This document shows positions 1 to 64,000 of a stretch of 64,000 nt of DNA, piece after piece. Source of the DNA: Heliocidaris erythrogramma (taxonomy: Eukaryota; Echinodermata; Echinoidea; Camarodonta; Echinometridae); contig CM046871.1 in the NCBI GenBank assembly GCA_025617745.1, positions 34,355,579 to 34,419,578 of the forward strand, read 5' to 3'. The position numbers and the translations under genes are program-made. Numbering within the stretch: the first letter of the stretch is position 1; each line of letters begins with the position of its first letter. A model generated the notes under the pieces. The model was not told the origin of the DNA. It saw only the letters and a program-made list of their open reading frames with translations, and did not search any database.

Positions 1-1019
1 AACAGTACTTAATATGGCTTATAACTATTTTTATTTTCAAAAAGGGTTCTATGAAATTTATGCTATACTTTCTTAACCTCTTTCGAGACAAGTGACCACA
101 TTTTGGTTTGTTTCAATAACTTTAGATCCAGCACCCTAAAAACAACTATGTAGCATTAAACGATTTTTTTTTTTTTTTTGGTGTGCTAATATGAGGAACA
201 AAATATGATCAATTCAACCCTTAAATAAACCCTATCTTGAAATACTTAATAGACCCCTCCACTTATGTTTTTCGGCATAGATACATGCCTTCGGGGCATG
301 TGTCATGTCATCACTCTCTGAGTTACAATTATTATTTAATGATCAGAGCAAAGTACCCCCACTCTGTTCAAAACTGAAATTCTTACTCTGCATTTTCCTG
401 ATAGAAAAGAGCTAATTTAATCAGGAAACAAGTTGTATGGACGTATTTCTTCTTCAACACTGTTATAATCAGTCATGTGCGGCGTTGTTTGTACAAGGCC
501 AGCGTTTACGAAAATCAATTTATATATAGATTATGTCTTTGGCTCCATGCCAGTGTGATATTACAGCAAGCCGCCGTTAACCTCAAACAAGAAAAACAAA
601 ATGGATGTCAATCTACATGTAAATGATTAATAATAAGCTTCTATTATTTGTTCGTTCCGCTATTATTGTGTCACTCTGCTGTATTAACTAGACTCAAAAT
701 TGTTCTTTACAGTATGAATTTGATGATGTTAAAAATCCCTGACATCAGAGCAGATTATTTTATGTCCATTAGCTTGAAATATTTAATGTTAAAATAAAAG
801 TGTGGGTGTGGTTTTACATCATCGAAATACAGCAAAGCACGGCAATTTTTAGTAAGTTGAAGTTAATGATAGTGAAACTCAATAGGTGGTAGCCTGAAGT
901 CTTGTAGAATAATAAATCAACGCTGAGACAGTTTATATTCAACATTTTTCATATCGTTTTGAGTAGTCAGAATCGTATGAATATATTTCGATCTCATGTT
1001 TCGCGCCGTAGTTGTCTCA
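1..1019. other. AT-rich non-coding sequence
   Basis: No convincing coding frame, RNA gene or repeat end is visible. The only distinct object is a poly(T) run near 163-179. The segment ends at the left target-site duplication of the Penelope-like element. Confidence 0.6.
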
Positions 1020-1032
1020 TGAGTAATAGTTT
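1020..1032 (+). repeat. Left target-site duplication of the Penelope-like element
   Basis: The 13-mer TGAGTAATAGTTT lies here and again at 2714-2726, one copy on each side of the element. Its last three bases overlap the first bases of the inverted arm, so the exact junction is uncertain by about 3 bp. Such duplications mark an integration event. Confidence 0.8.
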
Positions 1033-1385
1033 CAATATGGCACGAAAAAGAGACATGATAACGAAGCTTTTCGACCTGCACTCATCAGGTTATCACGCAG
1101 GTATAAAACAAATTACTTGAAATCAACTATATTATACTCGGTGAACCCGGACGCAACCTAGACGCCGTAATTTCAGAACAATCGCAAAGCTTGGACGAAC
1201 TCCTTTTGTCTGCACAGAAGAGGTTCTTGCGATTGGATATAAGCAGCTTCCAGAAAGCGTAAATGCGCTGAGCTTCTGGCCCGGGACATAATTGAAAATT
1301 GATCGTCGGCATAGCTTTGTGCGCAAGCTGGATTGTTCAGCAAGTGGAGACCAATCGCTGAATCGCATTTGGCTATCTTTGGTCT
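1030..1385 (-). repeat. Left inverted arm: minus-strand copy of the PLE 3' end
   Basis: This segment is the reverse complement of 2336-2690, with about one length difference over 355 bp. Read on the minus strand it encodes the C-terminal part of the GIY-YIG endonuclease followed by the 3' non-coding end. The plus-strand reading frame that opens at 1292 is antisense to endonuclease up to 1385, so its first ~31 codons are not RT. Confidence 0.9.
1056..1095 (-). ncRNA. Hammerhead-ribozyme-like motif in left PLE arm
   Basis: This is the exact minus-strand counterpart of the motif at 2625-2664. It has a 7-bp stem I, a CTGATGA core, a GAAA core and a palindromic AAGCTT that can form a short stem III ending in UUC. 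In a transcript across the whole element from the opposite strand, it would give a second cleavage site. Activity is not shown. Confidence 0.55.
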
Positions 1386-2164
1386 TTGCCACTCGCGCGG
1401 TTGAGTTTAGTTTCAATGATACGATGTATTCACAGATAGATGGTGTGGCTATGGGATCCCCATTAGGCCCCGCGCTTGCTAACATCTTTGTTGGCTTTCA
1501 TGAAATGCGCCTGCTACAGAACGCCACCGATCTTAATATAGTCCCACATGTGTATTGTCGGTATGTTGATGATACGTTTGCAATTTTTGATAACCGCGCA
1601 GCGTGTGAGGTTTTCCTTACACAACTGAACCGGCTCCATCCCGCGCTAAAATTCACATGTGAAATTGAACTGTCCAATGCGCTCCCATTTCTCGACGTTC
1701 TCGTTGAGAGAAGTGATGGGAAATTCATCACTTCCGTCTACCGCAAGCCCACATTCACCGGGCAATACACGAGATGGGACTCGTACAGTGCAACTTCATA
1801 CAAGATTGGGCTCATTAGAAACTTAGTGTGCCGCGCCCATAGGATTTGCTCTGCGTGCAAATTAGCTCCCGAAATCGCGAAAATCAAAACTATCCTCCTT
1901 GACAATGGTTACCCTGAGCATGTTATATCTCGCACCATAACACGGACGCTGGAGGCACAATCCAAATCTGACACCAGATTTGGACCTGCCAAATGCCCCG
2001 TGTATCTCAAACTACCCTGGAGGGGTAAGGTATCTGACAAATACGCCAGTCAGATCAAACACGCAGTGTCACGTTGCTATTACGCGGTTTCGACACGCAT
2101 TGTGTTTTCTACACACAGGATGCTACCGTCAACTAGCAAGGATGTACTACCCACCCCCACTTGA
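1386..2164 (+). pseudogene. Penelope-like reverse transcriptase, N-terminally truncated
   Basis: The open frame runs from 1292 to a TGA at 2162-2164 (290 codons), but RT similarity starts only after the inverted arm, at about codon 32. Visible signatures in order are the QIDGVAMGSPLGPALAN block (codons 48-64), the YVDD box with two catalytic aspartates (91-94), and the RKPTFTGQYTRWDS block that is characteristic of Penelope-like RTs. A thumb-like region with LPWRGKVS follows. The palm motif carrying the first catalytic aspartate and everything upstream are missing, so it cannot polymerise. The frame ends in a short C-rich stretch, and the endonuclease continues in another frame. A one-base indel near 2150-2160 therefore separates RT from endonuclease. 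Confidence 0.88.
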
Positions 2165-2547
2165 GTAATGTTATTTACCAATTTCAGTGCCGGTGCGATG
2201 CCAGGTACGTGGGCCGTACTTCTCAGCGGTTGGCTGATCGCATTAAACAACACATTCCCTCGATTATTCGGAACCGTACACCCAATCAGCGCACGCAGCC
2301 CGTCCGTGCCTGCAAATCTGAAATGCACGCTAACAGACCAAAGATAGCCAAATGCGATTCAGCGATTGGTCTCCACTTGCTGAACAATCCAGCTTGCGCA
2401 CAAAGCTATGCCGACGATCAATTTTCAATTATGTCCCGGGCCAGAAGCTCAGCGCATTTACGCTTTCTGGAAGCTGCTTATATCCAATCGCAAGAACCTC
2501 TTCTGTGCAGACAAAAGGAGTTCGTCCAAGCTTTGCGATTGTTCTGA
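2161..2547 (+). pseudogene. GIY-YIG endonuclease domain of the Penelope-like element
   Basis: This is the C-terminal nicking-endonuclease domain of the PLE polyprotein, about 128 codons to the TGA. Readable signatures are VIYQFQCRC followed by ARYVGRT (the PLE version of the GIY...YIG strands, codons 4-20), then the RIKQH helix (27-31). SAIGLHLL is at 67-74, and FLEAAYIQ carries the expected catalytic glutamate at codon 104. The protein ends with the QKEFVQALRLF block. The first in-frame codon is TTG, and no ATG or ribosome-entry logic applies, because the domain should be fused to the RT. The frameshift at the boundary makes it a pseudogene although the domain itself reads intact. Its 3' half lies inside the right inverted arm. 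Confidence 0.85.
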
Positions 2548-2690
2548 AATTACGGCGTCTAGGTTGCGTCCGGGTTCACCGAGTATAATATAGTTGATTT
2601 CAAGTAATTTGTTTTATACCTGCGTGATAACCTGATGAGTGCAGGTCGAAAAGCTTCGTTATCATGTCTCTTTTTCGTGCCATATTGAAA
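2336..2690 (+). repeat. Right inverted arm of the PLE
   Basis: It pairs with 1030-1385 and covers the last ~70 codons of the endonuclease plus the 3' non-coding end that contains the hammerhead-like motif. The two arms are separated by about 950 bp of unique RT and endonuclease sequence, so the locus could form a very long hairpin. Confidence 0.9.
2625..2664 (+). ncRNA. Hammerhead-ribozyme-like motif in PLE 3' end
   Basis: Stem I is TGATAAC (2625-2631) pairing with GTTATCA (2658-2664). The core CTGATGA is at 2632-2638 and GAAA at 2648-2651. Stem III can form from the palindrome AAGCTT (2651-2656), with predicted cleavage after C2657 (UUC, a valid NUH). The stem II segment GTGCAGGTC is poor: only its closing G-C is canonical. 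Hammerhead motifs with tiny or palindromic stem III, thought to work as dimers, are known in Penelope-like elements, so context supports the call. Weak stem II makes activity doubtful for this copy. Confidence 0.6.
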
Positions 2691-2713
2691 TTTTGCAGTA
2701 CCAAGAAATTATT

Positions 2714-2726
2714 TGAGTAATAGTTT
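2714..2726 (+). repeat. Right target-site duplication of the PLE
   Basis: Second copy of TGAGTAATAGTTT, matching 1020-1032 exactly. It fixes the right end of the element at about 2713. Confidence 0.8.
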
Positions 2727-3699
2727 GCTGAAACTAACAGAGGGCATTATTCACTCAATCTTCTTTCGTTGTGACTTTATGGCTTCACCCCTATCCGGCA
2801 CCTTCATGTTCCATGGCCTTTCCAGACAATAATTTTTGACACTATCGTGGCTCGCCTCGCCAACATTTATGTTTCAACAATGTTTTTACGTTTCGACACC
2901 ATTACCGTTCAGCATTGGTTTATATTTCGATACTATTACCATTATTCCATTCCGACACAATTAATGCTTCGATACCATTAAATTAATTCATCTCGTCTTC
3001 GACTCGAGCAATATGATTATGCTTGGGCAATAAAGTTTCATATTCCTATCATGGCCAGTCAATTTTATCTAGATACGTTTACTTGCCAACTAGATTTTAA
3101 AAGACCACAATAAATTAAAATCTTCCGATAAAATTTGGGATTAGCGACATGAAATTCAATGCCATAAAAATCCTGCGCCATATTACACAAATGTTTGATA
3201 TGAAAGAAATAGTTTCCGTTAGGTACAGCATGTGTTCATCAATATTTCTGGAAGACCGGCAGATGTCTGGTCGGTAAGTGGTTGTAGGAGTTCGTAAAGA
3301 GGTTTTCTGGGTTTTCTTACTGGTTGACGGATCAGTCGTTCCAATGAACACCTTTACTGGAACCATAAACCCTTCTATGACCACATACAATGAACCGATT
3401 GTCGTTGGTAGGCGATTGGCTGCTGCTACAGTGAGACTTAGGCTTTATAAAAGATTTAACATATAGACCACACACTTTCAAGCCGATGGTAGAAATGGGA
3501 CATATTAAGCTGTTTCCTATTCATGAGCTTGTTAAATTTGATTAACTTATCCAGACAAACTCGTATATATATTATTGCTTTGCACGCATACAATTATGTA
3601 TTATTCATGTTATTCATGTATTGCAATAGTTGGTGACCTATGCGTCATAACCTGTCATAAATATATAATTTAGACATTTTTGCACCAGCGATTCATAGC
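2727..3699. other. Non-coding; contains a short-word repeat patch
   Basis: No gene is visible. Between about 2878 and 2985, variants of the word TTCGACACCATTACC recur four or five times with small changes. This looks like one eroded half of a word-bearing foldback element of the type seen elsewhere in the window. The rest shows nothing recognisable. Confidence 0.4.
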
Positions 3700-3955
3700 C
3701 TTCCCGTATTTCGCCGACTGTCGTAAGAACATCAGTCTATGACCGGTTGTTTACAATCGCCAAACAAATGACGACTGTTCCTACAAAAGCTGGCATAATC
3801 AGTCTTTGATGATCGGCAATTAATAGGCCTACAATTGAACGGCGACTATCTTACAACCAATCGGTAACTGATCGCGGGCCGATGTGATTTGTAGATTTGT
3901 CGTCGATGGTCGTAGCTTCTTTTTTGGTTGTCGGCAAGCGGTCGTAAGCCCAGTG
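3700..3955. repeat. Patch of GTCGTAAG / GATCGGCAA words
   Basis: Short motifs such as GTCGTAAG, GGTCGTAG, GTCGGCAA and ATCGGTAA recur in both orientations over about 250 bp. The style resembles the CGTACGATCGTAG words of the Harbinger-like elements at 25.8 and 53.2 kb, but I could not find terminal inverted repeats or a target duplication. It may be a decayed relative. Confidence 0.35.
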
Positions 3956-4610
3956 ACACCATATATGTAGCGCATGTTGGAGACCGAACTGAATGGAACG
4001 ATACATGTGAAAAGATGATTTTAAAAGCCATTTCATAACGAATATGCTTTACTTTTGTTTACGCAATAGTCATCACATATACATGCATACACAGTATTCG
4101 TGTAAGAATATTTTCTAATCAAGTAAATGAAATTTAATGATGTTGGATACATAAAACACATTTATAATTCAATTAGGCATATATCTATCATGCACTATCG
4201 CTTTCCACCAGGCTATATTACTGGGTAAGCCGTCAAATGGCCTGCTAGTGAACTCTATGCAAAAATATTTTGACAAAAGCTTGAAAACATCGAACCATTC
4301 CTCATTATCCTTTTCATTTTTCCTGTTCTTTTGTAGCGTATTTTTAACGTTTGTTCTGTGCACCATGGAATGCGATACGTACGGTAATGTGTATGTGTAT
4401 GGTAAAGTTGACGGAATGGCAAGCAGTGTACGTCACGTTCGTATTCAACATATTTATCGAATACACTGGAAGTTTCACCATCACGTACACATTGGTATAA
4501 TTTGATTAAAGCCTAGCTAGTCTCAAAATGGTGAGCAAATTATATCAAAGTCAAATCTCCCCCTGCTTCAAGCCGAAGATATTCACATATAAGTTATACA
4601 AAAAATATAG
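3956..4610. other. AT-rich non-coding sequence
   Basis: Nothing recognisable; no coding frame of credible composition. Confidence 0.5.
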
Positions 4611-4775
4611 GAAATTGTAGTTCCGATCCCTGGGTTTAAAACCTGGGTGGAGAGACGCAGTGGGCATAAAATGCCTCGCTCAAGTCGTAATTCCGATCTT
4701 CTTGCATATGACATGGTTGCAGAGGAGTAATGTATATGAAATTCTTCTCTCAAGGACATAAGGCCAAATGAAATT
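4611..4775 (+). mobile_element. SINE central-domain remnant
   Basis: The blocks GTAGTTCCGATC and ACCTGGGTGGAGAG, followed by GGGCATAAAATGCC and a CTCAAG...CATAA stretch, match the fragment at 5278-5370. They also match the central block of the SINE at 39.8-40.15 kb, which has ACACCTGGGTGGAGAG. No tRNA head or tail is present, and a second degenerate unit follows from about 4690. Confidence 0.5.
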
Positions 4776-5112
4776 AATTCTTATTTTCTCGTCCCCTCCT
4801 CCTTCCTGTTTTCGGCCGGCCTCAAAAGTTTTGTAATTTGTTATTTTTGCTCGAAAATGAAATTATGATAATCTGAAGACCTCCAGACAATCTGATTAAA
4901 AAATATATGATTAATATAATTCAATTTTATTAGTCCTGTGAGGTGCATGTTAAAATGGAATTGAAAGCAGAAAATTTAAGTTAAAACTGACCCAATAGCA
5001 TTTCTATGTACAGGAAAAATATCAGATATTTAAATAACATGGAACCATCTCCTCCTCATTTTTGAAAACTCCAGACGAGTAACTGGGAATAAATTGTAAT
5101 TGGCCTAAGTAA

Positions 5113-5157
5113 AATAGTAGTAGTAGTAGTAGTAGTATAGTAGTAGTAGTAGTAGTA
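5113..5157. repeat. (TAG)n microsatellite
   Basis: About fifteen TAG units with one interruption. Confidence 0.9.
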
Positions 5158-5277
5158 TTTATTTTCAGTTCAGTTAAGAAAAACATACATGTACAATATA
5201 AGTATATTTAAATAAATCAACCGCTGGTCAGCTGTGACAGGCACGACACTTCTGGTCTTCCATGGGGCCAGGAAGAA

Positions 5278-5370
5278 ATAGAAAATCGTAGTTCCGATCA
5301 CCGTGTATAACACCTGGGTGGAGAGGAGCAATGGGCATAAAATGCCCCTCTCAAAGACATAACGTCTGCG
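5278..5370 (+). mobile_element. SINE central-domain remnant
   Basis: It repeats the GTAGTTCCGATC ... AACACCTGGGTGGAGAG ... GGGCATAAAATGCC order of 4611-4690. It is followed at about 5455-5477 by AAATAAATGAAATGAAAT, which may be an A-rich tail. Confidence 0.5.
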
Positions 5371-5929
5371 TCATTCTATTGTTTATTATGTCTGTACATT
5401 TTTATGCACGGACCTATCGAAAACAACTTATGCTGAATACTTCTCACCGTGTTGAAATAAATAAATGAAATGAAATAAGGATTATCAGAGTAGAATAGGT
5501 AATAAATATTGAATGCGATAATAATTAGCACTTGACATCCTTCACAACAATTTGCAAGAAATAATGTCATTATGCAAATTCCTATACAAGGATATCAATT
5601 ACAGACAAGTAGTACACGTTGTCAATCCTCTATATACTCGCTATAACCTACGAAAAATAAGCATGTAAATTAATAATATAAAGAGCCCTTTTCTCGGTTT
5701 CACTTTCTATCTATTAATTAAACGATATGTTTATGTAAATCATAGACGGTATTGATGCAATCTACTCTAATACTCATTGTGATATATATCGTGAATACGA
5801 TATATTATCCATGTCATTGAAACTATACAGAAACTAGAAAACTCTACTGTTGGCATTGTGCCTGTTTGATGACTTTACTCTAAAAACATTATTTAGATAG
5901 CTATGGGGTAAAAGCAGGAATGTAGCTAC
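5371..5929. other. AT-rich non-coding sequence
   Basis: Nothing recognisable apart from the possible A-rich SINE tail near 5455-5477. Confidence 0.5.
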
Positions 5930-6200
5930 GGGCGGGGAGGGGTCTATTGGATGTGAGGGAAGGGGAAGGAGGGCAGGGGGAGGGAGGGGAGGAAAGGGAG
6001 GGAGGGGAGGGAGGGGAGAGAGGGGAGGGAAAGGGGAGGGGGTATAAAACCGACCACTTAAAAAAATGTCTGCAAATCTCTAAGTATTGTCAGGAAACTA
6101 CCCCCCCCCCCAAAAAAAAAAAAAAAACAAAAAAAAAAAAACAAAAAAAAACAACAAACAAACAAACAAAAAAACAACAACAAAAAACAACAGCTAGGTC
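5930..6200. repeat. G/A-rich tract followed by C/A-rich tract
   Basis: Positions 5930-6045 are GGGAGGGG-type purine-rich sequence, and 6102-6190 is C11 followed by A-rich AACAAAA sequence. Open frames here code only for low-complexity Glu/Gly and Lys/Gln runs and are not genes. The G-rich strand has the pattern needed for G-quadruplexes. Confidence 0.75.
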
Positions 6201-6572
6201 TGCAAATGTTTTTTTTTTTAAACTGACAAGTTTTGTCTTTTTATAGTGTAAAGATTTGATCAATTTCCAAATTTCACCATTGAACACCCACACCATCATT
6301 TAAAAATACTTGCGACGCCTCTATGAAACTACCGATACGCAAAGCACATTTTTACCTTTTACCTTTCACGCATATTGATGGTAAACTTTACACATTACCC
6401 AATGAAATTTAAAGTAATGAATACCTGATAGCCAGAGCGGGATTTAACTACATAAGGCTCCTTATAATGTAGATTTGTTTCTTTTTTTTGAGTATGATTA
6501 TTGTTCATTGTCCCTAAAACATTGAAATAGGAAGATTCTGACAGAAGACGACAGGCTACTCCCTTACCCTCG

Positions 6573-6597
6573 TCCCCCCCCCCCCCCCCCCCCCCCC
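6573..6597. repeat. Poly(C) run of about 25
   Basis: Uninterrupted C homopolymer. Similar G runs occur at 6914, 27076, 31148, 43777, 44867, 49323, 61482 and 62770. These are likely replication-slippage and assembly-error hotspots. Confidence 0.9.
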
Positions 6598-9500
6598 GGC
6601 GAAATCTTACTTTCCTGATACTGAGCGAAGGAAAAGCGAGGCTGGCGTTTCCCAAAATACATCTTTATATAAAAAACATAATAAATGCAATGAATAGACA
6701 TTCAAACCATTCCTTAATTGCTTAAAATATTTTTGATAGTTATTGCATGGGAAATTATAAAAAATATGGCATGGGAAAAATAATATCTCTACATGATACC
6801 ACGAACTCGATGAAGAATACAATTCGAAGGGCGATGTTTACCAGTGTAATATAAAACGAGTGTGGTGATTTTAATTTGTCAAATAACACTTGAATATTTT
6901 ATTGGTATGGAGGGGGGGGGGGGGGACCTAGAGTATGGAAAGAGGTTGATAAACATTTTAGTTAGTAGTGAAATAACAATATAAAACCAATTAAAGTATA
7001 ATGATGGACGAGGATCACTTGCCTCAATTGTATTTTATCGATGTGTTTCATCCATCTTCATGCTTAATACCAGTAACAGCATGACTAGAGGGAAATGCAT
7101 GCAATCTTATTACCTCAAAATAAAAAAAGAAGATGAAAAACAGCAGCATATCTCGGCTATCGATTCGCTGTTTCTGGAAACATACCTCATTTCTTTGCAT
7201 TTACGGGAAATGTCAATTATCCCCCGGCAGCGGTGGGATATCGCACATGAACGAACGTTTATCACCTCTCCTCATGACTCTCTACGACCTATCATACAGC
7301 CGACCATTACTTACGTATTGCCTTATGTGATGTATCTACCCTCCATATATGTCATTATAATGTTTCATAAGCTTTCTTGCTCAGATGAATGAGTTACTAT
7401 GCCGACATACTGAAAAAACATCAAGTGATTACATGTCTTGCGGAGGCCCTTTTATTGAATGTTGTCACGTCAAGGTATCGCAGGGTAAAATCAGGTATTA
7501 GGTACATCGCCATTATACAAACGGTTATAAACATGACATATTTGTATTGCATTGTACAAATATGAAATGATAAAAGAATAACAAACGAGTGTCATTTGAC
7601 GAATTACAAAATTTGCATATAAATATTTGCCTTTCCATTTTTCATAACACAAATGATCAAACTGATAAATCTCATAATTATACGAAATCAACCCTTCATA
7701 TATTACAAAACAAAATTTCATTGTTTTGTATTATCTATTGTTTTTACCAAATGCTTTCTCGTGTCTAAATCCAGTTTTTCTTAGAAAACTTAACAGGTAC
7801 CCATATATTTCATTTTATTCCTTTTTAAACAGTAAAAGCACTTCCTGGATTGAGTTCCTACGATCAAACCCAAACGTTCGCATCTTTTTACTAAATCTCT
7901 CATTGTCCTCCCCTCATAGAACGATTCACGGAAACCTGACAAATATAATTCAGAAATTGAATTTTGTTTCATATTTTGACATAATGTAATGAATATTATT
8001 CACCTTTATTTAGAAGAGAATTTTTAGAAAGGTAGTAACATATATGTTAAATATCATAATATCTGAAAATTTGTCTCTAAATATCGCTATATCGATCAAA
8101 AATATATGGTCCTTTGCCGTTCTGTAATTTCATTACATCAGTATATTTGTCCTAACCTGTAATTTGGTAGTAACCATGGTAACCCAAGGTACGAACATAT
8201 ACCCGACAAGAAGGCAACACATACTGAATAAAAACAAATCATCACCAGGAATAGGTCAATATTTAATCTGTACACGGTATTGCTTTGGTATTAAACGTCA
8301 TATTTGCGCAAAATTTGTTTGAGTAATGAAAGAGGCTTACTTTGCGCGTGTCATTGCATACTTATGTCACGTGTTTCTACATTAAAATGTAAAATACTTC
8401 GGCCATCCAAAACATAATTGTTGATGAGAAATTAAATTACTGTTGTCTTTTTCTTTAATATTGATACCAATGGAGATGAATCCGATATTGATTGGGGGAG
8501 GGGGGGGGGGTGGCAGTTACATGACCAAAACTTCAAATTTAAACGATAACTAACAAAATATTACTTTTAATAAAAGTAGAAAAAAAATCTTATAAAACAG
8601 GTTGAGATGGTCATGAGCTATTTGAAGAAAATAAAATTTACCGAGACAAATAATGAACCAGGGCAAGAGTTTGTGATTTCAATCTCTAATTTAAGAAAAT
8701 ATATATTTCATAGACGTGAAAAAAAAACCTGTTTTGATTTTGATAACTAATTTGAATACATATAATGTTTAAACACCCAATCCCATTATATCTTTGTATG
8801 CATGCAATTAATATTAGATATTTTATGGAAGAACCGCTTGTATACTTATATCTTTGTGCATTTATCAAATTTCTTTCACTACATGAATATAATTTATATA
8901 AAAGAAGAAATTTTGTGAAAATTCAGGAAACGTTATATGAAAACCAAACTAATGTAACATCTATTTAGCAAAGTCTTTTCAGTATCATAAAATACACCAC
9001 ACATATTGCGGCTTAAACCTTTACGTCATCTGTGGATAAATATATACATGAATCAACCACAGAACATCTTCCGCCTATTTTCACACGTTTTTACCAAACA
9101 TGAATGTTTTCACACCGCTTTTGACGTGTTATTTTTGTCTCCCGCCTTCTCCCCTTCTTCTAAGAATAGAGCGTGAACTATGAAGCAATGGTCATAACGT
9201 CATTCCTTGACGACGGCATTGTTACAAACATAACGAGTTGTTTTAAAACGCTAACGCCATTTTGTGAGGAAATATCATATTTAAACAATCCCTTACTTCT
9301 ATCTATCTATGCGTGCAATAGACATTAGATATATCTTAATGGGAACATTACCACAAACACCATTAATGACATTCTATAATACGCCGTGGCCACAGAAAAA
9401 TGTTTCAAGCACCTCTTACAATCGCATAAGGAGAATTTAGAAAATAGTACGTCAAAGACTTTTGCCGCTCTATGTTAAATGATAGCAATACCAGTTTTTG

Positions 9501-10930
9501 AGTGATAATACTTCAGAGCAAAATCTATCTCCTGTACATAGAGCATATTTTCATAGTAGATTGAAATAGCGATTTCTACGTGAGATATTTAGACATCCAT
9601 ATAAATAAATATTATTTACACGATTTTATAACCAAAGGAAGGCAAAACCACTTTTTATACACTCAAATAAGATAATCATCTGCTTTCAACTAAAACATGT
9701 GTTTTCAATGCCTAAACTCTGAACCATTTACTCATAACTAAACAAACGCTGTAGAAGGATTATATAGTAACTTTTAAGAGAATAAAATGCATTTTCATAA
9801 ACGATGGATAAGAGGTATTGTGTATATAACATAATATGTTCCCACGTAATGCTTCTAGTCTGCAACCGCATAATCCTCTGACAAATTGAAAAGACATCTT
9901 CACCAAAGAGACCATAATGCTGCTTGACGTAACCAAGAACCTATCTTCATCAATCATTAAACACTTTCTGCCTATTTACACACTTTCAAGATAAATGGAT
10001 GTCGAAGGGGAATGGGTATTTTTTCTTCGTCTTTCTCTCGTACTCCTTCCAAAATTGCAGGGACTATCACAAGAAAGAAACACTACGGTCAAAATTACTT
10101 TAACGACTATGTTATTGAACAAATATAATGTCCTCTGTTTCCGTCATTTCATTAAGACTTGAAAGGCTTTAAATTGTGTATTTCACTCTAATCTGCGTGG
10201 AGTGAAAATGTAAAGAGCATTAATGGTGGACAGGTTTATGAGATCCAGCTTACAAAATTGACGAAAACACCAATTTCTTCGCTGAACGTATACGTGGAGA
10301 GGGATGGTTTAAAAACATCTTTTACGTCATGTACGTTACTATCATAATCATATATGGTAATAGTATTCTCAGAGAATATTTCATTGGTTACATTATAAAA
10401 ATTAGGAGCTGATATTTCAGTATTCTGAAATACTTCCTGTTAGATGGAGGAAAATAGACACAATGAACATGATGGATATAAATGCGGATTAATTATACCA
10501 TGTTTAAAGGAATCCAAGGAAAAGTGCGAAAAAAGAAATCACGATTCCATTTAAAAGAAGAACATAAAATATCATAAGGAGTTTTAGAAAACAATATAAC
10601 TGCATGGCTTTGATTTTGCTTTCTCCCATTCCTCTCCCTCCCTCTCTCTCTCTTTCTCTCTCTTCTCCCCCTACACACGCCACTGATTGTAACTGACTAT
10701 ATTGCCATGCTATAAGCCTATATATGAAAAGCCATATGTCGGTCACCTACATAGTGCTAATAATTATTGCATATCTCTCCCTATCAACGAACTATGAAAA
10801 CCGTGGAAAGATGTGGCCGGAATGTAATTATTAACGAAGGCCACATTACCTACTTTCAGTTGACCATTACTGCTAACGATAGATCGTGGCAGAGGGAATA
10901 TTAACTATAGGCTACATGCCTACATTTTCT
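6598..10930. other. Long AT-rich stretch without recognisable genes
   Basis: No credible exon was found. A TC-rich patch lies at 10630-10668. The segments near 8775-8830 and 9275-9345 look weakly alike, sharing a TATGCATGCAAT / TATGCGTGCAAT core and then ATTAGATAT. This hints at an old local duplication. Nothing else stands out. Confidence 0.5.
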
Positions 10931-11146
10931 TTTTAACGAGATATAACGACAGTAAGTCAAAACACTTTGGATTTTCCTTTATATACAACGAAGAATTATT
11001 TCAATGCTTTGGCCATTACAAATTGTTGGTATTGTTTTTTTTAACGAGATATAACGACAGTAAGTCAAAACACTTTGGATTTTCCTTTATATATAACGAA
11101 GAATTATTTCAATGCTTTGGCCATTACAGATTGTTGGTATTGTTTT
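10931..11146 (+). repeat. Recent 108-bp tandem duplication
   Basis: Two head-to-tail copies (10931-11038 and 11039-11146) begin at TTTTAACGAGATATAACGAC and end at the run of T after TTGGTATTG. They differ at about two positions. The sequence itself is not recognised. Confidence 0.9.
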
Positions 11147-12149
11147 TTTTCTCAGTAAAATACAATCTTTTTTTTCTTTCCACCCGGCAATAAGATCCCG
11201 TATATCTTGTATGAAACAGGAACTTCTTTTATAATGCAGGCCTACCCTTCTCTTTATGATTTCCTGAAGTTCTTTGTTTCGCAACACTATATTTCTGATA
11301 ATTAAAATATATTTGTTTTTGCCTATTTTAATAAGCCTAATTCATTTCCGTTTCCCTTCCATGCTGCAACGTCATTTTACGCCCCAATTTCGCTTAAAAT
11401 TAATATAATGCTGGTAGTAATTTTTCACCTCCCCCATACACACACGCACGCACGCCCACACATATCTACATGCATCAAACTTTGTTAAAGCCAAGAATTT
11501 CCATTTCGCGATGATTCAAAAATAAAATTGCCGTCTGGGAAATCGATCACACTACTAGAAATGTTCTAAATATCGTCAAGTTTGGACGAAAATAACGTCA
11601 GCATTAGCTTGCTGGTACATGTTTTCCTTCATAGTTTTCTATTTTCTTCATTCATAATCGTAAGTATTTTGAGATCAAAATGATGCCGTACCAGGCATGA
11701 GGTAGCTCCGGAAGCGTGTGAGTACGCCATTACACAATATAATTTACATATGTTTCAGTACAAGTATTAAATGCCAATACCAGTTAAACTATACCACATA
11801 TTTCTCACATCAGTTTGCATTGCTTAAAGCCTGTTTAGAAGTTGATTACTGGTGTGGGTGGAATAGCAGTAATACTGAGATAAAACTGTTTTGATCACAA
11901 CAAATTTATTATTTAAACGTCACCAGCACTCTCCGAGATCAACCGCCAAAGCATGATCTCTAAAATCGAAGCTAATAATGCTAATAGAACGAATTAACGT
12001 AGTGCTCTTCAGTATTCACGGAATGATGACATGAGGATACACGAATACAAAAAAAATACATGAATATGATATATTATGATCATGACTATTTTCGCTCTTA
12101 CAATTTTTTATTATCATTATCATAGTTATTATTGTTAGCCTTGTTATTA

Positions 12150-12181
<32 letters not shown>

Positions 12182-12200
12182 GTAATTGTTGTTGTTAGTA
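11147..12200. other. Non-coding; ends in (ATT)n microsatellite
   Basis: No gene is visible. Positions about 12108-12195 are ATT/GTT-rich simple sequence into which the next element is inserted. Confidence 0.5.
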
Positions 12201-13306
12201 CACACAGAGAAATATTTACTTAATATTTCATTATGTAAACTTCCTTTTGTAAAATTTTTACCTAATATATGTAAAATTGTCTCAAATGAATGTTTTTATG
12301 TAGTATTTTACTAAATATTTGTAATGAATTACATTTGGCATATAATGTGTCATGCAAAATGTAAAATTTTATGTAATATTTACTTAGCACTATTTAAGTA
12401 AAATTCATTTTGCAAAAGAAATACCTATTATGTAAAATGTGTTAAGTACAAGTATTTTTTTAAAGGGAATTTTATCATGCAGATGTTATAAGTCATCATG
12501 AAGTGAAATGTTTTGTAAACTATTGTGTATAAAATACATTTTACGAATGTCAGTTGACATTAACATGATTTTGATACACAGTTACGTAAAACTGACTGAA
12601 CAAATCTTGCAAAATAACGCTGTAAGATATTTCTTTATAAAGATTTTGCAATATTGCCCTTTTCGTTAAGTTTATTTAACATGCACAATGTAATTTGTCG
12701 CCATTAAGTAAAATGTTTTGCAAACGGTTTTGTAAAAAATGCGTATTTTCGTATTTTTCCCTCAATATTGGGGAAAACACTTATATGAATATTCATGAAT
12801 TTTCAGTAGCGTATGGTTTGGGGTGGCCCGATTTTAATAACTGTCACCAAATGCATAAAAAATTATAAGGGGTATTTAATAGCTTCCACTAGACTGTATA
12901 TAATTACACACACATGTAACTAGGATAGGATAGATAAAGTAGGATAGGTTAGTTATGACCCAGAAAGACAAGCAGGTTTCATTTTTTTTGGAGGAAAAGG
13001 AAACTGGTGGGCAACTGAATTTGCCCAACATGTGTGGAATTTGTTTGTTAGGTAAAATTTACACATGAATTTTAAGTACCTATATTTAACATGACATTTT
13101 ACATAATTATCGTCGAATACTTTGTTAAGTAAATTTTACAAAAAAGTTATGGAGTTCCTATTTAACATAATTTTTTTACATAATTTTTGTAAAACATTTT
13201 GTTAAGTAAATTTTACAAAAAAGTTATGGAGTTCCTATTTAACATAATTCTTTACATAATTTTTTACATTTTTTACATTTTTTTTGGGTAAAAATTTCTC
13301 TGTGTG
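12201..13306. mobile_element. 1.1-kb foldback DNA element with TA target site
   Basis: The ends are CACACAGAGAAATATTTAC on the left and its near reverse complement on the right (TAAAAATTTCTCTGTGTG), each flanked by TA. The interior carries many direct and inverted variants of GTAAAATTTTACATAA-like words, for example ATTATGTAAAAT and AATTTTTGTAAAACATTTTG. A 50-60 bp direct duplication lies near 13125-13250. No transposase frame is present. The TA duplication is compatible with the Tc1/mariner group, but the family is not recognised. It sits inside ATT-rich simple sequence. Confidence 0.75.
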
Positions 13307-14520
13307 TATTATCATTATTATTGTTTCACTATTAAGATTTTTATAGTTACATTTACTATTATTATCATTATTCTTATTGTAATCATCACGTTGATTTATA
13401 TGGTTACATTATTAAACAATAATCATTATTATGATTATTGTCATTATCAATAATGTCACGTAATCAGTATTTGTACTTTCATCAGTACAGCAGCAACAAT
13501 ATTTTAGTTGTAATTATTAATTATTAATTGGGTCTTATTAACCCGGGGTAACCACATCAGCACATTTTGTTATTATAATGATGTAACAATAATCATATTC
13601 ATTATCTTAATTATCATGTCATTATTTATAATTATTATTATTGTTGTCACCATAATTATCATCATCATCATCATCATCATCACATATGAACTGAACTGGT
13701 GTTCTTTCTGTACAAGTACATGTGCTTTACAATAATAAGAGTATTTATATTTTCATACCAACGCTACTCTTGTACCGCAATTACTAAATCGCATCATTAT
13801 AATATCGTACCCATTATTTTCGTATTTCATCCCAGGTATAGAACATACACTCATGAAATACAATGTGTCAACGAAAGTGTGCAATCAAATAGTCTAACAC
13901 GATATCGAGAACGGAATTTCGAAATTATAATAATTATTCTCCCTCCATACAAAAGAAACGCCGCTAAAAAAGTAAAATACAAAAGAGGAAGCGGCGAAGT
14001 GAGGTGCGAAATGAAATATCGCCTAGCTCCGAAGTTCACACATGGTCCTCATCATGTAGTCATAATTCTCATTATAGACCCAAATTGGATTGACAAATTG
14101 AAGTCGTCCTCCACAAGACGGCAGATTAAAACTGGCGCGTCGTAATCTGATACAAGCGTCGAGAGCGCAAACCGTAGTATAGATTCTTAAAGACAGGAAC
14201 TCTACACAAATGCAGCGTTTAATCTAATCAGGATGGGCTCTCTTCGAAATAGAATTAAATCGTTTCATCCTTTTCCCTTACCCACAACATAGTATATTTT
14301 TTCTACTGCTTTTAACCTTCACATTGATTTAATGTTGAATTTCCCTTTCTTGCTTGCCTCTAAGTGAATCGTATGGATATATCACTGTATTTCTGACAAA
14401 AGTAATTATCTTTTAACGATATAACGTACCCAGATTTTTATTCCAATTATATGCAAACGTGATAAGGATGTTAACGCAGCGTCCTACCATATCATATGAT
14501 TTAAATCAAGGGTGGGGAGG
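13307..14520. other. ATT/CAT-rich simple sequence, then non-coding DNA
   Basis: Positions 13307-13690 are dominated by ATT, ATC and a (CAT)n run at about 13656-13681. A 148-codon open frame at 13699-14145 shows no recognisable domain and has no splice or composition support; I do not call it a gene. Confidence 0.5.
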
Positions 14521-14875
14521 GGTTGCATGTCGTTTTTTTGTTGTGGAAAGTTCATCATTTCAAAGTTTCGCTTGTCCGGGGGTACATAATTGCGAAAGGT
14601 TCGTAATTCCGAAGGTTCGTAATCTCTAAAAATGAAATATTGTTCATAATTCAAAAAAGGAAAAAAGGCTTTGTCATTCTGAAAATGAAATAGGGTTCAT
14701 AATTCCGAAGGTTCATCATCCCGAAAATGCAATAGAGCCATATTTAATTTTCGGAATTACGAACCTTGGGAATGGTGTAAACTATTTCGTTTTCGGACTT
14801 ATAAACCCCCTGGTATGAACAATTCGTGTTTCGAAAATATGGGCCCTGGGAATTATGAACCTTCGGAAAAACGAT
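14521..14875. mobile_element. Foldback element with GGTTCATAATTCCGAA words, copy 1
   Basis: The left half is full of GGTTCGTAATTCCGAA-type words and the right half carries the inverse, TTCGGAATTACGAACC. The whole is an imperfect palindrome of about 350 bp centred near 14730. The outer left end reads GGTTGCATGTCGTTTTT, matching the inverse of the right end of copy 2 at 44134 (AAAAACGACATGTAACC). The short open frame at 14815-15000 is part of the word array and not a gene. Confidence 0.7.
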
Positions 14876-14880
14876 CGCCT

Positions 14881-16440
14881 CCCCCTTCCCCTGAATTGTT
14901 TGGGGAATCGATAACGATTAACTCCACATTATCATCACAGCTACCCCTCCAGCCCCTTCCCCCGCTTCCTACACCCTTTACCCCCAAAGATTTGGGGTAA
15001 AGGGTTTTGGGATTTCGACCCATGAGTGATTAATATTTGAATCTAAGAAAATTCAGGTAAGCCGCTAGTCGTATTAGACGAGACATCGTGATGCACATTA
15101 GCCTATTTACGACCCGATAAACCACTGTTAGTATTGTTTACATTTCTAACTTAAATTAAAATATTTCATTAAATGAAATATAAAGTTCCAAAATTTAGTC
15201 GCGATTATGAAAAAGAACAAGATATTTATTCTCTCTATAGGATACAAACCGTTGAAAATTTTCCGTTTTATAATTTAGCATTTCAAAATGATATTAAGCA
15301 AAATTCCATGATCATATTCTTGTTACTTTGAATCATTGCATTGCGCAAAGTATAGGCAGTGTTTCTTTGTGTGTGAGCGTGTGCGTAGGTGTGTGTGTGT
15401 GCGCGGGGTGAATGTAGAAACGCTTCGTGTTATATGGGCGTCTGCTTAACGACGTATTCTTCTATTAACGTAATATTATTCACCTTAAAACTTCGCATAG
15501 AAGTGCCATTTAACCACAGTAAAAAATCGAATGACTTTAGAAAGCACTTTTCTGTAAGAAGACAAGTGTGATATGTGTATATTTTTGTATTATGCTCCAT
15601 TACATTAATAAACAACATTGCAGAAAGATGATAGTTGATTTGAATTAAATAATATCATATTGACCATGGCTTCGTATACCATCTAATCCTTTTCCTATAT
15701 ATATATGTGTGTGTGTGTGTATAATTTTTAATTGTAAAGTTGTTTGCAAAATACATGGAAAAACAATTATTAAACCATGTAAACAGTGGGTCTTAACATG
15801 TGTCGATTAAACATCTTTTTCTCTGCGGATTGATCTATTCTCACAGATATATGAAACTAAACACACGCCAAACATTATTTGCAATCGATGAAATAGTACT
15901 TACAAAGTGACGGCATATGGTCGATGATCAATAAACGTTTAAGGTTTGTATTTTGTGACCGAAAAAAGAATTGCGTGTCCGTGCATGTGTGTGTGTATGT
16001 GTGTGTGGTGTGTATATCCAAACCGTTACCACACACCAGTATTTGGATGAAAAACATTCTTTTAATCAGACTAAGTGACATTATAGGCTTTAAAGGTAAA
16101 CTACACTGCGGCGAAGTCAGGTTAATATTTTTTTGTAAAAAAATTAGCATCATAATAATTCAACTTCAATTTGAATAGTTGAAACCAAACAGCACGGTAA
16201 ACAAGTATGTTATTTCAAACAAGAAATACCGTTAAAATATGTATACCTAGTTTTACCAAGCTGTGCTTTTCCTTAGGGTCTCCCTTGATAATATACTGCT
16301 TGTTTCTATTGACTAATGTAAATTTTCACTTTTGACTACATTTGAATTGTTATTGATTATGATATCTCTGTTCGAAATTTTCAACGATGTATACTTTTCA
16401 ATTGTAATGTTCATGGCAGATTTCTGCAGTATTATGAAAT
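14881..16440. other. Non-coding sequence with small GT/TA repeats
   Basis: GT-rich patches occur at 15367-15406, 15699-15722 and 15985-16013. No gene or element end was found. Confidence 0.5.
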
Positions 16441-16458
16441 TCATTCATTCATTCATTC

Positions 16459-16491
<33 letters not shown>
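16441..16491. repeat. (TTCA)n then (TA)n microsatellites
   Basis: Five TTCA units followed by about 15 TA units. Confidence 0.9.
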
Positions 16492-16493
<2 letters not shown>

Positions 16494-16546
16494 AAAGAAA
16501 TATAACTATGAGACGGTCGTAGCTTTTATTATCCTCCTTTATTTGT

Positions 16547-16592
16547 GTATAAAAACACAAAATGATGGCTGACATTTACATCGGAAATACAT
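16547..16592 (+). repeat. Direct repeat, copy 1 (second copy 17064-17109)
   Basis: A ~46-bp unit starting GTATAAAAACACAAAATGAT and containing GACATTTACATCGG recurs at 17064-17109 with one substitution in the shared part. Both copies lie just downstream of TA-rich tracts. The sequence following copy 1, TTTTTAAGTACTTA, reappears at 17440-17452 after the foldback at 17145-17437. The second copy may therefore be split by that insertion. Confidence 0.7.
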
Positions 16593-16839
16593 TTCAGTTT
16601 CTTACAATTTTTAAGTACTTACCATTACAGTCACAATCATAATAATGAGTATTAATGATTATTATTATTATAATTATTGTTATTACTATTACTAACATCA
16701 TTATTGTTATTCCTTTCGTTATTATTTTTATCTTTACTATTGTTAGTAGTATAGTAGTATTGATAGTGGTATTGTTCTTATTGTTATCATTAACATCATC
16801 ATTATTATACTTGTGCATATATTTTAAAGAATAATTCAC

Positions 16840-16977
16840 TGTGTGAAAAGATACTTGCATGTCCATATATACAAATATGTTTCTGTAATAATATATTTGT
16901 ATGTCTATAAATCAATTTCTATGAATATTTGCAAACTATACAGATAATGATTGTAAATGATTACCATATGGGCAAGG

Positions 16978-16978
<1 letters not shown>
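16840..16978 (-). repeat. Inverted duplicate of 19987-20128
   Basis: The run TTTGCAAACTATACAGATAA, followed by TGATTACCATATGGGCAAGG, appears in reverse complement at 19987-20040. The flanking parts including CTGTAATAATATA and GTGTGAAAAGAT-like words also match. This is an old inverted duplication 3 kb apart, with visible divergence. Confidence 0.75.

Positions 16979-17062
<84 letters not shown>
16979..17062. repeat. (TA)n microsatellite
   Basis: Roughly 84 bp of nearly pure TA. Confidence 0.95.
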
Positions 17063-17063
<1 letters not shown>

Positions 17064-17144
17064 GTATAAAAACACAAAATGATGGCAGACATTTACATCG
17101 GAATACACATTTTTAAGTTGGAGGTTTGCATGGTGGTACTGATA

Positions 17145-17437
17145 ACGTGGAGAAGGTTTACGGTTCACCATGTGGTTAGTGACCATGTGGTTAGCAATTC
17201 TGATGACGGACAGTCAACCTGTCCGAAACGTTGAGTCTTCTCCACTCTCAGCCTTCTTATCTGGTTTACAGTCTTCTTCAGGACTTCTCATTTTCAAGAA
17301 AGATTACTTCTACACTCTCTGAATTTCTATCTCGCCTTTCCTTTTCTTCTCCTCTCAACTTTTCTCCACTTTCTTCTTCTTACTCAATAGTCCTTTTCAG
17401 GACTTACCACATCGTGAACCGTAAACCTTCTCCACGT
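17145..17437. mobile_element. Foldback with hammerhead-like core, PLE-derived?
   Basis: The ends are ACGTGGAGAAGGTTTACGGT (17145 on) and its reverse complement ending at 17437, giving ~30-bp inverted arms with one or two mismatches. The interior holds CTGATGACGG...CCGAAACGTT at 17200-17232: the hammerhead core words CTGATGA and GAAA, separated by a perfect 6-bp stem GGACAG/CTGTCC. An extra C follows CTGATGA, and no stem I pairing is visible. The interior also contains a pyrimidine-rich stretch. I infer a short non-autonomous relative of Penelope-like termini; it has no coding content. Confidence 0.5.
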
Positions 17438-17450
17438 AATTGTTAAGTAC

Positions 17451-17451
17451 T

Positions 17452-17487
<36 letters not shown>

Positions 17488-17560
17488 TATAATAATAATA
17501 ATAATAATAATTATAATAATGATGATATTTATTATTATTATTATTATTATTACTAGTATT
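17451..17560. repeat. (TAA)n / (ATT)n microsatellite
   Basis: About 110 bp of AAT and ATT units. Confidence 0.9.
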
Positions 17561-17975
17561 ATTATTGTCATTTCTATTGTTGTTGTATGGTTGTTAAAAT
17601 TAAAATCATCATTATTATCATTACACATGTGCATATGTGAAATAAATCAATGTGTGAAAAGATACACGCATATGTGTGCGTATATATATTCATGTATTAT
17701 GTATGTACTTGAAGTATGTTCATATACTACCCATCATTTGTACCATTTTTGTGTGGTATGTGTTTACGCTTGGATGAACAGGGGGCATTGTTTGAGAGAG
17801 TGAAAAAGTCAACTTGGGCCAACGTACTCCTTATGATTGTGTTGTTTGAACTAAACATTTTGAATAGGGCCATTAATTCGGTTTTGCATGCAGATACAAA
17901 TAACGCTAAAACCGTTCCAAACAAAATTAAACATGACACACATTTCAAAACACGCATACATTTTTTTTTTCTTTT

Positions 17976-18441
17976 CATAATTTTTTTATTCCTTGATTCA
18001 GAATTTCAAAATAAATATTACAATTTAAGCATGATTACACAGTATAATTCAACATGGCAATATACAATACATAATACAATTCCATAGCATGCCATTCATA
18101 AATAACCATAGTACAATTAACTGACCAAGGTATAGGTTAAAATAATAAGTGACGAATTAAGGCATATAGGGCAATTGTAACAATGATTAATTGTTACAAT
18201 AATAACTTTTTTTTCCTAATTTTTTTTTAATTCCTTAATTCAGATTTTCAAAATGAATATTACAAATTAAACAATGATTACACAATATAATTCAGCGTGG
18301 CAATAGACAATACATATAATTCCATAGCATGCCATTGACTTCATAAATAAACCATAGTGCATTTAACTGAACAAGCCTACAAGGTATAGATTAAAATCAT
18401 AGGTGACGAATTAAAGTATATAGGGCAATTGTAACAATGAA
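17976..18441 (+). repeat. Imperfect tandem duplication, period about 240 bp
   Basis: Two units (about 17976-18195 and 18211-18441) share blocks in the same order: ATTCAGA-TTTCAAAAT, GATTACACA-TATAATTCA, ATTCCATAGCATGCCATT, AGTGACGAATTAA-like, and TATAGGGCAATTGTAACAAT. Unit 2 ends just before the foldback element at 18468. No coding content was found. Confidence 0.8.
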
Positions 18442-18467
18442 TATTCTTTTTAAAACCGTTTGTAATA

Positions 18468-19447
18468 TAGGTTTTCCCGGTCAATTTCGCAGATTTGTCA
18501 TTCAATTTGATAAGGGAGTCATTCAAATTCGCGAAAAAGATCTGTGCCATGAAATTTATCATTCAAATTCATTTTGAGGTCATTCAAATTCGCGCTTCGG
18601 TCAAGACATTTAGCGTTTACATCATTCAAATTCAAATATGCGTGGGGAGCATTCAAATTCGCTACCTCGCTTGGAAGCGTCTTTTCGAGCATTCAAATTC
18701 GCACGTGGGCATTCGAATTCGTAATGAGTTCATTCAATTTAGCATGTATTTAGCGTTTGTGTGTATTTGCTCATCTATTCAAGTCGTAATGTTTAAAATA
18801 ACATGTTTTGTCATGTACAGTTGTTGCAGCTATATATATATATATATATATAGTTAGACATGAAAAAAATCAATCAAGAAAATAAATGAAAAAAAAAAAG
18901 ATTATGAAAAAAAATAAAAATCAATCAAGAAAATCTGCAATTCTGCAGGCACTATAAACGTTAGAAATGAAGAACAAAATTTCCTAGAACTAAATTTCAA
19001 AATGATGATAAATCAGAAGAAAATAAAATAGAAATAATAAATCATAAGAAAAATAAAAGAATGTTATTGACTATAGAAAAACATATAAGGAAAGAATGAA
19101 AATACCAAATAATTATCAACTGACAAAATTTACTGGAACTACATTTGATTTTGAATGCTCAACGTGTTAAGTTGAATGATCCGAAATGAAATTGAATGCT
19201 GGAATAACATTATTGCGCAATTCCCTTGCCATTCTTTGCTAAATTGAATGAACGTTTTGCGAACTAGGTGCATTTAGTGCGAATTTGATTGACAAAAACT
19301 TAGATTCAAATGACATAAATACAAATTCGAATGATATGAAAATGAATTTGAATTACAAATCGGCTGTGCGCGACCTAAATCCTTGAAATTGAATGCACGC
19401 AAAATGAAATTGACTGATGATCTTACGAAATTGACCGGGAAAACCTA
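18468..19447. mobile_element. 980-bp foldback element with CATTCAAATTCG words
   Basis: The terminal inverted repeats begin TAGGTTTTCCCGGTCAATTT, with the perfect inverse at the right end. Both ends are flanked by TAATA (18463-18467 and 19448-19452), giving a candidate 5-bp target duplication, although TA-rich context makes its length uncertain. The left arm carries about nine copies of CATTCAAATTCG-like words. The right arm carries the inverse, CGAATTTGAATG. The centre is A-rich with a (TA)n at 18831-18852. There is no transposase frame, so it is non-autonomous. Confidence 0.8.
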
Positions 19448-19665
19448 TAATATCTTGTATGTCCTCCTTCCGTCCAACATTCAAAATAAGTCCATTTTTT
19501 TAGATGTAGACTTAACTTATTTCGAGCTATTGCTTTTTTCCGTTCATTATCTTTACTTTCTAAAAGTGCATTATAGATTTCTTTCTTTGTTGGGGGCGTT
19601 CCTTTTGATCTCGCATTGTATATCATATATTTTATGAGTATAATTAAGTGGTTAATGTACATTTA

Positions 19666-19703
<38 letters not shown>

Positions 19704-21242
19704 TCTTCTCCCCCTTTTTTCACTCTCGCGTTCCACCCACCAAACACATTTAACTATGTTATATTTGTATCATATTGTAATTATATTATATTACATTATA
19801 TTATATTACAGTGTGTTGTATTATATTATATTGTGTCATGCTATATATCCATGCAATTAATGCTAATGCATCCTTGTATAGATTGAAACAACAAATGAAG
19901 CTAACATGGTGTGCACTTTATAACCTATAGATCCCCAAAGAGGCGCATGTCACCTTAAAAAGCGACACCGACTAGCTAACACGACAACCTTGCCCACATG
20001 GTAATCATTTACACTCATTATCTGTATAGTTTGCAAAAATTCATACATTATAGATTCATAGACATGCAAGTATATTATTACAGAAATAGATTTTTATAAA
20101 TATATAGACATGAAAATCTTTTCACGCAATGCAATTATTCTCGTGTACGCAAGGAAATAGAAGAAATATAAACCATAACAGCTATTTATCGATAATTGTA
20201 TTTTTCATGAAAATCGAATTGGTTTTGCAAAAGATATTCCAAGTTGATAGAAAAGTAATTCATAAGGGTTTCGTAAAAGACCGATATTGGCATGTTTCGG
20301 TGAGCGATATTTTACCAAATAATATTTTACATTAAACAGTATCTACGAGTGTGTACGATACAGATTAAAATTCATAAAACAACAGGCCCGAAGAAATAAC
20401 GGAGCCAAATCTAATATGGTATTCATCCTGGTACAAATATACAGTGAGTAAATGCGGTAGACACTCAAACGTTAATCACAACAGGCAGCGGAGCCGAAAG
20501 AAGTGAAAGTATATTAAAAATAAGAAGCGGTTTCCTTGATCGATACTATTATGAATTATCGCACAACGAAAAATGCTTGGATTTGTCTTCAATTTCCCGC
20601 GCTTGGACCGCTTCGATTTCAAATCATTTGATTGAAGTTCACGTCCTACGGCTAAAATTGTTTTGCAGAAATTGATGTATAAATACAGGGAAGTCAAATC
20701 TAATTTTGAAATCCAATCTCAGAAGCGATGCAAGCCGGAGAAGCACGACGGACGTTTATTTTTAATGGTTTTTTTTTTGTCCTCTTTCTGCACAATATGG
20801 GGGCCATCATGAGGGGAAAGAAATTTTCTATTTATATGCAGAATAACAATTTAGCATGAGTTTATGGCTCTTTTATTTTTTGTCAGAAAATAGACATCTT
20901 TGATCTTTAAAAACAAGAGCTTTGGTTTCCGGTTTCAATGGGGGAGGGGGTTATTTTAGCCTTCTTAATCTACCTTTGTAATTATTTCGTGACATGAAAA
21001 ACATGTAAACGATGTTTTGAATTACATTATATTAGCAAAAAATAATGTAAGAGAGGCGTGACAGCTCTTTTCAACAGGTTTGAATGAATTTATGAGTTAC
21101 CATGTAATAGAACAATCGAGGTCTTTATTGTAAACGTATTGTAATTCGTAGAATTTTCATATGTGTGTGTCTCATATCAGGTGTTTATCTTTGTTGTATC
21201 TAAGACAATTTAAACCGCATCGATTATGTTAAATACATTGCG

Positions 21243-21275
<33 letters not shown>
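19448..21275. other. Non-coding; microsatellites and an inverted duplicate
   Basis: It holds (CA)n at 19669-19700, TATATTACAT-like repeats at 19755-19845, and the partner of the 16840-16978 inverted duplication at 19987-20128. A (TA)n at 21247-21275 ends against the next element. No gene was found. Confidence 0.55.
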
Positions 21276-21279
<4 letters not shown>

Positions 21280-21430
21280 ACTAACGGGTACATTAAGTCG
21301 ACACCTAACAATGCAGTTTATTTCGTCATAATAGCGACCCCTACATTAGGTCGACAGTTGGTACATTAGGTCGACAGTTGAACAAAGAAAAAGAACAAAA
21401 ACTGTCCTCCTAATGTACCCGTTAGTCGTT
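21276..21430 (+). mobile_element. 155-bp MITE, family A copy 1
   Basis: The ends are GACTAACGGGTACATTA (from 21279) and the inverse TAATGTACCCGTTAGTC. TA flanks each side, within TA microsatellites. The word GGTACATTAGGTCGACAGTT occurs twice in tandem, plus variants. Copy 2 at 56857-57011 differs at only about two positions. It has no coding content. TA flanks are compatible with a Tc1/mariner-type enzyme, but the family is not recognised. Confidence 0.85.
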
Positions 21431-21589
21431 TATATATATGACTTTTCCTGATGCCTATGGCCGAAAATTCTAATATTTTCATGGTATACATTTTCCTTAC
21501 TCGCTTGTCTTGTTCCTTAACTTTGCAAGTCCGAAGCAGAACTATCATTTGTATACACACACCCACACACACACACACACGCACACACG

Positions 21590-21780
21590 TTTACATGGCT
21601 TTACTTCCGAGGACAACTATTGTTCCTCTATTGTTACTCGTCCTCGGACAGTCGACGGAATAAAGCATAAATTCATTGTTCGACGTTCGAGGACTATTGT
21701 CCGGCTTCCGAGGACCATTGTTGTCATGATTTTTTTTTTGTTCTCTGTCCGAAAATGTCCTCGGACATAATGCTAAACAC
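21590..21780 (+). repeat. Word-bearing module B, copy 1
   Basis: About 190 bp built from CCGAGGACA / TGTCCTCGGA words in both orientations, with TTTACATGGCTTTACTTCCG at the left end. It contains ACGGAATAAA at 21655-21664 and TTTTGTTCTCTGT near 21736-21748. CA-repeat sequence lies on both sides. An almost identical copy starts 391 bp downstream. Confidence 0.8.
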
Positions 21781-21807
21781 ACGCACACACACATTCACAT
21801 ACGTGGA

Positions 21808-21942
21808 CTTGTGGGGAACTCTATTCATTTCTCCTATTGTGTTTTGTACCCCACAAGCACTTCTCTTATTGTATTTTGTACCCCACAAGCATGACGGAAT
21901 AAATGGCATCACTGTGCTCTTTTGTTCTCTGTACCCCACAAG
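21808..21942 (+). repeat. Word-bearing module C
   Basis: About 135 bp starting CTTGTGGGG and ending CCCCACAAG, a 9-bp inverted repeat. TGTACCCCACAAG occurs three times inside or at the end. It contains ACGGAATAAA (21894-21903) and TTTTGTTCTCTGT, both also present in module B. It lies between the two B copies. Confidence 0.75.
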
Positions 21943-21980
21943 ACTATCTATGTAAAACCACACCCACACACACAACCAGG

Positions 21981-22148
21981 TTTACATGGCTTTACTTCCG
22001 AGGACAACTATTGTTCCTCTATTGTTACTCGTCCTCGGACAGTCGACGGAATAAAGCACAAATTCATTGTTCGACGTTCGAGGACTATTGTCCAGCTTCC
22101 GAGGACCATTGTTGTCATGATTTATTTTTTGTCCTCGGACATACTGCT

Positions 22149-22152
<4 letters not shown>
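21981..22152 (+). repeat. Word-bearing module B, copy 2
   Basis: It matches 21590-21780 over almost its full length, except for a short indel and substitutions near the T run. ACGGAATAAA is at 22046-22055. It is followed by (CA)n and (TA)n. Confidence 0.85.
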
Positions 22153-22196
<44 letters not shown>

Positions 22197-22257
22197 TTAT
22201 ATATATAAAACTCGCAAAAAATAACAATAAATAAACTGCGTAGACAAGTTAAAAATT

Positions 22258-22380
22258 GCGAATTTTCACCCTTAGGGCTTTATAAAGTATGATTTATTTT
22301 GAATGAAAAAATAAAATTAAAATTATAATGTTTTATTCAAAATAAATCATATTGGATAAAGCCTTAAGGGCGAAAATTCG
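22258..22380. repeat. Long hairpin, arms about 50 bp
   Basis: CGAATTTTC-CCCTTA-GGCTTTAT...ATGATTTATTTTGAATGAAA (22259-22309) pairs with TTTTATTCAAAATAAATCAT...AAAGCC-TTAAGGGCGAAAATTCG (22330-22380). The loop is A/T-rich and about 20 nt. Small mismatches are present. The origin is unknown; it could be a short MITE. Confidence 0.7.
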
Positions 22381-22588
22381 TGATTTTCAACATGTCTGCG
22401 GAGTTTCTTCATTTATTGTTTACGATTTACATTTCATCTCCGAGCAGAATTTCTATTTTTTCATGTATATACATGTATATGTCGCTTGTCTTTGTTCAAA
22501 ACTTACCTGCCCACGACAAAGGAATTGAGGTTGAAGATTTGTCAATCTGTCGGTCAATTAAATCTGGCGTCGCCGAAACCACTAGCCG

Positions 22589-22652
22589 TCTCCGTGGTCT
22601 AGAAAGCATTGGCGTTTTAAGCCAACGACCCGAGTTCGATTCCCGGCGGAGA
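22589..22652 (+). tRNA. tRNA-like sequence with shortened D arm (pseudo-tRNA)
   Basis: The acceptor strands TCTCCGT and GCGGAGA pair (one wobble). A 5-bp anticodon stem TTGGC/GCCAA closes the 7-nt loop GTTTTAA, so the anticodon would be TTT. The variable region is 4 nt. The T arm CCGAG-TTCGATT-CCCGG has one mismatch. Between the acceptor and anticodon stems there are only 13 nt, too few for a normal D arm. The B box AGTTCGATTCC is one base off consensus. It is therefore likely a tRNA pseudogene or SINE head rather than a working tRNA. No intron or obvious SINE body follows. Confidence 0.45.
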
Positions 22653-22705
22653 AATTTTTTCAACATTTGCAAAAAATTCAAAAAGAGATGACATCTCTGG
22701 GGAAC

Positions 22706-22935
22706 TTTGACTTAAGTTACACAACCATTATTCTCTCATTTTCTTTTTTTTTCACAATTACATATATACCTCAAGTATTACATAATTTATATATATTTTT
22801 AAAATCACTACTCATTGTCATTATTGATATTACTACATCATTTTATACAAAATTCCTATCAATGCAGTTTATTCCGTCACAATAGAAATTCGACGTTAAG
22901 GCGAAAGCGACCGTGCATTAAGGCGAATGATAACG
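22706..22935 (+). repeat. Diverged relatives of the 56.7-kb hairpin and family A
   Basis: AAGTTAC-CAACCATTATTCTCTCATTT at 22714-22743 matches the right arm of the hairpin at 56730-56770. At 22861-22925, AATGCAGTTTATTCCGTCA followed by AATAG and GCGACC-like text matches the interior of family A, but the repeated word is different (TTAAGGCGAA instead of ATTAGGTCGAC). The same left-to-right order occurs around 56.7-57.0 kb. Confidence 0.55.
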
Positions 22936-23536
22936 ATAGGCTGAGATGAAAGGATTCCCCCTAACCATGCTAACGCCGGAATAAGAGTTATTATTATTAC
23001 TGTTATCTCATCTACCCAATCCAAATATGCTTGAATGGCATTAAGTAACGAGGAAATGACGATTCAATTGCAGTGCTAGCTTCCCCAACCCCGAATCCAG
23101 TTCCAAAACGTCATGTGGGCAACATTTTCTTGTTATTTCGATACAAGGAACTTCATGTTTAACAGTGTCACATGTAATACGGTATGTCTGGTAAAGGTGT
23201 TCATCTTTAGTGTTTTGTAAACAGCACTTCCACTGTCATGTCAGAAACCAATTTATTAATCTTAAACCAAATTAAAAAAATTCTTTAAAAAAAGTATAAC
23301 TGCTATCCCGGAGGAAAATAAATATTTCATAGCCTGTAGAATTAGCCGATTATTTACATGCATTAAATATGAATTTGAAGGGGAAGCAAAAAAAAATGAG
23401 ATTAATGTCAGAAGGAAAAGACAAAGTGGACGAATCGCAATGACGTTAGTGCATGCACTCTGAAATAAATAGTCGATAGGCCGCCTGCATGCACGGCTCG
23501 GTAATATAATTTGTAGAGGCTTACGTTCTCTCTCTT

Positions 23537-23567
<31 letters not shown>

Positions 23568-25661
23568 TTCTCCTACAATCTATCTCAATCTCTTCGTCTC
23601 CTCTATACTTAATCTGTTTCGCGCGATTTAATTCTGAAGGCAACTGCTGAAGGAAAATGAAATAAAAGCCACAGCCTTGACAGATTTCCCGTTTCTTACG
23701 CTAAGAGAATTATCGTATTTTGTAACAGAGATCACGGCGGAGAGAGTCCGGGAAAGGAAGAGAGTATGTGGGGGATGGCGGTGCGTTCCGTATCATTGGT
23801 TTTCTTAGAGTATGGTAGCATTATAAAAAGAACATGCATGGTGATCAAGAATAAAGAAGGAAACTGATAATTGCCCCATTCCCTATTACAATGGCGGAAG
23901 GCGAAAATAGATAAATAAATAATAAAAAATATGGAGAAGGAAAGGAAATGAAAAAAAAAACCGTAAGAAGAAGTTCCTCCCATGGGATCGGAACTCTCGT
24001 CTACCAATAATAAAAGGCCTTAGAAGAATTCGAAAGCTATACCACTGTTTCCCTCAACAATTGGCTACAGGTAACGTAATGTATAACCTTAACTATTCAT
24101 AAAGCCGAACTGTTATATGTTATGATTAATGGTACTCAATGAATGTTTCAAGGTTTACGAAAGACAAATTTATGACAATTTGTTATCCGAAATATAATTA
24201 GATAAGCCTGGCAGTTTATTAGAGGCGAGGATAGGAGAAGGGCTCACTTCTATTAATTTGAATTATCTGTGTGCGTGCATAAATGGGCTATTCTTTCTCG
24301 TTGCATGTTGAAATGAAAAAATGATCGCGCCAGATGGTGAATATTGAATATGTACACAAATTGCGGAAAGAAGCACACGGGAATATGTTTGTGATAATAA
24401 TTGCTTGAAAATATGTTTCTAAAGGGACAGAGTAACACTGCCGCCACGGTGCAACAGTGTACTTGTATTCACTGAAGCCATGCCTGTCAATTAATAACTA
24501 CAAACGTGATATTAAAGAGATGTTATGAGTTTTGAAAGCCAGGCGTGCACACCTTTGGATATCAAGATATCTATGAATGAAATTAGACATCGCAAACGCG
24601 ATCCCTGGTACGGTTTTCGGGTTTCTTGTGCGCTAAAACTTGGTGAATGAGCCAATGCACCTTGTTGTTCTTTGAATAGCACTATAGCTATTGATCATCG
24701 AAGGGTTTTTATTTTTCTAACACATTAAACAGTTTCTCTGAGTTTAAAAACTTTATGGCATTATCATGAAAGATATTTTTCTATAAAATTTTGCATTATA
24801 CCTTAAAAATGAAGATAGCTGAAACTCAAACGTCTAGCTTCGATAACATGTAAATTGGGTAATAAATATATACACCATTCTATTTCCACTGACATCGATA
24901 AGTATTATTTTGCAAGCAATGTATATGTATACATCGTATCCCACTGGTCAAATGTTTGCATTTTCCGGTCAATTACCCATTATAACTTACGCCCGATAAA
25001 ATTGAGATAATCTGAAAAACATCCGGCCTTTTGTGGCGTCCTTTCCCCGCTGTGATATAAATTCCTGTGGATCATGGACGACTAGTCTGTTACCACGATA
25101 GGAAATGGGATATCTGCAGAGAGAGGGCATAGTATTAAACGGCACCGACAGGAATGTATCGGGGATAATTCTTTGAACCATTCCCGTGTGTTTAATAGCT
25201 CGCATTTGCAACGTTTAGGAAATGCGAGGCTCGCATCAAGAACACTTAGGTTTCTTTATGAAATTTTACTCAACGGGTTAAAGGGTATGTTCAGCATTTT
25301 AAGAGGAATATTATGTGAAATGAGGGAAGATAAGTATGGTGTGTTTAAAACCTAAGCTTACGAGGGGTAAAAGAAGAATTTTTACACTTTTGATCTATGA
25401 TAACTCATAAGTTCATAAGTTAATACTTATAACAAACTGTGTATGAAAATGGCGTTAGATTAATTTGGAGTAAGTTTTATCATATTTTCCTCAGATAATT
25501 TTCGAAAAAAATAATATGAATTTTTAATTAAATATGTACTTTTGAAAACGCAAGACCACAGAGTCTATACATCAGGAATTAATTCAATACGCAACAATTA
25601 TGCATATACCATTGTACATCGCACCTGTCACTTTTGACAACCTTTTGCTACCCAGTGTTAA
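22936..25661. other. Non-coding sequence
   Basis: A TC-rich microsatellite lies at 23530-23575. No credible exon was found. Nothing else is recognised. Confidence 0.5.
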
Positions 25662-26908
25662 TTGAGGGGAAGTCCACCCGGATATCGAGTCGGTTTTAAA
25701 ATGAGAAAGCATAAAGAAACAGATTAAAGTTTGAGCAAAAATATGATTGGAAATAAGAAAGTTATGAATTTTGGAAGTTGTAATAAATAAAACATTAAAT
25801 GGCAAGTCCTTTATGCCTAGTTTACATTTGCCCCGGGCGCCGTATACGATAAATTGGTCTACGATTTTCCTTGCGATTTTTCGGGCATCGTAGGTGGCTA
25901 CAGGGTACGGTGTTTGTTTACATTATCTACGAGCATCGTGCCATTTCTTGTATTGGCGCTCGAGGCAGGCCGGGGCAAATCCGTACAAAGGCTGTTCGGA
26001 GATTGTACGAAAATCGTGCAATTTCAGTGCAGTTGCCGTGCAGCCTCCGCAGCCTCCGCACAGAAATCATACGGAGCCCATCTAAAAAAATGATTGGCCC
26101 GTCTCAAGGCGGCTGCACGGCCATGGTGCGGGAGCTGTGGGGTTGCCGCGGGATGACTGCTCAGTATCATGGGTACTGCACGGGCATCGAGTGCCAACCT
26201 TGCGATAGCTGTGTATGACCGTGCGAATGTCCCACGAGTATACAATCTCTGTACGATTTTTTTTTTGCCACCATGTTCACCGAAATATCGTGCGCGAGGC
26301 CTCCGCGCTATGCCCGTGCGGGCATTGTGCAATGCCCCCTACGACATTTCTACGGGCTACAGGCTTACGATTTTTCAAATTTGTATAACTTCCCGCGAAA
26401 CAAAATCGTAGAGGCCGCGGAGCCCGTTAATCCGTACGAAAATCCAACGGCCGCCTCCTGCCTCCGCGCGGAGGCCGCCCAGAAAAGGGGATACGGGCAG
26501 GTTACGGGCTCCGTATAGACCAATCGCAGGTCAAATGTAAACTAGTCATTACGTAACTAGCAAGGTCTTCTCCCATTTGCCCTGTACTGAAAATATCATA
26601 AATTTCCATTTCCTCTGAAAAAAATATTAAATTGTACATGCAGCCCATAGATGTAATTATTGCACATATATTTTACACAAAACCTGTATGAAATAAATTT
26701 ATTCCTTCATCAAAAATTTATGACATTTTCTGTACTGAGCAAATGAGAGAGGATCTCCCAACGGAGTTGCCATTTTGTTTTTTATTGATTAAAAATTTAT
26801 AACTTTCTTATTTCTAATCATATTTTGCTCAAACTTTTATCGATTTGTTTCTTTATGTTTTCTGCTTCCTTTAAAAGCACCTTGAAATCAGGGTTGACTT
26901 TCCTTTAA
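25662..26908. mobile_element. Older inverted-repeat element, split by a nested insertion
   Basis: The left arm (25662-25810, starting AGGGGAAGTCCACCC) and the right arm (about 26765-26908, ending GGGTTGACTTTCCTTTAA) are inverted relatives sharing ATAACTTTCTTATTTC-AATC and TTTGCTCAAACTTT in reverse. Without the 735-bp insertion at 25814-26548 the element would be about 510 bp. A related half-copy lies at 32255-32419. Confidence 0.65.
25814..26548 (+). mobile_element. Harbinger-like MITE with CGTACGATTTTCGTACG words, copy 1
   Basis: The left end is TGCCTAGTTTACATTTG and the right end is CAAATGTAAACTAGTCA, flanked by TTA on both sides. A 3-bp TWA target duplication is the hallmark of PIF/Harbinger elements. 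The interior is richer in GC and CpG than its surroundings and is dense in words such as TCCGTACG, ATCGTGC and CCTCCGCA. Overlapping open frames of 60-115 codons here are by-products of these words; no transposase motif is visible. The homologous element at 53222-53865 lies in the opposite orientation. Confidence 0.8.
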
Positions 26909-29900
26909 TAATTCATCACTCTGGGTGCTCTGGAATTTCAGCGGGTCTCTGATGCTTTTCTCCATGACGTTATAAGTGCACCGCATCCAGACATCTACCA
27001 TTTTTATTGATTTTAAAATCAATGATGCTGTAGCGCATCATGGTAGTTATGACCTTGTCATAGGCCTACAGGCACGGGGGGGGGGGGGGGGGGGGGGGGC
27101 AACGCCTTTTCACTGAATCATGGTCATATGTTTCTACATCGTGCCAAATTTGTTACAGTAAATATCTTATTGCGCCATTAAAAGATGTAAAAGATATAGA
27201 AATTGCAGATAGACCAACTCGTTACACGAGTATGAGGTGACAACTGCCAGAAATCTTTAATTCCGTGAAATTTCAGCACTCTGCCTCGTACATCTATGGA
27301 CAATTGAAATGATTACTACACCCCTTATATGGCTGTTTAAGAGTTTTCTCTGAATTATCCCAAGCATGCTGTGATCTCTTTGCGAAAAAACCCTCTCAAA
27401 CTGACTTGCAGTGATCAGAGGAATATCGATTTTTGACAGCTAAATTATACGTAATTTGCCTTGACCATCGAAAAAAAAAAAGTTTGAGAGATCGTTCATA
27501 TTCTCAATGTGAAATGAGCACGAATACTTTCATAATTAATGTAATTATTTTGTTATCAAACTCTGCTGTGTCACGTTCGCCAAGAGTTAATTTCGTTAAT
27601 GATGAAACCAGAAATATTTCCCAGTGCTGTTTGATTTGGAACGGGGGAGGGGATGTTGGCTAGACTTCTTATAACTTATTTTCCAACCTTCACATCTTTC
27701 TATCAAACGTTCCCTTGCCATTCAGAGCTTTTAAAATGGAAAGTTGAAAGTTTGGCACATTCTCTCTTATTTTTTAAATTTTTCTTTATCAATTTTTAAA
27801 GATTATGATTCACTCAAGCATTTTCACATTTGCGTAGTTTACATGTCATATGAAATGGAGAAGTATTATAAAGCTATCATACCAGCACATCATATCTCCG
27901 TAAATTTCTATTAATTATTGAGATATCTATAATTCAATTGCGTAAGTTTGAGTAATTTAGCCTACACATGGTCACTCTTTACTCTACCCAAATCCCAACT
28001 TAGTGCGGCATAAATTGCACAAACGTTCGTCTGACACATAATTACCGTAACGTTGGTCAATTTTTTTACTAAACATATTTTTTTACAGCTAGCTCATGCC
28101 AGCTACTGCCAGCCAGATATATTAAATTTGAAGGAGATCCTCGCTTTGACGCTATGAACCTGACTTTCGAAGATAATCGTACATCACACCTCGTGATGGC
28201 ATCTTCGTGAAATATCAGGTTGTTTTCCTTGGAGATACTTGCTTCATCGGTCGAGGTGGTGCACACACTGAACGCGGAAGAAGCAAACAAAATACGAAAC
28301 AGCTGCGTCGATTTACAACGCAACTGAAAACATGTGGGACCAAAGGAATGAAAATCGGCCAGCATGATTTCAGTACGAACAAAATCCCCTTTATCATTTT
28401 CTTTTTCCGTCGTTACTTCAAATAAAGATTATAAGAGAGCATATGGAAAGCGATACACAGGGATGATTAACAATTCACATCAATAGGCTGCAATTAGAGT
28501 AGATATAATATAATAGTAATAAAAGTACGCAAAGGTCGGAATTCATAGCGAACTATTAAAATTTTCATAAGCGGCTGCCTGGTGTACGTGTCGAACGTGA
28601 GCACTGATATTCTGCAGTTTCGGATCGTTTCAACGAGTCATAAAATATTGAATAGACTGCTTTAATAAAAATGATAAAAGCCTTACGAAAGTTCGTATAG
28701 AAAGTACATTGCCATGTAAAATATACATACAAGACTCCCCAAGCAGAGGTGTAACGTAAATTAAAATAGCAAATGAACAAGTTGAAAGGGCTCTTGTATA
28801 GAGAGCGATAATGAGATGAGATATTTTTTAAAATCACAATTATCTTCTCGGAACATGTGATCCACGTAAAATTGTATATTCTGTCTTGTATTAGTATCAA
28901 CAGTGTAATTAATTTTTCTTTAAGATAAGCTCAGTCATGTCAGTAATCATTTTATAATATTTTCTGCATTTTCAGTGAAACCGCAGCATTGACAGTATCA
29001 CAAAATTCAATCTAACCGATGGAAGACATAAAATATATATTATAAAAGTATATAATATCCATACGTACTCCGTACCAGCATAAATAATCGATGAGATAGC
29101 CTTTCCCTAATGTGCTAAAAATAATGTGCTTATACCTCGGGAATAAGGTATTTCGTTATATAAATTTCTACATACATATAAAAAAATTGTCGATATTAAA
29201 TTCGAACAGGAATTTCTATTGAATTGTTTCTGTATATTGTTCCAAGAAACATCGATAAAGATATCTTAATAATAAACGTTTCTGAATAGTAGTGCCATAT
29301 AGAGATCATGTTGGGTTTATGTAAAACTAGTGTGTTATTGTCATGTTCCTAAATTTCAATATGTTACGCTATTAAACTTGGATTAGGTGGAGTTTTAAAA
29401 GTCTCTGCTTTCGTGTTTGATATTTACAAATTCCATTCTCTGGAGAAAAAATACCATACCTGTTCGATGTTTTTTAGAAATATCTAATCAATGTTATATT
29501 TTCACTGTACATACCCTTTTTGGTGATAATCATATATTTTAAATAATTTTACTTCACACGTTTTAAAAAAATTTGATAAATATTTACACTGTCAAAAAAA
29601 AAGTTTTGAATCTCCAATGAAATATGCACTCTGATGTTTGGCCTGTTCTCATGCGCTCGGTAATATAATCAAGGAGTTATCATAATCAACTGCCATTTAG
29701 AGCAACAATAATGTCTTCCACGAATTTATGTTATTGCTTATAGTCTAATAATATACTTGCCATATCCAATAGATCAAATGTTTGCTCTTAAATAGCAACC
29801 CACAAAGATTTTTTTAAACCAGCGTATTCCATTGCATTATACTCATTTGGCAGTAAAGAAACGCTTTATCCATATGTCGAACAGCTATTAATGAAATATA

Positions 29901-32067
29901 AAAATATCATTTGTGCTTTAATTTTTCTATATTTTTAACTCAGGCATCACTAATGTCATTATCATAGAGCACATCCCGTTGCTGCTTTTAATATCTTTTC
30001 ATTCAATTTCAACCCTTTTTTTAAAAACTAAAGTTGCTGATTTTTTTCAGGATACCCGTTATCTTGTCGGAAAGAAGTGTAATACATCTCTCAAAAGGCT
30101 GGTTGGAATTCATTTTTATCCTCCACTCTATTTGCTGAATTTATAGAAGGACATTAAAGGGCTATTCATCATTTATTTTCTTGACAAAAATGGCGAGGTG
30201 GTGATGAATAGGGGCTTTAAAATAATACATCACACGTCGGCATGCAAAATCACTTCAAAACGGGAATTGAGACTACGCACTCACACCCACACTGTACAAG
30301 CCCACCACACTCAGTGCTCATCGATAAACGTATTCTAATAATATTTCTGCGTCTTTATTTTCCGTTTCATTGATCTTGTTTTGACAGAACTTGCCTTGAA
30401 GCTTTCGATGTTCTCATTTTCACCATGTTCTTTTTTTCTTGTCCGCATTGCTTAAAATGCGGAGTACGTTGCAACAGAATACTGGAGAAACAATGTGTTA
30501 AGGCAGTGAAAATAACACGTAGTCATGTTTCATGTCTCCCGCATGCCATAACGTGCAGTTGTCAGGCAGTTTAACACCAATGACGTCACGTTACCAAGGT
30601 GTCCCTCCGTCTTCTCCGGAATATCCGTATAATATGCCCTAATTGTTATGGAATAACGAAATGGTATTGTACGGCAGCCATCTTTTATGTGTGAAAATGT
30701 TACCGAAATGAATGTCTGCGACAGAATGAAATCGTCTGAAAGTAGCGTCGTAAAGAGAAACGTTATAAGTAGAGGATAACAGCCTTATTGAACATGGATT
30801 TCTCAGTTAATATATCGAGATTTTGAATGCTTCAAAATCCTTTGGGGGCAAACCTTGAAACCTTGAAAAATGTTTCAACTTTAAAAACAAGAAAATCTTC
30901 TCAAACAGAGAAATATTTCATGTATCTTTTCATTCACAGATTGATATATTATTTTGAAGGAATAAAACAAGAAAAAAGAATTGGAATAAGATCGTATGAT
31001 TACAATATATAATTGTCTGTGAAAACTGTATATGTACAAAAAATATAATAAAGAGACAAAAAAGTCAAAAGTCCCTTCTACACGTAGGTAAAGAGCTGCT
31101 CATCGTGACTCAAGTCACGCAATTTTTATCTTAAAAATGATTATCCCTTTTTTTGGGGGGGGGGGGGCATACACCCCTTCTATTGACAGTGCAAATCCAA
31201 CTTTCAAAATAAATTACGTATAAGTTTTACGCTTACGCAGTAAGTAGAAAAATCACACAAAGAGATAATCATGATGTTTCAAATTGACTTTTAAGAAGAT
31301 ATTAATCGTCAAAGGAGAAAAAAGGTTGCCTGGTACTTAAAAAATAGTTAGTCGCTTATCCTTATCCACCAGAGGGGCTCTTTAGCGCACCTGTTTACCC
31401 CTTTGTCATGATGGACCAAAGGTGATAATATTTCTTACTATCTTCATAATGAAGAATGCTGGAGGATTTATTCTTCACAACCATGAAATGTCAAGGTTAG
31501 ACGAGAATGGGAGATTTGAGGACGAGATGAGAATAGAAACACGATCGGCCTAATCATTTACTTGCTTCCTCTAGGCTGCATACTCACATCTCCATCTTGG
31601 CTTCGGCGGGAAAAATGTCACCTGAATCTAAGTGGCAGTTGTTAAAACCAATTGTCGTATCATGTTCAAGGATTAATTGTGCCATTGAATTCATCTGTAA
31701 ACACATCCACACTTTAATGCATCCTAATCAATAACTGTATGTATTCACAGTATATGATAGATGATAAATAATATTTGGCCCATAAGAGCATATTACCCCT
31801 TTGTTCCATCATGGTATTACTTCATTTTGTTTACTTCTTTTCATTTTCCATCATTCTTCCGATAACAAGCAGGCACAAAAATCATTCAAAGAGGCAATTC
31901 AATGGCCATCCCACTTTTGTATCCACTTAATGTGATTTTACTCAAGAGAGGTACCGAGCAAACGTCTTCGAACTTTGTTATGGTAATGATGACCAGAGAA
32001 AACCACTACTGATTTATATCCCTTATATAACACGAACTAAAAAGATGTTTGGTACTACAAAATCGGA
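26909..32067. other. Long non-coding stretch without recognisable genes
   Basis: Poly(G) lies at about 27077-27100 and 31147-31158. A short GGGCTATTCATCA / TGATGAATAGGGG inverted pair at 30168-30218 could be a tiny MITE. The many small open frames have no domain, codon-use or splice support. Confidence 0.5.
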
Positions 32068-32155
32068 GAATAGCGTTGAACATATTAACGCATACTTAAG
32101 CTCTGATGAGTGCAAGACGAAAGTCTTTACCATGCTTCTGTTCAACGCTATTCTT
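32068..32155 (+). repeat. Short foldback enclosing a hammerhead-like core
   Basis: AGAATAGCGTTGAAC (about 32068-32081) pairs with GTTCAACGCTATTCT (32140-32154). Between them CTGATGAGTGCAAGACGAAA (32103-32122) nearly repeats the CTGATGAGTGCAGGTCGAAA of the PLE at 2632-2651. Here stem II can form two pairs (GU/AC). No stem I was found, so it is probably a decayed PLE terminus. Confidence 0.5.
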
Positions 32156-32254
32156 TGATTATATCACATTATCTTTACACAGTATGATTTAACGCGATTC
32201 ACCGCTATTCTGTTCAGTGCCCCATTAGAGAATAGCCCTAGGAGAGGAACTCGC

Positions 32255-32416
32255 AAGATACGTCATGGAGTTGCCAATTTGTATTTGATTGATAGCAACT
32301 TCAAAAACTCATAACTTTCCAACTTCTTATCGGATTTTCCTCAAACTTTCACTCAACCTTTCTCTCATTTTTCGTCATTTATTCAATTCAACTTAACACC
32401 AGGGTGGACTTTCCCT
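32255..32416 (-). repeat. Half-copy of the inverted-repeat family at 25.66-26.91 kb
   Basis: GGAGTTGCCA-TTTGT-TTTGATTGAT, ATAACTTTC, CTCAAACTTT and GGGTGGACTTTCCCTTTAA occur in the same order as in the right arm at 26765-26908. No matching left arm was seen. Confidence 0.55.
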
Positions 32417-32798
32417 TTAAAGATAAAGTTGAGTTCCGGTCATGAGATTGAATTGTGAAAGAAACTTTCTCAAATCAATTGGGGAAGGTTGATTATATAC
32501 GATATAAGAATTGGTGTATGCTGTAAGGTTTTGAATCACCAAAATGATTAGAAATTGACTCAATCCTGCTGAGATTCACATGCACTGCACACAGAAATAT
32601 GTATATGGGACTACACACAACTTTTCGTCCCGAAAATTTCAGCTGTTTCTTGTCATATTTTGAATGTGAGAATATTTGAAGAGCAATCCTTTTCAGGGGA
32701 CATATCTACTATGATAGTCTTCTAAACTACCATAAAAAGAATGAGAAAGCTCACAAATTATATTTTACCTTTCCCAGAACTCAAGTTTCCCTTTAAGA
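32417..32798 (+). mobile_element. 0.4-kb inverted-repeat element, copy 1
   Basis: The left end is TTAAAGATAAAGTTGAGTTC and the right end is CAGAACTCAAGTTTCCCTTTAA-like, a ~20-bp inverted repeat with mismatches. The body matches the reverse complement of 33245-33666 along its length, for example GAAAGAAACT-TCTCAAA, AAGAATTGGTGT and ACTGCACACAGAAAT. No coding content was found. Confidence 0.75.
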
Positions 32799-33244
32799 GC
32801 TGCCTTCAAATTATATACGTGCAGTTTAGTACCGAATGCTCTCGAATTATGTTCGGGATATCACATATGTTGGAGGGTTGTTGCGGGTGAAAAAGAAATC
32901 AATACTTTACTATTCCACACTCTTTTTTAAATCTTAAAGTGTGCCAATCGCCTCAAAGGATTTCTTATGTATAAAACCAACGTAATAAAAAAAAAATTAC
33001 CTAGCATTCTATGGGTTAAACTTGCAATAGCTATTTATAGAATATAGCATATTTTGAATATAGTTTAGCGACATGGAACATCTCAGTAACATAAAGAACA
33101 TAATATTTTTTTGGTTATTTTTACCCATTAACTTACAACTTAGAGAAAGAAATCCCACCTAAAGGAGACATTTCTCATTCTCCTCATTCATTTTGAGTAT
33201 ATTATTGTTACCACGCTTTTCATGTAAAAAAATCTTGCAAAACG
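32799..33244. other. AT-rich non-coding spacer
   Basis: Lies between the two inverted copies of the 0.4-kb element; nothing recognised. Confidence 0.5.
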
Positions 33245-33666
33245 TGTTTAAAGAGAAGGTTGAGTTCTGGGAAAGGTGAAAAATAATTTTTGAGCTTTCT
33301 TTCCTCATGTCAGTTTAGGAATCACATCATAGTAGACATGATGATGATGATGATGATGGCTTCTTCTATAGCGCCGGTATCCGCCTGAATTGGGCGCTCA
33401 TGGCGGATTGCTCTTCAAATGCTCTCATAATTATTTCAAATATGACGATAAAAAGCTGAAATGTTCGGGCCGAACATTCATGCCACATGTGTGTGCAGTC
33501 AAATATACACATTTCTGTGTGCAGTACATTTGTTTTTTCAGCGAGATGCCAAAACCTCACAGTAGACACCAATTCTTATGTAGACATGATCAACTTTTCC
33601 CAATTACTTTGAGACAGTTTCTTTCACATTGTAATCGCATGACCAGAACTCAATTTTATCTTTAAG
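33245..33666 (-). mobile_element. 0.4-kb inverted-repeat element, copy 2 (inverted)
   Basis: The same family as 32417-32798, in the opposite orientation. The ends are TTTAAAGAGAAGGTTGAGTT and CCAGAACTCAATTTTATCTT. It carries an extra ~69 bp (33337-33405) that copy 1 lacks. The two open frames here (33366-33665, both strands) are not protein-like. Confidence 0.75.
33337..33405 (-). mobile_element. Tiny retroposed tail inserted in the 0.4-kb element
   Basis: On the minus strand this reads GGCGCTATAGAAGAAGCC followed by (ATC)n, the same layout as the LINE/SINE tails in this window (GCGCTATATAA then (ATT)n). Comparison with copy 1 of the host element shows a clean insertion between GAAGAGCAATCC and a CTACTATGATG stretch. 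It is probably a LINE or SINE copy truncated to its 3' end. Confidence 0.55.
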
Positions 33667-33786
33667 TTCGAATGCATTTATTTTTTGAGTGGGGTACGTG
33701 TTGGCGTGTGGGTGTGTGGAGGCTGTCACCTTTCTTGACAACATTACATTATTAGCTTATGATTTTAACAAATGGAAGCAGAATAA

Positions 33787-34909
33787 GACCCCGTTTACAC
33801 AGAGACTGAACTCGACTTTAGTCGAATTTGAACTCGAGTTCATTTGTGTGTAAACAGGGTAGTCGCAATTAGAACTCGAGTTCAAAACTCGAATTCGAAT
33901 GACGACCCAGAGCAACATTTATCGAATTCAAACGCGACTTTTATCGAATTTAAATTCGCTATTTGCTGTGTGAACGACACGTAATTGAAAGTCGACTAGC
34001 AAATATCCAGCCAGTGACCCCGTCATACGTCACTTCCGGTATTGCTAAGCAACGCGTCAGTAAATAAGCGTCATCCAACAAGTGAACCACACAACGCACG
34101 AACGATCCTACAAAACCCGCCGAAGTCACCAGGAAAATTCAGACAATGCATCCAAATCAATAGAAAAAACTGGCTATTTGAGCAATTTAGCTACAAGCAA
34201 ATCTTTAAAATAAAATTTTATCCATTACGGCAGGTTTGTGGGAGCGGGTCACATATCGATTCTGATCCATGACATGTACAATAGGTAAATGTGTGAAAAA
34301 CTGAAATGGAGGCTAAATAACAGAGTTGTCAAGTTTATAGCTAGGTTTATTCAGGCAAAGATATTGGCAAATTACACTATAAATGAAGCATTGCGTTGCA
34401 TATAGCTCAAACTATTTTAATGTTAAACAATTAACCAGTAAATCACTGAAGTATCTTGTAAATTCTACCTTTTGCAGTCTTTCGCCCCCCCCCCCCCCCA
34501 AAAAAAAAGGCGGCTGGATTGAAGAAAAAAATCTTCCCACCATCTTCTTAAACGTTCTGCTCGACGAGCAGATCTGACACGTTGCTGTCGCATATAATTA
34601 TTGATCAGGATATTCCTATTCCGACGTAAAATCATACGAAACCAGATCAAAATGACTGCCCTTACAATACTCGCTACCACCATTTTGAACTCACTCGCGG
34701 GGTTTTCACAAATTTAACCCGGAAGTTGATAATCACGATATTCCCACCAAGCGAGGGCGTAATCAAGTCGAATTCACTTTCCTTCTGAATTCGAGTTCGT
34801 CCAATGCTTGGTGTAAACAGCCCACCGAAAAATAATTTATGCTAATCCAAGGTCGCAATTGAATTCGTTGTCGAATTTGAACTCGAGTTCACTCTGTGTA
34901 AACGTGGTC
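33787..34909 (-). mobile_element. Harbinger-like element, tandem copy 1 (1.12 kb)
   Basis: The terminal inverted repeats are GACCCCGTTTACACAGAG on the left and the inverse of GACCACGTTTACACAGAG on the right. TAA lies on each side (33784-33786 and 34910-34912). The subterminal regions are packed with GAACTCGAGTTC, GTCGAATTTGAA and GAATTCGA words in both orientations. Copy 2 (34913-35618) lies head to tail and shares the central TAA. Copy 1 has ~400 bp more interior, including the start of a minus-strand reading frame. The orientation is set by that frame. TWA target sites point to PIF/Harbinger. Confidence 0.82.
34465..34683 (-). pseudogene. Possible N-terminal stub of a Harbinger-type transposase
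   Basis: This minus-strand frame of 72 codons starts with ATG just inside the right subterminal region. It gives a hydrophobic leader, then an Arg-rich stretch RRAERLRRWWEDFF (about codons 40-53), and runs into a poly(G)-derived Gly run. Arg-rich, Trp-pair N termini are common in HARBI1-like transposases, so I infer the remnant of the transposase start next to the 5' end. In copy 2 the corresponding frame stops at about codon 12. No catalytic DDE motifs remain. It could equally be a chance frame. Confidence 0.3.
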
Positions 34910-34912
34910 TAA

Positions 34913-35618
34913 GACCCCGTTTACACAGAGACTGAACTCGACTTTAGTCGAATTTGAACTCGAGTTCATTTGTGTGTAAACAGGGTAGTCGCAATTAGAA
35001 CTCGAGTTCAAAACTCGAATTCGAATGACGACCCAGAGCAACTTTTATCGAATTCAAAGTCGACTATTATCGAATTTAAATTCGCTATTTGCAGTGTGAA
35101 CGGACACGTAATTGAAAGTCGACTAGCAAATATCCAGCCAGTGACCCCGTCATACGTCACTTCCGGTATTGTTAAGCAACGCTGAGCGTCGCGTCAGTAA
35201 AACAAGCGTCATTCAACAAGTGAACCACAACGAACGACGACACGTTCACCGAACTGGCTTGATTCAATCCACCACGCGCTCATCATATCTGCAAATATTC
35301 GTCCATAATTTTGTAATTCCGACGTAAAATCATACAAAACCAGATCAAAATGCTGCGCTTACAATACTCACTACCGCCATTTTGAACTCACTCGCGGCCT
35401 TTGTCGCGGGGTTTTCACAAATTTAACCCGGAAGTTGATTATCACGATATTCCCACCAAGCGAGGGCGTAATCAAGTCGAATTCACTTTCCTTCTGAATT
35501 CGAGTTCGTCCAACGCTTGGTGTAAACAGCCCACCGAAAAATAATTTATGCTAATCCAAGGTCGCAATTGAATTCGCTGTCGAATTTGAACTCCAGTTCA
35601 CTCTGTGTAAACGCGGTC
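34913..35618 (-). mobile_element. Harbinger-like element, tandem copy 2 (706 bp)
   Basis: It has the same terminal repeats and word arrays as 33787-34909 and is flanked by TAA at 34910-34912 and 35619-35621. The first ~280 bp and last ~300 bp are close matches to copy 1; the middle is shorter. It is non-autonomous. Confidence 0.82.
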
Positions 35619-35621
35619 TAA

Positions 35622-37185
35622 GTCTTTGAAACGACTTGTTTGGGCTCAGAAAGCGAACGGTTAACTGAACAGGCTACCTTGATAAAGGAAACGGAAATAA
35701 GTACTAATTAAAGTAGTTAATCATTGTAAATGAAATTTCGTCTTAGGATAAAGAAATGACTAATTTGAAATAACATCAAATAAAATGAACACGGACTTGT
35801 TAAAGTTCAAAATGATATCTGCCTTCATAAGAAAGGGATTTATTGACGAGCAGTGGGTGAAATCGGACTATTCGTGCTTTCTATGATGTGTATATCTGAT
35901 TCCAGGGTAGGCCTATATGCTTTTCAGGAACTAGAAATATTTGAAAGCCTCCATTTTGTGGGGGCGAACAACACAGATACCAATTTATAAACAAGCACAT
36001 TTATAAACGGTTACATTTAGACAAATTCAATCCTTTTTTTTTCTTACCATAATCATGATAATTCTAGTCTGCCTTTGAATGTTGACATAGTCGGAACGTA
36101 TGGAGGACGATTTACATGCAATAAAGTCGTATTAGAGAACTAAACTCAGTCACACGGATAAATTGTATATCCAAGGGCGGAAAAAGTAGAACACCATATT
36201 AGACATTTAGAATAAACATTAAGGCAAGGTAATGAAATGACTCATAGGATGATCTCCTTTTCGAGCTTTTTTTAATTCTTTTATTTTCGCTCTCCCCTGT
36301 CTCTTCTCCCTATCTACCTCTCTGTTTCTCTTCTTGAAATTACTATCAATATTTTGCATAATTATGGTTGTTAGAGTTGTACATAGATTTAGGTAATTTA
36401 AATCTAAATGTATTCCTCTAACTGCAATTGCGATTTTGAAATATTGACCTGTTCTAAATGAAAACGCGATCACCGATAAAACCTTGAAGAAAGGCAATAT
36501 TAAGAATAAAACGAAATTTGATTTATATTTTTCATACAAAGTATCCTATAAAGAATTATATACTCAAAATATACTATCAAACCCCTTTGCAGTAATTTGC
36601 AATTATATCTAAAATATTTTGCATCGTATAATATGTTCCTGCTATATATATATCATGTTTTAATTAGGAGGAAATGAAGAAAACTATTGTATCGAGTCTA
36701 TAGATTCAGAAGGTATAACATATTTGAGACATTTTCGTATATTAAATTTGACTGGTTCGAAACAAAATCGTGCCGAATGGCCCTTTCTATGCCTTACTAT
36801 GTGTAACCTCACGTTCGCTTTCCCAACAACAATTACCTCCGTTTCATGGTCTCACTTCAAAAATGTTTTCATATTTTTTTTCGTTGCCCTGTTTTCCTGG
36901 ACATACAGGGTTAAATTCAAATCCGGTTAGGGATCAAAATACAAGAATGTTGCTAACGTCACGTTTCCTGTCGAAGCGGTGAGCCAGCACAATCACTTCA
37001 TTTTATTATCTTTTAGTTTTGTTTGTTGTTTGTTTTATATTTAGCAATGTTGTACCAACTTATCGCCAAAGCATCACTTCAGGGGTATAGCCAGAGGGTG
37101 AGTGAGCTAGGGTACAGTCCCCTTTCCAAAAAAATATTTTTACAAAATCCTGTCTGATTGTCAGGGAATTTGTCAAGCTGGGCGG
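35622..37185. other. AT-rich non-coding sequence
   Basis: No gene or element end was recognised. Confidence 0.5.
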
Positions 37186-37320
37186 CGTCATATAAAGAGT
37201 TGCCATTGATTTGAATTGATCGCAACTTAAATTAATCGCAAATGTGTACTTAAAAGATAGGAGTTGTGATTAATTTTAAGTTGCGATCGATTCGAATCAA
37301 TCGCAACTCTTTATAAGACG
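37186..37320. mobile_element. 135-bp near-palindromic MITE-like repeat
   Basis: TATAAAGAGTTGC-ATTGATT...TTGATCGCAACTTAAA on the left pairs with TTTTAAGTTGCGATCGATTC...AATCGCAACTCTTTATA on the right. The arms are about 55 bp around a ~20-bp loop. CGTC and GACG flank it as further pairing. No family is recognised. Confidence 0.7.
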
Positions 37321-37850
37321 AGGCCGTATTTATCATTTTCTACCTTGTCGGAAATTTTTGGAAGGGGTCCCCAGTTTGAAAAAAAAAATATTTTAATGAT
37401 TTTTTTTCATCATTATGATTTTCCAAAAAAAATCTATTATTTGTACTATTCATCATGACTTTCAATACAATGAAACAAAACAAAGCAGAATGCAAAACCA
37501 TAATGATGATGATGCGTTTCACAAGCAAACATTAACTCTCTGTGACCGTATCATTTTTTGCCTGATGAATGTTTTTGTTTTTTGTGCTATTCATTTCATC
37601 CAGTGCTAATTGACGCTGTAGTTTCGCGAGATGAGAGCTTGACGGAAAGACACACACCATATTTATAATGATGATGATGGTGCATCGAGTGTATTTAATT
37701 ACCAGGATGTTATGATGAGGTGTCACCTGTATCAATTTACATGTATCACCTTTACATCCGTATAGAAGACCCTAATATGAAGAAGATGGCCGTTGCCATT
37801 AATTAAAACGACAACGCGTTAAAGCGCTGTGCCACGTGAGAACATGTATA
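37321..37850. other. Non-coding sequence upstream of the LINE
   Basis: Contains short GATGAT and AAAAAA patches; no gene was found. Confidence 0.5.
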
Positions 37851-39209
37851 GGTCTATGGGATCCTGAAAATTTGGCAAATTATCGGCCAATATCAAATCT
37901 AAAATTTATCTCTAAGCTGACCGAAAGAGCTGCTGTATCACAACTTCAGAATTATCTTTGTACGAACAACCTCTATCCGAAGACACAATCTGCTTATCGA
38001 CCTTACCATAGTACAGAGACTGCCCTCCTTCGTGTTAAAAACGACATTTTGCTTGCCCTGGATCAGCACAGAGAAGCTGTGCTTGTGCTTCTAGACTTCT
38101 CAGCTGCTTTCGACACAATTGATCATACCCATCTCTGTCATCGCTTCTCCTCCCACTTTGGCATCAGTGGAATAGTTCTTAAGTGGTTTTCTTCTTACCT
38201 GAGTAATAGAAAGCAATCTGTCGTCATTGACTCAACTAATTCTGATTATCATCGTCTTTCGTGCGGTGTTCCGCAGGGCTCTGTGGCAGGGCCCATAGAA
38301 TTCATCTTATTCAGCGCTCCTCTGCAAGACATCATATCTGCACATGGTGTCTCCTCTGTAGCTTATGCCGATGATACCCAGCTCTATATCACCTTTGACC
38401 CTGCTGAACGTGCATCTGCCGTCTCTAAAATGGAAGCCTGTATTCGTGACGTGAAATCTTGGGCTGTCCAAAATAATCTTGCTCTTAATGATTCTAAAAC
38501 TGAAATAATCTTTTTTAGTTCACGATTTACCACATCACTACCTCCTCCCACCTTCCAAATTGGTCACTCTACCATCACCCCATCGCATGTCGCCAAAAAC
38601 CTAGGAGTATTCATGGACTCTTCTTTAACCATGAGAAACCACATCGATCATCTTTGTAAGTCAGCACTCATGGCCATTAGAAAGATCAGTAAAATTCGTC
38701 GTTATCTTGATGATGACACTGTATCTCGATTAGTTCATGCCCTTGTCACCTCCAGACTTGATTTTTGCAACTCTCTTCTTTTTGGTCTCCCTGGTAAAGA
38801 TCTTACTAAACTCCAACGTATCCTAAACATAGCTGCCCGCCTCATCTCACGCGTCCCTCCATCTCACCACATTACACCTATTCTTCAAAATCTTCACTGG
38901 TTACCTATTAACATGCGCATCACCTACAAGATTAACCTCCTCACCTTTAAGTCAATGGCTGGACTCTCTCCTACATATCTATCTGATCTCCTACAACCTT
39001 ATATCCCATCACGGACCCTACGCTCTTCATCTCAATCCCTCCTTCAACTTCCACGCCGCATTTCATCTACATCCTATGGACGAAGATCACTTTTACATGC
39101 CGCCCCTGCATTATGGAACGACTTACCACTTTATATTCGTACAGCAAACAATGTGAACACTTTCAAATCCTTGTTAAAAACCTACTTGTTTAATGTTGCC
39201 TACGCTTGA
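37836..39209 (+). pseudogene. LINE reverse transcriptase, C-terminal 450 codons
   Basis: The frame opens at 37836, but recognisable protein begins at DPENLANYRPIS (codons 9-20). RT motifs are clear. LVLLDFSAAFDTIDH (codons 83-97) has the first catalytic Asp. SCGVPQGSVAGP is at 142-153, where most relatives have VLGP. YADDTQLY (177-184) has the catalytic Asp pair. The C-terminal region has LHWLPINMRITYKI and GRRSLLHAAPALWNDLPL, typical of CR1/L2-type ORF2 tails, and ends at NTFKSLLKTYLFN before the stop. The absence of stops or frameshifts over 450 codons indicates recent insertion or purifying selection before it. The apurinic endonuclease and RT N terminus are absent, so it cannot move by itself. 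It would act on LINE RNA at the target site in the nucleus. Confidence 0.88.
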
Positions 39210-39361
39210 ATGTACTGTTTTATAAATGTATCACTAAAATGTTTATGTTGTGTATTAATTATTCAATATAATACATGTATTTTCTCTTCACTTCTAAAAA
39301 AGCGCTTAGAGGCTTTAGCATTTTGCGCTATATAAGTATCTATTATTATTATTATTATTAT
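37851..39361 (+). mobile_element. 5'-truncated CR1/L2-type non-LTR retrotransposon
   Basis: The insertion starts within the RT domain at about 37851, continues through an uninterrupted frame to 39209, then a ~150-bp 3' UTR. It ends with the hairpin-like AGCGCTTAGAGGCTTTAGCA...TTTGCGCTATATAAG followed by (ATT)n at 39342-39361. Short microsatellite-type 3' tails instead of poly(A) are usual for the CR1/L2 branch. No target duplication is visible, also usual for this branch. The endonuclease and ORF1 are missing through 5' truncation. Confidence 0.85.
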
Positions 39362-39787
39362 TCATATTGGAATGGGAGGTTTGAAGAGAAATTGTGGGCC
39401 CTGTCCCTTCATAATTAAGGTAGGGAGGGGTATCCTTGTCTCCATGAACCCCTACCTAGGAAAGCAAATCGCCTTAGCCAAGGACATGGGACAAATGAAA
39501 CCAAGAGCGATGACACTCGTAACGACAGTGAGAGTGTGTTGAACTCGTTCAAACGGGAATGTGGGATTCTCGTAATGTACAAATGGCGGTGTTTGACACT
39601 ACACATCAAAAGACATCCGAAGGATGATCGCAGATATGGTGACAGAAGTGTCAATAGGGGAGGGGATGGGGAACAGAGGCGTCGATTCGTTCGAAATAGA
39701 CAAAGCAGTGGAGGGGCAGATCATTGTTCACAAACGATTCTTGCTCCTCCAATGCTTTATCTAAACCGATCGACGCCTTTGATGGGG
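39362..39787. other. Non-coding spacer between LINE and SINE
   Basis: Nothing recognised. Confidence 0.5.
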
Positions 39788-40150
39788 GAATAATAATAAT
39801 AATAATACCTGGCATTTATAAAGCGCCTTTTCCAAGTGCTGGCTCAAAGCGCTATATATCGATATATATTATTACCCCGGTCACTGGATTCTGGCACGCC
39901 CGCACACAGTGTATGCACATTCTCCACTCCCTGGGGAGCATTCCAGCCAGTCGCCTGTTAAGCGCACACGTGCTAAGCAAAGGACATTACCTTTCGCCAT
40001 CCTACCGGGTACCCATTTAACACCTGGGTGGAGAGTGGCAAATGTAGATTAACGTCTTGCCAAAGGACGCTAGTGCTGCGGTGGGATTCGAACCCGGACC
40101 TCGTGGTTCACAGTCCGGGGACTTATCCACTGATCCACAACATCTCTACC
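39788..40150 (-). mobile_element. tRNA-derived SINE, full length, minus orientation
   Basis: Read on the minus strand: a tRNA-like head with B box GGTTCGAATCC (40084-40094 reversed), then a central region containing CTCTCCACCCAGGTGTTAAA and GGGTACCCGGTAGG-like text. The 3' end has AGCGCTTTGAGCC...GGCGCTTTATAAA and (ATT)n near 39788-39805. RNA polymerase III would transcribe it from the internal A and B boxes. The 3' tail resembles the LINE ending at 39361. A second copy lies at 59550-59912. Confidence 0.85.
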
Positions 40151-40921
40151 CCCTTCATTATCTGTGTCGGTAAACTCCGCATATCGCTAAGTTGTGGGTA
40201 AACTTGTTTCTTTCCTATTTTAGCTATGTCAGAAAATTTTAGAACATCAGAATGCTTTGTTTAGTTAATTTTAACTCGTTTGAACATTTTTTAAAGTCCT
40301 TTCGGCAAATTTTGAAATCATTGAAGAAGAAAAAAATCTGCATTCCTGTCGTCAAAGTTTGAAGTTCTTAGGACTTCTTTGATTTATTTATGATGATGAT
40401 AATAGTCATAATAATAGTCTGGAATCATATAGACCCAAATACATCTATTTATGGTATCTCAAGCGATTATGACCCCTGGTAATCCGATTTAGTCTTGCCT
40501 GCACACTTTGTATACCCGCTCCCTATTTTTCAATATTTAAGAAAAATCATTATTACTTTTTCGTTCGCATGTTAAAAAATGCTGGGCAAATTTAGCCTGA
40601 CACCCCTCCCAGATGAAAACGATCTAACGACGCCCCTGTCAGGAGGAGATCACGTGATGCAACCGAAACGCGTTTAAAACCGACGTGCACCTACGGGATA
40701 CTCAAATAGCTTCAGCGGGTAATAATAAAACTATCCCACCATAAACCAACTATTCATCTCGACTAATGCATTCAATGCGATGGATAGTGGCCATGAAATA
40801 AATGTGTCACATGATGCACGTATCATAGACATAGTAGGCTAATTTATGATGCTGTCTTTGAAATTACGTGTGCCACATATTTGGCTGTCGTAAGCCAATA
40901 TCTCGAAAGTTCGGATATATT
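40151..40921. other. Non-coding sequence
   Basis: Nothing recognised. Confidence 0.5.
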
Positions 40922-41072
40922 AAGAGGCACTTTTTAATAAAACTTGTTATCAATAACAACTGCCATAAATATATAACAAATTTGCTCTCGGCCAATCAGG
41001 CACAAGTATTCCAATAGCCTATAACTGTTATTGTAACTTGTTTAATATTGATAACAAGTTTTATGAAAGGGG
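40922..41072. mobile_element. Palindromic MITE family H, copy 1 (diverged)
   Basis: ATAAAACTTGTTATCAATA on the left pairs with the inverse ending at about 41063. The interior has TTTGCTCTCGGCCAATCAGG and a TAGCCTATAACTGTTATTG block shared with 45072-45208 and 51517-51654. The outer ends have decayed, although GGGGCCCT remains on the right. Confidence 0.7.
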
Positions 41073-43196
41073 CCCTGCTGTCTTAAAAATTACATGTACA
41101 ACATTTTGGCTGTCGTTAGCGATTATTATAAAAGTTGAGATATATTTTTATTTCAATTGAAATAATTGACATCCCCATATACTTTCTTTTGACGCCTGGT
41201 ATCACCATGATCACGGTTTTTATGATGATATCTATTTAGGAAAATATTTCTTACAAATGATATGATAATGCAGTTGATTATAGATATTAGTTTCCTAATA
41301 TGGGTCGTTATAGTTTACATTATATTGCATCTTTAAAAAAAGACACTGAACGATTTGGAAATTTTTTTTGATGTCTGTAATGTAACTGCGAAATGCTTAA
41401 CTTGGCCTTATTTCAAACATTTCTCATCTCCCCTGAATAACTGAACTTCCAAGGGTTTTTTGCCCATTGATATAGAGAAATTGAGTTTGTTTTAGCTGTC
41501 AATAATATGCGATGCTCAAGCGTATTGCTTTCAGTAGATTTATATTAAAGATTATCCTACTAATATGGGCTCTTAAAATGTCTAAAAGTCTCGTTTTGAA
41601 ATAGCAACGATAACATTTCATCATGCTCATAATAAATTTTATATATAGCTCCGCTTATCAATACATCGAAATTGACATTTCGGCTCAAATTATGCGACGA
41701 AAAAGCAGCAGGCCTAAAATTTAGCATGTCTAGTTTTATTTTCCTTTAGCAATCAATGATGAAAATATCTAGATTGATTTTCCCCCTTTTAATGCGCATG
41801 ATAATCAATTCTCCATCTGCTTGAGTTTCCCTCAAAATGTCCTCTTGCATACAACTCGATTTTAATCTAGACATCGAAGAAGAAGGATCGCAATATTCAA
41901 CATGACATTTTGTTGTAGCAAATCATCAGACCGCTTGTCTCACGAGACAATTACGTCAAAGGTAAGAGGGGAAAAACTCAACTCTTTAAATAAATACTGC
42001 AATTGCGTGCATGCTATCAAATATGCGTCGGCGTGTACGGTGAGGAGCCGACTGGGAGCGGGGGAACCTCTCGATGTGTAAAGACCTCTAAGTTTAATGC
42101 GTGATCATGCCATTTTCAATATAATATAGATTCGTTATGTTAAAAGAAGAATACGAATGCAAACATGAAAGAAACTATTCAGCTCTTGCGATAATCATTT
42201 TCACTGAAAAAAATCTTATATCAATTCAATAATGTATCAGTAGTATTTCGGAGATTAAAGTATGTTGATAACATAAAGTATTCATTTTGCTTTCACAAAA
42301 CCCTTTGATTAAAAAAAAAAATGTTATATTGATTTAGCATCAAAACTGATTCAGACATGCTGTGCAAAATCCATTCAACTCTATCATTAAGGTTAACATT
42401 TTCTTCATTCCATTTCATTTATCGCGGTCAAGTATGGCAATATATATACAGTATATATAAATAATTTTTCGTGTATAGGTTTGGTTATGAAACTAGGAAA
42501 TCGAGTGGTCTCGAAAACAAAGGCACGTACGTACCTCTTTAAAGCGTTCTACCTCACTATCCCCACCCCCTCTCTCTCTTTCTCTCTTCCTCTTCCCCCC
42601 TTCTCTCTCGATTGAAGACTGTCGAAAATAGATGACTTCTTGGCCTATTTGAAAGAAAAAAAAACACAATTATTGTTAACAAGTATTACTCATAATTATA
42701 CAAATGATGACAGTGATAATTAGCACTTAAAACCTACATCAATAACGATATACTTGGGAATGTAGTCAGCAATGCCCCCTTGCCCTCTTTCTGGGCCCCA
42801 TGCAGTACCATGAATACAGTAATTACCGATTTGTTCATCCTGTGTGATCGAACAGGGCTCAGTAAACTCGTGATGGAAAGTCATGGAAATTTAATTCAGG
42901 TCAAATAAACTCATTATGACGCTCTGTCACGACTGCCACGATTGATTGCAAATTGAATATTTTATTTGCGTAACATTCTACTGAACAAGAAATACTTTAG
43001 ACAATCCGAAGGTCTCATCACTTCTTGTGTAACATGCATGCCCAACGCAAATAAACAGTAATTTTTTACATTCATGTTGAACTCTGTAATCAAATCGAAA
43101 TGTGTACCCGTTTTGCTGCCCTTTTTCTATATTATCTGATATTATTATTGCTGTACGTGTAAATCTCTGCATAAATCATCTTCTCTTTCTGTCTTA
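41073..43196. other. AT-rich non-coding sequence
   Basis: A CT-rich patch lies at 42565-42610; no gene or element was recognised. Confidence 0.5.
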
Positions 43197-43408
43197 AACC
43201 CGGCTCACACGAAGCATCATGTGCTGACGAAAGGACCCCCTCAGTGACTTGTATGGCCTTTTGCGCGTCATGAAAGCGTGATATCGTTTAGAAAGTCATT
43301 GCGAAATGAACAACGCAAGCAATGATTTAATATAGATTGGCGCATGGGTTAGTGGTCTTCACAGGCTCGATTGACGCAATCGAAATAACGCCTAGTGTGA
43401 ACCGGGTT
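43197..43408 (+). mobile_element. 212-bp MITE family N, copy 1
   Basis: The ends are AACCCGGCTCACAC and GTGTGAACCGGGTT, a 14-bp inverted repeat with one mismatch. The interior has GTCAGTGACTT-like text, TATGGCCTTTTGCG, TTCACAGGCTCGATTGACGC and GACGCAATC, shared with 50830-51110 (inverted) and 51186-51420. No target duplication is clear. Confidence 0.7.
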
Positions 43409-43799
43409 CTCTCTCTTCCCCTCATCTTCTATCTCTCCCCATATATAATTCTTGGTCTTCTCCTCTTTTTTTCACACACCGAATACCATTGTGTCCTCAT
43501 TCATTTACATGGCTGGCACTCGTAACACTATAATATGGAATCAGAAACCCAATCAATGTAATTATAGTGAATTATGTTTACCTTTCCGTGTGTAATTTTC
43601 CCTTATGTATTGCACTTTTTAATAAGCTTTGTGTTTTATATGTTTACATTTTCTGTATGTTGTATATCGATGTAACGTTTTAGCTTTGTATAAATACTGT
43701 TCGATTCAGCTCTCGGACTGTGATGCGATATTTTTCTTTAATAAAGCATACCATTATCATAATTATATATGAACGGGGGGGGGGGGGGGGGGGAGTACT
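43409..43799. other. Non-coding; poly(G) at 43777-43793
   Basis: The G run lies directly before the next foldback element. Confidence 0.5.
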
Positions 43800-44134
43800 C
43801 CTTTTTCCGAAGGTGCATAATTTCGAAGGTTCGTAATTTCGAAAATGGAATAATTCCGAACATGAAAAAGGGTTCATAATTCCGAAAACGAAGTAGGGTT
43901 CATACTTCCGAAATGAGAAAAGGGTTCATAATTCCGAAAGGTTCGTAATTCCGAAAAGGCAATACAGTCCTATATAACTTTTCGAAATTACGAACCATTG
44001 GAAATATGAACCCTTTTTTCATTTTCGGAAATGTGAACCCTATTTCATTTTCGGAATTACGGACCGTCGGAGTAACGAACCCTCGGAAATACGAACTTTC
44101 GGAGAAACGATCCTTCGGAAAAACGACATGTAAC
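43800..44134. mobile_element. Foldback element with GGTTCATAATTCCGAA words, copy 2
   Basis: The same word grammar as 14521-14875: left half GGTTCATAATTCCGAA variants (about six), right half TTCGGAATTACGGACC variants. The palindrome centre is near 43970. The right end is GGAAAAACGACATGTAACC. Words are better preserved than in copy 1. Confidence 0.75.
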
Positions 44135-45071
44135 CATTATGAGCAGCATACGAAAGCTCATCGATGATCTATGTAGTTCTCCAGGACTGAAGGAATTCAA
44201 CTACAGAAGAAAAAGAAGGCCTTTATTGTAGGTGACGGAGGTTCCATGAGCTTGCAGGGTAGTAATGTTTAAAGGTACATGCGTTTATTACATATTCATT
44301 TTGGGTGCATTAAATACATGCATGCATACGAAGAGTTTGGTTTCAAAACATGCTACATCCATGAAACCAAGTTCTGAGAAAAACAAAAAAATTAAATTCT
44401 CCTATTTTGCATTATCGACTGGATGTGAAACTCGGTCCAATTCTATCACTGTCTAATGGGATAGTAAAATTACTCTTTGACAATAAAAAAAGAAAGAAAA
44501 AGAAAAATATCCAGGTGCGTTAATTTTTAAAGTGAATCAAATACTTTCTTTTTAAAGGTTACGGATGTAATGTTTACGGTCAGTTGAGGAAACAGTTTTC
44601 ACCTTTCGCTCAGTGCATTTATTATTATTATTTTATTTTATTTTTTAATTTAATTAATTTTTTTTTTTTTTTGGGGGGGGGGCGGTGGTGGAGTGGGGTT
44701 ATTTTTGTTTTCTTGGGTATATTGTTGTCATTGAAGCGCCAATTGCACATGACAAGCATATTTAACCGAAAATGAGTGTGTGTCTTTATTACTGTATGAT
44801 TACAAATTACCTGTGTTCTCGAGCATCACCTTGACAGATAATAGCGTAGCCAGAATTGTTGTACAGGGGGGGGGGGGGGGGGCAGACGGGATGGGAGTTG
44901 GTGACACAAAAATCACATAGTTTAAGGGTATGGCTATAGGGTTAAGGTCTTGACCACTAAGTTCCGTTTTTTTAGCGAATGAACAGGGGGATATATACCC
45001 CCCCCCCCCGTGCCTCCTGGCTACGTCTGGGTTGGCAGATGTTCAATGTTTACATAGAGAGACACAAACAG
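44135..45071. other. Non-coding; homopolymer runs
   Basis: T and G runs lie at 44661-44683, poly(G) at 44866-44883 and poly(C) at 44998-45009. No gene was found. Confidence 0.55.
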
Positions 45072-45208
45072 GGGAGCGTTTCATCAAGTGTTTTGTCAGT
45101 GATTTTTACTGACAAATTTGCTCTCAGCCAATCAGATGCAAAGATTTCAGTAGCTTATAACAGTTGTCGGTAATTATCACTGCGAAAAAAACTTGATGAA
45201 ACGCTCCC
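45072..45208. mobile_element. Palindromic MITE family H, copy 2
   Basis: The ends are GGGAGCGTTTCATCAAGT and the inverse ACTTGATGAAACGCTCCC, flanked by CAG on both sides (possible 3-bp target duplication). The interior has ACTGACAAATTTGCTCTCAG followed by CCAATCAGATGCAA and CAGTAGCTTATAACAGTT. It is non-coding. Confidence 0.8.
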
Positions 45209-45499
45209 CAGGACACATTCTAGACCATGGCCTTTAAAAAAAATCTGTTTATACAAAATGTTTGCTGTGCGTCAGCGAACAGTTTGGATTTGTAAATCGA
45301 TCATCTTTATTCCGTGTATATGTTCTATGCGACCGTCTAAAAATAGCGAAGCCATACTGTGTCGATTCGATTGAACACAATCCTTCTGCAGCGTATTAAA
45401 TTAATGTGTTATATCGTTAAGATCTTAATGGCAATATTAATCATAAAACTAATATTTTGTAGAATGAATATTAGCTATAAAATTAAACATTTTATTCTA
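45209..45499. other. AT-rich non-coding spacer
   Basis: Nothing recognised. Confidence 0.5.
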
Positions 45500-45850
45500 C
45501 CATGATCTTCAGTTAGTAATTATGGTATATTTTTTTGTAATACAGGATTTCCCATCCATTCGAACACTTTTAAATTCAATTTCATGCTTTTTTCCATTTA
45601 ATTTCGTCTCGAAACTTCGTGATCTTGCACATCTTATGGTCAATTTCTTCTTTAGTCTTTCATTTTTCGAACTTTGACGAAACAATTTCATCATATTACA
45701 TCATACTTCGTCGAAGTCAAATCAATTTTGTCATCCCAGGCTGCCATTTGCATGAACCAATTTCGTCAATTTGCAATTAATTTTGTCGAAACTTCTTTTC
45801 TTTCAATTTCGATAACTTTTATTTGATTTGTTGTCATGACATTTGACAAA
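45500..45850. repeat. Patch of CAATTTCGTC words
   Basis: Variants of CAATTTCGTC, AATTTTGTC and TTTCGTCGAA recur about ten times, with a few in inverse. It resembles one arm of the word-bearing foldback elements, but no terminal repeats were found. Confidence 0.45.
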
Positions 45851-46189
45851 ACATCCATTAAAGTAAAAAGGGTTGTGTTTACTTATTTTCTTCATACATC
45901 TTATTCAGTAAATGAGGAGGCATAGATTGACTGTGAAAAGGTGTTTGTTTTGTCCTTTGGATGGTTTTAGGGTGCGTTCAAGCAATTTTTGAAACTAGAA
46001 TCACAAACATGAATCACGATACAAAACGTCGTTTTAAAACACTGTTTCTTGTGGAGAGCAATCCATGCAATTTCACGTCAACGCTGATTCTCGCTCAAAT
46101 GAAGCTTCGCATTTGCGCAGTTATACTGCGCAGTTTGACCCAAGAAGGAAAGGTCAATTTTCCTTCTTCGTTATAAATTTTCTTCCATC
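45851..46189. other. Non-coding sequence
   Basis: A GCGCAGTTATACTGCGCAGT palindrome-like site near 46115-46135 is the only feature seen. Confidence 0.45.
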
Positions 46190-47290
46190 TTCTTCTTTTT
46201 CAAAAATGTTTCATTATGCTACTCCTTGTTTTTAGCCTTCTATTATCTTTATTCTTATCGCTCGAATGCATTTCAGTTTTCTTTCACACTCTCTTTCTGT
46301 CTTTCCTCCTGTAATTTCTTATTTCTCTTTCTATCCTTCCTTATGTTTTTCTTTGTTTCTTCCTCCTGTCATCATTTTTTTTTTGCTTCTTGTCGTCATG
46401 TTTTCCATATTTTTCTTCTTTCATCTTTTCTTCTGTCATGAACTTTATCTTTATTCCTTTATCTTCTCCTAGTGTTATTCTTAGTTTTTATCTATCATCT
46501 TCTTTTTTTTCTTTATGTTTCTTTTTATTCTTTCATTTTTTCATCTTTTATTTCTTGCTTTCCTATGTATCTCTTTATTTTCCTTCTTTCTGTTCTTTTC
46601 CTATCTTTTTTATGTTATTTTTCATTTCTTAGCATTCTTTCTTCTCTTCCTGTCGTTCCTTATTACTTATATCATGATTTGTCTTTATTCTTCTATCATT
46701 GTTCCTTTCTATCTTTCCTTATGTTTTTCTTTGTTTTGATTTTTCTTCTCTTTCTGTCTTTCTTATGTTCTTTATTTCTATCTTTCTTTATATTCTCTTA
46801 TTATCTCTTCTTATATTCCCTTTCAATCTATATATCATCTTTTCTTCATGTCTTTCCTAATGTTATTCTTTGTTTTTATCCAGTATATCATCCTTCTTTT
46901 CTTATGTTTGTTTTTATTCCTCCCTTCTTTCATCTTTTCATTCATCCTTTCCTATGTATCTCTTTAATGTTTTTTCTTTCCTTCTCTTTCTATCAATCCT
47001 GTTTTTTTATTTTTTTTAATTCTCCATCCATGTTTTTTGGTTAACTTCTTTATAATAATAATACTAATGTTATTCTTTGTATTTATATTCCTTTCATCTT
47101 AATTCTATCTTTCCTTATTTCATCCTTTATTTTGATCCTTCTTTCATCTTCCCTTCTCTCTTTCTTTATCATTTGTCTTTATTCTTCTATCATTTTTTTC
47201 TTTCTATCTTCCTTATATTATTCTTTGTTTTTATACTAATCTTCTCTCTTTGTTTCTTATGTTTTCCTTTATTATTTACTAGAGTGATGG
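46190..47290. repeat. 1.1-kb polypyrimidine degenerate tandem repeat
   Basis: Almost all bases on this strand are T or C. Phrases such as TTTCCTTATGTTTTTCTTTG, TTCTTTCTATC and TTTATTCTTCTTTCATC recur at irregular 50-120 bp spacing, so it looks like a decayed minisatellite. The 190-codon Phe/Ser/Leu frame at 46472-47044 is a by-product of composition, as are its companions in other frames. Long polypyrimidine tracts can form triplex DNA. Confidence 0.8.
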
Positions 47291-50200
47291 CAGAATATTA
47301 TATCAACATAAATTTTTTTTTTCGATTTGTAACCCCGACATCATACGTTTGATGTAATTTACGGCAATAACAATTAAGTATGATTTGTTCTATCGTTTAT
47401 GAACATTTTGCCGATCCCTTTATTAATGTGGTAATTCTTTTGTTTGTCTTACGGTTTTATTTGTAAAGGTAAAAATTCATCTCCCAAGTCCAACGGCTTA
47501 CCTAGATATGAGGGGATCTGCCCTCCTGTTTACAGGGTTTATCGACTGAATATCATGTTGTTGTTATTATGTCTTTTTGTTTGTTTCGTTGAGCAACGTT
47601 TTTTTTATTAATATTATTGATCCATGAAAATCCCCAGCGGAAACTATTAATATCTTTTTCACTTTCACAGACGAAATGGGGCTATTAATTTTTCTCCTGT
47701 ACACTGTAAATTCCCTCATTACTGTATCGCAAGATTTTCCCACATTCATTACCAAAATTGCCTGTGTGATTCAACTTGTAAAAACACCAATACAGGATGG
47801 CTAAGATATTCTGGTTAAAACGAAACTGAAACGGGGCGGGATTGAGCAAAATAATGTGAGCGTGTTGTAAATTTTTTCTTAAATATATTCATTTATATAT
47901 TCACAGTCGGTCATATTTCCCGTTAAAAGGATTGCCATTTTTGTCATAATTTTATAGAACGGGCACTTGTATTAGCCGTAAAATGTAGAGAGTGTGAGTG
48001 GGGGAGGGGCGGGAGGGAGCCATATATCCGTGATCAGGTTGAAAGTGGAGGGATTTAAAGGGAGGTCATTTTTATTAGTTACAGTATGATAAATTACTTC
48101 CTTCCCATTATCCTTGGTAAAATTAACCTTTCGTTCAACTTTTACATACATTAAAAAAAAAAAGAATTAAGAAACAGACTGAAGAGGAAAAAAAAAATAT
48201 GATTACGGAAAGTTCGACAGCGCAATCGAATTCTAAACATGCTAAAATTAAAACCAAAAATATCTACAATAGATTAAAGATCTTTTTTGTGTTTTGATGC
48301 AAATTAAAAGTGAAATGAATAAAAACAAATCTATATTACACTGAACTAATCGTTGATTAGATCCCTAAATGCATGGAATTACTAGTAGGTCCATACAAAA
48401 TGTTATACGCCTCTCTCTTTAATCATTTAATACCAAAGGTCATCATATTTTTAGAACACACAATACGAGGAATCACAAATTTAAGAATATAGCCTACCTA
48501 TACCTCTCTCTAGATATGAACTGCACTATTAAAGCATATCGATAAGCCTCGACTATTATGTTAACGGAACGCCCCGCCCTCTTTTATATTCTAGTAGATA
48601 CTAGATCAATAACAATTCACCTCGTTAATCAAGGTAATAGGTTCATAGTACGATCGCTTAAGCTTTAATTATCATGCAATGTGACTAGGTGCTTTTATGT
48701 ACCAATTCCCTTCACAATAAGCCACCGTCTGACGTAACGTAATGCTATTCAACGAACAATTTTCCTCGTATAATTCCTCATCACGATGCATTTGACGACG
48801 AAATTTAACCATTAGAAGCACCTCAAAAATTTCCTGATCTATACCTATGTTTGAGCAATATCATACTCTAAAGGACTGTGATATTTTTACGTTTTTATTT
48901 TGTGCGATTAATTCAGAATACATGAACAAACGATGTCTTTCTTTTCCATTTTCTCCCTAAATTTCGCTCGTTCGATTCAGTACGTTGTGTCGCTGCATAA
49001 AACGTATACGAGGCCCGGGGAGACATACGCTCTTGAGCTGGGCCACGTTTATTGAATTAAAGCAGGGTTCGTGTTAGAGATTATTGTTGTAGTTCGATAC
49101 AATGCCATTTGCGCTAGTACATTAACGACAATTGCATTTGCAGCCACAAAGGAGAGAAGGGATAACTTGTTTTGTGATAATTCAGTGAATTGTGAATACA
49201 AAATAAACATAAAAAATAAAGATTACGTGTTATCAGCTTACGCAATATAATTCTATTTCATTATGAGAGTTCAGATAGCTATTTTTAGTGCAGATTTACT
49301 GGCGGAATTTTAGGGGGAAACCGGGGGGGGGGGGGGGGGGGGAACCGAATCTAATTGGCCTTTTATACACAACACAAAGATTTGCCCCTAATTGTCGGAA
49401 TTTGCCCTCACTCCTTTTTTTTTTTTACGGGATCCTGCCCCCCAAACATTTGCTGAAGCTAGGATTATACCGAGCTTTGTAAGTGAGGAGTATTGCATAG
49501 CATAATTATACACCCACACACCATAAAATAAATCATAATAACATCGTATCATATCAAGTACCAACTCATAGAAGTATAATCACTTATGAAAAAAGTGCCG
49601 TTTTATGAATTATAAAATATATCAATTTGTATGAATACAACCCCCCCCCCTCCTCAAGTGGTATCACCGTCAGTGATTTCCGCGTTCCTTGACTGACCAA
49701 AACGTCATTTTTATTCAATAAGAAAATGAACAATGCTGTGCAGCTATACAAACAAAAACGTGTAGAAAGAGTTATTGATTATATATTTTTTTTACTACAA
49801 ATAACATCTGCACGTTACCACTGCCGCAAAGCATTTTGTGCAATGTCATCCCGGTAGGCATGATAGAGCCTTTAAGATAATATGTTTACTACAATCTATT
49901 TTAACATGTTCAGGGGGCGATAGTTCAGGGCCGTGTGCCAATGATATCGCAATCAAACTAACCGATTTTAATCTGTTTATTTCCCCCTAAAGAAGTACAT
50001 GCAGTTTAATTTAAAGATAATATCATCACCACATTCGTTTTACGATCCAATCCTTCCGATTTTGCAGATTTATTTTAATCATGATTCATCAGTTGATATA
50101 TTGCCTCCTATCGCACATTAGGCATGACATGATCTTTAACTGTGTCCTCCGGTAATCACATGAAATGTTTTAAACGGATCGAATCAATGACGTCAGCAGA

Positions 50201-50829
50201 ACGGATTGTTATTCAGTCATCATTTGTCACGCTATGTTACAATCATTACACGAGAGACATTATAGGTTAAGACAGTGGAGTAGCTAAACGGGGCGCAGGA
50301 GCATATGCCCACCCCAACCGAATAATAAGAGAGGGAGAGAGAGAGAGCGAGAGAGAGAGAGAAACAAAAGGAAATATGAAACGCTGAAAAAAAAATGTTA
50401 CAACCCCTCACATACATGTATCTTTCTCTCACTCGATGATGCATGTTCGCTTTTAATTTACTGAGTTATTCCAATGCCCTTCGCTTCCCCTTCTTCCCCT
50501 TCTTCCCATGACACGAGTGACCCCCGCCCTCCATACCTTGACCGACTACGCCACTGGACTAACCAATCCGATACTTCAGCAATGGAGTGGTGATGAGCGC
50601 CCTCCGTCAGTCTCATGAGAGGGTAATGATTTTTGGATATCACAAGACCGCGATAAAAGACCAATGAAAGCAAATTCATTCATAAACTTTATACCACATA
50701 ATATTCATAACATGTTAGCAAATATGGTAGCAAAGATAGCAAAATGTATTCATGAAAATGTTAGATCCTGGTTGACTTGCATAGGAACATAACTTTTATT
50801 GGTGAACTGTGACTCTAGAGATGCTAGTG
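47291..50829. other. AT-rich non-coding sequence
   Basis: Poly(G) lies at about 49324-49342, poly(T) at 49417-49428 and a GA-repeat at 50328-50363. No gene was recognised. Confidence 0.5.
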
Positions 50830-51110
50830 CCGGTGGCATACGAGACATCCTCTTGCTGACGTAAATCTGTGTCAGCGACTGGCGCTTGACGTTCCTGCAT
50901 GTAAAATTGATGCGTCATTTCGAGTGCGTCAGTACCAGCGTTAATCGAGCCTGTGAAGGCAATTAACCCAATACGCCAGTTACTAAAAGTATTGTTTGCA
51001 CTGTTTATATTTGCAGTCACTGTTAAACGATATCATTCTTTCATCACGCGCGAAAGACCGTAACAGTCACTGACGCGGTCCTTATGTCAGCCAATGACAC
51101 CTCGTGTGAG
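50830..51110 (-). mobile_element. MITE family N, copy 2 (inverted, diverged)
   Basis: In reverse complement it shares GTCAGTGACT, TACGGTC-TTCGCG, AACTGGCGTATTGGG, GCCTTCACAGGCTCGATTAA and TGACGCACTC with 43197-43408 and 51186-51420. The ends near GGCATACGAGAC and CTCGTGTGAGCC resemble the family termini. Confidence 0.65.
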
Positions 51111-51185
51111 CCTTGCGTTGAATCAATAATTGTCTTAATTCATAGCCTTCATTAACGTAGGTAATAACGCAATCCAAACTGAGTT
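51111..51185 (+). repeat. Family N fragment
   Basis: A TCATAGCCTTCATTAACGTA-like stretch with AACGCAATCCAAAC resembles the end of a family N unit. A similar piece follows copy 3 at about 51425-51475. Confidence 0.45.
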
Positions 51186-51420
51186 TGATGCTTCTTGGCT
51201 CACATGCACGAAGCCCCATTTGCTAACCTTAGGACAGCGTCAGTGACTTATACGGTCTTTTGCGAGTCATTTAAAAGTGATACTGTTTTTGAAAAAGTGA
51301 TTACAAAATGAAAAGTGCAGACAATACTTTCAATAACTGGCGTATGTGTTGAATTGCCTTCACAGGCTCCATTAGCGCAGGTACTGACGCAATCAAATTG
51401 ACGCGTCTCGTGAGCCATGC
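51186..51420 (+). mobile_element. MITE family N, copy 3
   Basis: Same order as 43197-43408: TTGGCTCACATGCACGAAGC, GTCAGTGACTTATACGGTC, AACTGGCGTATGTG, TTCACAGGCTCCATTAGCGC, TGACGCAATCAAATTGACGC, then TCGTGAGCC. The opposite-strand neighbour at 50830-51110 makes a head-to-head pair. Confidence 0.65.
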
Positions 51421-51516
51421 TTTAATTCTTAGCCTTCTTGGACGTTGATAATAATGCAATCAAAATGACGCATCGTGTTCAATGGGCGTATGTTGGATTA
51501 AACAGGGCGTACAACT
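51421..51516. other. Family N scrap and spacer
   Basis: TAGCCTTCTTGGACGTTGAT and AATGCAATCAAAATGACGCA are family N-like. Confidence 0.4.
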
Positions 51517-51654
51517 GGGGGCGTTTCATCAAGTGTCTTGTCGGTGATTTTTACCTACAAATTTGCTCTCAGCCAATCAGATACAAGAATTTCAGTAGCT
51601 TATAACAGTTATTGCAACTTGTAATTGATGGCAAGTTTTATGAAACAGGGCCCT
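51517..51654. mobile_element. Palindromic MITE family H, copy 3
   Basis: GGGGCGTTTCATCAAGTGTC on the left; GGCAAGTTTTATGAAACAGG then GCCC on the right. The interior shares TTTGCTCTCAGCCAATCAGA and TTTCAGTAGCTTATAACAG with copy 2. Confidence 0.8.
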
Positions 51655-52167
51655 GATAGCTGGAAATAGGAATGTACAATGTTTAAAATTGCTTGATGTC
51701 TACTGAACATGCTAAAAGGTACTAGCCCGCATTGCTCGATTCCCTTTCAGATCTTAAAATTGAACGTCTTTGGTGTAATCTCGTGGAGTAGGATGGGTCC
51801 ATATATTTCATAATATATCACTGCGGGTTGCATTTAAAATAGTTTTATAATCAAAATCTCTTGTACGGCGGGCAATAGAAGGCTTGTACAAAACACTATG
51901 TTCAAAACTGAATATGAAATTTAATAGAAAACGAGACATGATTACAGAGTCGAACCCTGCTATACATGGCGTCGTTGAGAAAGAGTTAAATGAGAGACAC
52001 GATAGTTTTCAGAGGCCGCGGCGGCGACGCCGGCATAGTGCACGTGATTGTTGCGAGATGCAAATAAAATCATGATGATCGACTAAGGATGATATCGTGA
52101 ATTTATGAGTTGCATAGTCATTTAAATTGTCAATAAAGAGACATAAATATAATCAGGATAAAGAGAC

Positions 52168-52198
<31 letters not shown>

Positions 52199-52293
52199 GC
52201 GCGCGCGCGCATGAAGGGAGAAAAGAGAAAAAAAAGGAAAAGACATAAGATACATTTTATTTATTGGCTTCAAAATGTTTTCAAGGAGTGAGG

Positions 52294-52324
<31 letters not shown>

Positions 52325-53221
52325 AGAGAGAGAGGGGGGGGGGGGGAGAGAGGGAGAGAGAGAGCACATGAAGGGACGGACAAAGAGAAATAATTATTAG
52401 GGGGAAAAACTAGAACAGAAATTGTAATAGGCTTCAACAATTTTGCCTCGACATTTTCATCGTGGTTTGGATGAGACAGTTCCTATTCTCTTATCGATTT
52501 TTCCCGACCCCTTGGGTTTTACGATAAGGCACTTTGCAGCGACATTGTTGCATCACGATGCAGAGACAGAGATGGGAGATAAACTAGCTTTACGACGGTA
52601 TACCTTTCATGTACCGCCGGTGATAGGGGACGCACCGCTATCATGGCTATCGAGACACTGCGAATGAGCGAAAATATTTCATCGCAATTTGTGCGTGTGT
52701 GTTTGGGCGTGTATGTGTTTTTCAATGAAAGAAAGTCCGGGGCTTTTAATATTTTTTGTAGAACTTTAAACTCTAAAGGCCTGCTTAAAGTATCTATAAA
52801 GAGCCCTTCCCCCGTCCCTGCCCGATCCCGCCCCCAGGCACAACGCATTATCGTGATCATTGCATGATGAGAATGTAAAGCAAACAAATTTTTAAATGTA
52901 TGATATTTAAAGATATATGAAAATAATAAAAGGCCATCACGCTTACCATATTTAAGAGCGCTTTTTAATACATAACGTTTATGCCATTTTCCTTTTATAG
53001 GAGTGTCTAGATTCGCTGCTATTTTCACACTCCTCAGCATACATTCTATCAAATTTTATCCTTCTTCTATCTCTAATTAGTAATGACAAGAACAAGACCA
53101 CAAAATCATAAGTTGTCCGTACCAATTCATTACAATGCACACACTTCTAATGTTCTTATTCAACATGTTCAAAAAGCATATTGTTGTATTTTCTCTAAAT
53201 TCATCACAGTTACATGCTTTA
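51655..53221. other. Non-coding; (GA)n and (GC)n tracts
   Basis: (GA)n then (GC)n lies at 52174-52210, with a further GA/G tract at 52288-52364. A 177-codon minus-strand frame at 52519-53052 shows no recognisable domain; I regard it as probable chance. Confidence 0.5.
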
Positions 53222-53865
53222 TGCCCCATTTACATTTGGTCTACGATCATCGTAGGGTGACCGTAAACTGATCGTATCCCTCTGATCTCCCTGGGGTGGC
53301 ATACGACGATCGTACGATTTTCGTACGGATTCACGGTCTCCGTAGCCTCTACGATTTTGTTTAGCGCGGAGTTATACAAATTTTTCAAAATCGTAGGATC
53401 GTAGCCCTTAGAAACATCGTAGGTGGCATCGTACGATCAGCGCAGGGTCATTGTGCGGAGGCCTTGCGCTGATCATGCAGAGAGCGTACGATTTTTTTTC
53501 AACAGGGGAGCAAAAAAGCATCGTAAAGAAATCGTAAGATCGTAAGGTATCCGCACGATCATCGCACAGCCTCTGTACGGAAATCGCACGATCTCTGTAC
53601 GGTTTCCGTGAATATGTTACTGTAACCGCGCAGAAATCGCACGATCTCCCTACGACCTCCGTACAATCTCTGTACGATCTCCGTACAGCCTCTGTACGGA
53701 TTTGTCTTTGGTCCCTCTACGATGCCCAGTACATGAAATCGCACGATGACCGTAAATAATGTAAACATTACCGTAGCCCGTAGCCACCTACGATGTCCCC
53801 CAAATCGCAAGGAAAATCGTAGACTAATCCATCGTACGATGACCGTAGCAAATGTAAACTAGGCA
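53222..53865 (-). mobile_element. Harbinger-like MITE with CGTACGAT words, copy 2
   Basis: The ends are TGCCCCATTTACATTTG and CAAATGTAAACTAGGCA, flanked by TTA at 53219-53221 and 53866-53868. It is homologous to the reverse complement of 25814-26548; for example TCTACGATTTTCCTTGCGAT and CATCGTAGGTGGCTAC are shared. Words such as TCCGTACGG, GATCGTACGA and ATCGCACGAT fill the interior in both orientations. No transposase was found. Confidence 0.82.
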
Positions 53866-53868
53866 TTA

Positions 53869-55891
53869 ATTATCATCAAGATTTGCGGGCGACTGCAGCT
53901 AGCCCCGTTCGGTGTATACAGTTGTGTTCGAGAAGTGATATTTAGCATTTAACTGTCTTATATTATGCTGGTACTGTGTATAAATCTATTCTGAAAAGGT
54001 AAAGTCTACTCATTTTCTCATAGTTAATCAAACGATTATCATGATTATATCCCATATCAACCGATTTCTTTTGCTGTTGTTGTTGTTCTATACGCTCATT
54101 TTAGAAAAAAAGAACGTCAATAACGAGTTGCAAAATTTGCTGTCATTGCCTTCAAATACAAGAACATTAATTGTGCAATAGCCACATAGGGTTGTATTAA
54201 ATTTTGTTGTTTTGTCTTTAAAACTATGGAAATATAATTCACTTCAAAATAAACGTGCACAGAAACGTACAAGTGCATTACTTGTTACGTAAAAAAAAGG
54301 AAGCCGGGTGCAAAATGATAATAATTTGTTTACAGCATGGATACCGTCATAATGTAGAGTACAAAGGTCGGAGTAAACAATGGTCATTAAGATAACATAA
54401 TTTCTGTGGATAACGGAGCGATAACTGGAAGAAGTTTTAGTCTATTTGTAATTCATTTTTTTTTATCTCGGCGTGCTATAATCATAATGAAATAATTTTT
54501 TTTTGCTGTTGTACACCAATAATTAGTAAAATATGAACATAAAATTATGCATTCTGAAAATTTAACAGGCGATATCAATCTTGATATATGAGCAATATGT
54601 ATTCCAATCTGTATGTTAATTCTAAATATATTCTGTAACCCCCAAAATGTTGTCATTGACGAAAATGTTATGAAGAGAGACTGAGCTCTATAAAATACTG
54701 ATTTTGTCACGTTTGTGGTTCTTTTAATGCGAAGCATGATTTCTGAACGTGATGTTAAGACAATTTGTAGACAAATTTCCATCCCAACCTACTTTTTTCC
54801 CCTCGTTATCTAAAAAGGAATATGGGTGAACTCGGGCCAAGCACGTAGACGTAACATAAACCCGAAACAAAAATATATATGTCTTCTAGTCTTCTTTTCG
54901 TTGGTATAAAAGTTTTCTTAAAGTTAAGTAATTTCTAAGAAATCAAACTCATGAGATCTGATAATTGGGATTTAAATTTTGTAATTCTTATGACTTCCTC
55001 TCTTATCAAAAAGTTCTAAGTCAAGCAAGATTTGAAACATTCCACTTCATGAAAGCTTATAATCATAAAGAATATCTTATATTTGTGACAACAGACCACT
55101 CTATACGAACATGACGAAAGTAGATTTGCAATATGTCTATTGTGTAATGTAAATCATGGAAATTTGCCTACCTCCCCCCACGCCCCAGCCCCTAAAAAAT
55201 GCTAAAACATCCTGCTGATTCAGATCCAACCATGTAAACACGATTCTTTTATACCGGGAGCAAAACTTCGAGGAAGCTAAGCATCCGAGTGAGGAAGGAT
55301 CTGGGAAAGTACCTTATGAAGATTTTGAATTTTACAGTAAAAAAATTTACATTCTAGCGACGACCTTCATAAACAAAAAAATGCGATATCGCGTAGCGAC
55401 CGAGCAAGAAATTTTACGTTATGACGATTTGAATTTTGTGTTTTAAAGCAATTTTGAAAACTAAACTCTGAGGCACTATCCCTTGAATAGTTTCTAGGAA
55501 GCGCCCCCCCCCCCCCTTCCATGAATTGCTGACCCTGCATTTCGTTGTATAAGCCGTATGAAAATTTGCATTCTCTAGTTCTTCTATGTTCGATAACTAT
55601 ATATCATATATCGGTCATGAAAAGAAATTGCGCAATTGATTGGTCCAATGCGCGTCATGTGACAAAATACAATTCCCACTAGCCTCATGCAAAGGAGCAA
55701 ACTGCCATGGAGGGTATAACATCTGACGTAACGATCTGTAAATAGTAGTACTATTCACGGATACTATTTACGGCGTATGGCATCACTCACGGATAGTGCG
55801 TACTACATTGTGATGACATTCATTTGTGCGTATCTATTGTTTTAGGCACCGGCGCGTGATGATGTCATCGTTACGCGTTTGATATACGCAC
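53869..55891. other. AT-rich non-coding sequence
   Basis: Poly(C) lies at 55505-55515; nothing else was recognised. Confidence 0.5.
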
Positions 55892-55915
55892 AAATTCATC
55901 CCTTCTTCAAAACTG

Positions 55916-55962
<47 letters not shown>

Positions 55963-55984
55963 CATCCCTTCTTCAAAACTGCTT
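55892..55984 (-). mobile_element. Poly(T) insertion flanked by a 27-bp direct duplication
   Basis: AAATTCATCCCTTCTTCAAA followed by ACTGCTT occurs at 55892-55918 and exactly again at 55958-55984. Between them there is only a T run (55917-55957, 41 nt). The arrangement is what target-primed insertion of a bare poly(A) tail on the minus strand would leave. A slippage or assembly artefact is the alternative. Confidence 0.6.
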
Positions 55985-56646
55985 GTGTACGTAAGTTTGC
56001 AGTCTACCATAGGCTTACGGTGCAGATGATCATAAGTAGATGAGTGCATATAGGCTTTAGTTTAAGATGACGGATATAGACCAAATACTGCCTACAGTCG
56101 AGTCTCTGGTTAAACTGTACCCTCGGTGACGTGAAGACCTACACTTTCGTTCGGGTCTGCGCCCCCTAATGAAAATAATCCTGTTTCACGTCACCTCGGG
56201 GACCATATTTCCCAGCAGGTCCTTTCATGACAGTATATATTTGAAGACTATATCCAATATAATGTACCTACAGATACAATATACATTTATAGAGGGAATT
56301 ATCCAGCTGTTCCCCTTCTATTCAAACGCTCCTGCCTTTCAGTATGAATTGAATTGAATCGAAATTCACATTTATTTCCCTCTGACAAAATACGATACAA
56401 TGTGTTTGACAATAGAAATCAATTTAAAACACATAACAAAGAAGGTGGCGAGTACCCGAAAAGCGGAGCTAATAATTGGGAATGCCTGGTTATAGATATC
56501 ACCTTCTGTGGGCCAACGCACTGCACATCAAGCGCTCGGATAACGATAATATTTCCACGATTCAATAAACGTATCTAGGTCAAGTGATTAGATAAAAAAT
56601 TATGCCCATATGTTTGGTTTTTCGTTAGCAGAGCTCTAGTATATAG

Positions 56647-56682
<36 letters not shown>
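55985..56682. other. Non-coding sequence ending in (TA)n
   Basis: CACGTCACCTCGGGGACCAT-like text near 56189 and CCTCGGTGACGTGAAG near 56123 are inverted relatives, suggesting another small foldback. TA repeats lie at 56640-56682. Confidence 0.4.
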
Positions 56683-56770
56683 ACAGTGCGAAAGGAAATG
56701 AGAGAATAATGGTTGCGTAACTTAAATCAAAGTTACGCAACCATTATTCTCTCATTTCCTTTCGCATTGT
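56683..56770. repeat. 41-bp-arm near-perfect hairpin
   Basis: ACAGTGCGAAAGGAAATGAG...GGTTGCGTAACTT (56683-56723) pairs with AAGTTACGCAACC...CTCATTTCCTTTCGCATTGT (56730-56770), with one mismatch and a 6-nt loop. A diverged single arm occurs at 22714-22743. Confidence 0.85.
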
Positions 56771-56856
56771 ATATATATTTCCACGAGAGTTGCCAAAGCT
56801 GTTGTATATGTTATTTCCTCACAATATATCTATATATATATATATATATTGTGATA

Positions 56857-57011
56857 TTTGACTAACGGGTACATTAAGTCGACACCTAACAATGCAGTTT
56901 ATTCCGTCATAATAGCGACCCCTACATTAGGTCGACAGTTGGTACATTAGGTCGACAGTTGAACAAAGAAAAAGAACAAAAACTGTCCTCCTAATGTACC
57001 CATTAGTCGTT
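56857..57011 (+). mobile_element. 155-bp MITE, family A copy 2
   Basis: Same as 21276-21430 apart from about two substitutions, in the same orientation, again flanked by TA at 56855-56856 and 57012-57013. TA-rich tracts lie nearby. It contains TTTATTCCGT (56898-56907), the inverse of ACGGAATAAA. Confidence 0.88.
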
Positions 57012-57035
57012 TATATATATATATATATATATAAT

Positions 57036-57085
57036 GGATAATGGCGCTATATAAATCTTATGTATTATTATTATTATTATATATA
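57036..57085 (+). mobile_element. Orphan LINE/SINE 3' tail
   Basis: ATGGCGCTATATAAATCTTA followed by TG and (ATT)n matches the tails at 39326-39361 and 59872-59912. No upstream body is visible, so it is a severely 5'-truncated copy. Confidence 0.6.
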
Positions 57086-57179
57086 TACTGGCTATACTAT
57101 ACTAAAAATATTTACAAGCAATTAATTTTGAAAAAGAAAGTACTTCGGCTCGTTTTTCTTTTTCAGTCTTTTGCTATGG

Positions 57180-57542
57180 TTCTTTTTCTTAATAATGATA
57201 ATTATAATTATTATGATAATGTTAGTATTGGTGATGATGATGATGATGATAATATAATAATAACAATATTAATCATAATAATAATAATGATAATAATAAT
57301 GATAATCATAACAATAGTAACAATAATGACAAGATAATAATGATAATGATGATGATGATAATGATAATAATGATGATAAGGATGATAATAGTACTAATAA
57401 TTATCCTACTAATAACAACAATAAAAATAATGATAGCAATAATGATAATAAGAACATTACTGCTAATAGTATTAGTACTAGTGCCATAACAATTGATTAC
57501 TAGTAATATCAATGCCATTATTATTATTGTAATTATCATTTT

Positions 57543-57578
<36 letters not shown>

Positions 57579-57665
57579 CAGCAGCAGCAGTAGCGGCAGC
57601 AGCAGCAGTAGTTGTAGTGGTAGTAGGATCATTATTATCATTATTACGATTATTATAATTAGTAT
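57180..57665. repeat. Compound AAT/GAT/TAG/CAG microsatellite region
   Basis: Nearly 500 bp of AAT- and GAT-type triplets with a (TAG)n/(CAG)n stretch at 57542-57610. Open frames here are triplet-repeat artefacts. Confidence 0.9.
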
Positions 57666-58107
57666 ATTATAAGTTATTATCATTACAATTTTTCTAATTT
57701 AGTTGGTCTCGATTAATTATACTTTCAAGGTTTTATGTTTCTCATCACCTATTTTCTTCTTTTGTAGCAGAACTGAATGCGATTAAAATTTTGAGATGAT
57801 AACCAAATTAGCCTAATTATATCGAAAATTAACCCCGACTGTTGTACTATCTTGCGCAACCATGCACGTCATTACTGATTCGAGATACAACATAACTACC
57901 ATCAAGTACGCATAGGCTATTACTGATAATAATACATCGACAAAGCACCGACACATTATTATTGACGTATATGGTTCACCGTACGTGCGATGTGGTTTTC
58001 ATTACCAATGTGTAAACATTTTGGAGGGGCTTGCCGTAGGGTAAATATTTTCTTATCTCGATGCTATAATAAAAGATATGGCGATATTGCAAAAAACCTT
58101 ACAAATC

Positions 58108-58955
58108 TTTAATTTCTTTCACCTTTATGACATTTCACCTTTGACGTACGTCAACAAAAATCTTATCAGTTCGTCTCACTATGAAGATGCATATTTTAGT
58201 AATAAGTATAAATATAATGGCTAAAATTGTTGACGAGATATTGCAATAACGAGGATAAAAACCTGAAATTTCACGGTAAATTACCTCTATGACCTTCAAC
58301 CTTTGACATGATTACCGCAAAAGTTAATATGTTTGTCTCACTATACCAACTTTTGTTCTTGAGATATAGCGTGAGATATAGCGTTAACATGGCTACAACC
58401 TGCAATTTTAGAATTGACGTCTATGTTTATAGTCCTTTGAAGTTTGCAGCTAAGTATCCCAAAATCAAATTAAATCATCTTCCTATGGTAATTGGTGCCA
58501 AGTTTGAAGTTAATGGCTCAAATTGTTCTTCGGACATTGCGTTAACAACGCTAAAACCTGAAATTTCAGAACTGACCTTAATTACCTTTGACATTTGAAC
58601 TTCGTACCCTAACACCTAAATAGATCATCTTTCTATGGTGATACATACTACCACCAAGTTTGAAGTTCATGTCTCTAATAGTTTTCGAGATATCGCGAGA
58701 CGGCGAGGCTAACACCTGAAATTTTGGAAATTGACCTGTATGACCTTTGCCCTTTGACCTACATACCCAAAAATCTAATCAGATCGTCTTCCTATGGTGA
58801 TACATACTAGCACCGAGTTTGAATTTAATTCATACCTCAAATGGTTCTTGTGATATCTCGAGAACGAGAAAGCGGGACTGACGGACGGACGGACAGACAA
58901 CCCCCAAAACATAATGCCTCCGGCACCATCTTCGGTGGACGGAGGCATAAAAACA
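58108..58955 (+). repeat. Degenerate tandem repeat, unit about 160 bp
   Basis: Five or so diverged units share, in order: ACCTGAAATTTC, TTACCTCTATGACCTT, TTTGACCT-type text, CTATGGTGATACATACTA, CCAAGTTTGAAGTT and CGAGATATC. The array ends with GACGGACGGACGGACAGAC, then ATGCCTCCGGCACCATCTTC and GGTGGACGGAGGCAT, a hairpin-capable terminus. The 96-codon frame at 58308-58598 spans two units and is not protein-like. The family is not identified. Confidence 0.75.
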
Positions 58956-59235
58956 GATAAGATAGCGAGATAGCACGAATTTGAGGAAGAGAGAGAGAGA
59001 GACAGAGGGGGGGGGGGGGGCAGCAGTGTGCCAGTGTCATCAAGGAAATATAGATACGTGACAGTTTGTGAATATCGGTCTCATAATGGAGGGGGGGGGG
59101 GGAGGGTTTGAGGCTTTTAAAAAACAAAACAAAACAAGCAAAACCAAAAAAGGAAAGAAAACAGAAAACAAGAAGAAGAATAGAAATATAAAAAACTAGA
59201 TGAAAATAATATGTGAATAATGTGGAAAATACCAG

Positions 59236-59549
59236 ATATATATATATATATATATATCTGTCTATCTATCTTTCTATCTATCTTTCTATCTATATATCTA
59301 TCTATCCATCTATCTCTCTCTATATAATTATATCTATCTACCTCCAGCTATTTATCTATCCATCGATCTATTTATTTATCTATCGATCTATTATTTATCC
59401 ATCTATCTATCTATCTGTCTATATATCTAACTATATATCCATCTATCTGTCTATCTATCTATCTATCTATCTATCTATTTATCTAACTATCTATACATTA
59501 TATCTATCTATATATCTATCCATCTATCTGTCTAGCTGTCTATCTATCT
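59236..59549. repeat. (TA)n and (TCTA)n microsatellite
   Basis: About 300 bp of TCTA/TCTG units. The repeat resumes at 59914-59932 beyond the SINE, so the SINE is inserted within it. Confidence 0.95.
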
Positions 59550-59912
59550 GTAGAGGTGTTGTGGAGCAGTGGATAAGTCCCTGGACTGTGAACCACGAGG
59601 TCCGGGGTTCGAATCCCACCGCATCGCTAGCGTCCTTTGGCAAGACGTTAATCTACATTTGCCACTCTCCATCCAGGTGTTAAATGGGTACCCGGTAGGA
59701 TGCGAAATTAACTTCGTTTGCTTAGCAATGTGAGCGTCAATGTACTGCCCATTGCTGGAATACTCCCCAGGGAGCGGAGAATGTGCATACATTGTGTGCG
59801 GGCATGCCAGAATCCGATGACCGGGCTAATAATATATCTGTAAAGCGCTTAGAGACATCACCGATGTATTAGGCGCTATATAAAAGCGTAACATTATTAT
59901 TATTATTATTAT
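59550..59912 (+). mobile_element. tRNA-derived SINE inserted in (TCTA)n
   Basis: The head has an A-box-like GTGGAGCAGTGG (59561-59572) and a perfect B box GGTTCGAATCC (59606-59616). The central body has GCAAGACGTTAATCTACATT, TCCAGGTGTTAAATGGGTAC and GTGCGGGCATGCCAGAATC, matching the reverse complement of 39788-40150. The 3' end has AAGCGCTTAGAGACATC...AGGCGCTATATAAAAGC and (ATT)n. It lacks coding capacity and would need LINE enzymes to move. Confidence 0.88.
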
Positions 59913-61802
59913 ATATCTGTCTATCTATCTATACAAAAACCGAGAAATAGAGCAAGAAACAGAAAGTAGAGGGGAGAGAGCGAAATAAGCTTCTTCTTTA
60001 GGGAAAGGGTTTAGTCATTCAATATATGAAACAAAAAAACTTATTTTTAAATTTGCATATTGATTTTTTAAAATATTTTCTACTAAAAAAAAATGCACAG
60101 GACTTCAGGGGGCACAACCTGTCCGCGTGGCACATCATTTTGACAAGCCAATCTGGCATTTCTTAAGAACAAAGAAATAATGTCTTTTTTTTTTGCTGAC
60201 CAGAGGGTTTATCTAAATTTTCAACCTCGCCCCCAACCCCACCCCCACCCCACCGACATTTTAAGGAATCCTGGATTCCCCCATGGAGTATACATCCGTT
60301 TTTCTGTGTTGTATGTTCGATGCCTATGTCGTGTCGGTCGACATTGCCTGCACTTTGGAAGTTGACTTTGAAGCTACACAATGTGTTCCGACTAGAATAG
60401 CATCATGGAAGAACCAACGATGAACAATATCGCCGTGATTGTCATCATCATCATAATATCGCCGTCATGGTTTATTACCATTCAGCGTCGTGCATGTCAC
60501 CCGTCAACAAAGGCCCGAGGTCAAACGATTGTTCAAGTCGATATCCGTTCACAGTGCCAGTGCTGCGACAGAAACTAATTTAGACAACAAACTTATGGTG
60601 GCGCTATTAATGTATACAACGCAGAGCCATCGATCCGTACCAAGAGTTTAGCCAACTAGGTTCCAGTTGGGCATAAAAAAAGTATATTATTGCTTTGTTC
60701 CATACTTGCCCAACAAAGCAACACTCCCCACATTGTTACCTACTGGAGCCGAATTGGCCAAACTCTGTGTATGGATGGTTCTGAAGTACTGAAGTACTTT
60801 AATGTAACTCCTAAATAAACAGTAAAGAGTGGCTGGGTCCGGCGGCACTGGGAGGGGTGCAAAAAACGGGGAAAATGAAGAAAAATAATCCTTACGGATT
60901 ATGCGCCCCAAAATCCGCAGTGTAATTGCACTAGAAATCTAATTTTTGAAGGTTTGAAATGCGAAAATTTTCCAAAGCTCGGTTGCTTTACTCCCTCGCA
61001 TAATTATTTTCTGTCAGGATCTTGTAATTTCGCGCCCTGCAGTATTTAGTTCTTAAATAGCTTAAAGGTTCGAAATTTGAAAAAATAAAGATGTAAATGC
61101 TTTGTTCGCTATATAATGTAAGTTTCATATGACTCCTGCTAAATATTGCGCCCCAATATATTATAAAGTGTATAAATCAGCATTTGCAAAGGTTCAACTT
61201 TTGAAAGAAATCTAAACTTCAGGTAGCCTTGCTGAATTTCTCGACTCTTTTTTAAGCCTATAGGGTTTTCGTTATTTTTGCTCCCAATTGTAGAAGCGAG
61301 TGAAAACAAAACCGTTTATCAATGTATAAAATTCGAGCTTCTCTACCGCTCAATTGCAAAATTTCCTGGGTAAAATCCACAAGAAATTGCGTTTTTAAGG
61401 GTTAAAAATTGAAAGATTTGCCGGTCGATCGCTTTGCTCCCTCGCTTGTACAATAACGTAGATAGGTTTTGGCACGGGGGTTTGGGGGGGGGGGGGGGGG
61501 GCGTAACTTCATTGTTTCCCCGAGCGCCATAATCCCTATAGATACGCCACTGGCTTCGCTCCCTCGCCGGTCATCATCCCCCCACCACCATCGAGAACAC
61601 GGATCGAACCCCCTGCCCGTGACACAAAGTGTATAACCAAAATTGTCGGGTAAACAATGACTCTCAGTTGTAGATAGTATAGTAGGTACATATATGGCAA
61701 TGCGACCGGGTTACAACACGACATGATCTGGTACTTCTTATGCCGCATCATCCGATTTTAGATTGTGGGAGTTAAAAGAAAAAGGAAGCTCATACGGATA
61801 TA
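59913..61802. other. Non-coding sequence
   Basis: Contains C-rich and G-rich short runs (60228-60250, 61482-61501). No credible exon was found. Confidence 0.5.
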
Positions 61803-62014
61803 CAGCCATGGAAAAAAAATATTAGACCAAGCACGGTTACTGACAGTGTTCTTTTTGTGGTAAGAAGGAAATAAAATTACATAAAGCAAGGTATAATTGC
61901 TGGAATTTGGTAATCATTCAATGAAATACAAAGACAAATCATTTTTATAATATTGTATCCATATGATGTAACCCTTATTAGAGAAGCTTGGTCTAATAAT
62001 ATTTTCCAGGGCTG
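61803..62014. mobile_element. Tc1-like MITE, 212 bp
   Basis: The ends are CAGCCATGGAAAA...ATATTAGACCAAGC on the left and GCTTGGTCTAATAATATTTT followed by CCAGGGCTG on the right, flanked by TA (61801-61802, 62015-62016). CAG starts, TA target sites and the TATTAGACCA-type end are features of Tc1-like elements. The interior is AT-rich and non-coding. Confidence 0.82.
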
Positions 62015-62082
62015 TACAACGGAAGGAAATGAAAGTGAGAAGGCAAAATAGGAAGATGATGAAGAAGAGAGTGCGAAAGAAA

Positions 62083-62250
62083 AACTAATAATAATAATAC
62101 TCCGTTCTTGTACAGCGCATAACACGTTATGATACAACGTCTCTATGCGCTTCCCAAGGGTTTTGATATTATTACCCTGGCTTTAGCTCCGGCAGCCGTA
62201 ATCAGCGCAAGTGCATTTCAAGGAATAAATCCTGCCAGACGAGAAGTATG
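62083..62250 (-). mobile_element. SINE 3' part, minus orientation
   Basis: Starts with (TAA)n at 62084-62099. CTTGTACAGCGCATAACACG...TCTATGCGCTTCCCAA then forms the inverse of the GCGC...GCGCT-type tail hairpin. TTTCAAGGAATAAATCCTGC follows. The tail differs in sequence from the other SINEs but keeps the layout. The head is missing. Confidence 0.6.
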
Positions 62251-62541
62251 TTGGAAGTACTTAGCAAGAAGAGAATTTAAACTTTCCAAAATGCGAAAAT
62301 TGCGGCACGCCAGCTTGTGAAACTATCCTCAGGATCGTACGAAAAGATAATGAAGGCGACGTGAGCTCATCATTATTGTAGATTGATTGAAGGTCCATTG
62401 GGATCATGGGAAAGGTAACACCAGTCCTATTTATTGGATGAAAAGCTAAGACAGTCTAGTTCGTCATTACATTTCGTGCATGTCCAGATAAAGGTCATTT
62501 GACCTTTAGACGCTGTCATTTTGAACGCATGATATAGTTCA

Positions 62542-62703
62542 ATGATGAATGCGTCCAGTTCTACAGCCAAAGATAGTGCTCTGGACGGTAGCGCGATTGC
62601 GATGCAGACGACAAAGTACAAGAAGAAGGAAGCTGAGCTCCATAACGAAGATGTCAAACGCATGGACGATGTCGAGAAGAAACCGGAGATACAGAGCAGA
62701 AAG
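62542..62703 (+). CDS. Possible first coding exon of an unknown host gene
   Basis: An ATG ATG start follows an in-frame stop (TGA at 62530-62532) and opens 54 codons. The product is hydrophilic and Ser/Thr-rich, then charged: TKYKKKEAELHNEDVKRMDD lies at about codons 24-43, and it ends KPEIQSRK. The frame reaches AAG followed by GTGCGTAG, a good splice donor at 62704. Codon composition is balanced and richer in GC than the surroundings, unlike the low-complexity frames elsewhere. Beyond the donor, the frame becomes T/G-rich and runs into poly(G), as expected for intron. No domain is recognised, and no acceptor or further exon can be assigned within the window. It could be chance. Confidence 0.35.
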
Positions 62704-63286
62704 GTGCGTAGATACGGTATTTGTGTGTTTGCCATGTTTGCGTTTGTGTTGTTATCTTTTCTTGTGGGGGAGGGGAGGGGGGGGGGGGGGGGGTGGCGGT
62801 GGGGAGATTGACGTTCGGCATTTTTAACACTTTGTTATCTACATGTATCTATTGTCTGCACGATCATATCTCCAGTCGACGATTATTAACGGGTTTACTA
62901 TGTTGCACACTGTGGTTATGCAGTGATAATAAATAAAACATTGACAAGCGGAGCTACAGTACATGATCTGTGCGTTACAGTATAGATTCTATGATTTCAG
63001 ACCCCGTTGTATGTGTCACGAATGACAAGTGTTTACGCACAGAGACTATCAAATGCTGGTCACGTGACTTCCCATGCCGTTATTGACCAGGTTATGTCAT
63101 TTTTTGCCTGCTTGATCTCACACTTTGAGAAAAAAAAATTATCACTGGATTTTTTACCAGTCACATAGTATTATACATCAGCATGTAGGTAATTTATTCA
63201 GTATTCTGAATCCGATCACCCCTGACCTCCTTGACCATTAGAATTTTTTCATTGGAAGAAAAAAGGCAACAGTGTCTGGAAATTAT
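62704..63286. other. Putative intron / non-coding sequence
   Basis: Holds a G-rich run at 62765-62802. Nothing else was recognised. Confidence 0.4.
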
Positions 63287-63479
63287 TAGAGTACCTCTAT
63301 AATTATAGAGAGTAGCGACATAGACGTCTGACTTTTCGGGAAACAAAATGGCGTTTGAACTCTTTCTATTGAGAACACCCAGGTGCTCATCGGAATTGAA
63401 TAGAAATGTTGTATAGCAGAGGAAACAAAAAGGCGTTCAAAGCATGAGTTGTCGCTACTCTCTTTATGTAGGTACTCTA
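63287..63479. mobile_element. hAT-like MITE, 193 bp
   Basis: The ends are TAGAGTACC and GGTACTCTA, with extended similarity through AGAGAGTAGCGACA and TGTCGCTACTCTCT. A perfect 8-bp duplication GAAATTAT lies at 63279-63286 and 63480-63487. Eight-bp duplications and TAGAG-type ends are the mark of the hAT superfamily. No coding content. Confidence 0.85.
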
Positions 63480-63487
63480 GAAATTAT

Positions 63488-64000
63488 GTGTGGTTTTGAC
63501 AGACTGCAATAGACAAAATTGTGAACATGGGATGGGTAACATCAAATAAAAAATGATCAGGGGATACTGAAGTAAATCTGATAAATTACAGACCGTGGGC
63601 AATTCCATAAACACGTCAACCAGTAGGTCAAATTTTAAAAATCATCAAATTGGTTAAAACAATATATCATTCTAAAGGTAATAATATATACTGTAAGGAA
63701 ATTTAGGTTTCAAATAGACTGGACCAAGTTCAAGGTCACCAGACCCCTCTAAATCTGAGGAATTAATTGAAGTTAAAGGAGAATTAAGCCCTGATTACAA
63801 ATTTACTTATATCGGAAGGTGTAATGTATTCCTACTTATTGGGCTAAATCATTTTCTAATAAGATATCAGAAAAGGGAATAAATAAAGATATTCCAACAC
63901 CAGGTATCGTCTCCTACTCATTTACATGGGGGCTGCCATTTTTTGCTGATTTGGAGTTGTACATGAACCATTGAGAAATGTTCCAGTCAGGAAGATATTT
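63488..64000. other. Non-coding; left end of a further element at 63775
   Basis: From about 63774, TTAAAGGAGAATTAAGCCCT recalls the TTAAAGGGAAAGTCCACCCT ends of the family at 25.66 and 32.4 kb. TCTCCTACTCATTTAC and GGGGGCTGCCATTTT resemble its interior order. The other end would lie outside the window. Confidence 0.4.

Follow-up and report, generated by a model that had tools for sequence, protein, structure and literature searches.

Short elements in the window and the question they raise

The window analyzed here, a 64,000-bp stretch of the Heliocidaris erythrogramma genome (C19:34355579-34419578 of a 1.06-Gb assembly, to which the genome-wide counts below refer), contains several short elements that look alike in their scaffolds but carry different short repeated sequences, here called words (Table 1). 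Do these elements form one lineage in which the word has been exchanged while the scaffold was kept, as a preliminary description proposed, or do they merely share an AT-rich 10-mer? The words named in that description are present at the positions it gave, and the 10-mer ACGGAATAAA, which it reported as common to B1, C and B2 and inverted at 22868 and 56898, is exact at all five places. The window has one more exact copy, at 45306(-), which was absent from the earlier list and where no words were seen. When up to one mismatch is allowed, the 10-mer has 19 matches in the window against 9.0 ± 3.4 in shuffled sequence, and 19 was reached in 1 of 100 shuffles.

Table 1. Word-bearing elements of the window and their parts (window coordinates)
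Feature	Position	Strand	Remarks
Element A, copy 1 (A1)	21276..21434	-	set in (TA)n
A1 words	near 21287-21304, 21340-21358, 21360-21378; 21402-21421		last one inverted
A1 core	about 21307-21334		inverted
Element B, copy 1 (B1)	21589..21785	+	word TCCGAGGACA; core 10-mer at 21655; in (CA)n
Element C	21797..21960	+	word CTTGTGGGGTAC; 10-mer at 21894
C words	21808-21819; 21847-21857, 21879-21889, 21932-21942		first forward; other three reversed
Element B, copy 2 (B2)	21980..22159	+	10-mer at 22046
Element D (mixed)	22855..22966	-	core inverted, about 22858-22885
D inner words	22897-22906 and 22918-22927		TTAAGGCGAA
D outer word	about 22952-22964		TTAGGGGGAATCC / GGATTCCCCCTAA
Element A, copy 2 (A2)	56857..57015	-	10-mer inverted at 56898-56907; in (TA)n

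The two A copies are 98.8% identical over 167 bp and the two B copies 97.5% identical over 157 bp. With the 10-mer read forward, A has the order W1(+), spacer, W2(-), W3(-), core, W4(-), with inverted arms of 37 bp (84%), and the word order of C is the same; B is arranged as W(+), W(-), core, W(+), W(+), W(-). The statement that each word occurs in both orientations is correct for C in that its first word is inverted relative to the other three, but the rest lie on the same strand. Element D, previously described as a patch with a single word, is real but longer than was claimed, and it is mixed. A and D have a common scaffold of 31 bp (90% identity for A1; 94% for A2, E 1.4e-8) on which the words differ; by eye, D has one additional word unit past this shared stretch and, after GCGACC, carries its own word where A carries that of A. 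Relatives of D lie at three loci on C1 (L001, L007 and L061).

When the words are masked, the scaffold score of A with D was reached in 0 of 1,000 shuffles, that of C with D in 2, A2 with C in 2, B with D in 3, A with C in 16, B with C in 19 and A with B in 71. Judged from the window scaffolds, the A-D relationship is firm and the C-D and B-D relationships modest; the A-B likeness is without significance from the window alone.

Several other features lie in the same window. A near-perfect palindrome (22226-22413) has 93-nt arms that are 82% complementary and 2 nt apart, and a tRNA-Lys (TTT) gene or tRNA-derived repeat (22588-22654) adjoins the cluster. At 14580-14870 and 43790-44120 there are further word-mosaic repeats, whose words resemble GGTTCRTAATTCCGAA and occur in both orientations; private-word repeats are found at 18480-18750 (CATTCAAATTCGC, one orientation), at 53550-53850 (ATCGCACGAT with CTGTACGG), and at 33790-34000 and 34700-35110 (GAACTCGAGTTCA with GTTTACAC ends). 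There is a reverse-transcriptase frame of the Pfam RVT_1 family at 37803-39209 and, by its look, a Penelope-like frame at 1292-2547.

The core and its families in the genome

The COX1 of this assembly, translated with the echinoderm code, is 95-96% identical to that of sea urchins (Prionocidaris, Cidaridae, Echinocrepis) and at most 92% identical to that of named sea stars and sea cucumbers, as befits an echinoid. Genome-wide, the 10-mer has 13,229 occurrences, compared with 8,554 of its reversed pattern, and a longer core, TATTRTGACGGAATAAANNNNATTGTT, has 1,954 matches against 0 for its reversed control. Chance sharing of an AT-rich 10-mer is rejected by this core count for the families that we call group I (A and its relatives); for the A-B pair, chance is less than fully rejected, in view of the 71 shuffles given above.

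The first 100 10-mer sites in the list, every one of them located on C1, were examined with their surroundings and sorted by eye. Word-mosaic elements make up 47 of them, 28 belonging to group I and 19 to group II (five of family fam9, four of fam11, and seven further copies of B and three of C). The remainder comprise two tRNA-linked repeats (13 and 10 sites; e.g., L057, L048 and L102), a local cluster at L067 (9), three other repeats (10 together) and 11 singletons. In the tRNA-linked repeats and L067, the 10-mer is accompanied by similar neighboring bases and no words, and in comparison with group I these sites outscore all 21 unrelated sites, in a test that favors group I. The core of about 20 bp that the tRNA-linked repeats have in common with the word elements may be a module of unrelated repeats. 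A role for it as an snRNA-type promoter element (TTTATTCCGT before U6 genes) was considered and is rejected for U6, as TTTATTCC is absent from the three 3.1-kb U6 loci that were read of eight fetched. There is a tandem array of U6 genes in which the genes recur about every 1.5 kb (C2:10570953-10591130). Rfam gave nothing but tRNA matches in the window and 20 loci.

Forty loci chosen from the C1 list of the core contain 42 core matches; the majority have the group I layout, and one (L116) is degraded. Together with the A copies, the window and loci read earlier, they give 103 group I elements, which fall into 21 clusters at 78%. For family A, at least 40 copies scored among 1,665 first-look candidates are full-length and match at 99-100%; they are spread over many contigs, and by the identity of these scored copies it is a young, mobile-like family. 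Fifteen families were compared, eleven in group I (A included) and four in group II (B, C, fam9 and fam11).

Elements are about 110-200 bp long. In group I the outer words form an inverted pair, the first forward and the last reversed, accompanied by a constant core, and there are usually one or two additional reversed words between the outer pair. The first and last words are inverted in the families examined and thus make terminal inverted repeats like those of MITEs, with which the elements also share their short length, their many copies and the similarity of those copies (the A copies; the core in 1,954 places). A single lineage that kept its layout and core while the word came to differ is supported for group I, with D as a mixed relative. 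The outcome named in the preliminary description as refuting its proposal did not appear for group I, whose copies align far past the 10-mer.

Words, template and private triplets

The words fit one template, nnTTAGNNNGACA, in which TT and GA are nearly invariant and columns 7-9 are family-specific (15 families, by eye); the private part is thus a triplet. The words do differ by family, as had been noted, yet they are variants of one template and not unrelated sequences. With slots placed by eye on this template, word agreement is 0.894 within an element and 0.609-0.628 between families in the same slot (0 of 1,000 permutations). In a nearest-word test with slots placed in the same way on 55 words from 14 families, 29 words had their nearest other word within their own element, 18 had a tie and 8 had it elsewhere; 300 shuffles gave a mean of 1.1 and a maximum of 6. 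Family 114, whose words are mixed, was kept in the 15-family comparison and left out of the nearest-word test. In group I, conservation is higher in the core (0.857) than in the words (0.657), and the core is the higher of the two in 52 of 55 family pairs.

A comparison of 28 representatives (the 21 clusters and seven added by hand, with the group II stretch set by hand) gives a similar picture. The stretch after the core matches the upstream stretch of its own element better than those of others, both inverted (9.54 versus 8.16 of 11 positions) and direct (9.39 versus 8.16 of 11), in each case with 0 of 5,000 permutations. The element's own upstream stretch is best or tied in 15 of the 28 when inverted and 14 when direct, only about half, because many of the representatives are sister clusters with similar words.

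One exact scaffold has 229 W1 copies and 262 W4 copies, and among the first 100 listed W1 places the triplets are CTG (48), GTG (29), GAG (15) and six rarer ones. Joining by coordinates the first 100 places listed of each gave 38 elements with both W1 and W4. Their two triplets are identical in 24 of the 38 (shuffles: mean 13.4, maximum 23, n=10,000) and their first letters agree in 33 (shuffles: mean 18.2, maximum 29), although these shuffles overstate independence since the copies are related: triplet and scaffold travel together, CTG copies with ACGGAATAAA and most GTG copies with ACGAAATAAA, and the 38 are not independent. Loci L095 and L128 have closely similar scaffolds; column 7 distinguishes them in each of their three words, and there are a few further differences in words and scaffold.

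Agreement within elements is incomplete. In family A, W1 is GAG and W2-W4 are GTC in 36 of 46 copies; the slot tally covered the 103 group I elements, 34 of them without a recognizable slot. Twenty copies were chosen among the first 100 W1 places so that all nine triplets were represented; they are not a random sample, and they are of several kinds. All six GTG copies repeat GTG in their first middle word; the last word is intact in three of them and is again GTG, and one copy has ATG as its second middle word. The three CTG copies have middle words of CCG type (CGG), one of them decayed, and end in CTG. The five GAG copies have GTC/GTA (four) or GTG/GTA (one). Copies with the rare first-word triplets (ATG, GTA, TTG, GTT, GTC and CTC) all six differ from their middle word, as would be expected of single late mutations. 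The mixed elements (D, L007, L119 and L174) speak for change in steps or by recombination rather than in a single jump. The idea that the word is replaced in concert thus needs amendment: it differs by family on a scaffold that is kept, but it was not replaced all at once, as the family A pattern and the mismatched rare first triplets indicate.

Do B and C belong with A and D?

The group II families (B, C, fam9 and fam11, which lie beside (CA)n) have in common a TGACGGAATAAA...ATTGT stretch and a similar layout. This stretch and this arrangement give partial support to including B and C in the lineage, with weaker evidence from the scaffold than in group I. Given the 10-mer, each family was compared with the best of nine group I references and set against single unrelated sites, a design that favors group I; fam11 scored above all 21 unrelated sites (mean 28.9 versus an unrelated mean of 22.8), and the unrelated sites that equaled or beat the others numbered one of 21 for C (25.4 versus 21.5), one for fam9 (24.3 versus 21.4) and two for B (22.3 versus 21.1).

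An alternative that we rate at somewhat less than an even chance is that A and D are one lineage and that B and C are families of their own, with a core that is a module common to many repeats. It accords with the word-free core of the two tRNA-linked repeats and L067, with the word-masked window scores of A-B and B-C (71 and 19 of 1,000 shuffles), and with the pairs B-C, C-9 and 11-9, whose scores are reached in 134, 130 and 135 of 1,000 shuffles when words are masked and the 10-mer is held fixed. The same analysis gave 4 for 11-C, 10 for B-11 and 46 for B-9; the first two of these argue against separate families, as do the rank of fam11 above every unrelated site, the word order that C shares with A, and the fit, by eye, of the B and C words to the common template. 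Descent of B and C from the same lineage as A and D is moderately supported by these comparisons.

Flanking repeats and insertion sites

Group I copies lie mostly in or adjoining (TA)n or (TAA)n, and group II adjoins (CA)n. The left flanks of 22 group II copies have the CA strand in 17, TG in none and are undecided in five; their right flanks are CA in 12, TG in three and undecided in seven. All six arrays seen in these contexts (B-C-B, B-B, B-C, two of B-9, and C-9) have a single orientation. Copies of the group I family fam7 are found in (TAA)n of either orientation, and some copies sit outside long tracts. The 3' ends of A are GTCAAATA in 40 junctions, which is compatible with a TA duplication, but the flanks there are rich in TA, and some junctions of fam7, judged by eye, agree with TT or with neither.

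A possible mechanism and its alternatives

The explanation we prefer, which seems to us slightly better than an even bet, takes the elements for MITE-like sequences that dwell in microsatellites and whose words are bound by a protein acting in trans, probably a transposase. A word-bound protein acting in trans is suggested by the core counts, the agreement of words within elements, the higher conservation of the core than of the words, and the inverted outer words. The elements would be short, non-autonomous and DNA-transposon-like, living in or beside TA, TAA or CA repeats, and the protein would most likely be the transposase of a longer relative; the core would bind an unchanging partner. 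If the specificity of the transposase shifted, elements whose word copies followed, by mutation, by conversion of one copy by another or through recombination of different families, would be amplified, and this amplification of the followers would look like concerted replacement.

A more specific reading, possible but to our minds not quite an even chance, is that the some 15 sister families represent a transposase-type recognition code that was rewritten repeatedly on a shared scaffold, as a 3-bp triplet in a fixed frame and in three to five copies in both orientations, with half-rewritten intermediates and 2.47 kb full-length partners surviving. The mismatched rare triplets lower the odds of this series of rewritten codes as well as of the preferred explanation. 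Candidate long forms are present at C6:3764538-3767003 (2,466 bp) and C6:5007374-5009850 (2,477 bp); they are recognized by CTG-type W1-W4 pairs in the correct order and strand. None of 31 MULE hits falls inside these long forms, and the six MULE loci that were read have no core and only scattered template matches, so a MULE is not supported as the mobilizing partner. No DDE_Tnp_4 match was found in the long forms among the 150 scored of 581 candidates. Three of the MULE hits (C5:7601573, C5:35056271 and C9:45889172) have identical scores and an open frame of 861 aa; the one of these loci that was read has no core nearby.

The words could instead be sites of a host DNA-binding protein, such as a repressor or architectural factor, and their diversification a host arms race. 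A repressor or enhancer array would also produce spaced copies and a constant core, and the core is present in word-free repeats as well; we nevertheless think this rather unlikely, since the outer words form the inverted element ends, where transposase sites are expected, and escape from a repressor does not require the words of an element to agree. Recombination through the repeat tracts, rather than cut-and-paste movement, might drive both spread and arrays, with the words serving excision or nothing. The CA-strand bias of the group II left flanks and the uniform orientation of the six arrays are what such recombination might leave, but the right flanks are less clear, fam7 occupies (TAA)n in both orientations, some copies are outside long tracts, and the CA tract may simply be part of the element; this explanation is unlikely. 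It is very improbable that the words are kept by selection for a hairpin, in which forward and reversed copies pair in RNA or single-stranded DNA and change by compensation: words 1 and 2 of A, B and C can indeed pair, with about 20-25 bases between them as a spacer, but the further reversed copies, which one hairpin would not need, carry the private triplet too, and the template flanks TT and GA scarcely vary, as in a binding site.

If the more specific reading, a series of rewritten recognition codes, is correct, the elements would be a readable record of a DNA-binding transposase and its sites changing together. When a transposon alters the address of its enzyme, several copies of the site must change together, and this is hard to observe since as a rule nothing but the end states is left. 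In this one animal, many states are preserved on a recognizably common scaffold, among them mixed ones, and the order of change, the role of conversion between copies and the protein side would become testable.

Comparison with known systems

Short transposase sites that are repeated near the element ends are a feature of pogo, the P element, CACTA elements and Tn7; the pogo transposase, for example, binds a 12-bp site in its ends. To our knowledge, the sites of related elements stay alike in these systems, and the sea urchin elements differ from them, so far as we know, in that conservation is higher for the inner core than for the words at the ends. The element junctions would be compatible with the TA duplication that, with a DDE_1/DDE_3 transposase, marks the Tc1/mariner-pogo group, but they lie in TA-rich flanks. 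No prior account of such a word-family system was found in the open-licence literature, as judged by titles and abstract openings.

The closest parallels are in plants. MuTAnT elements of Medicago are 200-300 bp long and lie in (TA)n with flank expansion; they have 144-bp foldback arms, a Mutator-like partner and 9-bp duplications outside perfect (TA)n, and the account drawn on here describes two subfamilies and no word series (PMC4486113). The A elements resemble them in residing in (TA)n and differ in having no 144-bp foldback arms in the manner of MuTAnT (PMC4486113). A Mutator-like transposase with shared ends, a feature of MuTAnT and SaTar, was not found here among the 31 MULE hits, of which six loci were read. 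The SaTar elements of guayule and rice are small, non-autonomous, inverted-ended and flanked by microsatellites, and form non-nested linear arrays of families; they are 400-1700 bp long and Mutator-like, with 10-bp duplications in some copies (PMC5907723). Their authors offered, as a speculative model, circles that recombine into microsatellites (PMC5907723). The occurrence of fam7 in both (TAA)n orientations departs from this model. The parts of the SaTar report used here, which concerns plants, mention no common core with private repeated words, but the sea urchin elements are like SaTar in their microsatellite flanks and non-nested arrays (PMC5907723), and would be an animal counterpart to these plant arrays.
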